Assembly (NCBI GenBank): GCA_944323705.1
Contig: CALUTM010000017.1
Location: 1 to 35,193 of the forward strand
DNA from: Candidatus Gastranaerophilales bacterium
Lineage (GTDB): Bacteria > Cyanobacteriota > Vampirovibrionia > Gastranaerophilales > Gastranaerophilaceae
Reading direction: 5' to 3'
Length of the DNA stretch: 35,193 nucleotides
A program made the position numbers and the translations under genes. The notes beneath the pieces were generated by a model. That model saw only the letters and a list, made by a program, of their open reading frames with translations, had not been told where the DNA came from and made no database searches. Below, in pieces: positions 1 to 35,193 of this stretch; the first letter of the stretch is position 1; each line of letters starts with the position of its first letter.

Positions 1-76
1 TGCTCAGTGGGTTAGAGTACTGCTCTCGCATTGCGGTCGGCGCGTTCGGCGCTCTCACCAACTGAGCTACCTTGCC
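1..76 (-). repeat. tRNA-derived structured element, copy 1 (edge-truncated)
   Basis: Read on the minus strand from 76, the sequence starts like a tRNA: a 7-nt acceptor strand GGCAAGG, TA, then a D-arm with GCTC/GAGC stem. No anticodon arm, T-arm or matching CCTTGCC follows. Instead there is a GC-rich stretch, then a D-arm/anticodon-arm-like sequence on the opposite strand (plus 1-30, GCTCAGT...CTGCTCTCGCA). The two D-arms are inverted, so the element can fold into a long imperfect hairpin. It is not a functional tRNA. By analogy with the tRNA-Leu locus in this window, an intact tRNA may lie just beyond the left edge. Confidence 0.55.
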
Positions 77-104
77 ATAAGTCTATTTTGCTATTCTATT
101 GTCA

Positions 105-182
105 TTGGCTCAGTTGCTTCGAGTGCTGCTCTCACATTTCTTTAATCTCGTTCGTTTCACTCATTCAGGGAGCCACCTTGCC
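105..182 (-). repeat. tRNA-derived structured element, copy 2
   Basis: The same 5' start GGCAAGG and upstream flank (GACTTAT on the minus strand) recur 106 bp from copy 1. After GGCAAGGTGGCTC the sequence diverges into short-period AC/GA-rich DNA. It ends in an inverted D-arm/anticodon-like segment (plus 107-138, GGCTCAGTTG...CTGCTCTCAC). The ends pair (TGGCTC with GAGCCA, GAGTG with CACTC), predicting a hairpin. It lacks a complete cloverleaf. The segment 183-250 between it and the following terminator shows nothing I recognise. Confidence 0.5.
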
Positions 183-251
183 ATAAGTCACAACTGATAT
201 TCAGTTATCACCAAATAATCTTCGCATAAACATTTTTTAATTTCAAGCAAA

Positions 252-280
252 AAAGTAAGACCTGCTTTTAGCAGGTCTTT
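252..280 (-). terminator. Rho-independent terminator of the His-rich membrane protein gene
   Basis: An 8-bp perfect stem (AGACCTGC/GCAGGTCT) with a 5-nt loop lies at 258-278. On the minus strand it is followed by TACTTTTTT. It sits about 10 bp past the stop codon of the minus-strand gene at 289-618. Confidence 0.85.
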
Positions 281-288
281 AAACTTAA

Positions 289-618
289 TTAATCATCGAT
301 TTCAGGACGCTCGGCTCTTGGCGGTAATTGTTTTCCCATACGGTCTTTCATAATTTTTTTGTGGAAATCTCTGCGATGTCCTTTATCAAAATGATGGTGG
401 TGGCAGTGGCAAGGTCTTACCATTTGAGGTCCAGGACCGCCAAATGCATACGGATTCATTGGCATTGGTGGCATTGGCGGTTTGTGCAATGCTGCAAATA
501 AACTCAGGGCTAAAAATACACCGACAAAGCTTCCGCCTGCTACTATCAGGAATTTCTTAAAGCCCTTGCTCTGGCATAGACATGTTTTTTCTTCTACGAT
601 TTTGTTTTCTTCTGTCAT
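289..618 (-). CDS. Small membrane-anchored His-rich protein, unknown function
   Basis: A 109-residue orphan. Residues 1-20 are a charged N-terminus containing CLC, and residues about 22-44 form one hydrophobic membrane segment. A proline/methionine-rich linker (KPPMPPMPMNP) follows, then the cluster PCHCHHHHFDKGHRR and a basic/acidic tail. The HCHHHH cluster could bind a transition metal such as Ni, Cu or Zn, but this is inference from composition only. An AGGAG ribosome-binding site precedes the ATG and a strong terminator follows the stop, so it looks like a monocistronic, expressed gene. I do not recognise a family. It runs away from the redox gene at 699. Confidence 0.7.
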   Translation of the reverse strand: MTEENKIVEEKTCLCQSKGFKKFLIVAGGSFVGVFLALSLFAALHKPPMPPMPMNPYAFGGPGPQMVRPCHCHHHHFDKGHRRDFHKKIMKDRMGKQLPPRAERPEIDD

Positions 619-698
619 AATAAATTCTCCTATTTAATCTACATATTGTTAACGATATAGAATTTTAATTTGTTCATTTTTGGTGATAAAATATTTTT

Positions 699-1145
699 AT
701 GGTGAATTATTCGGAGGAAGCTGCTAAGAATTTTCGTGAGGGATACAACTGTTCTCAGTCTGTTTTGCTTGCATTCTCGGAGAGGGTGGGTTTGGATAAG
801 GATACTTGTTTAAAGTTGGCATCTTCTTTCGGAGGTGGTATGGGCAGGCTGCGTGAGGTTTGTGGTGCCGTCAGTGCTATGTTTATGGTTGCGGGAATTT
901 TAAAAGGTTACACCTCCCCAAATGATGATATTGCAAAAGCGGGGCATTATAAACTTATACAAGAATTAGCGGGTAGATTTCGTGACAAGTTTGGCTACAT
1001 TGTATGTCGGGATTTATTGGGTTTAGAAACTGAGCGAGACTCCTATGTTCCATCTGTACGTACTGCGGAATACTACGAAAAACGTCCTTGTGAAAAGTGT
1101 ATAAGCTATGCCGCAGAGATTATTGCAAGCGAACTATTGGATTAA
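699..1145 (+). CDS. C_GCAxxG_C_C family redox/metal-binding protein
   Basis: A 148-residue protein matching the C_GCAxxG_C_C family in length and cysteine layout. It has YNCSQSVL near residue 18, then GGGMGRLREVCGAVSAM around residues 45-61, and a C-terminal RPCEKCISYAAEI. The four cysteines are spaced as in the family, which is thought to bind metal or carry out redox chemistry; no precise reaction is established. The region GAVSAMFMVAG stands in for the usual GCAxxG. Its last 12 bp overlap the 3' end of the convergent ccdA-like gene. The start is the ATG at 699; only a weak GGTGA lies upstream, so the start is less certain than the identity. Confidence 0.85.
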   Translation: MVNYSEEAAKNFREGYNCSQSVLLAFSERVGLDKDTCLKLASSFGGGMGRLREVCGAVSAMFMVAGILKGYTSPNDDIAKAGHYKLIQELAGRFRDKFGYIVCRDLLGLETERDSYVPSVRTAEYYEKRPCEKCISYAAEIIASELLD

Positions 1146-1847
1146 TGGCGAAAAGACTTTGTAGTAAAGATACAACGCTACAATAACCAACAATATTCCG
1201 CTTATTTTCATAAGTGTATCGGTAAAGCCCGAGAGCTTTTTTAAATTTTTTATGCTTGAAGTGAACAGTCCGGCAATTATCAGGATAAGTCCCTGTCCGA
1301 ATGCAAACAGAAACAGCATTATTACTGCGGCAAAGAAGTTTTTGCTCATTGCGGCAAAAGCCATAATTCCCGCTAAAATCGGTGTAGAGCAAGGAGTTCC
1401 GACCAATGCAAATGTTATTCCCAAAAGGATGGGATAAATAAACAGCGAATTGGTCGAGTTTGTGGGCATGGCTTTAATGATAACAGGCATGTCAAATTCT
1501 AACAGTCCAATAATCTTAAGCCCCATAACCAGAAGAAGTGATGCCATAATTAATGTAAAATATCCGCCAAGAGCGGAAGCAAATACGCTTCCCGTTATTG
1601 CACAGATTACGCCTATTATGGAGAAAACTATTGCCGTTCCGAATATAAAAAAGCAGAGTTGCACAAAAGTTCTGAACGGGCTTTCTTTTGAATATCCGCC
1701 CACATATCCTATAATAAGCGGCAGCATCGCAAGCGAACAGGGTGATATAGAGGCTATCAATCCGCCCGCAAAAGATGCTGCAAACATTAAAAACCAAATA
1801 TATGCTCCGCTGCTTTCCGATGAAAATATTGCTGCTAAATTATCCAT
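1134..1847 (-). CDS. ccdA: CcdA/DsbD-type cytochrome c biogenesis transmembrane protein
   Basis: A 237-residue polytopic membrane protein of the CcdA/DsbD-beta family, which moves reducing equivalents from cytoplasmic thioredoxin to extracytoplasmic thiol proteins. The two signature half-motifs are visible: SISPCSLAMLPLIIGYVGG (Cys37) and LVGTPCSTPILAG (Cys153), each a proline-cysteine in an early helix of a three-helix repeat. About six hydrophobic segments are present. The start codon overlaps the end of the upstream thioredoxin gene by 8 bp, so the two are almost surely co-translated. No cytochrome c genes are nearby, so general periplasmic thiol reduction is as likely as haem-protein maturation. 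Confidence 0.9.
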   Translation of the reverse strand: MDNLAAIFSSESSGAYIWFLMFAASFAGGLIASISPCSLAMLPLIIGYVGGYSKESPFRTFVQLCFFIFGTAIVFSIIGVICAITGSVFASALGGYFTLIMASLLLVMGLKIIGLLEFDMPVIIKAMPTNSTNSLFIYPILLGITFALVGTPCSTPILAGIMAFAAMSKNFFAAVIMLFLFAFGQGLILIIAGLFTSSIKNLKKLSGFTDTLMKISGILLVIVALYLYYKVFSPLIQ

Positions 1848-2232
1848 TTTTTAACTCTTCCAAATAATTTTCAAGTATTTTAGGCTGCAAAGTTCCTTCA
1901 ATGCGTCTTTTTACGTTACCTTCTTTATCCTTAAAGACAGTCGTAGGTACCAGTTTAACTTCGTATTGTCTTATCAGTTCTTTTGTCGTTCTATCTTTTT
2001 GTGTAACATCAATTTTTTTGAGCGTTATTTCCCTGTTATATTTCGGGAAAACTTCTTCAAAAACTTTTTCCAGTTCCTGACATTCATAACACATAGGGGA
2101 TGAGAATTTTATTACCTGTGCTCCTTCTGCGGCTATTGACGGCAGGGCGGTAAGCTTGTTTCTGGTTAGCCCGAAATAAACAGCAAGCGGCACAAGGAAG
2201 ATTAATAAAATAATGATAACGTTTTTATTCAT
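1840..2232 (-). CDS. Membrane-anchored thioredoxin-like protein
   Basis: A 130-residue protein with one N-terminal membrane segment (residues 4-21) followed by a thioredoxin fold. It has KFSSPMCYECQEL with the redox pair Cys48-x-x-Cys51, and KLVPTTVF carrying the cis-proline. The active-site dipeptide is Tyr-Glu rather than Gly-Pro, so its redox potential probably differs from classical thioredoxin. The N-terminal anchor places the domain outside the membrane, where it could take electrons from the CcdA-like protein encoded immediately downstream with an 8-bp overlap. A clear AGGAG ribosome-binding site precedes the ATG. Confidence 0.88.
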   Translation of the reverse strand: MNKNVIIILLIFLVPLAVYFGLTRNKLTALPSIAAEGAQVIKFSSPMCYECQELEKVFEEVFPKYNREITLKKIDVTQKDRTTKELIRQYEVKLVPTTVFKDKEGNVKRRIEGTLQPKILENYLEELKNG

Positions 2233-2298
2233 AACTTTCTCCTTTTCTTACTTTACCATAGAATAACGCGTTACAAAAAATGTTAAATAGTTTAATCA

Positions 2299-2334
2299 GG
2301 CAATTTTTTTTCGTATTTTGTTTTAATATATATA
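2299..2334 (+). promoter_or_regulatory. Promoter-like box upstream of orphan membrane protein
   Basis: GGCAA at 2299-2303 is followed after exactly 20 nt by TAATATATATA at 2324-2334. The same pair with the same 20-nt spacing occurs upstream of the gene at 27519. It does not match a standard -35/-10 pair well. It is offered as a shared promoter or operator motif. Confidence 0.35.
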
Positions 2335-2346
2335 GAAAGGTGTATT

Positions 2347-2685
2347 ATGACAATCAGTGTTAATCAGACTCCAATATATAGTTCCGTTGTGCAAAAATCA
2401 GCTCCCAAAACGGAAGATAAAAAAAGTACCACTACTTCCAAGGTTGTTTTGGGCGGGCTTGCTGCATTGGGAATTACTGCTGCAGTTTATTTGGCATTAA
2501 GAAAAAAGTCATCTGCGGCAAATAAAGTTAAGGGAATTACCGGTAAGGACCCCAAGGTCGAAAAACTTACTGATGCTGAGAAAGAGAAGTTAATCAAAGA
2601 ACTTCAGGCAAAGACGGATGACCCCGATGTCAAGGCGGAAATTCGTAAACTTGTTGAAAACGGTGAATGGGATAAACTCCCTTAA
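2347..2685 (+). CDS. Small single-pass membrane protein, unknown function
   Basis: A 112-residue orphan. A polar N-terminal peptide (MTISVNQTPIYSSVV) and a Ser/Thr/Lys linker lead to one membrane segment (residues about 36-53, VVLGGLAALGITAAVYLAL). A charged Lys/Glu/Asp tail follows that ends in a predicted helical region. The ISVN peptide near the start resembles that of the orphan at 6747-6989. An AAGG(T)G ribosome-binding site sits 7 bp before the ATG. The stop codon overlaps that of the convergent gene: the four bases TTAA serve as TAA on both strands. No family recognised. Confidence 0.75.
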   Translation: MTISVNQTPIYSSVVQKSAPKTEDKKSTTTSKVVLGGLAALGITAAVYLALRKKSSAANKVKGITGKDPKVEKLTDAEKEKLIKELQAKTDDPDVKAEIRKLVENGEWDKLP

Positions 2686-3386
2686 GCTTCCCAACTGCCG
2701 CCGAGAGGGTAAAAACCGTCTTTCGGCGAATATCCGATATTTAATTCCAAATCGCTTATACCGTTCCAACCTTTTTCTGCAACAGTATTTACCTGGGTCA
2801 TTATATCTTCGTATATCTCGTTTTTTGAATCGGTGCTGATATTACTGTCATTTTGTATTGCATTTTTAATCAATTCGGACAGGTTCTTCCCTTCGGGGGT
2901 ATAATACTCACCGCCTCTAAGTGTGAGTTTTGAAAGGTCGTAACTGGTATAATTTTTAACTGCCTGAAAAGCCTTGAACTTTGCAACACTATCATTGTTG
3001 AATTCTACCGTGTTTTGCATTGAATAGTTGAACAAAGATTTTGACAGGCTGCTGCTGTTCAAAAGCTGTGACATCTTTGAGAGCAGTGCAATGTCAGAGC
3101 TGCCTTCTACCGTAACTCCGTAGGAGTACGGGTCAAAAGAAATTAAAAATTGTGTATCATCATCTAATACGATGTTTTCCTGCTCCAGAAGAGTTTTCAT
3201 GTCGTCATTGATTATTTTTTCTTCAATCTTGTTATTGGTAGTTTTAATATTGTCAACATTTTCATCAATTACTTCCGCCGTTTGTGCAGGAGTATTTGAG
3301 CCGATATGTTGAAATCGGTCGACAACAGGATTTTTTACCAACCCTTCAAAGGTATTGTGATAATTGTAGCAATTAATTTCTGACAT
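2682..3386 (-). CDS. Hypothetical acidic protein, unknown function
   Basis: A 234-residue protein with no signal peptide or membrane segment. The first 70 residues are polar and probably disordered (FEGLVKNPVVDRFQHIG, then Asn/Asp/Glu/Lys-rich). The remainder looks folded, with DPYSYGVTVEGSS around residue 85 and several amphipathic helices (LLSKMSQLLN, FKAFQAVKNYTSYD). I do not recognise a domain. The ribosome-binding site is weak, so the start could lie slightly downstream. The gene is convergent with the orphan at 2347 and divergent from the AAA+ ATPase at 3604, with a 217-bp intergenic region between the two starts. Confidence 0.65.
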   Translation of the reverse strand: MSEINCYNYHNTFEGLVKNPVVDRFQHIGSNTPAQTAEVIDENVDNIKTTNNKIEEKIINDDMKTLLEQENIVLDDDTQFLISFDPYSYGVTVEGSSDIALLSKMSQLLNSSSLSKSLFNYSMQNTVEFNNDSVAKFKAFQAVKNYTSYDLSKLTLRGGEYYTPEGKNLSELIKNAIQNDSNISTDSKNEIYEDIMTQVNTVAEKGWNGISDLELNIGYSPKDGFYPLGGSWEA

Positions 3387-3533
3387 CCGTATTCTCGAAA
3401 ATTAGTATATAATATCCGTATATAAATATTATATCACAGTTGTATTTATTTTTCAACATGCAGAATTTTTTTGAATTAACGTTTGAGTTTGCGTGAAAAA
3501 TGCGTATTTTTTGCATCTTTGTTTTGTAAAACT

Positions 3534-3576
3534 TTGTAAATCATATAGCAAAAATATAATTTACGGGTTATATAAT
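3534..3576 (+). promoter_or_regulatory. Possible promoter region of AAA+ ATPase gene
   Basis: Two TATAAT hexamers lie upstream of the ATPase gene, at 3555-3560 and 3571-3576. TTGTAA at 3534-3539 gives a 15-bp spacing to the first. The second has no good -35. The assignment is tentative because the whole intergenic region is AT-rich. Confidence 0.35.
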
Positions 3577-3603
3577 AGTTGATGTTTAAAGAGGAATATA
3601 CTA

Positions 3604-4995
3604 ATGCATATACAAAGAGTTCAAACGAGTGTCGGATTTGGATATAATCAACAATTGAATGACCAGTTAGTTAATAAAATACAAAATGCCGGAAAAAATA
3701 AAGAGTTTTTGGGGACTCTTTTGAAATTAAATACTTTGGCAAACGATACGGAGAATTTGTTAAGAGAGGCGGAGAAATCAAAACGCTCGGCACTTCTTAA
3801 TAAGCTTACGGATTTGTTTATAGAGTTTAAAATCCTGTTGGCAACGAACGTGGAAAAAATGTTTCCGAATCTTCATTATACGGCAACGGAATCGGCTTCT
3901 TATATGGAAGAAATTGCTAACAGAAAGATTCAGAACCCTGACCATTGGTTATGTGATGCGGCAAGTGAATTGATGTCGTCTATAGAAGAGGACGGTGTTA
4001 CGACGAAAATTATGGGAATACTTCCTGCGGGTATGACTATTGAAGAATTTTTGGCAAAGCAGGGAATCGCACCGATTGCCAACAATTCCGCATATAAGGA
4101 AACAGGAGTTGCTGCAACGAAGGGTAAGGATTTTGTCAAGGAATATATTCCGACAGAATCGGCAAAGCTTGGTTTTTCAACCTTAGGCGGTATGAAGGAT
4201 TTGAAAAAACTTCTAAATGACAGGATTTTAACCGCTTTAAAAAATCCCGAGCAGGCAAAGCTGGATGAAATTGAGTATGGAAAAAAGGTTCCTAAAGGGA
4301 TTTTATTATACGGTCCACCGGGATGCGGAAAGACAACTATTATAGAGCATTTGTCCGCAGAAGCAGGGGTACCTCTGTTAAAGCTTGAGGCAGGTACTCT
4401 GGGCTCTAAATATATTCATGAGACATCGGAACGTATTGATGCGGCTTTTGATTATGCTGTGGCAAGAGCAAAAAATAAGCCTGTTTTGCTTTTCCTTGAT
4501 GATGCGGATGCTTTGCTTATGGATAGAAGTCTTTCAACCTCAGGCAGCCGCACGGAGGAGATGAGTTCATTCCTTAACAGAATACAAAAGGCGGGAGACA
4601 GTAATGTGATTTTTGTTGCGGCTACCAATAAATATGATTTACTGGATGAAGCTGTCAAGAGCCGTTTTCAGGAGCAGATATTTGTTGATTTGCCGGATAA
4701 AGAGGCTAGAAAGTCAATTATTAAACTCTTTATGAACGGAAGAAGCAAGGGAAGAGAATTGGCTGCTGATGAGGAAGCACTTGAACATATTGCGGAAAAT
4801 ACAGAAAGATTTCCGATAAGGGCTCTTAGGATGATAGCGGATAAGGCTTCTTTAGAGGCACTTAATGACGGACGAAGAAATATTAAAGCCGAGGATTTTG
4901 ATAAAATTATCGCAGAATCGCAGAATATGAAGGTTCGTTCCAATGAATACAAGACTAAAAATGACAGAAGACCTATAGGATATAATTTCCGATAG
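3604..4995 (+). CDS. AAA+ family ATPase with a family-unknown N-terminal region
   Basis: A 463-residue protein. Residues 1-185 are helical and unlike any domain I know; the very start (MHIQRVQTSVGFGY) resembles the short tags on other orphans here. Residues about 190-440 form one classic AAA module of the Vps4/Cdc48/SpoVK type. It has a lead-in FSTLGGMKDLKKLL, Walker A GPPGCGKTT (237-245), Walker B LLFLDDADA (295-303), sensor-1 VAATNK (Asn342), and the arginine-finger segment SRF (353-355). It should form an ATP-driven hexameric remodeller; its substrate is unknown. A GAGGA ribosome-binding site precedes the ATG. The 3' end overlaps the convergent formyltransferase gene by 23 bp. Confidence 0.85.
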   Translation: MHIQRVQTSVGFGYNQQLNDQLVNKIQNAGKNKEFLGTLLKLNTLANDTENLLREAEKSKRSALLNKLTDLFIEFKILLATNVEKMFPNLHYTATESASYMEEIANRKIQNPDHWLCDAASELMSSIEEDGVTTKIMGILPAGMTIEEFLAKQGIAPIANNSAYKETGVAATKGKDFVKEYIPTESAKLGFSTLGGMKDLKKLLNDRILTALKNPEQAKLDEIEYGKKVPKGILLYGPPGCGKTTIIEHLSAEAGVPLLKLEAGTLGSKYIHETSERIDAAFDYAVARAKNKPVLLFLDDADALLMDRSLSTSGSRTEEMSSFLNRIQKAGDSNVIFVAATNKYDLLDEAVKSRFQEQIFVDLPDKEARKSIIKLFMNGRSKGRELAADEEALEHIAENTERFPIRALRMIADKASLEALNDGRRNIKAEDFDKIIAESQNMKVRSNEYKTKNDRRPIGYNFR

Positions 4996-5929
4996 ACATT
5001 TCTCGTTTAATATAATTTGGGGTAAACGGTCTATCGTATTTTTTATACAAACTTATGTTGAACGTAAGTATTTTGTTGTCACCGCACAGTACGCTTATCC
5101 TTTTTAGCCTGTGATTGACATTTGTAATTGTTCCCGGCTGACTAAATTCCGTATCGTTTTCACTGATTTCCAAAGACTCATGATGGGCTGCAATACAGGT
5201 GTTATTGTGGTAGAAATATGCATTTGTCCAGGGGAAAGCAGCTCTTATCAGGGCATGGTTTTCTTCTGCGGATTTTGTGAAATCAAGTTCCAAATTTTCC
5301 GGGTGAGAATAGTAGCTTGCCTTATCTTCTCTTTGGGTCAGCGGTATTATAATATCCTCTCTGAGAGCATTTAAAAGCTCGCATACGACTCCTCTTGCGG
5401 TAAGGACTGTTCTGTCCTTTAATGATTTTCCCGTATCCGAGTTGTAAATCTTGACCTCTTCCTGGGCAAGTATTGCTCCGGTATCAAAACCGTTGTCGAT
5501 TAGGTGGAAGCTTACACCGCTGACTTTTTCTCCGTTTCTTATTGTCCAAAAATAGGGGTTGGGTCCTCTGTATGCGGGAAGAAGCGACGGATGGGCATTA
5601 ATTGATGCAATTTTTGGAATATCATATATTTCTTTTTTTATTTTTTCCCCCCAGGAACCTACAAGAATGATGTCAGGATTCAGCTTTAACAGAAGTTTTT
5701 TAAATTCCGTACTGTTGACGCTTTTTGCCTTAATTTCCGGCAAATTGTAACTTCTGATGTAATTATAGTCAAGTGAAGGGTTTAGTATATCTTTTATTTT
5801 CCTGATAAATTTCGGATATTTAATCATTTCTTTTCTGAGAACTCCGCAAATTTGGCAATTTGCGTCCAAAGTTCCCGCAATCAGGTTGGTGAACATCTCT
5901 CCGTAACCGATAATAACTACTTTAAGCAT
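4973..5929 (-). CDS. Formyltransferase family protein (Met-tRNA formyltransferase-like)
   Basis: A 318-residue protein of the formyltransferase (GART/Fmt) superfamily, which moves a formyl group from 10-formyltetrahydrofolate. The N-terminal domain carries the catalytic set Asn111/His113 in INAHPSLLPAYRG and Asp149 in LIDNGFDTGAIL. A smaller C-terminal OB-like domain follows, as in Fmt (usual length about 310). The loop after SLLP reads AYRGPNPYFW instead of the RWRGAAPI-like form of canonical Fmt. The substrate could therefore be initiator tRNA or an amino-sugar nucleotide. It overlaps the ribF stop by 13 bp and is translated from a GAGGA site within ribF, so the pair is coupled. Confidence 0.75.
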   Translation of the reverse strand: MLKVVIIGYGEMFTNLIAGTLDANCQICGVLRKEMIKYPKFIRKIKDILNPSLDYNYIRSYNLPEIKAKSVNSTEFKKLLLKLNPDIILVGSWGEKIKKEIYDIPKIASINAHPSLLPAYRGPNPYFWTIRNGEKVSGVSFHLIDNGFDTGAILAQEEVKIYNSDTGKSLKDRTVLTARGVVCELLNALREDIIIPLTQREDKASYYSHPENLELDFTKSAEENHALIRAAFPWTNAYFYHNNTCIAAHHESLEISENDTEFSQPGTITNVNHRLKRISVLCGDNKILTFNISLYKKYDRPFTPNYIKREMSIGNYIL

Positions 5930-6741
5930 TCCTTTATATCCTCATTTATTTGGACTTTTAAATCCTCTATAGAGTCAAACTTTTTCTCGTCTCTTAGTTT
6001 TTTAATTATTTCCGCTTTTAAGTCCTTATCGTACAAATTGCCGTCATAATTCAGAATATGTACCTCTATAACAGGCTCTTTTGTGTTGTGCACGGTTGGT
6101 TTCATACCCCAGTTGAGGACGCCGATATTTTCTCCAACCTTAACTTTGTATACTCCGTACGGAATTTTGACTATATCTTGTGGATAATTTATATTTGCGG
6201 TCGGAAAACCTATTTTACGTCCGAGTCGGGCTCCTGATATAACTCTGCCCTCAAGTATAAAATTGCTTCCGAGCAATGTGTTTGCCCTTTCAATGTTTCC
6301 GTTTTGTAAGTATTTTTTTATAAGAGTTGAGCTTATGGTTTCGCCTTCATAAAGCTGAGGCGGGAGACAAACGTATTCATAGCCGAATTCTTTTTGTTTA
6401 CTCTCCAATAATTCCGAATTTCCCTCTTTTTTGTGACCGAAGGTGTAATTGTAGCCTGTAGAGATTGAGACAGGGGAATATTCTTCAGCAATATATTTAA
6501 TGAAATCATTTGCAGGCATGGCTGCAATCTCAGTAAAATCAAGCTCTACGATTTTTTTTACCCCAAGTGATTTTATTTTCTCAAACGAATTTTCTCTGGA
6601 GAGTATATAATTTGTGTTTTTACGGAAGTTTTTCAGGGTAATCAAAATTTTTTCCGTTCCAACCTTATCGGCAGAGGGGATAACAGTTTGGTGTGCAATA
6701 GGCACGCCGTCAAAAAAACCTAAAATTAAACTTCTACCCAT
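5917..6741 (-). CDS. ribF: RibF-like riboflavin kinase with atypical FAD synthetase domain
   Basis: A 274-residue RibF homologue, a little shorter than the usual ~305. The C-terminal flavokinase domain looks intact: GRVISGARLGRKIGFPTAN (GFPTAN at 178-183), PYGVYKVKV, a WGMKPTV segment, and a terminal helix. It should make FMN from riboflavin and ATP. The N-terminal adenylyltransferase domain is recognisable (GFFDGV near residue 8, ISSTLI at 136-141), but the canonical HxGH reads PIAH at 14-17 and the usual FDPHP-type segment is absent. FAD synthesis by this protein is therefore doubtful. It starts 5 bp after the upstream orphan and overlaps the formyltransferase start. Confidence 0.85.
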   Translation of the reverse strand: MGRSLILGFFDGVPIAHQTVIPSADKVGTEKILITLKNFRKNTNYILSRENSFEKIKSLGVKKIVELDFTEIAAMPANDFIKYIAEEYSPVSISTGYNYTFGHKKEGNSELLESKQKEFGYEYVCLPPQLYEGETISSTLIKKYLQNGNIERANTLLGSNFILEGRVISGARLGRKIGFPTANINYPQDIVKIPYGVYKVKVGENIGVLNWGMKPTVHNTKEPVIEVHILNYDGNLYDKDLKAEIIKKLRDEKKFDSIEDLKVQINEDIKECLK

Positions 6742-6746
6742 AAAAC

Positions 6747-6989
6747 TTAAGCTAATGTATTCAACTTTCCGCCAAGAATTTGTTTATGGCAAAAATTCTG
6801 CCATTCGTTAATATTATCAAAAAGTTGGGGTAATCTGTCTTCCGAAACAGATTTTCTGTTGGTATACGGGGTTAGAGAATTAAATGCGGTATCTCCGATA
6901 GTTTCATTGCTCCTGTTGTTATAAAACGGCATATTACTGCTCATATTATAACCTTTATTACGATTAACCGAAATTGCAGAAACTAGCAT
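6747..6989 (-). CDS. Small orphan protein upstream of ribF
   Basis: An 80-residue soluble orphan. I place the start at the ATG at 6989 because AAGGGGTGA sits just upstream, and a strong promoter lies 20 bp further out. An in-frame start at 7004 would place the ribosome-binding site inside the gene. The N-terminus MLVSAISVNRNKGYN resembles that of the orphan at 2347 (ISVN). The rest is Asn/Ser-rich and then helical, ending LFDNINEWQNFCHKQILGG. The stop is 5 bp before the ribF start, so it heads a three-gene transcript with ribF and the formyltransferase. Function unknown. Confidence 0.7.
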   Translation of the reverse strand: MLVSAISVNRNKGYNMSSNMPFYNNRSNETIGDTAFNSLTPYTNRKSVSEDRLPQLFDNINEWQNFCHKQILGGKLNTLA

Positions 6990-7008
6990 AGTCACCCCTT
7001 TCAAACTG

Positions 7009-7037
7009 ATTCTATCACATTATCGTTTTTTGTGCAA
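7009..7037 (-). promoter_or_regulatory. Sigma-70-type promoter of the orphan-ribF-formyltransferase operon
   Basis: On the minus strand TTGCAC (7037-7032) and TAGAAT (7014-7009) are separated by exactly 17 bp. The -10 lies 19 bp before the ATG at 6989, with AAGGGGTGA in between. This is the best sigma-70 match in the window. Confidence 0.75.
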
Positions 7038-7127
7038 TAACTTTTTCGGGCTATTTTTATAAATTTTTCTTAATCGCCTGTTCATGATAGAATTTATTTA
7101 TAAATTTATAAGGGGATTAAATAAACT

Positions 7128-8873
7128 ATGAAAATGTCAAAATTGTTTGTTCAGACTTTAAGAGAATTTCCGTCGGATGCGGAGGTTGTTTCTCATAAAA
7201 TGCTTGTAAGGGCAGGTTTTATAAGAAAACTTACGAGCGGTGTATATAATTATCTTCCTCTGATGTGGAGAGTGTTAAAGAAGATAGAAAATATTGTTCG
7301 TGAAGAAATGGATTCTGCGGGTGCTCAGGAACTTCTTATGCCGTTTGTTCAACCGAAGGAATTATGGGAAGAGTCGGGCAGATGGGAGGTTTACGGTAAA
7401 GAATTGATGCGTTTGAGAGACAGGCATGACCGTGAAATGTGCTTGGGACCTACTCACGAAGAAATTATTACATCAATTGCCCGTGACGGCTTGAAATCTT
7501 ATAAACAATTACCCGTGAATTTATACCAAATCCAATCAAAATTCCGTGATGAAGTGAGACCACGTTTCGGGCTTTTGAGAGGGCGTGAATTTATAATGAA
7601 GGATGCATACAGCTTTGATACAACACAGGAGGGGTTGGAAAAAGAGTATGAAAATATGGCGAAAGCTTATACCCGTATCTTTAAACGGTGCGGGCTTAAT
7701 ACAAAAATGGTTCAGTCGGATTCCGGTGCAATAGGCGGAAGCGTAAGCCATGAATTTATGGTAATAACCGACACCGATGCGGGCGAAAATGATGTTTTTT
7801 ACTGCGATTCCTGTGATTATGCGGCAAATTCCAACCATGCCGTGTCAAATCTTCCTGAGGCTCAAATCTCGGGTGATTATACCAAAGCGGAAATTGCGGA
7901 AACGCCCGGTACCCATTCAATCGAAGAACTGTGTGCTTTTTTGAATATTCCTGCAAGTTTAATCGTAAAATCACTTGTTTACATTGTTGACAAAGCTCCT
8001 GTGATAGCTTTAATTCGCGGTGACAAGCAGGTGGAAGAAACGAAACTTATGAATGCACTTGCGGGAAACGAAGTAAGAATTGCGACAGCGGGCGAAATAG
8101 AAGAAATGATGCAGGAAAACGGCTTTGATGCCGAAAAAGGGTTTATCGGACCGCAAGGGTTGAAGAAGTATGGTGAATATGAAGTAAGATTTGTAGCCGA
8201 CGAAACAGTTAAGGACATGAAGAATTTTGTCATTGGTGTTAATCTGAAAGACAAGCACGGTATTGGCTATAACTGGGGTAAGGAACTTCAACTTCCCGAA
8301 ACGGTTGCGGACATAAGACTCGTTGAAGCGGGTGAGCTCTGTCCTAAATGCGGAAAACCGCTCAAGGTAACACGAGGAATAGAGGTTGGTAATATTTTCC
8401 AATTGGGAACAAAGTATTCTAAACCGATGAATGCGGTTTTTACCGATATAGACGGAAAAGCAAAACCTTATATTATGGGATGTTACGGAATAGGTATTTC
8501 AAGAACCGCGGCGGCAGCTGTAGAGGCTCATAATGATGAGCATGGTATCAAGTGGCCGCTTGCGATTGCTCCTTATCATGCCGTAGTAATCCCCGTCAGC
8601 ACAAAAGATGAACTTCAAATGAAAGTCGCGGAGGATATATATACAACACTTCAAAAACACGGAGTCGAAGTAGTGCTGGATGACAGGGACGAACGTGCCG
8701 GAGTAAAATTTAAAGATGCCGATTTAATCGGATTTCCGTACAGGATAACTGTCGGAAGGGGAATTAATGACGGTCTGGTTGAGTTTAAAATAAGAGAAAC
8801 AGAAGAAATTATGGAAATAAAACCGGAAGATGCGGCAGAAATTGTCGTTAGTGCGGTGCATAATATTAAATAA
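7128..8873 (+). CDS. proS: Prolyl-tRNA synthetase (bacterial type, with editing domain)
   Basis: A 581-residue class II aminoacyl-tRNA synthetase charging tRNA-Pro. The class II core is clear: LTSGVYNYLPLM near residue 35, GPTHEE at 107-112, motif 2 FRDEVRPRFGLLRGREF (139-155) followed by MKDAYSF, and motif 3 CYGIGISR from about 452. A roughly 180-residue editing insertion sits between motifs 2 and 3, with YCDSCDYAAN before it and a KSLVYIVD...RGDKQVEETKL segment inside. The C-terminal anticodon-binding domain includes VEVVLDDRDERAGVKFKDADLIG. Length is typical for the bacterial form. AAGGGG precedes the ATG, and dnaB follows 11 bp after the stop. Confidence 0.97.
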   Translation: MKMSKLFVQTLREFPSDAEVVSHKMLVRAGFIRKLTSGVYNYLPLMWRVLKKIENIVREEMDSAGAQELLMPFVQPKELWEESGRWEVYGKELMRLRDRHDREMCLGPTHEEIITSIARDGLKSYKQLPVNLYQIQSKFRDEVRPRFGLLRGREFIMKDAYSFDTTQEGLEKEYENMAKAYTRIFKRCGLNTKMVQSDSGAIGGSVSHEFMVITDTDAGENDVFYCDSCDYAANSNHAVSNLPEAQISGDYTKAEIAETPGTHSIEELCAFLNIPASLIVKSLVYIVDKAPVIALIRGDKQVEETKLMNALAGNEVRIATAGEIEEMMQENGFDAEKGFIGPQGLKKYGEYEVRFVADETVKDMKNFVIGVNLKDKHGIGYNWGKELQLPETVADIRLVEAGELCPKCGKPLKVTRGIEVGNIFQLGTKYSKPMNAVFTDIDGKAKPYIMGCYGIGISRTAAAAVEAHNDEHGIKWPLAIAPYHAVVIPVSTKDELQMKVAEDIYTTLQKHGVEVVLDDRDERAGVKFKDADLIGFPYRITVGRGINDGLVEFKIRETEEIMEIKPEDAAEIVVSAVHNIK

Positions 8874-8884
8874 CGGAGAAATGA

Positions 8885-10273
8885 ATGACGGCTTCATATA
8901 CAAGTAAAAAGAAACAAGATGATTTATCACGGCTCATGCCTCAAAATATTGATGCGGAGGAGGCTATTCTCGGTGCAATTTTGGTTAATCCGTCCTGCAT
9001 GAATAAAGTTGTAGAGATTTTAAAGCCGGAATCATTTTATAAACCTGCCCACAGGTATGTTTATGAAGCAATACTTCAGCTTTATAACGGCGGGGAAGGC
9101 AAAATAGACATTGTTTCTGTCTCCGATCTTCTTAATATTAACCAAAAACTCGAACTTGTAGGCGGGCGTGCTTTTATTAACGATTTGAGCTATAAGACGA
9201 TTACTACGGCAAATGTAGAGTATTACGCAAAAATTGTTCAGGAAAAAGCGATTAAACGCTCTCTGATTAGTGCAGGCTCGGAAATAGTTTCGTCGGGATA
9301 TGACTTAAACCCTGTAGAAGAATCGTTGGAGCTTGCCGAAAAGTTGATTTTTGATATTGCTTCCCGAAAAGCATCAAAAGCTCTCTCTCCGATAAGAGAT
9401 TTGGTCTACGATACTTATGAAAAGATAGAAGAACGTTACAATAACAAAGGTACTTTGACAGGGGTTCCGACAGATTTTTACGATTTGGATACCTTAACAA
9501 ACGGGCTCCAAAAGTCCGATTTAATAATACTAGCGGCACGTCCCGCCATGGGGAAAACCGCGTTTGCACTAAATATTGCCCAAAATGTTGCCCTGAGGGC
9601 AAATGTTCCGGTCGCTATTTTTTCTCTTGAAATGTCAAAAGAACAGCTCGTGCAACGTCTTTTGTGCTCCGAAGCAGAGGTGGATACCCAGAGGTTAAAA
9701 ACAGGAAACATGCAGGCAAAGGATTGGGAAAAGCTTGCAAATGCAATGAATAATATTTCGGAAGCTCCGATATATATTGATGACACCGCCGGATGTACGA
9801 TAACAGATCTTAGAGCAAAGTGCAGAAGGCTTGCGATGGCAGAGAAAAATCTCGGGCTGATTGTTATAGACTATCTCCAGTTGATAGAAGGCTCGGGCAG
9901 AGAAGATAGGATGCAGCAAATATCAAGTATTTCAAGAGGGCTGAAAATCCTTGCAAAAGAATTAAACGTACCTATTATGGCACTTTCGCAATTATCACGT
10001 GCTGTAGAAGGCAGAACCGATAAACGTCCTATGCTTTCTGACTTGAGAGAGTCAGGTTCAATCGAGCAAGATGCTGATATTGTTATGTTTATATACAGAG
10101 ACGAGTATTACAAAGGTGCGGACGATGATGAAATGGCGGAAAAAGCCGCCAACAAGGGAGAAGCTGAAATAATAGTTGCAAAACACAGAAACGGACCTGT
10201 CGGGACTGTTAAGTTGTTATTCCAGGGCAGTATTACCAAGTTTAAAAACCGTTTAAAGACTGACGCGTTTTAG
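8885..10273 (+). CDS. dnaB: Replicative DNA helicase DnaB
   Basis: A 462-residue hexameric helicase that unwinds DNA at the replication fork. The N-terminal DnaB domain begins PQNIDAEEAILGAIL. The RecA-like domain has Walker A ARPAMGKTA (about 218-226), the H2-type segment FSLEMSKEQL, Walker B LIVIDYLQL (about 325), and MALSQLSRAVEGR...LSDLRESGSIEQDAD near the C-terminus. Length is normal and no intein is present. The ATG at 8885 is preceded by GGAG with 6-nt spacing; a second ATG at 8881 is out of frame. It lies between proS and mntP in a compact same-strand cluster. Confidence 0.97.
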   Translation: MTASYTSKKKQDDLSRLMPQNIDAEEAILGAILVNPSCMNKVVEILKPESFYKPAHRYVYEAILQLYNGGEGKIDIVSVSDLLNINQKLELVGGRAFINDLSYKTITTANVEYYAKIVQEKAIKRSLISAGSEIVSSGYDLNPVEESLELAEKLIFDIASRKASKALSPIRDLVYDTYEKIEERYNNKGTLTGVPTDFYDLDTLTNGLQKSDLIILAARPAMGKTAFALNIAQNVALRANVPVAIFSLEMSKEQLVQRLLCSEAEVDTQRLKTGNMQAKDWEKLANAMNNISEAPIYIDDTAGCTITDLRAKCRRLAMAEKNLGLIVIDYLQLIEGSGREDRMQQISSISRGLKILAKELNVPIMALSQLSRAVEGRTDKRPMLSDLRESGSIEQDADIVMFIYRDEYYKGADDDEMAEKAANKGEAEIIVAKHRNGPVGTVKLLFQGSITKFKNRLKTDAF

Positions 10274-10284
10274 AGGGTTGAAAA

Positions 10285-10824
10285 ATGTCATATTCGGCAA
10301 TATTTTTACTATCGTTGGCTCTTTCCATTGATGCGTGTGTTGTCTCTTTTACTTACGGATTGACGTTTAATTCCAACAGGATGAAAAATGCCCTGAGTCT
10401 GGCTCTATGTACGGGATTCTTTCAGGGAATTATGCCCGCAATCGGATATTTTCTGACAGGGTTTGTAAGAAATTTTGTCTCTCCATATTCAAATTTTATT
10501 GTTTTTGTGATTTTTACCTATCTCGGCATAAAATTTATTCTGGAAGCTTTTGATAAGAAAAAGGAAAAAAAGTTGTGTATTGACGCGAAATGCTTGATTC
10601 TTGCGGGAATTGCAACAAGTATAGATGCCTTTTCTGCGGGAATTACACTTTCGTTGTACGGAAATCATATACTAAAGCCCGCTTTATTGATAGCTGCGGT
10701 TACATTTGTTAACTCTCTTTTAGGATTTATTCTTGGCGGGAAACTGAAAATTTTTCCGTCCAAAGGGTTGGAGATTACGGCGGGTGTGATTTTGGTGCTG
10801 CTTGGAGTAAAGGCATTGTTTTAG
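10285..10824 (+). CDS. mntP: MntP-type manganese efflux pump
   Basis: A 179-residue, six-helix membrane protein of the MntP (DUF204) family, which exports Mn2+ from the cytoplasm. The two repeated acidic helices that define the family are visible: SLALSIDACVVSFTYG near residue 10 and GIATSIDAFSAGITLS near residue 110. A short charged loop (DKKKEKK) separates the halves. It begins 12 bp after dnaB with a GAGGG site and is followed by a strong hairpin terminator, so proS-dnaB-mntP probably form one transcript. No Mn riboswitch is seen ahead of it, which fits read-through expression. Confidence 0.9.
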   Translation: MSYSAIFLLSLALSIDACVVSFTYGLTFNSNRMKNALSLALCTGFFQGIMPAIGYFLTGFVRNFVSPYSNFIVFVIFTYLGIKFILEAFDKKKEKKLCIDAKCLILAGIATSIDAFSAGITLSLYGNHILKPALLIAAVTFVNSLLGFILGGKLKIFPSKGLEITAGVILVLLGVKALF

Positions 10825-10874
10825 GCGGAAAAGCATAAATTCTCTTTCCGGGAAGCCGAAGTTTAAGTGTAAAA

Positions 10875-10899
10875 AAAGACCCGCAAAAAGCGGGTCTTT
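10875..10899. terminator. Bidirectional terminator between mntP and tRNA-Leu
   Basis: A 10-bp perfect stem AAAGACCCGC/GCGGGTCTTT encloses a 5-A loop. On the minus strand the stem runs into TTTT, ending tRNA-Leu transcription 7 bp after its 3' end. On the plus strand the trailing TTTAAAACTT is weaker but can end the proS-dnaB-mntP transcript. Confidence 0.85.
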
Positions 10900-10905
10900 A
10901 AAACT

Positions 10906-10992
10906 TGCTCCAGGCCAGACTTGAACTGGCACCGAGGGAGAACCCCGATTGGATTTTAAGTCCAACGCGTCTACCGATTCCGCCACTGGAGC
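10906..10992 (-). tRNA. tRNA-Leu (UAA anticodon)
   Basis: An 87-nt tRNA with acceptor GCTCCAG/CTGGAGC and discriminator A. Anticodon stem TTGGA/TCCAA encloses loop CTTAAAA, giving anticodon TAA. A long variable arm (CGGGGTTCTCCCTCG), typical of leucine tRNAs, precedes the T-arm with GTTCAAGTC. The 3' CCA is not encoded (the discriminator is followed by AGT). Confidence 0.95.
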
Positions 10993-11024
10993 GAACATTT
11001 TATTAAGTTTTCAATTACTCTCCT

Positions 11025-11109
11025 GCGGACTCGGTAGACCCGCGTCTACCTCCCCTCTCCTCGGACGTGACATTTAGTCACCTCCTCGTCGGCAGAGTGC
11101 CACTGGAGC
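11025..11109 (-). repeat. tRNA-Leu-derived structured element upstream of tRNA-Leu
   Basis: On the minus strand, position 11109 starts an 11-nt copy of the tRNA-Leu 5' end (GCTCCAGTGGC) with a similar upstream flank. It lies 117 bp before the real tRNA start. A GC-rich foldable stretch follows, with perfect hairpins GTGAC/GTCAC and GGTAGAC/GTCTACC. Plus-strand 11025-11044 reads GCGGACTCGGTAGACCCGCG, an inverted near-copy of the tRNA-Leu D-arm. This is the same layout as the elements at 1-182. The rest of the gap (11110-11191) shows nothing else. Confidence 0.6.
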
Positions 11110-11191
11110 GAATGTTTTTATTTTTCAACGTTGTTGCTATTCCAAGCCCGCAACAAACCTAATAATAATATAAACATCTTTTGAAGTCAAT

Positions 11192-11220
11192 TAAAAAGGG
11201 AAGACCATATTCGTCTCCCC
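11192..11220 (-). terminator. Terminator of the YtxH/DUF948 gene cluster
   Basis: On the minus strand GGGGAGAC/GTCTTCCC (8 bp with one G-T pair, 7-nt loop) is followed by TTTTTAATT. It lies about 24 bp after the stop codon of the last gene of the cluster. Confidence 0.8.
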
Positions 11221-11243
11221 CTATCTGAATGAATTTTGATATT

Positions 11244-11513
11244 CTATCCTTCAGGCTGTTCTTTCTGTTTATTTAAAAGCTCTTGAATTCTGTCCATAAT
11301 TTCTTCGCTTTTTTCTTGAACATCAGAAACGATATTATCTGCCCTTTTCTGAATATCTTTAACGGCATCATCGGTTCTCTTTGCAACATCAGAAGCCATA
11401 TCTCCAAGCATTTCTCTTGTTTCTGCACCCGATTGCGGAGCTAACAGAATTCCCGCAATTGCCCCGATGGCTGCTCCTATTGCAAAACCCGATAAAAATT
11501 TTGTTACTGACAT
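11244..11513 (-). CDS. YtxH domain-containing small membrane protein
   Basis: An 89-residue protein with an N-terminal glycine/alanine-rich membrane segment. The signature SGFAIGAAIGAIAGILLAPQ followed by SGAETREML defines YtxH-type proteins. The remaining 55 residues are a charged amphipathic helix (DMASDVAKRTDDAVKDI...). I choose the ATG at 11513 because AAGGAG lies 7 bp upstream; an in-frame start at 11546 adds a basic peptide with no ribosome-binding site. YtxH proteins are linked to general stress in Bacillus, but no biochemical role is established. It is the last gene of a four-gene minus-strand run and has a terminator. Confidence 0.85.
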   Translation of the reverse strand: MSVTKFLSGFAIGAAIGAIAGILLAPQSGAETREMLGDMASDVAKRTDDAVKDIQKRADNIVSDVQEKSEEIMDRIQELLNKQKEQPEG

Positions 11514-11574
11514 ATTATTTCTCCTTCTTTTGTAGTTTAACCGCATTTATAATTTTTTATATTGCCGCAACGGT

Positions 11575-11943
11575 TTACTTCTTTTTGCTAAATATTTTAA
11601 AAGCCGAGCACAAACCGCTGAAAAACCCTTTGGCGACAGAACCCGTAAGACTCGTAACCTTTGCCAATATATTAAGTGGAGAATTTTTTATTGCATCCTT
11701 TATCTTATTGACGCTTTCGTCTGCTTTAATAATGATTCCGCTTACTATTTCCACTGATTTATTTATATTCTGAAGTGTAGGCGTAAGTTCGGTCTTTACT
11801 ATAGTGGTTGTTTCATTAATGTTCTTGGTTAACTTCGATAAATCGAATAAAACCTTGATGAGCATTGCTCCGACAAGTATCACAATGACGCCGGTTGCGT
11901 ATGCCAAAAAGGTCAAGCTTTGATATAGTTGTGCTGTTTCCAT
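11575..11943 (-). CDS. DUF948-like membrane protein
   Basis: A 122-residue protein with one N-terminal membrane helix (residues about 12-33, TFLAYATGVIVILVGAMLI). A long predicted coiled coil follows (LSKLTKNINETTTIVKTELTPTLQNINKSVE in segments), then a hydrophobic C-terminal patch and a Lys-rich end (FSKKK). This layout matches DUF948 proteins, often encoded beside YtxH genes as here. A role in envelope organisation or stress is plausible but unproven. It lies between two YtxH genes on the same strand; its ribosome-binding site is weak. Confidence 0.7.
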   Translation of the reverse strand: METAQLYQSLTFLAYATGVIVILVGAMLIKVLFDLSKLTKNINETTTIVKTELTPTLQNINKSVEIVSGIIIKADESVNKIKDAIKNSPLNILAKVTSLTGSVAKGFFSGLCSAFKIFSKKK

Positions 11944-11974
11944 GATTTACTTTCTTTCTTGTACTTTTTAAAAT

Positions 11975-12289
11975 CTAATTAAAATCATAATCTGAGATTT
12001 CTTCAAGCTCTTTTGCTTTTCTCATTTTTTTTGATTTAAGCATATTACCAAATTTTTTATACTGTTTTTCAAGCTTGTATTTGATAAGGTCAATAGAGTC
12101 CATTGCCTGTTTTTTCGCTTCATTCACCGCCGGAGAGTGCTTTTCTGCCAAATCACATACGGTCTCTTTTATTTTTTCTCTCATCTCTGAGCCCGGACGC
12201 GGTGCGTATAGAATCCCTGCAATAATTCCACCGACTACACCTGCAAGAAGACCTACGCCAAATCCGATTGATGATTTATCTTTACTCAT
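11975..12289 (-). CDS. YtxH domain-containing protein, second copy
   Basis: A 104-residue YtxH protein. The membrane segment GFGVGLLAGVVGGIIAGILY is followed by the family signature APRPGSEMREKIKE, then a basic amphipathic tail (YKLEKQYKKFGNML, KSKKMRKAKELEE). A GAGG ribosome-binding site precedes the ATG. It is paralogous to the YtxH gene at 11244, with the same APxxGxExRE core but a longer, more basic tail. The two flank a DUF948-like gene, so the three probably work at the same membrane site. Confidence 0.85.
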   Translation of the reverse strand: MSKDKSSIGFGVGLLAGVVGGIIAGILYAPRPGSEMREKIKETVCDLAEKHSPAVNEAKKQAMDSIDLIKYKLEKQYKKFGNMLKSKKMRKAKELEEISDYDFN

Positions 12290-12322
12290 AAAATACCTCT
12301 TTCTTATATTTGTGCCTAATTA

Positions 12323-12694
12323 TTATATCACATTTTGGATAAGGGATAAACCCTGCCATGCAGCTTTTATGAATTTAGATTTTCTGAGTTTTTTGATTAC
12401 CTTTATATTTATACTCCAAAATAAAAATCCTGCTATTAGACTTTTGATTTGATTTAGGATAATTTTATTTCTAATCTGTCTGAATTTTTCTACCCAATCG
12501 GGGGTAAGTTCTAATATTTGGGCGGATATTTTTTCTATAAGCGATAATATTGTTCTTATTTCGGGGTTTATCTTTTCAATATACGCATTCGCCCTGTTTA
12601 GAGTTCTGTCAAGCTTGAGCAAATTGGTAATTATCGCTGTAGTGATAATTAATTCGGCAATAAAAACTATGGTTATTAAAAATGTGAAAATCAT
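12323..12694 (-). CDS. Small membrane protein, unknown function, heads YtxH cluster
   Basis: A 123-residue protein. The N-terminal membrane helix (residues 2-25) is followed by a helical linker containing LDRTLNRANAYIEKINPEI, then a second hydrophobic segment near residue 85 (IKSLIAGFLFWSINI). A basic patch follows (KVIKKLRKSKFIKAAW). The linker resembles that of DUF948 proteins, but the similarity is loose. It is the first gene of the minus-strand cluster and is divergent from the murT-like gene, with an 82-bp gap. I see no strong ribosome-binding site. Confidence 0.65.
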   Translation of the reverse strand: MIFTFLITIVFIAELIITTAIITNLLKLDRTLNRANAYIEKINPEIRTILSLIEKISAQILELTPDWVEKFRQIRNKIILNQIKSLIAGFLFWSINIKVIKKLRKSKFIKAAWQGLSLIQNVI

Positions 12695-12710
12695 ACTTAT
12701 CCGTTTATAT

Positions 12711-12740
12711 TTGTATTATTATATGATTATATTTTATAAT
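12711..12740 (+). promoter_or_regulatory. Sigma-70-type promoter of the murT-pdxJ operon
   Basis: TTGTAT (12711-12716) and TATAAT (12735-12740) are 18 bp apart. The -10 lies 36 bp before the GTG start at 12777, leaving a short leader that contains GGAGG. Confidence 0.65.
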
Positions 12741-12776
12741 CTCTTAAAATAAAATACACTTGGAGGATTATTTCTT

Positions 12777-14078
12777 GTGAGGAAGATTAGGTTTTACTTT
12801 TCATTGTTTGCCGCAAAGACTTTATATGCTTTCTTGAAATTAACAAAGCTTTCTTCGGGCAGTTCAATTATCGGAAAGATTGTGCTTGCTCTCTGTCCCG
12901 ATTTTCTGAGCTATTGTAACGGGTATATCAAAACAAAAATAAATGTTACGGGAACAAACGGAAAGACGACAACTTCCGGGATAATTTCGCATATTATCAG
13001 GACTAATTCTTATTTGCCGATTAATAATGCTCTCGGAGCAAATATGCTTACAGGAGTTGTAAACGCCCTTGCTGTGAATTTAAATCCGTTCAGAACCGCG
13101 GATTTTTCTGTGATAGAGTCGGATGAAGCGTATTTATCAAAGATTTATGAAAAATTTGATGCCGATTATCTTGTAGTGACAAATCTGTTTCGGGATCAGC
13201 TTGACAGGTATGGTGAACTTGCTACGACACAAAAACTTATTCAAAGCGGTATTGATAAGAAACCAAATCTGAAATTGCTATTGAATGCCGATGACCCGCT
13301 TGTCTCAAGTCTGAAAGGCGAAAACAGAATTTTTTACGGAGTTGAAAGCATATACTATGCGGATGAAAGTTTGAGAGTAAAATCTTCGACGGAAGAGGTT
13401 TTTAACTGTCCTTGCGGAAAGCCTTTAAAGTACGAAAAGAAGTTTTTCGCTCAGCAGGGACATTACTATTGTGATTGCGGGTATAAAAGACCTGAACCAA
13501 AGTATAGTGCGGAAGTGACGCTTTATAAAGATTATTCCGTCTTAAAAATCAATGGTAAGGTTTATGAAGTACCGCTTGTAGGGCTTTTTAACGCTTATAA
13601 TGCACTTGCGGCGATTGCTTTATGTATGGAAATCGGAATGCCGAATATAGATTTGTCCTCTTTTTGCGTTGCATTCGGGAGAAGTGAAATTAAAAGTTTG
13701 AACGGCAAGAGGGTTCTTATTCAACTTATTAAAAACCCGATAGGAGCCAATGAGGTTTTAAAAACCGTTGATAAGGAGTCAAATATTCTTATCGTTATCA
13801 ATGATAATTATGCTGACGGCAGGGACGTGTCTTGGCTTTGGGATGCGGAATTTGAATTTTTGTGCGGTGCAGAAAAAGAGATTGTTGTATCAGGTACAAG
13901 AGCCGAGGATATGGCTTTAAGGCTTAAGTATGCGGGGGTTGAAAAAATTAAAATCATAAAAGATATAAAAAAAGCAGTTGAATATACGGGCAAAACGGCA
14001 GATAATAGTATTACAATATTGCCTACGTATACGGCTTTATTGAAGATTAATAAGATAAAAAATTTAAGGAGTGAATAA
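12777..14078 (+). CDS. murT: MurT-like Mur ligase (lipid II isoglutaminyl synthase subunit)
   Basis: A 433-residue Mur ligase-family protein. It has ATP loop TGTNGKTTT (58-66), a central domain with VIESDEAYL and TNLFRDQLDRYGE, and a Cys4 zinc ribbon (CxC at 211/213 and CxC at 232/234) characteristic of MurT. The C-terminal DUF1727 domain has LIKNPIGANEVLK and ADGRDVSWLWD. In Gram-positive bacteria MurT activates the D-Glu carboxylate of the lipid II stem peptide, and GatD supplies ammonia; Asp350 in DVSW is the likely counterpart of the Asp that completes the GatD site. No gatD is adjacent here. The start is GTG with GGAGG 10 bp upstream. The stop overlaps the pdxJ start by 1 nt. Confidence 0.85.
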   Translation: MRKIRFYFSLFAAKTLYAFLKLTKLSSGSSIIGKIVLALCPDFLSYCNGYIKTKINVTGTNGKTTTSGIISHIIRTNSYLPINNALGANMLTGVVNALAVNLNPFRTADFSVIESDEAYLSKIYEKFDADYLVVTNLFRDQLDRYGELATTQKLIQSGIDKKPNLKLLLNADDPLVSSLKGENRIFYGVESIYYADESLRVKSSTEEVFNCPCGKPLKYEKKFFAQQGHYYCDCGYKRPEPKYSAEVTLYKDYSVLKINGKVYEVPLVGLFNAYNALAAIALCMEIGMPNIDLSSFCVAFGRSEIKSLNGKRVLIQLIKNPIGANEVLKTVDKESNILIVINDNYADGRDVSWLWDAEFEFLCGAEKEIVVSGTRAEDMALRLKYAGVEKIKIIKDIKKAVEYTGKTADNSITILPTYTALLKINKIKNLRSE

Positions 14079-14788
14079 TGCTTTTAGGTGTAAATATAGA
14101 TCATGTTGCAACTCTCAGAAACGCACGAGGCGGTGTGGAGCCGGATGTTTTGACCGCTGCAAGGATATGCAAAGAATGTGCTGTGGCTTCAATTACAACT
14201 CATTTAAGAGAGGACAGGCGTCATATAAAGGATGAGGATGTAGAGGCAATTCGCATGCTGCCTCGTGTAAGGCTAAATTTGGAAATGGCTATGACAGAGG
14301 AAATGCAAAAAATTGCTTTGCACCTGAGACCGCATGCTGTGTGTATAGTACCTGAGAAAAGACAGGAAGTTACGACAGAGGGCGGACTTGATGTAGCAGG
14401 GCAGCTAAAATATGCGATAGAGTTTACGAAGCCTTTGATTGAAAAAAATATTGAGGTAAGCTTTTTTATCGACCCGGATGTGCACCAGATTTCTGCCGTC
14501 TCAAAGACGGGAGCACCATTTATTGAACTTCATACGGGGAGGTATTCGGAAGCATTCGGCACCATGGAAGAAGAAAGAGCATTTGAGGATTTGAAAGGGG
14601 CGGCAATTTTTGCTCAGAATTTCGGTCTGAAAGTTAATGCGGGGCATGGGTTAAATTATCATAATGTGAAAAGGATGCACGAAATTCCGAACCTGGTAGA
14701 GTTAAATATCGGGCATTCAATAATATCAAGAGCCGTGTTTGTTGGGCTGGAACAGGCGATTAAAGAAATGAAAGTTTTGGTGGAGTAA
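14078..14788 (+). CDS. pdxJ: Pyridoxine 5'-phosphate synthase
   Basis: A 236-residue TIM-barrel enzyme that condenses 3-amino-2-oxopropyl phosphate with 1-deoxyxylulose 5-phosphate, the last step of DXP-dependent vitamin B6 synthesis. Family hallmarks are GVNIDHVATLRNARGG at the start, ITTHLREDRRHIKDEDV near residue 40, RLNLEMAMTEEM, VPEKRQEVTTEGGLDV, SFFIDPD, and a phosphate-binding end GHGLNYHNV...ELNIGHSIISRAVF. Length is typical. It overlaps murT by one base (TAATG) and has AAGGAG upstream. Its presence implies the DXP route rather than the PdxS/PdxT route. Confidence 0.96.
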   Translation: MLLGVNIDHVATLRNARGGVEPDVLTAARICKECAVASITTHLREDRRHIKDEDVEAIRMLPRVRLNLEMAMTEEMQKIALHLRPHAVCIVPEKRQEVTTEGGLDVAGQLKYAIEFTKPLIEKNIEVSFFIDPDVHQISAVSKTGAPFIELHTGRYSEAFGTMEEERAFEDLKGAAIFAQNFGLKVNAGHGLNYHNVKRMHEIPNLVELNIGHSIISRAVFVGLEQAIKEMKVLVE

Positions 14789-14792
14789 GTTT

Positions 14793-15107
14793 ATGAAATC
14801 TAGAGAAGATGTTGTTAAGGAAATGCAATTGGTCGTCGAGCAAATGCGTCTGGACGATATAGAAGAAAATCCCGATTGCGAAAACGAATACTTTACTTGT
14901 GATGCCTGCGGAGGGGTAAAATCACTTGCAGGCTCTGTTCAGTACGGAAACTACAGGCTCTGTAATGATTGCGTTTTATATGCGGAAGTCGGATTTGAAC
15001 TCGGACAGATTAAAGATATTGAAGAACTTATTGACGCAATGGAAGATAAAAGGCTTGAGGCTGATTGCGAATATATTAAGCAGGAAGAAAAGAAATTACG
15101 GAATTAG
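14793..15107 (+). CDS. Small CxxC...CxxC zinc-ribbon-like protein
   Basis: A 104-residue acidic protein. Two cysteine pairs, TCDACGG near residue 36 and RLCNDCV near residue 57, are 17 residues apart and probably bind one zinc ion in a ribbon or treble-clef fold. N- and C-terminal helices are rich in Glu/Lys (MKSREDVVKEMQLVVEQM; DAMEDKRLEAD). It starts 4 bp after pdxJ with GGAG overlapping the pdxJ end, so it is in the same operon. I do not recognise the family. The acidic composition argues against simple DNA binding; protein-protein contact is equally possible. Confidence 0.75.
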   Translation: MKSREDVVKEMQLVVEQMRLDDIEENPDCENEYFTCDACGGVKSLAGSVQYGNYRLCNDCVLYAEVGFELGQIKDIEELIDAMEDKRLEADCEYIKQEEKKLRN

Positions 15108-15120
15108 AAAGGTTTGTAAA

Positions 15121-15486
15121 ATGAAAATAGCACCAATTAGTAATCATTATTCAGTAGGAATGAAAGCGAATAAAAAGTCTTGTATTTCAACTGGGTTAAT
15201 CAAGAGAGTTAATCAGAGAATGATTGAGACAGGTGGAAAGTCTGGAGAACTTTCACCTTTAGAAAAAATTGCAGATATATTGCTTGATAAAAACTCAAAA
15301 GAAATTCCACAAGAATTAAATAAGGCAAAGAACGATTTTGACGCACTGCCTAAATCGGAACAGGACGAACTTTTATTATTCGCAAAATGCAGAAAGGATG
15401 TTCGCGAACTTGTTAATGATAAAGAACGTTTGAATTCGGCTTTTAGAAAAGCTTGGGATAGTGTTGTCGGGAAAAAGGTCGATTAG
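15121..15486 (+). CDS. Small orphan protein with N-terminal tag-like peptide
   Basis: A 121-residue soluble protein. I start it at the ATG at 15121, which has AAAGG upstream and follows the zinc-ribbon gene by 13 bp. A longer open frame from 14926 would overlap that gene almost completely. The N-terminus MKIAPISNHYSVGMKANKK resembles the short tags on other orphans in this window. The rest is helical and charged (SPLEKIADILLDKNSKEIP, ALPKSEQDELLLFAKCRKD). Function unknown; it is probably the last gene of the murT-pdxJ run. Confidence 0.7.
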   Translation: MKIAPISNHYSVGMKANKKSCISTGLIKRVNQRMIETGGKSGELSPLEKIADILLDKNSKEIPQELNKAKNDFDALPKSEQDELLLFAKCRKDVRELVNDKERLNSAFRKAWDSVVGKKVD

Positions 15487-15571
15487 TTCTAATTATAATC
15501 GGGAATTTAAATCAGCTTTTTTGTAGTAAAATAATAATGTAGAAATTCAACTATAAAAAGGGAAAATTGTT

Positions 15572-16402
15572 ATGTGGGAATATTCGGAGAAGGTTTTGGA
15601 GCACTATAGAAATCCGAGAAATGTCGGAAAGATTGATGATGCTGATTTAATCGGAGAAGCCGGTTCTCTTGCTTGCGGTGATTCTTTAAAATTGTATATA
15701 AAGCTTGACGGCAAAGTTATAAAGGATGCTAAGTTTCAGACATTTGGCTGCGGCTCGGCTGTCGCTTCTTCAAGTATTTTAACAGAAATGATTATCGGAA
15801 AAACGATTGATGAAGCGGCTAAAATTACGAATAAAGATATTGCAGATGAGCTTGACGGGCTTCCGCAGGAAAAAATGCACTGTTCTGTTATGGGGCATGA
15901 AGCTTTAGAAGATGCTATAAAGAAATATTATGGTGAAGATGTAATTGCACTGGAAGAAGGGCTTGCACCAAGCGGGGAAAAAATCGTCTGTACCTGTTTT
16001 AACGTAACTGAAAACCAGATTTGGGAAGCTATAAAGGTAAACGGACTTAAAACCGTAGATGAGGTTACAAATTATACAAAAGCAGGCGGTGCTTGCGGAA
16101 GATGCAAAGGTATTATTAAGGATATGCTTGATACTTACTATAAAAAAGAAGGTCAGGCTCAAGAGCTTACGCCGACTCAAAAAATCTTAAAGATTAGTAA
16201 AGTGATTGACCAGCAAATTTCTCCTCAGCTTCAAAAAGATGGCGGAGACGTTGAACTTATTGATGTTGAAGGAAACAAGGTTAAAGTTAAATTAACAGGC
16301 ATGTGCAGCGGGTGTAAGAATGCATCAATGACTTTGAAGAATTTTGTCGAAACTATTTTGAAAGATAAGGTTGATTCAAAACTTGAAGTTGAACAGGTGT
16401 AG
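15572..16402 (+). CDS. nifU: NifU-type Fe-S cluster scaffold (three domains)
   Basis: A 276-residue full-length NifU. Residues 1-125 form the IscU-like scaffold with Cys35 (ACGDS), Cys60 (FGCGSA) and Cys104 (MHCSVMG). Residues about 137-182 form a BFD-type [2Fe-2S] domain with Cys140, Cys142, Cys175 and Cys178 (CTCFNVTE; GGACGRCKG). Residues about 205-270 form the Nfu domain with Cys245-x-x-Cys248 (GMCSGCKNA). It builds Fe-S clusters from sulfide delivered by NifS. No nitrogenase genes are present, so it most likely serves general Fe-S assembly, as in epsilonproteobacteria. AGGGA precedes the ATG. nifS follows after a 68-bp gap holding a perfect palindrome. Confidence 0.95.
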   Translation: MWEYSEKVLEHYRNPRNVGKIDDADLIGEAGSLACGDSLKLYIKLDGKVIKDAKFQTFGCGSAVASSSILTEMIIGKTIDEAAKITNKDIADELDGLPQEKMHCSVMGHEALEDAIKKYYGEDVIALEEGLAPSGEKIVCTCFNVTENQIWEAIKVNGLKTVDEVTNYTKAGGACGRCKGIIKDMLDTYYKKEGQAQELTPTQKILKISKVIDQQISPQLQKDGGDVELIDVEGNKVKVKLTGMCSGCKNASMTLKNFVETILKDKVDSKLEVEQV

Positions 16403-16406
16403 ATAA

Positions 16407-16437
16407 AGTTAATGTCGGGCATTGCCCGACATTAACT
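16407..16437. promoter_or_regulatory. Perfect 15-bp palindrome between nifU and nifS
   Basis: AGTTAATGTCGGGCA and its exact reverse complement flank one central base, starting 5 bp after the nifU stop. No T-run follows on either strand, so it is not a standard terminator. It could be an RNA hairpin that tunes nifS relative to nifU (partial attenuation or 3'-end protection) or a protein operator. Confidence 0.6.
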
Positions 16438-16470
16438 AATCTACAATTTTATAAGATAAAGGATAAAATC

Positions 16471-17658
16471 ATGATATATTTAGACAACAATGCAACGACA
16501 AAAGTTGACGAAAGGGTTTTAGAAGAGATGCTTCCGTATCTTAAGGAAGAGTATGCTAACCCCTCAAGTATGTATGATTTTGCTAAAAAGCCGGCGGCTG
16601 CCATTAGAGAAGCACGGGTTAAAGTTCGTGATTTTCTGGGTGCAGAAAATGAGAAGGATATTTTCTTCACCTCTTGCGGCTCAGAATCAGCTAATACTGC
16701 AATTAAAGGAGTTTTGAACTGTAACAGAGAAAAGAAACATATAATTACGACAAAAGTCGAGCACCCTGCTGTTTTGAATACTTATAAAGAATTTGAAAAA
16801 AACGGGTATGAGGTTGACTACATTGGTGTAAATTCTCAAGGTGAGCTTGATGTTGAAGAATTGAAAGCAAAATTACGAAAAGATACGGCTTTAGTTTCTG
16901 TAATGTGGGCAAATAACGAAATCGGTGTAATTAACCCTGTAGAAGAAATCGGAGAATACATTAAGTCCAAATCGCCTGAAACACGTTTCTTTGTTGACGC
17001 TGTTCAGGCTGCGGGAAAAATTCCGATAAACGTTAAAGATACAAAAATTGATTTACTTGGTATTTCGGGACATAAATTCCATGCCCCCAAGGGAATCGGC
17101 GTATTGTATGCAAAACCTGATGTAAGATTTACTCCGCTTATCAATGGCGGGCATCAGGAGAGAGGTCTGAGGGCAGGAACGGAAAATGTACCGTATATAG
17201 TAGGTATAGGCAAAGCGGCAGAGCTTGCTCAAGATTCTCTAAATTACGAGCTTAAGGAGGTTAAAAGGCTCCGTGATAAATTAGAGGAAGGTATTTTAAA
17301 GAATGTATTCAATGCAAGGTTAAATACCGGAGTTAAAAACAGAGTGCCGAATACTTCTAATATCGGGTTTGAATACGTTGAAGGAGAGTTAATTCTTTTA
17401 CACCTGAGTGATATCGGAGTTTGTGCAAGCTCAGGTAGTGCCTGCACATCAGGTTCGTTAGAGCCGAGCCATGTTCTGAGGGCTATGGGAATTCCTTTTA
17501 CGGCTCTTCACGGCTCGATAAGGTTTAGCCTTTCAAGATTTACAACAGAAGAAGATATTGATTATGTAATAGAAAAGTTACCTGCAATAATGGATAAATT
17601 AACTTCAATTTCACCATTTCAGGATGAGTTGGAAGCTTTAAGAAAAAGAAAAGGATGA
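16471..17658 (+). CDS. nifS: Cysteine desulfurase NifS
   Basis: A 395-residue PLP enzyme that takes sulfur from cysteine for Fe-S assembly. The start MIYLDNNATTKVD is the family hallmark. PLP lysine Lys202 is in GISGHKFHAPKG, and EHPAV holds the ring-stacking His98. The persulfide Cys325 sits in CASSGSACTSGSLEPSHVL, the short-loop NifS/class I form. It pairs with NifU encoded just upstream, its natural partner. AAGGA lies before the ATG. mscS begins 4 bp after the stop and is probably co-transcribed. Confidence 0.96.
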   Translation: MIYLDNNATTKVDERVLEEMLPYLKEEYANPSSMYDFAKKPAAAIREARVKVRDFLGAENEKDIFFTSCGSESANTAIKGVLNCNREKKHIITTKVEHPAVLNTYKEFEKNGYEVDYIGVNSQGELDVEELKAKLRKDTALVSVMWANNEIGVINPVEEIGEYIKSKSPETRFFVDAVQAAGKIPINVKDTKIDLLGISGHKFHAPKGIGVLYAKPDVRFTPLINGGHQERGLRAGTENVPYIVGIGKAAELAQDSLNYELKEVKRLRDKLEEGILKNVFNARLNTGVKNRVPNTSNIGFEYVEGELILLHLSDIGVCASSGSACTSGSLEPSHVLRAMGIPFTALHGSIRFSLSRFTTEEDIDYVIEKLPAIMDKLTSISPFQDELEALRKRKG

Positions 17659-17662
17659 TTAG

Positions 17663-18520
17663 ATGATAGATACAATAACAAGTGCGGTTTTGAAGTTTTT
17701 AGGTTCACATGTAAAACTTATTGTTGGCATTGTTGTAAATCTTATTTTAATATGGGGATTTTGCAAACTTATTGACTTATTTGGTCGAAAACTTGTCTAT
17801 CGTTTAAAGGCAAAAAATTCCGATTCCCCGCTTTTGAATCTTATGCCGGTTTTGAATAGGACAGCAAAAGCAATTGTTGTTTTTATTTTACTTGCAGGAT
17901 TTTTACAGAGTTTCGGCTATAATGTTGCTTCTTTGATTGCAGGTTTTGGAATTACAGGTTTGGCTGTAGGTTTTGCTGCAAAGGAAGCTATCGGAAATAT
18001 TTTCGGCTCATTCGGACTTCTTGCGGACAGAGTTTATAAAATCGGTGAGTATATAAAATTTAACGGGTTTGCGGGAACCGTAGAAAATATTAATCTCCGC
18101 TCAACTACCATTAGAGATGATGACGGGTTTGCTGTGAATGTTCCGAATAATTTGCTTGCAAACGAAGAAATCGTAAATGTTTCTCAGGCAAAGGGGAGAC
18201 GAATTGATATTAAGGTCGGGATAGAGTATGGTACGTCAAATGAAAAAATTGACAGGGCTTGTGAAATATTGAGAGAGGTTGCAAGGCGTGATTCTACCGT
18301 ACTTGAGGGTGAGCATGCATTTTTGGAGAATCTTGACGATAGTGCAATCACCGTAAGGCTTGTATGTTTTACGACAAAAACCTCTTGGGGCGAGTATATT
18401 TATGTAAAAAGCGGTATAATAAGAGAAATTATTCACCGCTACAGAGCGGAGGGAATTGAATTTGCGTTCCCGTCCACAAGTGTATATATGGCAAAGGAAG
18501 CGTCAGAGGTATTAAACTAA
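17663..18520 (+). CDS. mscS: Small-conductance mechanosensitive channel (MscS family)
   Basis: A 285-residue MscS-type channel that opens under membrane tension and protects against hypo-osmotic shock. Three N-terminal membrane helices are followed by the pore-lining TM3, SLIAGFGITGLAVGFAAKEA, with the Gly/Ala packing pattern and the kink region NIFGSFGLL. The beta domain (FNGFAGTVENINLRSTTIRD, then PNNLLANEEIVN) and the alpha-beta cage at the C-terminus are complete. Length matches E. coli MscS. It starts 4 bp after nifS. The functional link with Fe-S genes is unclear and probably only shared transcription. Confidence 0.93.
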   Translation: MIDTITSAVLKFLGSHVKLIVGIVVNLILIWGFCKLIDLFGRKLVYRLKAKNSDSPLLNLMPVLNRTAKAIVVFILLAGFLQSFGYNVASLIAGFGITGLAVGFAAKEAIGNIFGSFGLLADRVYKIGEYIKFNGFAGTVENINLRSTTIRDDDGFAVNVPNNLLANEEIVNVSQAKGRRIDIKVGIEYGTSNEKIDRACEILREVARRDSTVLEGEHAFLENLDDSAITVRLVCFTTKTSWGEYIYVKSGIIREIIHRYRAEGIEFAFPSTSVYMAKEASEVLN

Positions 18521-18550
18521 ATCTTGTTTAATATTTTTTGCTTAGCGGTC

Positions 18551-20500
18551 TTATTGCCCGAGCTCTTTATATTTATTAGCGATATATGCAATTGTTCTTG
18601 GGAAATATTTTTGCAGAAACAGTGCTCTGGAGCCCATAATGAATGTTTGTTGCGGGATATTTATAAGCATATTTGCTTCTGCCGCAGTTTCATTAAGCCC
18701 GTTTGACATTATGTTTCGTAAAAAGTAACCTGCTTGTTTTACTGCAATATCCGGCAAACTGGTGGTGAAAGCGGATTTTTCGTATTCATAAATCTCTTTC
18801 AATTCGGCATCGTTCTCAAAATTTAGAGTATTATACTTCTCATGTCCGATTTCGTGTTCAAGAATTGAAAGAAAATTATTCTCTGTCCCGATTTCAATGC
18901 CGTTTTTCATACTGTGTGCAGTGTTTTTATCGCCCGGATAGGCATTAACGGTATAAACTTTGGAGTTTTTGAGAGCAAACCATTCTTCACCCGATAGATT
19001 TTTTATAGTTTTAAGAAGCTTTTTGTCAACGGTGTATTCACTAATATAACCCTTTTGAACAGCAATTTCACCCAGGCTGACTTCATTATTTTTTAATTTG
19101 TTTAACAATTCATCATTTTGGTAGATTTCTGCCTCAAAGTTCGACATATTTTCATAATCTTGTTTTGTAAATTCTTTTATATTATATTCGACGCTTTTGT
19201 CGCTTCCGTCAAGTTTTGTAACCTTGATTTTGTCATTTTCAATAAGAATATCGTATTTTAAACCGTCGGTAGTTGATTGGAAATGATTGTCCGTAATTAC
19301 TTTAAAGCTTTTAGAAGATTCGTATAAAACTTTTTTATTCTTGTCCGTAATCTTATAGTATAGGAATCGGTTTCCCTTTCTGTCAACTGCAAAAACGTAA
19401 TCTGTTGCAGTTCCGTCCGGAGAGACAAAGTGTTTTTCTATATGTTTATTGCCTCTTCTGCCTGTTTCTGCAAGGCTTATTGTATATTTTATTCCATTGG
19501 GGGTTGTCTCCTTGACTTCAAATTCTCCGCGGAGTTTACTTTTATTATATTTTTCTCTTTTTATTAAATCTCCGTTCAAGCTTTTGTGGTCTATGGTTGC
19601 ACTCATTAACATTTCATCATCAAAGAGTAGCTTTTTGTCTTTTTGAATTTTATGCGGTGTGACTTCGGTAACGGTATGGTTGCTTAGATTATAAATAGTA
19701 TTTTCATCATTACAGGAAACAATTTCTCCGGTCTTTGCGTCGAATCTGAAATACGTGTTATTACTTCCGCTAAGAATGTTGTATTTCTGCTCGTCGTAGC
19801 CTGTTGAAGAGCTATTTATGCGATCGGTGTTTAAGTTAAATCTTTGTTTCGCCTCATATACTCCGTCAAGCATTTTTTTTGTATATTCTTTCCCGAATGT
19901 CTCGCCGAGATAAGTTCTGGTTGAAGGTAAGCAGCCGTATTTTTCGCAGTGCTCCATCATTTTTAATGCTTCATCCATGCTTGTTGCAGTTTCTACTATA
20001 TCGGCGAAAAATACACTTCTGCCTTTTTGAGGGTTTTTCAGACCAAATTCAATAAGTCTTTGTTTTAAAATTTCATCTTCAGGTGTTTTTACCGTTTTAT
20101 GAACCCCGCTAAAAATAAAGTCTATACCGAGTTTTTCTTTAATTTCTTTTATATTTGAAAGTTCATAGTATAAAAGTTTGGCAGAATTTATATTATCAAT
20201 GTGCAGTGTGCTATATAGGCAATAAAAATCACTATTGTTATCCATTAATTTGTTTAAGCATTGTATGTTATTTTTATTTATATTTATGCACTCTAAAATA
20301 TGCCGATTGTTTTTGCTAAGCTTGGATTTTTTCTTTTCTATTTCACTCAGCATATTTTTAAATTCTAAATCTGATAATTCTTTTATCTGTGTGTCGTCCT
20401 CTTGTTTGTCTGCATTCTTTAGCCCCAGGATACCGCAGGAGCCTACAGCAACAGTACTAAGAAAATTTTTACAAATTTTGGGGGTAAATTTTATATTCAT
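18551..20500 (-). CDS. Putative zinc metallopeptidase with large unknown N-terminal region
   Basis: A 649-residue protein. The C-terminal 105 residues contain HEIGH (549-553), a canonical HExxH zinc site. A second motif NETAAE about 54 residues later could supply the third ligand as in gluzincins (Glu604 or Glu608). The N-terminus has a short hydrophobic stretch ending AVGSC, which might be a weak lipobox, but the segment is short. Residues about 40-240 are helical. Residues about 240-470 look beta-rich with repeated short YxI/KxY strands (RKGNRFLYYKITDKNKKVL). Export and target are unknown. AAAGG precedes the ATG; the gene stands alone, convergent with mscS. Confidence 0.7.
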   Translation of the reverse strand: MNIKFTPKICKNFLSTVAVGSCGILGLKNADKQEDDTQIKELSDLEFKNMLSEIEKKKSKLSKNNRHILECININKNNIQCLNKLMDNNSDFYCLYSTLHIDNINSAKLLYYELSNIKEIKEKLGIDFIFSGVHKTVKTPEDEILKQRLIEFGLKNPQKGRSVFFADIVETATSMDEALKMMEHCEKYGCLPSTRTYLGETFGKEYTKKMLDGVYEAKQRFNLNTDRINSSSTGYDEQKYNILSGSNNTYFRFDAKTGEIVSCNDENTIYNLSNHTVTEVTPHKIQKDKKLLFDDEMLMSATIDHKSLNGDLIKREKYNKSKLRGEFEVKETTPNGIKYTISLAETGRRGNKHIEKHFVSPDGTATDYVFAVDRKGNRFLYYKITDKNKKVLYESSKSFKVITDNHFQSTTDGLKYDILIENDKIKVTKLDGSDKSVEYNIKEFTKQDYENMSNFEAEIYQNDELLNKLKNNEVSLGEIAVQKGYISEYTVDKKLLKTIKNLSGEEWFALKNSKVYTVNAYPGDKNTAHSMKNGIEIGTENNFLSILEHEIGHEKYNTLNFENDAELKEIYEYEKSAFTTSLPDIAVKQAGYFLRNIMSNGLNETAAEANMLINIPQQTFIMGSRALFLQKYFPRTIAYIANKYKELGQ

Positions 20501-20608
20501 ACAAAACCTTTCATTATTAAGAAATATATTAAAAATTTTTAATTGCTTAATTTTCTGTTTTAATTTACAAATATTTACATTTTATGCAGATTTTGGTTAA
20601 ATGATTTT

Positions 20609-21079
20609 ATGAAAATCAAGATTATCGCACTCGGAAAAATTAAGGAAAAATTTTTAAAGGACGGTATTGAAGAGTTTTTAAAACGCTTAAGACCATATAC
20701 TTCAGTCGAGATTGTCGAATTACAGCCGATAGAAATCAAGGACGAAAATCTGACCTCAAAAGTTCTTGACGAAGAAGCCGAAAGGATTTTAGCAAATATA
20801 AAACAGGATTCTTATGTGATAACTTTGGAGATTTTAGGTAAGCAGCTTTCTTCAGAAGAGTTTGCTTCAAAGATTGAAGAAATTACAAACAGCGGAATGG
20901 CTGAACTTGTCTTTGTAATCGGCTCTTCATGCGGAATCTCATCTAAAGTTTCCCAACGGGCTAACTTTAAGTTAAGTATCTCAAAAATGACTTTTCTGCA
21001 CCAATTTGCAAGGCTTTTACTGGTTGAGCAAATCTATCGTGCTTTTAAAATTCTTAAAAACGAAACTTATCATAAATAA
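20609..21079 (+). CDS. rlmH: 23S rRNA (pseudouridine1915-N3)-methyltransferase RlmH
   Basis: A 156-residue SPOUT methyltransferase that methylates pseudouridine 1915 in helix 69 of 23S rRNA. The start MKIKIIALGKIKEKFLKDGI and the SPOUT knot at the C-terminus are diagnostic: VFVIGSSCGISSKV, then LSISKMTFLHQFARLLLVEQ and YRAFKILKNETYHK. In the SAM-binding loop GSSCG replaces the more common GGAYG/GGPYG. Length is normal. The ribosome-binding site is weak. It is divergent from the metallopeptidase gene across a 108-bp AT-rich gap. Confidence 0.95.
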   Translation: MKIKIIALGKIKEKFLKDGIEEFLKRLRPYTSVEIVELQPIEIKDENLTSKVLDEEAERILANIKQDSYVITLEILGKQLSSEEFASKIEEITNSGMAELVFVIGSSCGISSKVSQRANFKLSISKMTFLHQFARLLLVEQIYRAFKILKNETYHK

Positions 21080-21089
21080 GTCTTAAAAA

Positions 21090-21114
21090 AATAAAAAGGG
21101 TGCTGAAGCACCCT
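21090..21114 (-). terminator. Terminator of the yggS-sepF operon
   Basis: An 8-bp perfect stem AGGGTGCT/AGCACCCT with a tight loop lies at 21097-21114. On the minus strand it is followed by TTTTTATTTTTTT, so it ends the sepF transcript. The plus strand lacks a T-run, so it terminates rlmH less well. The remaining bases up to sepF hold nothing recognised. Confidence 0.8.
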
Positions 21115-21205
21115 GAAAATCCAACTATCACAAATCAATATATTATTAAAAATTTCATACTTCGGTTTATAAGTTGAGAAAACTACTTCCCCTCCCATAA
21201 ACTAA

Positions 21206-21718
21206 TTATAGCGGTTTATTCCACAAAGATTCAGCGAACTTACTCTGCATAGCACCGTTTTCTACTGACAGAGAAACGTTATTCGGTGCAAAAATAAATA
21301 CCATATCACTTATCTTTTGAGCAGTACCGTTTAATGCGTGTGCCGCACCGCAAACAAAATCAATTGTCCTTTGTGACTGCTCTTTGTCGAGTAAGTCTAA
21401 ATGTAAAATAACAGTCTTTTTGTCAATCAGTTTTTTTACAATCTGTGCTGATTCTGAAAAAGAACGCGGTTCAATAACCGTAACTTCACCGGACTTATAA
21501 GAATTGGGGTGAGAAACGACTTTTGATTCTCTTTCAAAAGAGCGTTCGGGTCTGCCGCTTACTCTGGTATCGTATAAAGAGTCCAATGCCAGTGTTCCGT
21601 CTGTATCGTAATCACCGTTACGATCTACCAAATCCATGAAAGCGTCATCGTCGCTTCCGTCATTAAAGCTTTTTGTAAAAAAGTTAACAAACCCTTTTAA
21701 TCCTTCTGATAGTGCCAT
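21206..21718 (-). CDS. sepF: SepF-type cell division protein
   Basis: A 170-residue SepF (Cdv2-type in cyanobacteria), a Z-ring partner that bundles FtsZ filaments and ties them to the membrane. The N-terminus MALSEGLKGFVNFFTKSF can form a membrane-binding amphipathic helix. Residues 20-80 are an acidic, Arg/Ser-rich linker. The folded core from residue about 78 has VTVIEPRSFSESAQIVKKL, KTVILHLDLLDKEQSQRTID, and FVCGAAHALNGTAQKIS followed by FIFAPNNVSL. GGAGGAG precedes the ATG. It lies 19 bp after yggS, the arrangement common in cyanobacteria and Firmicutes. Confidence 0.93.
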   Translation of the reverse strand: MALSEGLKGFVNFFTKSFNDGSDDDAFMDLVDRNGDYDTDGTLALDSLYDTRVSGRPERSFERESKVVSHPNSYKSGEVTVIEPRSFSESAQIVKKLIDKKTVILHLDLLDKEQSQRTIDFVCGAAHALNGTAQKISDMVFIFAPNNVSLSVENGAMQSKFAESLWNKPL

Positions 21719-21737
21719 TTCTCCTCCATTTATAATT

Positions 21738-22442
21738 TTACTTAAATAATTTTCTACCTATTCTAATAACAGTTGCACCCTCTTTAAGTGCAATTTTATA
21801 GTCATCACTCATTCCCATTGACAACTCAGGCAGTTCAATATTAAACTCCCTTTCCAGTTCGTCCCTGTACTCTTTAATATCTCCGAATAATCTGTGAAGT
21901 TCGCTTTCTTCCGCCCCAAGAGGTGCAATATTCATCAAGCCTCTAACGGCAATTCCTTCCAATTTGAGAATTTCGCCAAGCTCTGATTTTAGTTTCTCTT
22001 TAGTGTAGCCGAACTTTTGTTCTTCGTGTGCATTATTTACTTGTAATAAAATCTTCTCTCTCTTATTTAACGCACAGGCTGCCTTGGATACGGCATTTGC
22101 GACTTTAAGCGAATCAATTGAATGTATAACATCAAAATGTTCAACAACCATTCCTGCTTTGTTTGTCTGCAAATGTCCTATGAAGTGAAACGTAGAGTTT
22201 TTTAAAATTTCCTGCGGCAGTTGTTCCATCTTTTTTATTGCTTCAACCGCTCTGGATTCTCCAAAATCCCTAATCCCTGCTTCATATCCCGCTTTTATTG
22301 CATTTATCCCGAAATATTTTGTTACTGCGATTATTTTAACTTTAGAATGTGCGATATCTTGTTTGATTGCCTGAAGATTTGTTTTAACCAAAGCCGAATC
22401 TATTGCTATTTCTTCGCCCCAGTTCTGTGATGGTATCAACAT
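21738..22442 (-). CDS. yggS: YggS/PLPBP family pyridoxal phosphate-binding protein
   Basis: A 234-residue PLP homeostasis protein (PROSC family). The PLP lysine is Lys42 in IIAVTKYFG; the usual text is AVSKTxP, so YF replaces the common loop. Other landmarks are GIRDFGESRAVEA, TFHFIGHLQTNK, HSIDSLKVA, VNNAHEEQKFG, LMNIAP and the end ELSMGMSDDYKIALKEG followed by TVIRIGRKLF. It buffers PLP and affects amino acid metabolism; no catalytic reaction is established. GGGGAG precedes the ATG. sepF follows on the same strand and a promoter lies upstream. Confidence 0.95.
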   Translation of the reverse strand: MLIPSQNWGEEIAIDSALVKTNLQAIKQDIAHSKVKIIAVTKYFGINAIKAGYEAGIRDFGESRAVEAIKKMEQLPQEILKNSTFHFIGHLQTNKAGMVVEHFDVIHSIDSLKVANAVSKAACALNKREKILLQVNNAHEEQKFGYTKEKLKSELGEILKLEGIAVRGLMNIAPLGAEESELHRLFGDIKEYRDELEREFNIELPELSMGMSDDYKIALKEGATVIRIGRKLFK

Positions 22443-22463
22443 TTCTCCCCAACCCTCATTTGT

Positions 22464-22493
22464 ATTATATACCGAAAGTCATGACCTGTACAA
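22464..22493 (-). promoter_or_regulatory. Sigma-70-type promoter of yggS-sepF
   Basis: On the minus strand TTGTAC (22493-22488) and TATAAT (22469-22464) are 18 bp apart. The -10 lies 21 bp before the yggS ATG, with GGGGAG in between. Confidence 0.7.
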
Positions 22494-22534
22494 GTCCCTT
22501 TTTGTAACAACTTTCGCGATTTTTTAAAACATGC

Positions 22535-22561
22535 CGAAACCCATGATTTACATGGATTTCG
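22535..22561. other. Hairpin between the flgE and yggS regions
   Basis: CGAAAcCCATG and CATGGaTTTCG form an 11-bp stem (one wobble or mismatch) around a 5-nt loop. It lies between the flgE terminator and the yggS promoter. No long T-run follows. The stretch 22562-22635 beside it is AT-rich with nothing else recognised. Confidence 0.5.
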
Positions 22562-22635
22562 ACCATGTCTCAAATGTTAAGTTTTATTAAGTTTTCATGT
22601 TTTTGTTAAGAATTTGACAAGATTTTTTTGGAATT

Positions 22636-22665
22636 TTTTCAAAAAAGGCATGCCTTTTTTGAAAA
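22636..22665 (-). terminator. Perfect 30-bp palindrome, terminator of the flgE operon
   Basis: TTTTCAAAAAAGGCA and its exact reverse complement meet at 22650/22651. On the minus strand the stem ends in CCTTTTTTGAAAAAATTCC, giving the T-tract of a terminator. It lies about 125 bp after the flgE stop. The stem has few G-C pairs, so efficiency is uncertain. Confidence 0.6.
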
Positions 22666-22780
22666 GTGACTGAGTGAGCGGGTGATTAAGTCTAATAATT
22701 TTATGAATAACTCAAGCTTTTCTATGTACGTTATATATTCTTAGTCACTTATTCACTCAGTCACCCCGTCACCCCGTCAC
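22666..22780. repeat. Octamer tandem repeats forming a long inverted repeat
   Basis: Positions 22741-22780 are five consecutive 8-mers ending TCAC (TTAGTCAC, TTATTCAC, TCAGTCAC, CCCGTCAC twice). Positions 22666-22689 are three 8-mers beginning GTGA (GTGACTGA, GTGAGCGG, GTGATTAA). The two sets are inverted: 22666-22677 pairs perfectly with 22753-22764, and 22682-22690 pairs with 22740-22748 with one wobble. A 49-nt AT-rich loop lies between. It sits directly downstream of flgE. Confidence 0.75.
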
Positions 22781-22788
22781 TTAAATCC

Positions 22789-24105
22789 CTATTGTCCCAG
22801 ATAGCTCAAAGTTTCCATGACCGAGCTTGCGGTAGAGAATACACGCGAATTCATCTGAATCATTCTCTGTGCCATAATCATGTTAGTGAGTTCTGCTGCT
22901 ATATCGACATTGGAACCTTCGTATCCGCCCGATTCAATTGAGCCGAAAGAAACTTCGCCTGCCATACCGTAGTATACTTCACCTACATCGGCACCCCATT
23001 CCCATAAGTTGTTGTTAATGGATACCAACCCTTCTTCGTTTACCATTGTGGCAAGTTCAATTACGAAGTTTGAGTTTTCAATTGATGCACCTGATGCATG
23101 AACATCGTTTCCTCTGATGGTTACTCCCTCCGGCGTTGTGTACTTCCACTGGACTGAATTTGTACTGTCAACGTATTGCGTAAGTATGGAACCGTCGCTG
23201 TATGTTGCGGCAATTATACCATTTTCGTCAACGGTTGTGGATTTTAACGTAATACTGTTATTGTCGCTGTAGTTAACCATTTCCTGCAGGTTTACAACTT
23301 GGCTTAATTGCTGGGATGTACTGCCGTTTCCGAGTTTTGTTTCTCCTACAAAGTTACTTGATGTTCCTTCTGTATGGAAGGTAACTTCGGCTCCTTCGGT
23401 ATAAGAAATTGTACCGTTAGCTGCCGTAAATTCTACGTCAACAATGCCTGCGTCATCTAATGCCTGATTAAATGATGCCAAGACATCGTTAATTGTCGGG
23501 TCATCATCGGGAACGACCAAAGTGACGTCTGTTCCGTTAATTGTTGCGGCAACGGTACCGCTTGCAATGTTTGCGTTATTAAGTTCACTTAACTTTTTGT
23601 TTCCGATATCAGGGTCACCGACTACTGTAGCACTGAGATTTTTGGGTACTTGTACGGTTTCACCGGAACTTGAGCTTGAGTATGGAGATTTTGCCGCTAC
23701 AACTTTCATACCTGATTGTGTTACAATATTTCCTTCCGAGTCGGTACTGAATACGCCGTCACGTGTATAGTATAATTTTCCGTCTGCGTCTTGTACAACA
23801 AAAAATCCGTTGCCTGAAATCATTAAGTCCATGTCTCTTCCGGTGCTTACAAAATCACCGGATGAAAAATCTCTTGTAATACCTCCGACTTTAACGCCAA
23901 GCCCGATTTGCTTCGGGTTTGTTCCGCCGCCTTCGTTTGTGGCTGCACTTCCGTATGATAAATTCCTTGAATATAGCGTTTCAAAAGTCATGTTCGCTGA
24001 TTTAAAAGCTGTAGTATTAATGTTGGCAACGTTATTTGCAACAACATTGATTTGTGATTGTCCGGCATTTATGCCTGTACTTGCCGTGTGTAGTGCTTGT
24101 GACAT
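22789..24105 (-). CDS. flgE: Flagellar hook protein FlgE
   Basis: A 438-residue hook/rod-family protein, the polymer of the flagellar hook. The N-terminal motif MSQALHTASTGINAGQSQIN, followed by VVANNVANINTTAFK, and the C-terminal NVDIAAELTNMIMAQR, with NSRVFSTASSVMETL, are the conserved coiled-coil ends. Between them, MDLMISGNGFFVVQDADG and YTRDGVFSTDSEG mark the D0/Dc-D1 region, and a Ser/Thr/Gly-rich middle domain follows. It is called FlgE rather than FlgG or FlgF because of its length and its place right after flgD. AGGAG precedes the ATG. Terminator-like structures follow. Confidence 0.92.
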   Translation of the reverse strand: MSQALHTASTGINAGQSQINVVANNVANINTTAFKSANMTFETLYSRNLSYGSAATNEGGGTNPKQIGLGVKVGGITRDFSSGDFVSTGRDMDLMISGNGFFVVQDADGKLYYTRDGVFSTDSEGNIVTQSGMKVVAAKSPYSSSSSGETVQVPKNLSATVVGDPDIGNKKLSELNNANIASGTVAATINGTDVTLVVPDDDPTINDVLASFNQALDDAGIVDVEFTAANGTISYTEGAEVTFHTEGTSSNFVGETKLGNGSTSQQLSQVVNLQEMVNYSDNNSITLKSTTVDENGIIAATYSDGSILTQYVDSTNSVQWKYTTPEGVTIRGNDVHASGASIENSNFVIELATMVNEEGLVSINNNLWEWGADVGEVYYGMAGEVSFGSIESGGYEGSNVDIAAELTNMIMAQRMIQMNSRVFSTASSVMETLSYLGQ

Positions 24106-24157
24106 AGGTCCTCTCCTCTCTTATTTCCGGTAGCTTAATCTCTGTATTATTTCTGAA

Positions 24158-24697
24158 TTATGCGGCACTATTGCTTGTATCTTGTGAACCGCTTGAGCCG
24201 TCACCAACAGTATCCGAAGAGCCTTCTTCTCTAATGGATACAATATTTGCAATCGAATAGTATTCGCCGTTAACTTTTACTTTTCCTGTTCCTTCTTCAA
24301 AGCTTGCTTCTGTAACAATGCCCTTAACGACAGTCTCTTCACCGCCTTCTTCTTCCGCAGGAATTTTTATGGTTACTTCTTTGCCTATCATGGAAAGTGT
24401 TTGAGAAATTTCGGCATTCGCTGCGATATCCGAATACAGGGCAGATAAGTAACTCATACAATCTTCAAATCCTGCATTCATTTGTGTCATTTGTTCAAGT
24501 GTTGAGTATTGTGCGAGTTGTGCAAGCCACTCGGTGTTATCGGTAGGCTGCGTCGGATCTTGGTTCTGGAGTTGTTGCAGCATTAATGTCAAGAACATGT
24601 TCGCATCATTAGTATCAGTGTTTGTTGTTCTGTTTGATGTCTGATACATTGCTGTCTGGTTTTGTAAATTTGTTATTTCACTTGATATTACACTCAT
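24158..24697 (-). CDS. flgD: Flagellar hook capping/scaffold protein FlgD
   Basis: A 179-residue FlgD, which caps the growing hook and guides FlgE assembly. The conserved N-terminal block ANMFLTLMLQQLQNQDPTQP, then NTEWLAQLAQYSTLEQM, is a textbook FlgD signature. The C-terminal part has a small beta domain (IGKEVTIKI...VKGIVTEASFEEGTGKVKV) and an acidic Ser/Gly tail. It is shorter than the ~220-residue enterobacterial protein. GGAGAAGG precedes the ATG. It lies between fliK and flgE with short gaps, in the order expected for a hook operon. Confidence 0.95.
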   Translation of the reverse strand: MSVISSEITNLQNQTAMYQTSNRTTNTDTNDANMFLTLMLQQLQNQDPTQPTDNTEWLAQLAQYSTLEQMTQMNAGFEDCMSYLSALYSDIAANAEISQTLSMIGKEVTIKIPAEEEGGEETVVKGIVTEASFEEGTGKVKVNGEYYSIANIVSIREEGSSDTVGDGSSGSQDTSNSAA

Positions 24698-24706
24698 AAC
24701 CTTCTC

Positions 24707-26038
24707 CTACTTTTCATCATCTTGTGCAAATGACATCATCTGTTCAAAATCTTCTCTTTCCTGTTGTCCTTTTCTTGCACCTTGCTCTTTGTTTCCGCCC
24801 CTTGAACCTTCCTGTTCCGTCCAATCGGCACTATAACTTGTATCTTGAGTATCGTTCATTTTAACCGAAACGTTATCAACGCTTACGCCGTGAGCAAGCA
24901 AAGTATCTTTAAGACCGTCAAGCCCTTTCATGATGAGGTTTCTTGCTTCTTGTGTCGCAACGGTGAATTGGGCAGACAGTCCTTCTTTTGTGTTAATAAG
25001 TTGAAGCGAAACTTTGCCCAAAGACTCGGGATTAAGAACGATATTGACTTTTGACCCGCTTGTCATATTTTCCAATTGCTTGCTTATTTGTTCGATAATT
25101 CTGCCCGGGTTTGCTTCCGATAGCGTTTTTGCAGTATTCTGAACGTTTGTTGTCGGTTTTATTTCAGTTTTTACTTCCAATGAAAAATCCGCATCTGTTT
25201 GAAGCATAGCCTTTACACCCTGTTCTTCGGGAGTCTGTTGATTCATTAAATCTGAAGAATTGTCCCCGGTCTCAGAACTTTCTGCTTCTAATGATTCTAT
25301 ATTCAATTCTTTCAACTGTTCATCGTCTATAATGTCTTCAATTTTAGTATCAATATTATTTTCGGTTTCTTTTGGAGCGGTTTGTAACTCGGATACTGTC
25401 TGAACTTCATCGGATGAAACTTCAGAACTTTCTAACATATTGCTTATTTTGTCAAAATTTAAGACGTCACGTACGCTTTCAATATTATCAGACTGTTCTG
25501 TTATTTCTTCTGTATCCTCTACATTGTCTATATTTTCTGTATTTTCGCTGCTGGTATTAACTTCTTTTTTATCGTCCTTTTCGTCTTCATCATCCTCTTC
25601 CAGGTGAAGAATTTTTTTTGCAATTTTTTCTGCATCTAATTCTTCCCCGACTGTATCGGTTGATTCTGTTTCGGGCTGAGTGGCGGATATTATACTTGTA
25701 TCATCACTATCATCGCTGCTCTTTCCCTCTATATCGGAACTGTTCTCACTGTTTTGTGAAGCAGACATCAGAAACGATATTAATTCTTTTATATCGCTTA
25801 TTACACTTCCGGCAAATGTCTCATCTTGTTCTACCGTTCTTTTTTCATTACTTTTTTTGTTTTCGGATATTTCTTTATCATTGTCTAAAACATTAGAAGA
25901 GTTAGCTTCTTCCAGGTTGTTTTGTTTATTATACAATTGCTGAAAATCGGTTTGTGTGTTGTTATTTTGCAGGCTAAACCCGATGTTTTGTCTGCAATCT
26001 TGGAAATTGTTAATATTGTTGAATAAATTTTGTATCAT
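24707..26038 (-). CDS. fliK: Flagellar hook-length control protein FliK
   Basis: A 443-residue FliK. Residues 1-290 are highly acidic, Glu/Asp/Ser-rich and disordered, as expected for the molecular ruler. Residues about 305-395 hold the conserved C-terminal switch domain: KVNIVLNPESLGKVSLQLI, LSAQFTVATQEARNLI, LDGLKDTLLAHGVSVDNVSV. It sets hook length and triggers the export-specificity switch through FlhB. The Gln/Arg/Gly-rich tail is typical. It starts 2 bp after fliJ and ends 9 bp before flgD, so all are in one transcript. Confidence 0.9.
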   Translation of the reverse strand: MIQNLFNNINNFQDCRQNIGFSLQNNNTQTDFQQLYNKQNNLEEANSSNVLDNDKEISENKKSNEKRTVEQDETFAGSVISDIKELISFLMSASQNSENSSDIEGKSSDDSDDTSIISATQPETESTDTVGEELDAEKIAKKILHLEEDDEDEKDDKKEVNTSSENTENIDNVEDTEEITEQSDNIESVRDVLNFDKISNMLESSEVSSDEVQTVSELQTAPKETENNIDTKIEDIIDDEQLKELNIESLEAESSETGDNSSDLMNQQTPEEQGVKAMLQTDADFSLEVKTEIKPTTNVQNTAKTLSEANPGRIIEQISKQLENMTSGSKVNIVLNPESLGKVSLQLINTKEGLSAQFTVATQEARNLIMKGLDGLKDTLLAHGVSVDNVSVKMNDTQDTSYSADWTEQEGSRGGNKEQGARKGQQEREDFEQMMSFAQDDEK

Positions 26039-26040
26039 TA

Positions 26041-26484
26041 TTATCCTATTTTAAACCTTGCTGATGTTATATCATCAATTTCTTTCATTTCAAGATGTAA
26101 ATATTCTTTGTAGAATTCCTGCTCCTGTTTTTCCTTTAATTTTTTTAGGGTTTCTACTTTTTTGTAAGCCTCTTGTACTTCTTCCTGTTTTTTTTGCAGA
26201 ATTGCTTTGGTATTGGAAATTATCCTTTCCTGATTTTTTGCATCATCCGTAAGTTTTATTCCGTATGTTCTGTGACCTTCTACCTGCATTATGTCCAATT
26301 CGTCCGCATCGTACAAAGATTCAAGCTCTTTGGAATTTCTCTCTTGTGCGGAGAGGATGTTTTGAAGCTTTTCAATTTGAGCATTTAAAGCCGCAACTAT
26401 TTTAGCCATTTCCATTTGCTTTTGCTCAAGTTCTTTTTCACGCATGTAAAGAACGACCTGCAATCGAAACTTGAATTTCTTCAA
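26041..26484 (-). CDS. fliJ: Flagellar export chaperone FliJ
   Basis: A 147-residue coiled-coil protein of the FliJ type: start MKKFKFRLQVVLYMREKELE followed by near-continuous helix rich in Glu/Lys/Gln. FliJ works with the FliI/FliH ATPase and FlhA to promote export of rod and hook substrates. The start codon is TTG at 26484, supported by AGGTAGG about 5 bp upstream; no ATG is available at the conserved N-terminus. A small hairpin (GGTAC/GTACC, 26507-26520) lies in the leader. It is followed by fliK after 2 bp. A second FliJ-like gene occurs at 29530. Confidence 0.85.
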   Translation of the reverse strand: MKKFKFRLQVVLYMREKELEQKQMEMAKIVAALNAQIEKLQNILSAQERNSKELESLYDADELDIMQVEGHRTYGIKLTDDAKNQERIISNTKAILQKKQEEVQEAYKKVETLKKLKEKQEQEFYKEYLHLEMKEIDDITSARFKIG

Positions 26485-26572
26485 TTTTACCTACCTCGCC
26501 AAAGATGGTACATTAGTACCTCTTACACTTTACATCATGTCGGCATGCTTACCATCATTCATTTAGTTGAGA

Positions 26573-27415
26573 TTATAATTCTTTGTCGGGATGGATTCCG
26601 CGAAGTCCCTTTAATCCCCTGGCGGGAGTGTATTCCCAATTATATTTTTCATATAAGGGTAAAATATTTTTGTTTATGCATTCCCAAATAATATCGGTAT
26701 TGTACTCTTTTTCGTACCGTTTATTAAGGTATTCAATTAAAAGTTCCGTTTTGGTGTTTCCGGCACCTCTTCCAAGTCCGCAGAGTGAGGAATCAATAAT
26801 TATATTGCGTTCACTCATAAAATTAATAAATTGGATAGCTAGGGCAAAAGAAAGCTGAATGTTGTTGTGTGAATGAAATCCGAGTTCAATATCCTTATTT
26901 ACGGTTTCATTAAACACGGGCATAATTTCCGCCAAATCTTCGGGGAACATTGACCCGAACGAGTCTACGATATATAGAGCATTTGCACCCGTGAAATTTG
27001 CCCTTTTACACAGTTTAATTATTTCATTTTCCGAATACTCCATAATATTGGAGGGCTGTAAAAAAAGCTTATATCCCTTGGTTTTAACCTTTTCTGCAGC
27101 AAAAAAAACTTCGTCAAGATTTTTTTTATAGAATGAAATCCTGATAATATCAATGTTTCCACTGTTATTAGGCAGCTTATCAAGGTTATATTTTCCGTAA
27201 TCAAACATTAATGCAGCATTCTTAATTCCAAAAATATAATCGTTCGGGGTGAGGTAAGTTACATTGCCTTCCAAATTGTTTCTCAGCCATCCGCATTCGA
27301 TTATATCAATTTTAGCGGAATTCAGAGCCTGTATAATGTTTTGTACGTTATCAAAATTTGAATTTACGACATAGGCACCGTCTCTGAGTGTGCAGTCTAA
27401 AGCCTTAATTTTCAT
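26573..27415 (-). CDS. DRE-TIM metallolyase (HMGL-like) aldolase-family enzyme
   Basis: A 280-residue TIM-barrel protein of the HMG-CoA lyase / isopropylmalate synthase / 4-hydroxy-2-oxovalerate aldolase superfamily. DCTLRDGAYV (from residue 7) holds the catalytic Arg-Asp; GFHSHNNIQLSFA (His181, His183) binds the divalent metal; LCGLGRGAGNTKTE (213-220 core) is the usual loop. It lacks the extra domains of synthases, and the substrate is unknown. I start it at the ATG at 27415 with AGAGG upstream; an open frame extends further to 27508 without a ribosome-binding site. It lies 88 bp before fliJ on the same strand. Confidence 0.85.
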   Translation of the reverse strand: MKIKALDCTLRDGAYVVNSNFDNVQNIIQALNSAKIDIIECGWLRNNLEGNVTYLTPNDYIFGIKNAALMFDYGKYNLDKLPNNSGNIDIIRISFYKKNLDEVFFAAEKVKTKGYKLFLQPSNIMEYSENEIIKLCKRANFTGANALYIVDSFGSMFPEDLAEIMPVFNETVNKDIELGFHSHNNIQLSFALAIQFINFMSERNIIIDSSLCGLGRGAGNTKTELLIEYLNKRYEKEYNTDIIWECINKNILPLYEKYNWEYTPARGLKGLRGIHPDKEL

Positions 27416-27455
27416 AAAAACCTCTTTACATATCGTAACAAAAATATTAAAATTC

Positions 27456-27493
27456 GGCAATTTTTGTGTTGTTTTAGACTTAATATATATATA
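27456..27493 (+). promoter_or_regulatory. Promoter-like box upstream of HEAT-like protein gene
   Basis: GGCAA at 27456-27460 is followed after exactly 20 nt by TAATATATATATA at 27481-27493, matching the box at 2299-2334. A TTGTGT-16-TATATA sigma-70 reading is also possible inside it. The gene starts 26 bp downstream. Confidence 0.4.
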
Positions 27494-27518
27494 AGTGTGC
27501 AGAAACAAAAGGAGTGTT

Positions 27519-28508
27519 ATGACAAATCCAATGATAAACCCGCAGCCGAATTATTCGGGCGTAACGATACAAATAGCTAACCCTGCAGTATATGCGGGAA
27601 ATCCAGGTTATGAAAACGGAATGTATAATAATATGACACCGATATATCGGACCAATGTGCCGAATGTGTCTTATGATGCTTATATGTACGGTAACAAGGC
27701 ACTGCCGAATACTCAGGAAATTGTTCCTTCTTTACCGCCTGAAAATGCGGTGGAAAAACCTGCGGCAGCTACTGTTAATAGACAGAGTGAGCTTCCGGCT
27801 AATTATGCATATCCGCCGCAGTATTATTTGAATAATTATAATTATGTAACTTCGCCTGCTTCGGAAGCTAACGGACAAAATCACGGACGAAGTCTGACGC
27901 AATTATCAGAATTCGTTCCAAATTCGGATGGCAATTATAATAATATGACAGCTACGCCTGACGGAGTACAGGATAATGTTCCCAAAGATTATTCTCAGGA
28001 CGGTATGACGAAAGAAGAAGATTTATCCAAATCCACAAACATAATTAATGATTTGAATGAGCGGGAAGCAAAGATTCAAGCAGAGAAAAACAGTGCAAAA
28101 CAAAGTAATGTTGTTCCTCTGACGGATGAATATATTAAATCTCTCGAAAATTACCTGAATAATCCGAATGATGAAATTCGCCTTATGGCATCAAAAGAAA
28201 TTCTGACAAGATTGGATGAAGATAAAGACAGATATAATGATGCGGCTTTGAATGCATTGTTGAACAAAATGCTTCAAGACCCGTCAAAATTAATAAGAAT
28301 TTCTGCTCTGAGTGCATTCAGTGCTCAGCTTGCAAGCGGCAATGAATACACAGTGAAATTATTGCAGAATATTCAAGCAAATCCGAATGCGGATAAAGAA
28401 GATGTCTTACAGGCAGCTGATATTCTTTTAAAAATGTCTGCCGGAACGGATGTAAGAAATATTCCTAATCCTGATGTTAAAGAAGATACAACAAGGAGTA
28501 AACAATAA
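27519..28508 (+). CDS. Orphan protein with Asn/Pro/Tyr-rich N-terminus and HEAT-like C-terminus
   Basis: A 329-residue protein. I use the ATG at 27519 with AAAGGAG upstream; an earlier start at 27495 lies inside the promoter/leader. Residues 1-170 are low-complexity (Asn, Pro, Tyr, Ala), with short NYN or YNNM elements, and look disordered. Residues about 205-310 form pairs of helices that resemble HEAT/ARM repeats: DEIRLMASKEILTRL, ALNALLNKMLQDPSKLIRI, SALSAFSAQLASG. Such repeats usually bind proteins. The stop overlaps the start of the next gene (TAATG). No family recognised. Confidence 0.75.
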   Translation: MTNPMINPQPNYSGVTIQIANPAVYAGNPGYENGMYNNMTPIYRTNVPNVSYDAYMYGNKALPNTQEIVPSLPPENAVEKPAAATVNRQSELPANYAYPPQYYLNNYNYVTSPASEANGQNHGRSLTQLSEFVPNSDGNYNNMTATPDGVQDNVPKDYSQDGMTKEEDLSKSTNIINDLNEREAKIQAEKNSAKQSNVVPLTDEYIKSLENYLNNPNDEIRLMASKEILTRLDEDKDRYNDAALNALLNKMLQDPSKLIRISALSAFSAQLASGNEYTVKLLQNIQANPNADKEDVLQAADILLKMSAGTDVRNIPNPDVKEDTTRSKQ

Positions 28509-28945
28509 TGGGTGCTATCGGTAAAATAGTATGCAAAACAGCGGGTGCTGCCGGTATGGGTTTGGCACTGTATGACGCATTCTTATTTGCCGGAGCTAAT
28601 TCAAAGAGATATTCACAAAAACTCGATGCTGATCATTTTGAAAGAGTGCTTGCCGATACCAGAACTCTTGAGAAAGAAAGTGAATTTGAAAATGCGGTGC
28701 AGAAAAAAGTTGCTGATTTTCGTATGAAAAGTCCTATTGTAAATATATATGGTAAAGTTAAGGGATATATTTCCGGCTTTTTCCATTCCCTCGGTGAAAA
28801 TATAGTACCCGTTTCTTTTGCCTCGCTTGCACTTGCAGGTAAAGGTTTCTTCTCAAAACTCGGTGCCTGGGGATTGGCTTTGTATGGAGCTTATACTGTT
28901 GCAAAAGAGGGCTTTGGATTTGGTAAGCACACGCCAATGGATTAA
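28508..28945 (+). CDS. Small membrane protein coupled to HEAT-like gene
   Basis: A 145-residue protein. It has an N-terminal Gly/Ala-rich hydrophobic stretch (GAAGMGLALYDAFLFAGA, about residues 13-30) and a charged middle region. A second hydrophobic region lies at about 95-130 (PVSFASLALAGKGFFSKLG, AWGLALYGAYTVAKEG). It begins on the last base of the upstream gene with AGGAG, so the two are translationally coupled and probably act together at the membrane. The stop codon shares TTAA with the convergent gene at 28942. No family recognised. Confidence 0.75.
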   Translation: MGAIGKIVCKTAGAAGMGLALYDAFLFAGANSKRYSQKLDADHFERVLADTRTLEKESEFENAVQKKVADFRMKSPIVNIYGKVKGYISGFFHSLGENIVPVSFASLALAGKGFFSKLGAWGLALYGAYTVAKEGFGFGKHTPMD

Positions 28946-29361
28946 TTTTCTTTCGGGGTGACTGTTTTGGTGTAATTTTCGATTCTGTCCCGTAAATCAG
29001 GATGGTGCTCGTCAATTGCTTCGTTTACATCCGTCAGAAGTTTTTTCTGTATTTCTTTTTCTTTAGTAAAGACTTCCATCTCTTGTTCTTTTGCATAAGA
29101 CTTAATTCCTGCACGATACATAAGTCTCGGGCATACAAATAACATTGTAAGAATGCCCGCTGCTCCGCCTATTAAACTTGCATTTTTCCAGGATGAAGTA
29201 AAACTTCTTCCGATAGCAGTGGTTACCGCTCCGGTTACGAGGGAAAGTCCTCCCGCGTTCATTATCGCAAGACGTCTTTCGGTTTTGCGATTAATCGGAT
29301 TTCTTAATTCAGCCCCCTTAAATGATACCTTAGGGGATAAGGCATTGACAGGTTGAATCAT
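28942..29361 (-). CDS. Small membrane protein with VSFKG N-terminal motif
   Basis: A 139-residue orphan. The N-terminus MIQPVNALSPKVSFKGAEL carries the VSFKG motif that I associate with Melainabacteria-like orphans. Two hydrophobic segments follow at about 35-55 and 62-80 (GGLSLVTGAVTTAIG; ASLIGGAAGILTMLFVC), then a charged helical tail. I choose ATG 29361 because AGAAAG lies about 10 bp upstream; an in-frame GTG at 29367 is possible. It is convergent with the membrane protein at 28508 and shares its stop tetranucleotide. Confidence 0.7.
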   Translation of the reverse strand: MIQPVNALSPKVSFKGAELRNPINRKTERRLAIMNAGGLSLVTGAVTTAIGRSFTSSWKNASLIGGAAGILTMLFVCPRLMYRAGIKSYAKEQEMEVFTKEKEIQKKLLTDVNEAIDEHHPDLRDRIENYTKTVTPKEN

Positions 29362-29529
29362 ATACACACACTTTCTTTAATTCTCGTTATGTATATTTTA
29401 AAACGTTTGAAAAACTTTTTGTATCGCTCTCAAGTATTATTTTGACTTTTTAAAAATAATAATTAATCATACAAATAGATGTGTCCAAAATTTTGTTAAT
29501 CTGTCAAAATACTAATGTGAGAATATATT

Positions 29530-30027
29530 ATGCCCTTTGTATATAGATTGCAAAAAATTTTGGATTTTCGTATCCGTAAAAAAGAAGAACAACTGCTGGT
29601 AGTACAAAAGGCACAGCAAGATGTCTATATAGCAGAGGAAAAAATCCGACAAAACGAAGCAGAAATTCAACAAACAATTCAAGACAGAAAAACTGCAGAT
29701 TTCAAGATGATGGAATACTACGATAAATATCTCCACCACCTCTGGGATAAAGCAGATGCTCTTGAACAGGAACGGCAAAGACTTCAAGCGATACTTGAAG
29801 AAGAACAAAGAAAATTGGTAAAACTTGAACAAGCGGTTAAGGTTGTCGAAAAGCACAAAGAAAAGCAAAGAGAAGCATATTTGGAAGAGCAAAAAGCGAT
29901 TGAGTTAAAACAATTTTCGGAAATAGGTGTCCAAAGATTCTTTATACATTCAAGAGAAGAAGCTGAGGAACAGGAATTAGCGGAACAGTTAAAGAAATTA
30001 GATATGGAATTGAAAAATGAATATTGA
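29530..30027 (+). CDS. Second FliJ-like flagellar export chaperone
   Basis: A 165-residue, almost fully helical coiled-coil protein. Its start, MPFVYRLQKILDFRIRKKEE, is the FliJ opening (F-x-YRLQKILDxR), and the rest is Gln/Glu/Lys-rich. It is not closely similar to the FliJ at 26041, which has a different opening (MKKFKFRLQVVL). Its stop overlaps the start of a FliK-like gene by 11 bp, so it repeats the fliJ-fliK order seen on the other strand. The ribosome-binding site is weak. Confidence 0.8.
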   Translation: MPFVYRLQKILDFRIRKKEEQLLVVQKAQQDVYIAEEKIRQNEAEIQQTIQDRKTADFKMMEYYDKYLHHLWDKADALEQERQRLQAILEEEQRKLVKLEQAVKVVEKHKEKQREAYLEEQKAIELKQFSEIGVQRFFIHSREEAEEQELAEQLKKLDMELKNEY

Positions 30028-31288
30028 GACAAAAACACAAGTTACATCTGCAACCATCACAAGTAATACGACAACATCCTCTGCCCAAAAGCCTGAGGAG
30101 AGTTCAAACTTTGCTGATGAATTAAAAAGTTTATCTGATGTTAAGGAAACTGAAGAACAAACTTCAGACGAAAAAATATCGGAGGTTTCTTCCGAGGAAA
30201 AGAAAACTGAAAATATAGAACAAAGTGAGTCGGGGGAAGATGTGAAAACTTCCGAAAAGACGGAGAATAAAGACAATATTGACGATAATAAGGATGAAAC
30301 GCAAAAAGATGAGAACATTAATAAGCCGGAATCCTTGCCTGCTGACGAAGGCGATAACCAAAAACTCAATAATGTGTTTGACGGATTGCAGAATGTATTT
30401 GAGGAGATGAACAATAAACTCAATCGGACGGATGAAAATGAGCAGGATTTTTTAAAGCCTATTAAACCAAATGCCGATAAGAATAAAAACGAGCAAGATT
30501 CTTTAAAGCCTATTAAACCAATTACTGATAAAAATAAAAACGAGGCTGATGATTTGATTAATAATGACATGAACATACAAGAACCAAAAGAACAACAGTT
30601 TTCTGCACAGATGAACCTGAACATGAATTTTAATACTGACGGACAGCCTTTTGCTGACTTTATGAATAATCAGGAGAACCAAAAACTTGGCATGTCGGAA
30701 AAAGATTTAAAAGAAGAAAGAGAAATTCTTTCGACTATGAGTGAAAATATTGCAATCGCAAACAGAAATATGTTACAGGCTCAGATGCAGGAGAATGAAA
30801 CGGAAGAAGCTTTACCCAAGGCAAAAACAGTTGTTAATTCAGAGGGCATAAAAAAGGTTGACAGAAAAACGAATGTTACTCTCGAGACAGTCGCCAAATT
30901 CGATAATGTTGTTATGGACAAATCGGATGTTGAATTTTTTACAAATCTGGTTGAGAAGGGTACCGCCGAAGCAACACAGCAAAATGTAAAATCCGTACAG
31001 GTTTCCAAGACACTTGCTGATTTGTTGGCAAAATCAATGAATGAAAATAAACCTGTAAGAATAGATTTTGACAATAATATTTCTGTCATTATAAAAGTAA
31101 GCAGAGACGGAAAAATCTCTGCAGATTTTCTCCCGAGCTCACAGGTTGCGGAAGCATACTTAAAAGAAAACCTGCCGCTTCTGAGACAGAGGTTTGATGA
31201 TAATAACATCGAATACGATGAGCTTAACCAGAGAAAACAAAAGCAAGACGACAAGGAAAACCGAAAGAAAGGGCAGCAAGATGAATGA
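30017..31288 (+). CDS. Second FliK-like hook-length control protein
   Basis: A 423-residue protein. Residues 1-200 are acidic and disordered, with Glu/Lys/Asp/Asn runs and a perfect-length tandem repeat (see 30440). The C-terminal 100 residues look like the FliK switch domain: VQVSKTLADLLAKSMNENK, PVRIDFDNNISVIIKVSRDG, and a conserved-looking LLRQRFDDNNIEYDELN. Its last 40 residues are Gln/Lys-rich. It overlaps the upstream fliJ-like gene by 11 bp and the downstream hook/rod gene by 8 bp, a tightly coupled trio. The identification rests on order and C-terminal pattern more than on strong motifs. Confidence 0.7.
   Translation: MNIETKTQVTSATITSNTTTSSAQKPEESSNFADELKSLSDVKETEEQTSDEKISEVSSEEKKTENIEQSESGEDVKTSEKTENKDNIDDNKDETQKDENINKPESLPADEGDNQKLNNVFDGLQNVFEEMNNKLNRTDENEQDFLKPIKPNADKNKNEQDSLKPIKPITDKNKNEADDLINNDMNIQEPKEQQFSAQMNLNMNFNTDGQPFADFMNNQENQKLGMSEKDLKEEREILSTMSENIAIANRNMLQAQMQENETEEALPKAKTVVNSEGIKKVDRKTNVTLETVAKFDNVVMDKSDVEFFTNLVEKGTAEATQQNVKSVQVSKTLADLLAKSMNENKPVRIDFDNNISVIIKVSRDGKISADFLPSSQVAEAYLKENLPLLRQRFDDNNIEYDELNQRKQKQDDKENRKKGQQDE
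30440..30541 (+). repeat. Two 51-bp tandem repeats inside the FliK-like gene
   Basis: Units 30440-30490 and 30491-30541 encode two 17-residue repeats (EQDFLKPIKPNADKNKN and EQDSLKPIKPITDKNKN). The frame is kept, so repeat number can change without breaking the gene. In a length-measuring protein this might alter ruler length. Confidence 0.85.
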
Positions 31289-32117
31289 TATTTACACAAC
31301 CGCAATTAATACCCAAAAAGCCACCGTGCAATGGATGGATGTTCTTGCCGAAAACCTTACCAACGTGTATACGCCCGGTTTTCGGGAAAATAAAGTTACT
31401 TTCAAAACATTTCTTGGCGGTGCGGTAATTGATAATAACGTAAAAAACCTCGGGCAAGGAAAATCAACGCCCGGAACGTCAAACGAGAATTTGTTCTTTG
31501 AAGGAACGGGGTATTTTGTACTGAGAGCCCCTGACGGTAATGTTGCCTATACGCGTTTGGGTGAGTTTACCTTTGATTCGGAAGGTGTTTACAGGGCAAA
31601 AAACGGTGCAACGGTCCAAGGATATATATTGAACGACAAAGGCGAAATTATGTCCGGTACAAAATCCATAACCGCAGACTTGTACGAAGAAACGGCTCTG
31701 AAAGGCGGAGCAATGAGTATTCCTACGACAAATATAAAACTGTGGATAGATCCCAATAACGGTAAGTTTTTAGGCAAGTATGACGAATACGAGATAAAAA
31801 ATGACGGTACAATATACGGGAAAGCTGACGGCGGAAATCGTTCGGTGCCGTTGTATAAGATTGCAACCGCAAACTTCCATAACCCAAATGGGCTCTATGA
31901 AGTAAAAGACGGTTTGTTTGTCGAAACGCCGGAATCGGGAAAACCTGTTGTAGGAAGAGGTGAAATCCGCTCAGGACTTCTTGAACAGGCAAACACTGAT
32001 TTTAAAAATAACATGGCAGATTATCAGCAGGCAAAAGTCCAGATGGAGCTTGTTAATGCCCTGATTAAATCAAACAAAGACCTCTTACAATCCGCAATGG
32101 AAATGGCAACCCAATAG
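31281..32117 (+). CDS. Flagellar hook/rod basal-body protein (FlgF/FlgG/FlgE family)
   Basis: A 278-residue protein. N-terminal MNDIYTTAINTQKATVQWM, with DVLAENLTNVYTPGFRENK, and C-terminal VGRGEIRSGLLEQANTDF, with QMELVNALIKSNKDLLQSA, are the conserved hook/rod ends. FEGTGYFVLRAPDGNVAYTR marks the D1 region. Its length is closer to the distal rod proteins FlgF/FlgG than to FlgE, but the C-terminal family motif does not decide. I start it at ATG 31281, overlapping the fliK-like stop by 8 bp; a longer frame from 31194 would run inside that gene. The start ATG lies close behind AAAGGG. Confidence 0.85.
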   Translation: MNDIYTTAINTQKATVQWMDVLAENLTNVYTPGFRENKVTFKTFLGGAVIDNNVKNLGQGKSTPGTSNENLFFEGTGYFVLRAPDGNVAYTRLGEFTFDSEGVYRAKNGATVQGYILNDKGEIMSGTKSITADLYEETALKGGAMSIPTTNIKLWIDPNNGKFLGKYDEYEIKNDGTIYGKADGGNRSVPLYKIATANFHNPNGLYEVKDGLFVETPESGKPVVGRGEIRSGLLEQANTDFKNNMADYQQAKVQMELVNALIKSNKDLLQSAMEMATQ

Positions 32118-32118
32118 T

Positions 32119-32327
32119 GGGGGGTAAATAAAAGGGGAAAATCCTTCCCCGACTCCAAATCCCTTGTGACAGGGGGTAAATAAGGGGGAAAATCCTTCCC
32201 CGACTCCAAATCCCTTGTGTGACAGGGGTAAATAAGGGGGAAAATTCTTCCCCGACTCCAAATCCCTTGTGACAGGGGGTAAATAAAAGGGGCAAATCCT
32301 TCCCCACTTCAAATCCCTTGTGTGACA
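32119..32327 (+). repeat. Tandem array of four ~50-53-bp GC-rich repeats
   Basis: Four units start at 32119, 32172, 32225 and 32275, each with GGGGTAAATAA, a GGGGAAAATCCTTCCCC inverted repeat, then GACTCCAAATCCCTTGTG and GACA. A degraded fifth copy runs to about 32356. Units differ by a few substitutions and 2-3-bp indels. It begins 2 bp after the hook/rod gene stop. Open frames across it on the minus strand are by-products of the repeat. The rest of the gap (32357-32463, 32491-32622) is AT-rich and shows only the terminator below. Confidence 0.85.
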
Positions 32328-32463
32328 GCGGGGGAAAATGGGGGCAAGTTCTCCCGTATTACTCATGACTCCCCGGTATTCCAATCGGATAAATAAAATA
32401 GGAAAAGTTACAGGTTCAAATAAAAAATATAAATTAAAACATATTTAGTTAGACTCCGTTTAT

Positions 32464-32490
32464 AAAGGAATTAGTTTTAATTCCTTTTTA
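32464..32490 (+). terminator. Terminator after the second flagellar cluster
   Basis: A 10-bp perfect stem AAAGGAATTA/TAATTCCTTT with a 4-nt loop is followed by TTATTTTG. It lies about 350 bp after the hook/rod gene, past the tandem repeats. Confidence 0.7.
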
Positions 32491-32622
32491 TTTTGTCTCA
32501 AAATAATACTGCATATAGCGGATGTTTTGCTAAATTTTGTAAAGTTTTTTAAACTTATGACGATAAAATAATTGACGGTTAAAAAAAAATCCTTAAACTC
32601 TTTACAGAAAGGTTTAACTAAT

Positions 32623-32868
32623 ATGTCCGAAATCGTAAATCTATTATCAAGAGTATTAACATCAAATCCCACAGTCACCTCGGGTGCAATAACAAGAACA
32701 CGCAATTCCAATCCTTTTGCCCAATCTTCGGGTAACCCGTTTGTTAATTCGGGCAGCAACCCTTTTGCGACATACGGTCAGAACAGACCTGTTGCGGGAG
32801 GATATTTTGCAGGATATTACAATAATCGTCCCAATATTGTAGGACGAAGACTCTTTATAGAGGTATAG
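32623..32868 (+). CDS. NPF-repeat microprotein, unknown function
   Basis: An 81-residue orphan. I start it at the ATG at 32623, which has AGAAAGG upstream; an earlier in-frame start at 32572 has none. The middle holds three NPF tripeptides in a short span (SNPFAQ, GNPFVN, SNPFAT), followed by a Gly/Tyr/Asn-rich segment (GGYFAGYYNNRPN). It has no signal peptide or membrane helix. The terminator right after the stop and the separate terminator upstream suggest a stand-alone transcript. Function unknown; the NPF triplets recall eukaryotic EH-domain ligands, but that similarity may be chance. Confidence 0.65.
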   Translation: MSEIVNLLSRVLTSNPTVTSGAITRTRNSNPFAQSSGNPFVNSGSNPFATYGQNRPVAGGYFAGYYNNRPNIVGRRLFIEV

Positions 32869-32906
32869 ACTCAAAAATATACCTTGTTTTATTACCCCAA
32901 ATTTGT

Positions 32907-32935
32907 AGCCATGTAAATTTCTGCATGGCTTTTTT
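32907..32935 (+). terminator. Terminator of the NPF microprotein gene
   Basis: A 7-bp stem AGCCATG/CATGGCT with a 10-nt loop is followed by TTTTTT. It lies about 40 bp after the stop and before the GH13 gene. Confidence 0.8.
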
Positions 32936-32973
32936 GATTATGTTAGAATATTATGTAATAAATCGGAGGAGTT

Positions 32974-35001
32974 ATGAACAAAAAAGTACTGTCGTTATTT
33001 TTGGTTTCTCTTATGCTTACATCAAATTTGTTCTCATTTGCGGTGGCAGATGCAAGCAAAGACAATGTTGTATCTCAAGAAGAATTGGTGCTTCCCAAAA
33101 AGATTGAGAATGAAATATATAACAGTATTGTTCAGGTCTACGGCGAAAAACAAGCTAAGGACGTATATGCACGTGTAATGGAAATTGCCAAATCAGCAAT
33201 CGAAAAACGCCCTGAAGAATTGAAGCAGGAGGACTTATCCAGAGCGGATGACTGGTACAAGGATGAAATTATTTATATGTTCTATGTCGACCAGTTTGGT
33301 GTGGTTGAGCCTGAAAAGCCGAATACATTTAGGGATACCTCCGCAATGTTTGATTACTTAAAAGATTTGGGTGTGACAACATTGTATCTGCTTCCGTTTG
33401 CTGATTCGCCCATGTCTGATTCTGGTTTTGATGTCAAAAATCCAAGGAATGTCAGGGCTGATTTGGGTGGAAAAACACAGTTCAACGAGTTTGTATCCGA
33501 GGCAAGGAAAAACGGGTTTAAGATAAAAGCGGATCTGATACTTAATCATATCTCTGACGAACACGAATGGTTCCAGGCTTTTTTAAGAGGGGATGGCACC
33601 AAAAAAGATTATTTTGTCGTAAAAGAAAAAATGCCGAAGTATAAAAAATATGTGGACGAAAAAATTGGGACTATAGTCGAATATACGGAAGAAAACGGAA
33701 AAATATCCAAAAGGAGATTAATTTTCCCTGAAATTACCGATAATCATTACAGAAAGGTTACACTAAACGGTAAAAATTATTATTTCTATCATACGTTTTA
33801 TCCGTTTCAACTTGATGTGAACTGGGAAAACCCGGAGGTTTTGTATTATTGGCTAGGCACGATTAATTATTGGACAAATATTGGTATAGATATTTTCAGA
33901 CTGGATGCAATACCGTATTTATCTAAAGAGGACGGTACAAATGCGGAAAATCAGCCAAAGACGCACGCTATACTCAAACTTATCAGCAACTATATTCAGA
34001 TGACTGCTCCGAGGACCGTAATTCAGGCAGAGGCTTGTCAGTATCCGAACGACATTTTGCCTTATTTCGGTAAAGAAAGAAAATTTAAAACAACAATAAA
34101 CAATCAGGAAAAAGAGATTAAAAGAACGGATGAGTTTCAAATTTGTTATCATTTCCCATATATGCCTGCCATTTGGGCTTCTTTGATTACGGGGGATAAG
34201 CAGCATTTTATTAATGCATATAAAGCGACCCCGCAGATACCGTCGACGGCTGCGTGGGGTGTATTTTTGCGGGTGCATGATGAATTAACCCTTGAGATGA
34301 TTGATACTCAAACCAGAGAAATAATATACAATGCTCTGGTTTCAAAGGGTGCGGAGTTTAGAAAAGGGTTGGGGGTTAGCGGCAGGTTGGCTAATTTCCT
34401 GGACAATGACCCCGACAGAATAGAGATGGCGTTTTCGATTTTGATGTCAATGCCGGGGATTCCGATTATCTATTATGGTGATGAAGTTGGTGTTCGCAAT
34501 AATTTTGAGAATGCCAGAAAGAGTGAAGAAGAAAGAATTGCTAAACATAAATCGAGTAAATTTAAACTTTTAAGCTACTTTGACAGCAGAGACATTAATC
34601 GTGGTGCGGTTCCCGCAAAACTTTTTTACGGTTCATCCAAAGACTATTATGAATTTAACAGTAAGGTCTACAAAAAGGTTAAGAATCTGATAGCTTTAAG
34701 AAAAAGTCTGCCTTCAATGTCTAAGGGAGATTTTACGTTGCTGAAAACGTCTTCACCGAGTAATTTTGCTTATATAAGAAGCTACAAAGACGAAAAAGTT
34801 CTGGTGATTAACAATCTTTCGGGCGAAAAATTGATTGCGGAGATTACGATTCCTATGGATGTCGTATTAAAATCTGACGGACATATCGGTCATTTTAAAA
34901 ATCTTGTGAATGATGATGATGTAAAGGTTGATGTTTCGTTGACAAACAGAACCATGCACCTGAGAATTGCACCGTACGGGGTCGTTTGGCTCAAGCTGTA
35001 A
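32974..35001 (+). CDS. Exported GH13 family glucoside enzyme, trehalose-synthase-like
   Basis: A 675-residue protein with a signal peptide (MNKKVLSLFLVSLMLTSNLF, then FAVADA), so it should be exported. A ~90-residue helical N-terminal part precedes a GH13 barrel: DWYKDEIIYMFYVDQFG, VTTLYLLPFADSPMSDSGFD, ADLILNHISDEHEWF, IFRLDAIPYL with nucleophile Asp311, VIQAEACQ with acid/base Glu353, and FLRVHDELTLEMI with His435-Asp436. LDNDPDRIE and PIIYYGDEVGV follow, and a C-terminal beta domain ends the protein. The HDELTLE text is that of trehalose synthase/GH13_16, but Val434 replaces the usual Asn. Substrate could be maltose, trehalose or a malto-oligosaccharide. GGAGGAG precedes the ATG. Confidence 0.85.
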   Translation: MNKKVLSLFLVSLMLTSNLFSFAVADASKDNVVSQEELVLPKKIENEIYNSIVQVYGEKQAKDVYARVMEIAKSAIEKRPEELKQEDLSRADDWYKDEIIYMFYVDQFGVVEPEKPNTFRDTSAMFDYLKDLGVTTLYLLPFADSPMSDSGFDVKNPRNVRADLGGKTQFNEFVSEARKNGFKIKADLILNHISDEHEWFQAFLRGDGTKKDYFVVKEKMPKYKKYVDEKIGTIVEYTEENGKISKRRLIFPEITDNHYRKVTLNGKNYYFYHTFYPFQLDVNWENPEVLYYWLGTINYWTNIGIDIFRLDAIPYLSKEDGTNAENQPKTHAILKLISNYIQMTAPRTVIQAEACQYPNDILPYFGKERKFKTTINNQEKEIKRTDEFQICYHFPYMPAIWASLITGDKQHFINAYKATPQIPSTAAWGVFLRVHDELTLEMIDTQTREIIYNALVSKGAEFRKGLGVSGRLANFLDNDPDRIEMAFSILMSMPGIPIIYYGDEVGVRNNFENARKSEEERIAKHKSSKFKLLSYFDSRDINRGAVPAKLFYGSSKDYYEFNSKVYKKVKNLIALRKSLPSMSKGDFTLLKTSSPSNFAYIRSYKDEKVLVINNLSGEKLIAEITIPMDVVLKSDGHIGHFKNLVNDDDVKVDVSLTNRTMHLRIAPYGVVWLKL

Positions 35002-35009
35002 AGTGGTGC

Positions 35010-35193
35010 TACGCACGTAGATAAACTGTCGGAGGACAAAGGCGGAACTACAGGAAACATTTTAAACTTCCTAGTCCTCCTCAACGAATTTACTCCAAAT
35101 TGGACTTCGAGAGAGTTACGCACGTAGATAAACTGTCGGAGGACAAAGGCGGAACTACAGGAAACATTTTAAACTTCCTAGTCCTCCTCAACG
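35010..35193. repeat. Two identical 77-bp hairpin-forming repeats, 107-bp period (edge-truncated)
   Basis: Copies at 35010-35086 and 35117-35193 match over their full length. Each carries a 7-bp outer stem GGAGGAC/GTCCTCC enclosing an inner AGGAA/TTCCT hairpin, and starts with a TACG-CA-CGTA partial palindrome. The 30-bp spacer is unique. The second copy ends at the window edge, so the array may continue. The 7-bp outer stem and 107-bp period recall the tRNA-derived elements at 1-182 (106 bp). Confidence 0.8.

Follow-up and report, generated by a model that had tools for sequence, protein, structure and literature searches.

The tRNA-Leu locus and its upstream unit

The window analysed here is the whole of contig C17 (35,193 nucleotides), from a Gastranaerophilales genome of 1.93 Mb in 87 contigs. 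It contains an intact tRNA-Leu gene, anticodon UAA (taa), at 10906-10992 on the minus strand (ARAGORN; Rfam RF00005, 61.9 bits). Read along the minus strand, on which all features of this locus lie, the order is AT-rich flank, GCTCCAGTGGC, 45-nt hairpin, GGTAGACGCG, GGTCTACCGAGTCCGC, AT-rich leader and gene. The leader adjoining the gene (10993-11020; F segment, TTGAAAA...TTAATA motif) resembles the flank at 11110-11132, its left copy, and the arrangement recurs in relatives.

An initial annotation of this DNA had described an exact 11-nt copy of the tRNA-Leu start upstream of the gene, a foldable stretch and an inverted near-copy of the D-arm. All three are present. Positions 11099-11109 (GCCACTGGAGC on the plus strand, the exact reverse complement of tRNA nt 1-11) form a direct copy of the gene start beside the similar AT-rich flank. 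On the plus strand, 11025-11040 is GCGGACTCGGTAGACC, with one mismatch to the tRNA D-arm GCGGAATCGGTAGAC, and this copy is thus inverted with respect to the gene. Because none of 200 shuffled versions of the upstream region equalled either the direct or the inverted score, the two copies are not due to chance. The foldable stretch is a 45-nt hairpin repeat at 11054-11098, hereafter the core (covariance model R1, 69.3 bits, E 2.9e-13, with covariation), laid out in the window as ACTCTGCCGA-stem-GTGAC-TAAAT-GTCAC-stem-GAGAGG. A short direct copy of tRNA nt 18-27 (GGTAGACGCG) follows at 11041-11050 and is predicted to pair with 11033-11039 in a second hairpin.

Further upstream, at 11162-11190, stands a probable promoter, TTGACT-17 nt-TATTAT, recognised by sequence and by comparison with relatives: a TTGACtt...TATATTat arrangement precedes both filled and empty tRNA-Leu orthologues. 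Since this promoter-like site lies beyond the unit, the whole unit is probably inside the 5' transcribed leader of tRNA-Leu.

The same layout had also been noted at 1-182 of the window. There are in fact two tandem units at 1-200 (minus strand), at the end of the contig; the layout is alike and the insert (CCTGAATGAGTGAAACGAACGAG...) differs from the tRNA-Leu core. The intact tRNA belonging to these units lies off the contig end and, judged by the arm sequence, is probably an elongator tRNA-Met.

A small core repeat and its targets

A DNA search with the tRNA-Leu unit returned more copies in its own genome, and the pattern GTGACTAAATGTCACNTNNNNNGAGAGG had more than 109 hits in a genome collection, the labels on nearly all of them being Gastranaerophilales, Melainabacteria or uncultured gut bacteria. 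In an alignment of 41 distinct cores the ends are invariant (ACT.TGCCGA ... GAGAGG), where the constancy of GAGAGG, like that of the central GTGACTAAATGTCAC, was fixed by the search pattern and is no evidence. The middle stem covaries, with 68 double-changed cells, whereas shuffles gave 25 and slid controls no more than 17. One common variety in this alignment has apparent tandem G-A / A-G mismatches in the stem, and the end stem comprises only 4 bp, CTCT/AGAG.

With the covariance model, 13 core copies were detected in this genome at E<=0.5. Of 130 sampled genomes of the Gastranaerophilales family, 124 contained the core, in up to about 20 detected copies per genome (lower bounds, as few candidates per genome were scored), and so did one genome of a sister family; the core was absent from the other classes and the remaining phylum sample searched. 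Nearly all of these data are metagenome-assembled genomes (MAGs). No core was found in the viral contigs, phages or plasmids searched, and we rejected a viral, plasmid or phage origin. Rfam matched only tRNA and 5S at the gathering score, a permissive scan gave no credible weak match, and a literature search found nothing on tRNA-linked repeats in Gastranaerophilales.

We then compiled 103 distinct contexts of the core, from loci picked by exact pattern, so that the list of targets is biased. In 69 of them a tRNA gene lies within 300 nt on the 3' side of the core, 58 in the same orientation and 11 antisense; 10 contexts run off the end, and 24 have no tRNA within 300 nt downstream, some of the latter being 5S genes (L102) or units in Ile and Phe arrays. 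A tRNA gene stood only on the 5' side in 2 of the 103. These counts hold 3'-side genes in both orientations; therefore the intact gene is 3' of the core irrespective of its own direction, and polarity is fixed relative to the core.

Where a core is linked to a tRNA, the end of that tRNA always stands copied in direct orientation in front of the core, and the copy breaks off at a position in the D-arm or T-arm. The match of the left flank to its target ends at nt 11-12 in Leu, Met and Lys, at nt 17-20 in Val, Ala, Thr and Pro, at nt 26 in Ile, and at a T-arm position in antisense units; the next target base after the copied stretch is nearly always G. The direct repeat, about 20 to more than 79 nt long, reaches into the leader or, in antisense units, about to the terminator. 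To the right of the core there is an arm remnant, often with a second hairpin or an inverted arm copy, and the sequence that follows the core folds more stably than its shuffled versions (mean z -1.24, against -0.23 in control regions). The earlier suggestion of copying from the neighbouring tRNA by a common process, rather than of random decay, agrees with these results: many tRNA genes in this genome have their own partial copy, and the left arm always fits the adjacent gene, while the core is family-wide and its stems covary.

The core is also found at 5S rRNA, and its non-tRNA copies are located within or beside palindromic repeats and other structured intergenic sequence. Five loci (L083, L097, L198, L311 and L314) have the core after GCGAC in a non-tRNA context, with ATACCCACAGGAGC downstream in some of them. 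These sites may represent another structured RNA or repeat; L083 and L198 had no Rfam match. Tandem arrays of units are common. In this genome (G000), contigs C2, C14, C15, C17, C21, C24, C36, C38, C59 and C79 have an end within or close to a tRNA gene or a unit; tandem units are thus the probable cause of these assembly breaks and probably conceal tRNA genes.

At orthologous tRNA-Leu(taa) loci within one genus, 24 readable loci had a 5' copy and 18 had none (L225 and L254 being borderline in opposite directions), all comparisons being between species-level genomes, mostly MAGs. Filled loci carried one to three units of at least three hairpin varieties (GTGACTAAATGTCAC, GATTGAGTATC and GATTAAGTATC). 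At two tRNA-Leu loci (L232 and L235), another structured insert sits inside the loop of the core hairpin, that is, as nested small insertions. Single genomes carry cores at several tRNAs and at dispersed non-tRNA sites. Identical or near-identical cores occur at different targets, and one unusual core is identical at a Met-antisense site in one genome and a His-antisense site in another.

Predicted pairing of the units with the adjacent tRNA

An inverted arm is readily recognised in the Leu, Ala and Asp units and in several T-arm units. In 13 of 56 units the inverted arm matched its own tRNA better than it matched tRNAs for other amino acids, where about 1.6 such units would be expected; its tRNA specificity is therefore real but not universal. 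As a universal rule it was rejected, failing at Val, Thr and others. General complementarity between core flanks showed no excess over control sites.

It had been proposed that the leader folds against the pre-tRNA. For whole leader units, the predicted interaction was -6.7 kcal/mol with the own tRNA versus -1.6 kcal/mol with other isotypes (p ~8e-8), and with the core and the 5' copy removed it was -4.2 versus -2.1 kcal/mol (p ~3e-4), the units in both comparisons being phylogenetically non-independent. Stronger pairing with the own tRNA is thus predicted as proposed, but the direct copy contributes to it, units at Val-gac, Leu-tag and Ile show little of it, and the inverted arm singles out the own tRNA only in the minority of units given above. 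In the minimum-energy fold predicted for the leader and tRNA-Leu in the window, the upstream copy pairs with the 3' strand of the acceptor stem and the anti-D-arm with the D-arm, and the acceptor-stem probability falls from 1.0 to 0.0. Shuffled leaders also break the acceptor stem in about half of the cases. Many units are predicted to influence how the pre-tRNA folds.

These predictions bear on one alternative, that the unit is a cis-acting leader RNA which controls tRNA maturation or transcription by switching between its own fold and pairing through the 5' copy and the anti-D-arm. The position of units between promoter and tRNA, the modelled displacement of the acceptor stem by the upstream copy, the preference for the own tRNA and the covarying core stem all speak for such a role. 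Yet about half of the shuffled leaders disrupt the tRNA too, the Val, Leu-tag and Ile units hardly pair with their own tRNA, many orthologous tRNA-Leu genes have no unit, and copies that are antisense beyond terminators, at 5S rRNA or in intergenic palindromes could not act in this way. T-box and other tRNA-sensing leader RNAs are likewise structured 5' leaders complementary to a tRNA, but the unit has no Rfam match, precedes the tRNA gene itself and occurs also at probably untranscribed sites. We consider a general leader function unlikely; for sense units it is conceivable, though not needed, and it does not fit antisense and non-tRNA copies.

Origin of the units and related repeats

The reading we favour, and hold to be probable, is that each unit represents a single insertion of a mobile hairpin repeat that is very small, codes for nothing and is confined to this bacterial family. 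It is supported by the covariation of the core, its family restriction, the target copies, the polarity, the filled and empty loci, and the tandem and dispersed copies. On this reading the core would be moved in trans by an enzyme, with a preference for DNA able to form stem-loops, such as tRNA D-arms and T-arms, 5S rRNA and palindromic repeats. Each insertion would bring with it a copy of part of the target end and thereby leave the gene whole; snap-back copying at the hairpin would best explain the inverted arm, and any effect on tRNA folding would be a side effect or a later use. Against mobility, the lengths of the direct repeats vary widely, unlike a classic target-site duplication, and covariation is also expected of a functional RNA. 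The comparisons, made between species-level genomes, showed no de novo insertion within a single strain. No transposase or integrase was found linked to the core; the two Y1 genes of this genome adjoin other hairpins.

More tentatively, and with less than even confidence, we suggest that the insertion itself copies the target end, from about the transcript end to the D-arm or T-arm, and places core and copy outside the gene with fixed polarity. We know of no such transposition mode described for known small repeats.

Without any mobile element, tRNA genes might have been duplicated in tandem and then have decayed, replication slippage leaving the hairpins behind. This would account for the truncated gene copies in the units and the common tandem arrays, and the inverted pieces do resemble template-switch products. 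This explanation is already disfavoured and seems to us quite improbable: in the sampled set one core with invariant ends occurs at many tRNAs, 5S and non-tRNA sites throughout the family, and polarity is set by the core, not by the gene. Least probable of all, indeed very doubtful, is that the units are remnants of a tRNA-targeting, site-specific integrative element shrunk to its ends, with the direct repeats as att cores: as with tRNA-targeting integrases, a duplicated gene end restores the target gene and insertions occur in tandem, and contigs often end at unit sites, but the attachment sequences of this one core family are many and unrelated, and it occurs at either end of genes and away from tRNAs, on no plasmid, phage or viral contig, and in units of 70-190 nt with no integrase.

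Among known systems, the best account is of the core as a variant of the very small mobile repeats, apparently akin to SDRs and REPINs. The small dispersed repeats (SDRs) of cyanobacteria, as Elhai et al. reportedly described them in 2008, are very small, gene-free, lineage-specific hairpin repeats, often said to lie inside other repeats or structured RNA genes. Compared by description, the core is alike: very small, hairpin-forming, without genes, lineage-specific and often set within repeats or structured RNA genes. As in SDRs and MITE-like elements, it is short, non-coding, present in multiple copies at dispersed non-orthologous sites, and variably present at orthologous ones (the tRNA-Leu(taa) loci above). 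It differs from SDRs in carrying a direct and a partly inverted copy of the neighbouring tRNA end with fixed polarity; as to MITEs, we found no terminal inverted repeats beyond the 4-bp end stem and no fixed target-site duplication. REPs and REPINs, short, non-autonomous, dispersed hairpins mobilised by RAYT Y1 transposases, resemble the core in these properties, but a REPIN consists of paired inverted REPs (PMC3116915, which also cites the SDR paper, Genome Res. 18:1484) and the cores here are single. Both Y1_Tnp loci of this genome lack the core and bear other hairpins. These RAYT-like Y1 transposase genes (L168 and L169; C36:6655-7023 and C41:466-807) are each flanked by a hairpin repeat of their own, e.g. 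GTCGGTTGGGCATACTTGCCCAAC at the first. We rejected them as drivers of the core, as their repeats differ from it.

If the mobile reading is correct, a family of gut bacteria harbours a class of minimal mobile DNA, active now or until recently, that specialises in tRNA and 5S genes, and essential structured genes can serve as safe targets for elements of less than 50 nt. Insertion of the core with a copy would let the hairpin colonise such genes while leaving them unbroken. It would also help to explain why metagenome assemblies of Gastranaerophilales break at tRNA genes, and the tRNA leaders with and without inserts would form a natural set usable for studying tRNA maturation.

The phenomenon is broader than one core, because a second type of insert, about 90-100 nt long, sits in other tRNA copies. 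It is placed in the T-loop (GGATT/CGAACC) of antisense 3' tRNA copies and was found in this genome 3' of His (L029), Tyr (L007), Arg-tct (L018), Glu-ctc (L031) and Thr-cgt (L010) and, weakly, 3' of Ala-tgc (L015). RNAalifold returned no structure for the larger T-loop insert, for which the alignment was too poor. The insert recurs across the genus, and part of it is shared with a dispersed MITE-like repeat (GAGGATGCGGAAAAAGTC...) found at L292-L298 in two relatives. At L293 and L296, this MITE-like repeat itself carries a nested insertion at GCACT/CTGCCG.
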